From Gemmatimonadota bacterium (GTDB taxonomy: Bacteria > GCA-2686955): DNA of 6,891 nt. This document shows, one piece after another, positions 1-6,891 of this stretch. The position numbers were made by a program, and so were the translations under genes. Under the pieces are notes generated by a model. The model saw only the letters and a program-made list of their open reading frames with translations, had not been told where the DNA came from and did no database searches. The DNA is taken from NCBI GenBank assembly GCA_002686955.1, contig NYZA01000034.1, positions 1 through 6,891 on the forward strand, read 5' to 3'. Position 1 is the first letter of the stretch; each line of letters opens with the position of its first letter.

Positions 1-3
1 CGC

Positions 4-2250
4 GTGCCACTGCCGCACCTAAGCGACGAATACCGATTTAGGATCGGCGCCGCCCTCGCTGTCTGCATCCCGCTCTTCATGCTCCTCTGGGGGGGCACCT
101 TTCATGGACCGATGCGCTCTCCCGTAGCGCTGGCGCAGCATGTCGTTCTCATCGGTATGTGCTTCTTCGCGGCACGGCGACTCGGTAGCTTGGGCGGATT
201 CGCGCGGAAGGGCGACCGCCGGCTGATCATCGCCGGAACGGCACTCTTGGCCTACGTCGAGCTGAGGGCGATCACTGCGGCCTATCCTCGCTTCTCGGGA
301 ACGGCCGCGCTGGCCGTGATCGCCGGTGTGGGGCTGGTCGTCGTAACGCTCTCCTACGCGCGCGGGTCGGCCGAGATTCGCCGGCATGTGCTGACCGGCG
401 TGGCGCTCCTGGGAGCGATCGTTGCGGCGATCGCGCTGGTCCAATGGTCCAGAGAGCTGACGCCCCGCGCCAGCGCACCCTTCGGGCACCACAACCTGCT
501 CGGAGCTTTCTTGGCGCTCGTGCTTCCGGTGCAGGCCGCGCTGACCCTCTCGTCGGCTCACGACCGCTCCGAACGCTCGATCGGCGCGGTCGCGGCGGGG
601 CTTGGACTGGTGGCGCTTCTCGCCACCCGATCGCTTGGATCGGTGATCGGGGTCCTGGTGGCGATCCCGGCGGTGCCGCTGGCCAATCTCTTGCTTAGAC
701 CGGCCGGATCGGACCGTCCACGTCGCCCGGCCGGCGTGCTGGCGGGTGCGGCGATCGCGGCGCTGGTGGCGGTTGCCGTGGTGCCCACGACCGAGGCTGG
801 GCAGGCGCTGTCGACGCGGATGGCGCGCCTGGCCTCGGGGGGAGGCGACCGCTCCGGCTCGGAACGGATCGAGTTCTTCAAGGCGGCATCGGCCGGTGTC
901 CGGGAGGTTCACCCCTGGATCGGATTCGGCACGGGGATGACCCCCTTCGCCTTCCCACTCGATCTTCGCCAGAGAGTGGTGCGACAGGCGGAAGGTGTTG
1001 CGGTCACCCATCTGCATTCGACGCCGGTTCAGGTCGCCTATGAGCTCGGCCTGGTGGGGCTGGTTCTCGCCACACTCACCGGCGGCTTGGCGACCGCGTC
1101 GGTCGCCCGCCGACTTCGGGTCACCGAGCCTGGAACCGACCGAACGGTGCTGCTGGCGGCGCTCGGCGCGGGCGTGGCCTACGGAGTTCGCTGCCTGACC
1201 GACGTGAACTTCCTCGCGCTTGCCGTCCCATATACCGGCTGCGGACTGCTCGGGTTGGCTCTCGCGGTGCCCTCGGATGGCGAATCGGGCGCCGGCGCCA
1301 ATGGTGACGAAGCCGTGGCGGAGCGCCTGCCGGGGCAGGGGTTCCTCTACGCCCTTCTGGACGTCCCCGCTCTGCTCCTTATCCCGCTCCTGGTTCGAGC
1401 CGATCTGGCGCACCGGCGGGCCGACGCCGGTTTCGCCGCGACGGAGCAGATCACACAGGCATCACTCGTGGAGGCGCTGGATCACTACAAGGCGGCCCAC
1501 CGCTGGGATCCGAAATTCGGCTTCTACGCCTTCGAGGCGGGGGTTCTAACCGAGGCTCTGTCGGAGCTGGAGCGGCGGCCCGAACGCCTCGATGAGGCGG
1601 ATCGACTGCTCGCCGAAGCGATGCTGGCGACACCCACCGTGCCGGGCTACGCCCTTCATTTGGGATGGCTCCGCTTGCGGCGCGGTCAGCTCGAAGATGC
1701 GATCGGTCCGATCTCGCTCGCGGCCACGGTGGAGAACCGCTCCGCCTTCGCGCAACCGGTGCTGGGGCGTCTGCTGCTGGAGCGCGGAGACATGGCGAAC
1801 GCGGTGGAGGTGTTCACCGAGATGCACCGCCAGCGCCCGATCTGTGTCTGCGCCGAGATGTTCCACCAACCGCCGCTCGCCGAGAAGATGCCGGCCATCC
1901 TAGACGAGGTCGGGAGAAGAGACGAGATGGCGGGGCGTGCCGCCCGCGCGCTTTTCGAGTCGTGTCGAGACGAATCGCGGATCGTGGACAGGCAGACGCT
2001 CCACAGAACCGACGACCAGAATCCTTGGAAAGCCCGCTCACTCTATGTCTTCCGCCGCCCCGGCGTCACCACTCTCACCGCGCCCTTCGTTCTTCGCGTC
2101 ACCGAATCGAGCCGACGTCTCAATCGAACCCGGGCGAGCATGAAGCTGCACGCGGAGATCGATCGGCGATCCGGCCCGGCGCGGGCCCGGCCCCTACTCG
2201 ACTCGCGCTTCCGGGCGGCACGCCCACTCTTGCCGCCGGAGTTTCTGTAG
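4..2250 (+). CDS. O-antigen ligase (Wzy_C/WaaL-like) membrane protein with C-terminal TPR region
   Basis: This is a predicted polytopic inner-membrane protein of 748 residues if it starts at the GTG at 4. About ten to twelve hydrophobic segments lie between residues 12 and 465, for example around 12-34, 100-118, 130-147, 161-182, 192-224, 243-261, 343-362, 402-422 and 446-464. The Wzy_C signature is visible: FGHHNLLGA near 160-168, then a large polar loop at about 283-342 with ERIEFF, HPWIGFGTG and HLHS, followed by YELGLVGLVL. Family members move lipid-linked glycan onto lipid A-core or protein, or polymerise it, on the periplasmic side. The loop is the usual catalytic site. Residues about 478-660 are soluble and helical with TPR-like pairs (for example RLDEADRLLAEAM and GDMANAVEVFTEMHRQRP), a common fusion in this family. 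The last 45 residues are Arg-rich and unrecognised. The frame is open to the window edge, so the true start may be upstream. The family call is firm; ligase versus polymerase and the substrate are not known. Confidence 0.82.
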   Translation: MPLPHLSDEYRFRIGAALAVCIPLFMLLWGGTFHGPMRSPVALAQHVVLIGMCFFAARRLGSLGGFARKGDRRLIIAGTALLAYVELRAITAAYPRFSGTAALAVIAGVGLVVVTLSYARGSAEIRRHVLTGVALLGAIVAAIALVQWSRELTPRASAPFGHHNLLGAFLALVLPVQAALTLSSAHDRSERSIGAVAAGLGLVALLATRSLGSVIGVLVAIPAVPLANLLLRPAGSDRPRRPAGVLAGAAIAALVAVAVVPTTEAGQALSTRMARLASGGGDRSGSERIEFFKAASAGVREVHPWIGFGTGMTPFAFPLDLRQRVVRQAEGVAVTHLHSTPVQVAYELGLVGLVLATLTGGLATASVARRLRVTEPGTDRTVLLAALGAGVAYGVRCLTDVNFLALAVPYTGCGLLGLALAVPSDGESGAGANGDEAVAERLPGQGFLYALLDVPALLLIPLLVRADLAHRRADAGFAATEQITQASLVEALDHYKAAHRWDPKFGFYAFEAGVLTEALSELERRPERLDEADRLLAEAMLATPTVPGYALHLGWLRLRRGQLEDAIGPISLAATVENRSAFAQPVLGRLLLERGDMANAVEVFTEMHRQRPICVCAEMFHQPPLAEKMPAILDEVGRRDEMAGRAARALFESCRDESRIVDRQTLHRTDDQNPWKARSLYVFRRPGVTTLTAPFVLRVTESSRRLNRTRASMKLHAEIDRRSGPARARPLLDSRFRAARPLLPPEFL

Positions 2251-2260
2251 GTGTAGGTGG

Positions 2261-2442
2261 TAGCCAGCGTTTCTCACCAACTTTCTGCTGTGGCGGCGCA
2301 TCTCCGCACCCTGGCAGCACTTCTCCCCGTTTCGCTTTGTGCGACGTGCAACCAGCACGCCTCCGCGCGAAACGGTGCGAAGCACCGCCAGGGCACGAAT
2401 TTGCGCCCCCTCGCGACGAAAGTTGGTGAGAAATGCGGGCTA
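2261..2442. repeat. 182-bp imperfect palindrome filling the convergent intergenic gap (MITE-like or long 3'-UTR hairpin)
   Basis: The left arm (2261-2335) is the inverted copy of the right arm (2367-2442). The outer 24 bases match at 22 positions, including a perfect 15-base core (2270-2284 TTTCTCACCAACTTT against 2419-2433). The inner about 52 positions match at roughly two thirds with one gap, and include a perfect 9-base pair CCGTTTCGC (2327-2335 against 2367-2375). The 31-base centre holds a small tip hairpin (CGTGC 2345-2349 with GCACG 2355-2359). Both outer ends are TA, which could be the target duplication of an IS630/Tc1-type non-autonomous element. Several inner mismatches are transitions that become G-U pairs in minus-strand RNA, that is, in the 3' UTR of the DAHP synthase gene. 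It contains no gene. It may also terminate both convergent transcripts. The structure is certain; its nature is inferred. Confidence 0.8.
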
Positions 2443-3789
2443 GGAAATTCTGCCCTCGCCGCCTAGGCGGCGAGCAAGGAGCAGCGCCACTTCCAGGCTC
2501 TGGGAGTAATTGAGCCGGGGATCGCAGAAGGTCTCATAGCTTTCGTCCAAGTCGTCTTCGGTCAGGCCGAGGGCTCCACCGATGCACTCCGTGACCCGCT
2601 CCCCGGTGAGCTCGAGGTGCACACCACCCAGAATCGTGCCGGCCATTTCGTGGGCGCGAATCGTCGCTCCGAGCTCGTCCAAGATCGCTTCGAACGACCG
2701 GGTCTTTCGGCCGGACCGGGTCTTGATGACGTTTCCGTGCATCGGATCGCAACACCAGACCACCGGGAGCTTCGCGTCCCGAATCGCGCGGATCAGGGGC
2801 GGGAGGTAGCGATCGACCTGATCGGCTCCGTGGCGTGTGATCAAGACGATTCGGCCCGGCTCCGCGTTCGGATTCAGGCGGCGCGCGAGCTCCACCGCCT
2901 CTTCCGGCGCGCAAGTGGGACCGATCTTCACGCCGATCGGATTGCGAACCCCTCGGAAGAACTCCACGTGCGCACCCTCGATGCTCCGGGTGCGCTCGCC
3001 GATCCAGAGCATGTGGGCGCCGAGATCGTAATAGCCCTCGCGGCGTGGTACCGTGCGCGTCTGGGCCTGCTCGTACGGCAAGTGCAGCCCCTCGTGAGAG
3101 GTGTAGAACTCGACGCGATCCAGCAGATCGGTGCCGATCTCACCCAGCCCCTCCAGGAAACCGATCGAATCTTGAATCGCGCCGACCACCTTCATGTACT
3201 CCGCCTCGGCGGGAGTTCCATGAAAGTCCCTCATGTCCCAATACTCGGGATGGTGTAGGTCGGCGAAACCACCGTCGATCAGCGCGCGAATGAAATTCAG
3301 CGTGAGCGCGCTGTGCTGATACGCCTGGATCATGCGGGCGGGATCGGGCATGCGGCGGCGTTCGTCCGGCTCGAAATCGTTGACCAGATCCCCGCGATAG
3401 CTCGCGATCTCTTTCCCCGCGAGTCGCTCCACCGAGCTGGAGCGAGGCTTCGCGTACTGACCGGCCATCCTTCCGACGCGAATCACGGGCCGGTTCAGGC
3501 CGTAGATCAGAACCAGGCTCATCTGCAACAAGATCTTGAGCTTGCTGGCGATTCGATCGGATGTGCAGTCCTCGATCTTCTCCGCGCAGTCGCCCCCCTG
3601 GAGTAGGAAACGACGACCCTTGGCGGCTGCGGACAGTTCCGCGCGCAAACGTTCCACCTCCCCCGCCGTCACCAGTGGAGGATAGGAGCGGATCTTCTCG
3701 AGCGCCGCGTCGAGGGCAGCGGTGTCCTTGTATCTCGCTTGTTGAGTCGCGGGGCGCCGTCGCCAGGAGTCGGGGGACCAATCGGTCAT
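2440..3789 (-). CDS. aroG: Class II 3-deoxy-7-phosphoheptulonate (DAHP) synthase
   Basis: This cytoplasmic enzyme condenses phosphoenolpyruvate with erythrose 4-phosphate to DAHP, the first step of the shikimate pathway to aromatic amino acids. The 449-residue product is the usual length for the class II (plant/Mycobacterium-type) family. It opens with the typical WSPDSWR. Visible motifs are GGDCAE (65-70), VGRMAGQYAKPRS (105-117), FYTSHEGLHLPYE (228-240), GVKIGPT (286-292), DPMHGN (348-353), HLELTG (391-396) and CDPRLNYSQS (422-431). By family alignment the metal ligands are Cys68, His351, Glu393 and Asp423, and all are present. An upstream Met would add 50 residues that overlap the neighbouring gene and look unlike the family, so the ATG at 3789 is preferred, although only a weak AGG lies before it. 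The lipoprotein gene ends 46 nt upstream on the same strand, so cotranscription is likely. The TAG stop lies on the edge of the long palindrome. The symbol follows the mycobacterial class II gene; aroF and aroH are also used for this function. Confidence 0.96.
   Translation of the reverse strand: MTDWSPDSWRRRPATQQARYKDTAALDAALEKIRSYPPLVTAGEVERLRAELSAAAKGRRFLLQGGDCAEKIEDCTSDRIASKLKILLQMSLVLIYGLNRPVIRVGRMAGQYAKPRSSSVERLAGKEIASYRGDLVNDFEPDERRRMPDPARMIQAYQHSALTLNFIRALIDGGFADLHHPEYWDMRDFHGTPAEAEYMKVVGAIQDSIGFLEGLGEIGTDLLDRVEFYTSHEGLHLPYEQAQTRTVPRREGYYDLGAHMLWIGERTRSIEGAHVEFFRGVRNPIGVKIGPTCAPEEAVELARRLNPNAEPGRIVLITRHGADQVDRYLPPLIRAIRDAKLPVVWCCDPMHGNVIKTRSGRKTRSFEAILDELGATIRAHEMAGTILGGVHLELTGERVTECIGGALGLTEDDLDESYETFCDPRLNYSQSLEVALLLARRLGGEGRIS
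2455..2474. repeat. Perfect 20-bp palindrome inside the 3' end of the DAHP synthase gene
   Basis: The half-site CTCGCCGCCT (2455-2464) is followed directly by its exact reverse complement AGGCGGCGAG, with CCTAGG at the centre. As RNA it can form an 8-bp GC stem with a CUAG tetraloop. On the minus strand it lies 12 nt before the synthase stop codon and encodes the Arg-Leu-Gly-Gly-Glu segment, using CTA for Leu in a GC-rich gene. It could be an mRNA 3'-end stabilising hairpin, a protein-binding site or chance. No T-tract follows it, so it is not a classical terminator. Confidence 0.7.
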
Positions 3790-3835
3790 CGCTGCACTGA
3801 ACCTGCTGATGCGGAGATCTGGGAAAACGCTGATT

Positions 3836-6106
3836 CTACCGCAAAGACCACTCGTAGTCCCGTTCCGATGCGGGACCCAAGTCGATGCTCCACATCGAGC
3901 GTCCAAAAGTGGCGGCCGCCAACTTGCGTGATCCGACATCCAACTTCAGGTCCATGACGACTCCCATGGGCAGTCCACGACCCAAGGGTCTCCAACCGAT
4001 CCCCCCCATCTCCGAGGTGTATACGCCCACGTCGGTCGCGACGTAGAGCACGCCCGAGTCATCGGGATCCACGATGATGTCGTTCACCGATACGTCGGGA
4101 AGCGCGTCACCGATCGAGACCCATGAAGTCCCTCCGTCGGTCGTCCGATATACATGCGACATCGCTTGATCCCATTTGAAGCCCGAGAGGCTCACATAGA
4201 GAACCTCTGGATCGTTGGGACCGGGCGACACTCTGGTGACCCAGCGATCGGGAAGATCGTTTCCCACCTGTGTCCAAGACCCGCCGCCATTCCGAGTTAT
4301 TGCCACGTTTCCGTCGTCCGTTCCCGCATATATGTAGTTTCCGTCGACCGGCGATACGGCAAGGGTCGTAAGGGTTCCGTAGGTGAGATTCCCCGTTCCG
4401 GGCCCATCGGAGAGATCTCCGGAAATCGCGCTCCAATTAGCGGCGCGGTTCGTGCTTCGATAGACGCGGTGCGTTCCGAAGTACACTGTAGTGGGAGTGG
4501 ACGGATCCAGGGCGACCGGTGCATTCCAATTCTGGCGATCCGAACCGTTGATACCGTTCTTCGCCCACGAGAACGTGCTCCCACCGTTCGTCGATCGGTT
4601 GAGATTGCCCCACTGCCACTCCGCGTACACATAGTTCGCATTCGACGGATCGACCAAAACATAGAATCCGTCGCCCCCCAGGATTTCGCTCCAGTCGTCG
4701 ACACCGCCGGTGTAGGTACGATTCGTGCCGTTGTCCTGCGTACCACCGTAGAAGCGGTGAGGGTTCGAAGCGTCGATCTCGCAGCTGTAGAACTGCGTAA
4801 TAGGCAGGTTCGTCTTCTTGCTCCAGTTGGAGCCTCCGTTGCTCGAAGTGTATACACCTCCGTCATTTCCCAGCACCAACCGATTCGGATCGAGTGCGGA
4901 GATCGCCATCCCGTGATGATCGACGTGCACTCCCCATCCGACATTCCCCCAGGAATCCCCGCCGTTGGTAGAGCGGTACAGATCTAGCCCCAATACGAAC
5001 ACTCGGTCCGGGTCGCTCGGGCTGACCCGGATATTTCCGAACCACCATCCATAACTGGAGTAGACCCAGTCGAGCGCGGAGTCGTTCACTCGTGCCCAAT
5101 TCACACCACCGTCGTTCGACTTGTAGACACCGTCGAAATAGCCGACTTCGTCGGCATAGATCGCGTACACGATACGTGAATCAGATGCCGCAATCGCGAG
5201 CCCGATCCTACCGAGATCCGCGGCGGATGGAGGCAACCCTCCCGCGACCAGGGACCAACTGTCGCCACCGTCGAAGCTCGAGTAGACGCCCGACCCAAAC
5301 CCGCCGAATCGACGACGATCCGGCCTTCGGATCCGTTCCCAAGTTGCCGCCAGGAGGTGATCCGGATCCTCCGGATCGATGACCACATCGATGCAACCCG
5401 TCGAGTCGTTCACCGAGAGCACCTGTGTCCAGCTCTCTCCACCATCGATGCTCCGATAGAGCCCGCGCTCCGTATTGGTGCTGTACAGGGCGCCCATGGT
5501 CGCCGCGAATACACGATCCGAATCGGTGGGATCCACCACGATCCTGCCGATATGACGCGTATCTTCCAGCCCCTTGATCGCCCAATGATCGCCGCCGTCG
5601 GTAGACTTCAAGATTCCTACGCCTGGAAATGTGGCGCTTCCACCTCCGGGGTTCACTTCGCCCGTTCCGAGCCAGATTGTCTCGGGGTTGAGGGGATCGA
5701 CCGCCACGGATCCGGCGGCCAAGGTGGCGAACTTGTCGTGCAGGGGAGTCCAGTTGGAGCCGCCGTCGTTGCTGCGGAGCAAGCCACCGTTGGCGGCAGC
5801 GGCGTATATGATGTCGGGATCCTGGGGATGCAGAGCGATATCGGTGATGCGCCCACCGATATTCGTCGGCCCCACCAACCCCCATCGGCGCCGATCGTCA
5901 TAGGCGATCTTCGAGTGCGCATTCGCCTCCACGATCGCCCGCGCCATCGCGCGGTGGTCCATCATCCCCTTGGGATGCGCGCGCATGCGAAAGAGGTACT
6001 GATTCGGGCGTTTGCCACTCTCTTCCGATCGCGGCGCGGGATTCTTCGCGCAGCCGCAAACGAGGGCAAGAAGGAGCGGCGGAAGAATCCTTGTTGAGCG
6101 AAGCAT
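3836..6106 (-). CDS. Asp-box (BNR/sortilin-like) beta-propeller lipoprotein
   Basis: This is a predicted exported lipoprotein of 756 residues. The N-terminus is a short basic segment, a Leu-rich core (about 8-16) and a lipobox-like Leu-Val-Cys-Gly-Cys, with the lipidated Cys probably at 19. A linker precedes WGLVGPTNIGGRITDI (75-90), a common opening of bacterial propellers of this type. Twelve Asp-box motifs (S/T-x-D/N-G-G-x-x-W and variants) start near residues 112, 168, 219, 277, 330, 379, 421, 505, 551, 604, 655 and 698. Each follows a strand such as LHPQDPDIIYAAA. Boxes 8, 9 and 12 are degenerate (STNGGSTF, STNRAANW, SEMGGIGW). The count fits one very large propeller or two propellers, as in sortilin/VPS10 or GH74 proteins. 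I see no catalytic signature, so carbohydrate, peptide or surface binding are all possible. The start at 6106 is fixed by a strong Shine-Dalgarno and the signal peptide; the reading frame extends upstream but would overlap the divergent gene. There is no C-terminal sorting domain. Confidence 0.88.
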   Translation of the reverse strand: MLRSTRILPPLLLALVCGCAKNPAPRSEESGKRPNQYLFRMRAHPKGMMDHRAMARAIVEANAHSKIAYDDRRRWGLVGPTNIGGRITDIALHPQDPDIIYAAAANGGLLRSNDGGSNWTPLHDKFATLAAGSVAVDPLNPETIWLGTGEVNPGGGSATFPGVGILKSTDGGDHWAIKGLEDTRHIGRIVVDPTDSDRVFAATMGALYSTNTERGLYRSIDGGESWTQVLSVNDSTGCIDVVIDPEDPDHLLAATWERIRRPDRRRFGGFGSGVYSSFDGGDSWSLVAGGLPPSAADLGRIGLAIAASDSRIVYAIYADEVGYFDGVYKSNDGGVNWARVNDSALDWVYSSYGWWFGNIRVSPSDPDRVFVLGLDLYRSTNGGDSWGNVGWGVHVDHHGMAISALDPNRLVLGNDGGVYTSSNGGSNWSKKTNLPITQFYSCEIDASNPHRFYGGTQDNGTNRTYTGGVDDWSEILGGDGFYVLVDPSNANYVYAEWQWGNLNRSTNGGSTFSWAKNGINGSDRQNWNAPVALDPSTPTTVYFGTHRVYRSTNRAANWSAISGDLSDGPGTGNLTYGTLTTLAVSPVDGNYIYAGTDDGNVAITRNGGGSWTQVGNDLPDRWVTRVSPGPNDPEVLYVSLSGFKWDQAMSHVYRTTDGGTSWVSIGDALPDVSVNDIIVDPDDSGVLYVATDVGVYTSEMGGIGWRPLGRGLPMGVVMDLKLDVGSRKLAAATFGRSMWSIDLGPASERDYEWSLR

Positions 6107-6112
6107 TATGAG

Positions 6113-6118
6113 CTCCTT
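6113..6118 (-). promoter_or_regulatory. Ribosome binding site of the lipoprotein gene
   Basis: The minus strand reads AAGGAG, six bases before the ATG at 6106. This is a near-ideal Shine-Dalgarno and decides the start in favour of the signal-peptide Met, against the Met 81 codons upstream. Confidence 0.85.
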
Positions 6119-6196
6119 CGGTGGCTGGTATTCAGGTCCCGCGCCTGGACGCGTAGTGGAAGGATAGCCCCGACCGGCCACTTGGACCGCGCGTGT

Positions 6197-6202
6197 TACT
6201 GT
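6197..6202 (+). promoter_or_regulatory. Possible -10 element (TACTGT) for a leaderless transcript
   Basis: TACTGT fits the loose TAnnnT -10 pattern and is preceded by TG one base upstream (extended -10). It ends six bases before the ATG at 6209, so transcription would start at or next to the start codon. The absence of any purine-rich Shine-Dalgarno before that ATG agrees with a leaderless mRNA. The match is weak and no -35 is visible. Confidence 0.3.
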
Positions 6203-6208
6203 CAGTCC

Positions 6209-6769
6209 ATGTCCTGGATTCGTGAGATTGCGGAAAGCGAAGCGAGTGGACTGCTCGCGAAGCTCTATGACAAGTTGGCCCCACGGGGGGGGCGCGTGGC
6301 CCATATCCTCCGCTGCCACAGCCTGAATCCGGCGGTTCTGAGGGATCATCTGGCGCTCTATCGCACGATAATGTTCGCGCGCTCCGGGCTCTCACGACGC
6401 GAGCGCGAGATGGTCGCCACGGTTGTCTCCGCGATCAACGGCTGCCACTACTGAACTGAGCATCACGGGGGGGCCCTCCGTGCGCTGACCCGTGACCAGA
6501 AGCTCGTTGCCGCCGTTGCAGCGGACTGGCGCTCGGCACCGATCAGCGCGCGGGAGAGCGCCCTCTGCGCATATGCCGATAAGCTAACGACCAACCCACG
6601 AGAGATGAGCGAAGCGGACCTACGGACCTTGCGGTCCGAGGGCTTGGATGACGGAGACATCCTAGACCTCGCGCAGGTCGTTGCCTACTTCAACTACGTG
6701 AACCGGATCGCGGACGGACTCGGAGTGCAGCTCGAAAAAGAAGACGGCTCAGAAGAGGATTCTGAGTGA
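6209..6769 (+). CDS. AhpD-like/peroxidase-related selenoprotein (in-frame UGA = Sec)
   Basis: This is a 186-residue cytoplasmic protein of the carboxymuconolactone decarboxylase/AhpD fold, closest by eye to the 'uncharacterized peroxidase-related enzyme' group. That group has a similar length and the same layout: MSWIREI at the start, RVAHILRCHSLNPAVLRDHL (30-49), LSRREREMVATVVSAINGC (61-79), then the redox motif and QVVAYFNYVNRIADGLGV near the end. The frame has one TGA, codon 82, in C79-H-Y-UGA-T-E-H-H86. Relatives carry Cys there (CxxC). Translation resumes in the same frame for 104 codons of family-like sequence and ends at TGA 6767-6769. The mycobacterial AhpD relay Glu118/Cys130/Cys133/His137 maps with identical spacing to Glu67/Cys79/Sec82/His86, so Sec would take the place of the peroxidatic Cys. 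It probably reduces a peroxide with a thiol partner; the substrate is unknown. Met at 6209 matches the family start; a TTG nine codons earlier does not. A nonsense mutation or base error is the alternative, but it would have to fall exactly on the known Sec-for-Cys position. Confidence 0.88.
6452..6454 (+). other. Selenocysteine UGA codon (Sec82)
   Basis: TGA is in frame as codon 82 of the AhpD-like gene, directly after codons for Cys-His-Tyr and before Thr-Glu-His-His. It replaces the second Cys of the CxxC motif and is one base from the Cys codons TGC and TGT. The same frame carries the rest of the domain after it, so no frameshift is involved. Confidence 0.85.
6459..6486 (+). promoter_or_regulatory. 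Candidate bacterial SECIS stem-loop
   Basis: The upper stem pairs CACGG (6464-6468) with CCGTG (6478-6482). It can extend by a G-U pair and a G-C pair to leave a five-base loop GGGCC (6471-6475), or stay open with loop GGGGGCCCT. A lower stem AGC (6459-6461) with GCT (6484-6486) is separated by a small internal loop containing U6463. The loop Gs lie about 15-17 nt after the UGA, at the short end of the range described for bacterial SECIS elements, whose loops typically begin with G. SelB with Sec-tRNA would bind here during translation. The hairpin lies in coding sequence (His-His-Gly-Gly-Ala-Leu-Arg-Ala), so it is also under amino-acid constraint. Confidence 0.65.
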
Positions 6770-6824
6770 GATCCCGCCTCGATCCCGTCCCGAAGCGAAG
6801 GGCAGAAGGGCGATTCGTCTGGTG

Positions 6825-6847
6825 GTCGGCGCTTGAGATGCGCCGAC
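6825..6847 (+). terminator. Terminator-like hairpin after the selenoprotein gene
   Basis: GTCGGCGC (6825-6832) pairs perfectly with GCGCCGAC (6840-6847) around a seven-base loop. It is followed by TTCATTC, which is only a poor T-tract. It lies 55 bases after the selenoprotein stop in 122 bases (6770-6891) with no supportable gene, so it may end that transcript. Confidence 0.5.
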
Positions 6848-6891
6848 TTCATTCGCCCGGCGATCGACCTCGGCGCGGAATCCCCGGCCCA

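Follow-up and report, generated by a model that had tools for sequence, protein, structure and literature searches.

The window (the whole stretch of DNA analysed here, 6,891 nt) contains a reading frame that opens with the ATG at 6209-6211, meets a TGA at codon 82 (6452-6454; the only internal TGA of the frame 6209-6769) and continues for 104 more codons to a terminal stop at 6767-6769, likewise TGA. This raises the question whether the frame is a gene broken by a stop codon or one that encodes a selenoprotein, and what its product would do. An earlier note had claimed that the sequence beyond the internal TGA is family-like, which is corroborated by the coordinates and by a full-length match to the NCBIfam family TIGR01926 ("peroxidase-related enzyme"; score: 166.2 bits, cut-off: 81.8, E-value 6e-49). 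The 186-residue read-through product covers positions 1-177 of the 178 of the TIGR01926 model, and the match is unbroken across the TGA; therefore both halves belong to one domain. The same product matches the Pfam CMD family (E-value 2.6e-13), and its best match in the PDB is 6k40 (alkyl hydroperoxide reductase AhpD; residues 9-173, 2.5e-36). The start at 6209 agrees with the N terminus of the TIGR01926 family (M-x-W-I), and no Shine-Dalgarno sequence is evident ahead of this ATG. Judging from the sequence, we predict with high confidence that 6209-6769 on the forward strand is an intact gene of an AhpD-like selenoprotein from the TIGR01926/COG2128 peroxidase-related family, with selenocysteine (Sec) as residue 82.

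We take 6k40 to be the DR_1765 AhpD-like protein of Deinococcus radiodurans, a member of the same family that aligns with residues 9-173 of the window protein and has CxxC where the latter has CxxU. The structure of the DR_1765 protein has been cited (PMC8945050). In the alignment of homologues, the TGA at 6452-6454 (forward strand, as all features of this gene) takes the second position of a predicted CxxU motif (C79-H80-Y81-U82), the first Cys of which, a putative resolving residue, is encoded at 6443-6445. Both the residue count and the alignment agree with the earlier claim that the TGA stands in place of the second Cys of a CxxC motif, with Glu67 and His86 at the spacing of AhpD: E67/C79/U82/H86 are spaced as Glu118/Cys130/Cys133/His137 of M. 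tuberculosis AhpD, so that by spacing Glu67 (codon at 6407-6409) corresponds to Glu118 and His86 (codon at 6464-6466) to His137. E67, C79, Y81, residue 82 and H86 are all invariant in an alignment of 13 sequences. The layout E-x11-C-x2-[CU]-x3-H is common to the window protein and M. tuberculosis AhpD (TIGR00777), whereas Tyr81 is found where AhpD has His132; PA0269 of Pseudomonas also has Tyr in place of His132 (PMC3141380). Membership in the classical AhpD family TIGR00777 was considered and rejected (score: 25.8 bits, cut-off: 191.95).

On this basis a mechanism can be proposed. SelB and Sec-tRNA(Sec) would decode the UGA at 6452, presumably aided by a SECIS hairpin just downstream, and the product would carry the C79-x-x-U82 redox motif within the AhpD helical hairpin. 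Most likely, the U82 selenolate would attack a peroxide, the putative substrate; the resulting selenenic acid on U82 would be resolved by C79 to a selenenylsulfide, E67, Y81 and H86 would relay protons, and a thiol compound, as the presumed electron donor, would reset the enzyme. In AhpD of M. tuberculosis it is Cys133 that attacks, and by analogy with that protein it is plausible that Sec82 is the peroxidatic residue. Direct peroxidase action of the window protein is fairly probable.

A serious rival, to which we assign a real if smaller chance, is that the selenoprotein acts mainly as a dithiol/selenothiol reductase or as an adaptor for another peroxidase (of the AhpC, AhpE or OsmC type), as AhpD does. 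Sec at the attacking position is, as a matter of general knowledge, typical of peroxidases, which argues against such a role. M. tuberculosis AhpD is indeed an adaptor, reduced by lipoamide and in turn reducing AhpC (PMC3141380, PMC8945050), and PA0269 reduces H2O2 only weakly (PMC3141380), which also speaks for an adaptor. Deinococcus becomes more sensitive to H2O2 when DR_1765 is deleted, and CxxC mutants of the gene restore less protection, in a genus without AhpC; this would fit either role (PMC8945050). For the TIGR01926-type family we infer peroxidase activity from only few Cys members, whose activity is weak. The neighbours of the gene in the window (1-6349: an O-antigen-ligase-like membrane protein, a class-II DAHP synthase and a sortilin/BNR-repeat protein) include no obvious redox partner, which leaves room for either role. 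Comparison of neighbourhoods likewise revealed no shared gene context that would explain the function; most of the neighbours that recur are reading frames from one small set of Gemmatimonadota loci.

Between the O-antigen-ligase-like and DAHP synthase genes, at about 2261-2443 of the window, the intergenic DNA consists of a palindromic repeat some 184 bases long, with end arms of 25 nt (92% complementary) and inner arms of 44 nt (75%). About 40 copies of it, 82-99% identical, are present in the genome. Many copies lie at contig ends, and the repeat resembles a non-autonomous element of the MITE or REP type at which the assembly breaks. It is unrelated to the selenoprotein.

Returning to the reading of 6209-6769 as an intact selenoprotein gene, we consider the codon at the position of residue 82. 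The earlier note had proposed that Cys homologues be aligned across this codon, and the alignment shows either TGA (73 of 108 homologues, the window gene included) or TGC/TGT (34 of 108), with another codon in a single distant row. Several homologues from the 145 genomes compared have one in-frame TGA, and it falls on the column of residue 82. A search through GTDB genomes yielded at least 581 confirmed relatives, the best 80 of which have TGA in 63 cases and Cys in 17; the TGA share is a biased estimate, because these 80 were chosen by likeness to the Sec protein and by one pattern, and it suggests that Sec may be very common in the TIGR01926 subfamily. Among the matches listed, the TGA form is carried by Acidobacteriota, Chloroflexota, Planctomycetota, Gemmatimonadota, Bacillota, Zixiibacteriota, Marinimicrobia and Latescibacteria, and the nearest relatives of the window protein are about 50-56% identical to it. 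The TGA form is also present in several Bacillaceae, namely Bacillus, Rossellomorea and Salipaludibacillus (L063, L067, L074, L083, L092).

These data bear on the reading of the locus as a pseudogene, that is, a Cys gene with a nonsense mutation, or as a sequencing error that turned TGC or TGT into TGA. A single base would suffice for either and the contig is short (6891 bases), but the lone internal stop coincides precisely with the column where 72 other homologues have their Sec codon, and the recurrence of the same TGA in all of them makes a sequencing error implausible. Moreover, the G+C content by codon position is coding-like both before and after the TGA, and the genome has the full Sec machinery (see below). 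We therefore regard a pseudogene or an error as very improbable; the earlier statement that the gene is intact is upheld by the aligned TGA codons and by that machinery.

The genome of the window (4.28 Mb in 270 contigs, 84.5% complete) was searched for the sel genes, as the earlier note had advised, and all of them were found: selA (498.7 bits), selB (327 bits, plus 30 bits for the C-terminal part, in a single frame), tRNA-Sec, the product of selC (76.9 bits, anticodon TCA according to ARAGORN), and selD (322.6 bits). A second match to tRNA-Sec over the cut-off (contig C74, 47.6 bits) was identified by ARAGORN as tRNA-Ser and dropped. The selD gene (contig C248:6306-7232; L016:1489-2532) has its own in-frame TGA in the GGUARK motif (AGGUARK), and is predicted from its sequence to be a second selenoprotein candidate of this genome. 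Long genes of the genome, selA included, end at TGA and have no internal TGA, so that TGA still serves as a general stop. That TGA has become a sense codon throughout the genome, e.g. for Trp or Gly, has nothing in its favour beyond the in-frame TGA itself and is scarcely conceivable, given these long genes, the canonical tRNA-Sec and homologues that have Cys or TGA at codon 82 and not Trp or Gly. The pseudogene, sequencing-error and code-change readings are thus effectively excluded.

In other genomes, selA scores over the cut-off in all nine further checked genomes that carry the TGA form, but also in 7 of 10 genomes whose homologues are without TGA, hence its presence is weakly discriminating; selB is below the cut-off in one TGA-bearing genome (G062). 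The phylum is represented by two species among the genomes compared; the other genome (G001) also has tRNA-Sec, and no copy of the AhpD-like gene was found in it (83% complete). In the genome G096 (contig C1:3374799-3378689), selA and selB are followed head to tail by L031, a Cys form of the AhpD-like gene, which is located about 170 bases beyond the selB match; this hints at a link of the family with selenium metabolism.

Downstream of the UGA we identified a SECIS-like stem-loop at 6459-6486 (forward strand), with a core stem formed by 6464-6471 and 6475-6482 and an apical loop GGC at 6472-6474. Folding of the 41 bases from the UGA gives this 8-pair stem with the GGC loop (-15.6 kcal/mol) plus a shorter outer stem; the 8-pair stem starts 12 bases from the U of the UGA and the apical loop lies about 17 nt past the UGA. 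In the model of bacterial SECIS elements, the apical loop is small, begins with two G residues and is separated from the UGA by 16-37 nt (PMC13188914). The hairpin has its GG loop at the distance of this model, while its energy is unexceptional in G+C-rich DNA (z-score -0.9): about 13% of all stretches of 41 bases in the window reach the same stability, and a 51-base stretch prefers a different structure. Rfam searches at gathering scores reported nothing in the window, thus no match to a SECIS family.

The comparison of homologues was based on six core pairs, 6465-6470 with 6476-6481 (hairpin A). At least five of these pairs can form in 40 of 70 Sec homologues, nearly all of which retain the GG in the loop, and a shifted hairpin (B) is found in 15 more; hairpin A or B is thus present in 55 of the 70 Sec homologues, as compared with 3 of the 23 that have Cys. 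When the pairing partner was slid by 1-3 bases as a control, only 0-5 of the 70 Sec homologues still paired. When the 3' sides were dealt out among the sequences, they paired equally often (mean 41, versus 40 observed), so that the data speak for conservation of the hairpin and not for covariation. Another downstream hairpin (CGACCUC...GAGGUCG) is located about 17 bases after the UGA in a group of Sec homologues, for example L064, L101, L116, L122, L125 and L126. It appears as if the position of the predicted SECIS had shifted within the family, judging from this alternative hairpin in some Sec homologues.

A tree was calculated for 92 proteins, with residue 82 entered as Cys in every row and with an arbitrary root. 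It requires 2 changes between Sec and Cys, compared with 20.7 in shuffles; one clade of 16 Cys rows sits among Sec rows, and the window gene forms a lone branch (length 0.8). Because the root is arbitrary, the direction of the change is not settled by the tree. We tentatively speculate that Sec could be the old, prevailing state of this subfamily over many bacterial phyla, that the large Cys clade (Bacteroidota, Bipolaricaulota and others) could have arisen from a Sec ancestor by a reversal from Sec to Cys within a Sec tree, and that the window gene could have branched off early and retained Sec.

The statement of the earlier note that Sec-containing AhpD-like proteins are known from metagenomes was borne out by the literature, and it extends to the TIGR01926 subgroup. 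The Sargasso Sea survey of Zhang and Gladyshev (2005) reported 27 Sec-containing proteins of the AhpD-like type (COG2128) with CXXU (PMC1088965), and the GOS survey by the same authors (2008) reported 299 "AhpD-like 1" proteins with CxxU (PMC2398784); the family is included in a 2022 review (PMC9312934), and a 2026 review lists it as TIGR01926 with CxxU, giving MCB9421940.1 as an example (PMC13188914). The window protein shares with the AhpD-like 1 selenoproteins the same full-length model and a CxxU motif with Sec in the second position, the Cys homologues having CxxC; it differs from them in sequence divergence only (about 50-56% identity to the nearest, and a lone branch). It is not a member of two related families of selenoproteins with the AhpD/CMD fold, NF041238 (AhpD_rel_CFYUT; score: 77.6, cut-off: 175) and NF053654 (GroundWater_YciW; score: 37.8, cut-off: 310).

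Altogether, the AhpD-like COG2128/TIGR01926 CxxU selenoprotein family has been known since 2005 and is common, and the window gene is a new, divergent but ordinary member of it. A pipeline unaware of Sec would cut this gene at residue 81, which is corrected by the reading given here, and the reading adds a case of predicted Sec use from a rarely sampled phylum. The 63 TGA codons among the best 80 of at least 581 relatives suggest that database entries may be cut short for many TIGR01926 genes of environmental genomes.
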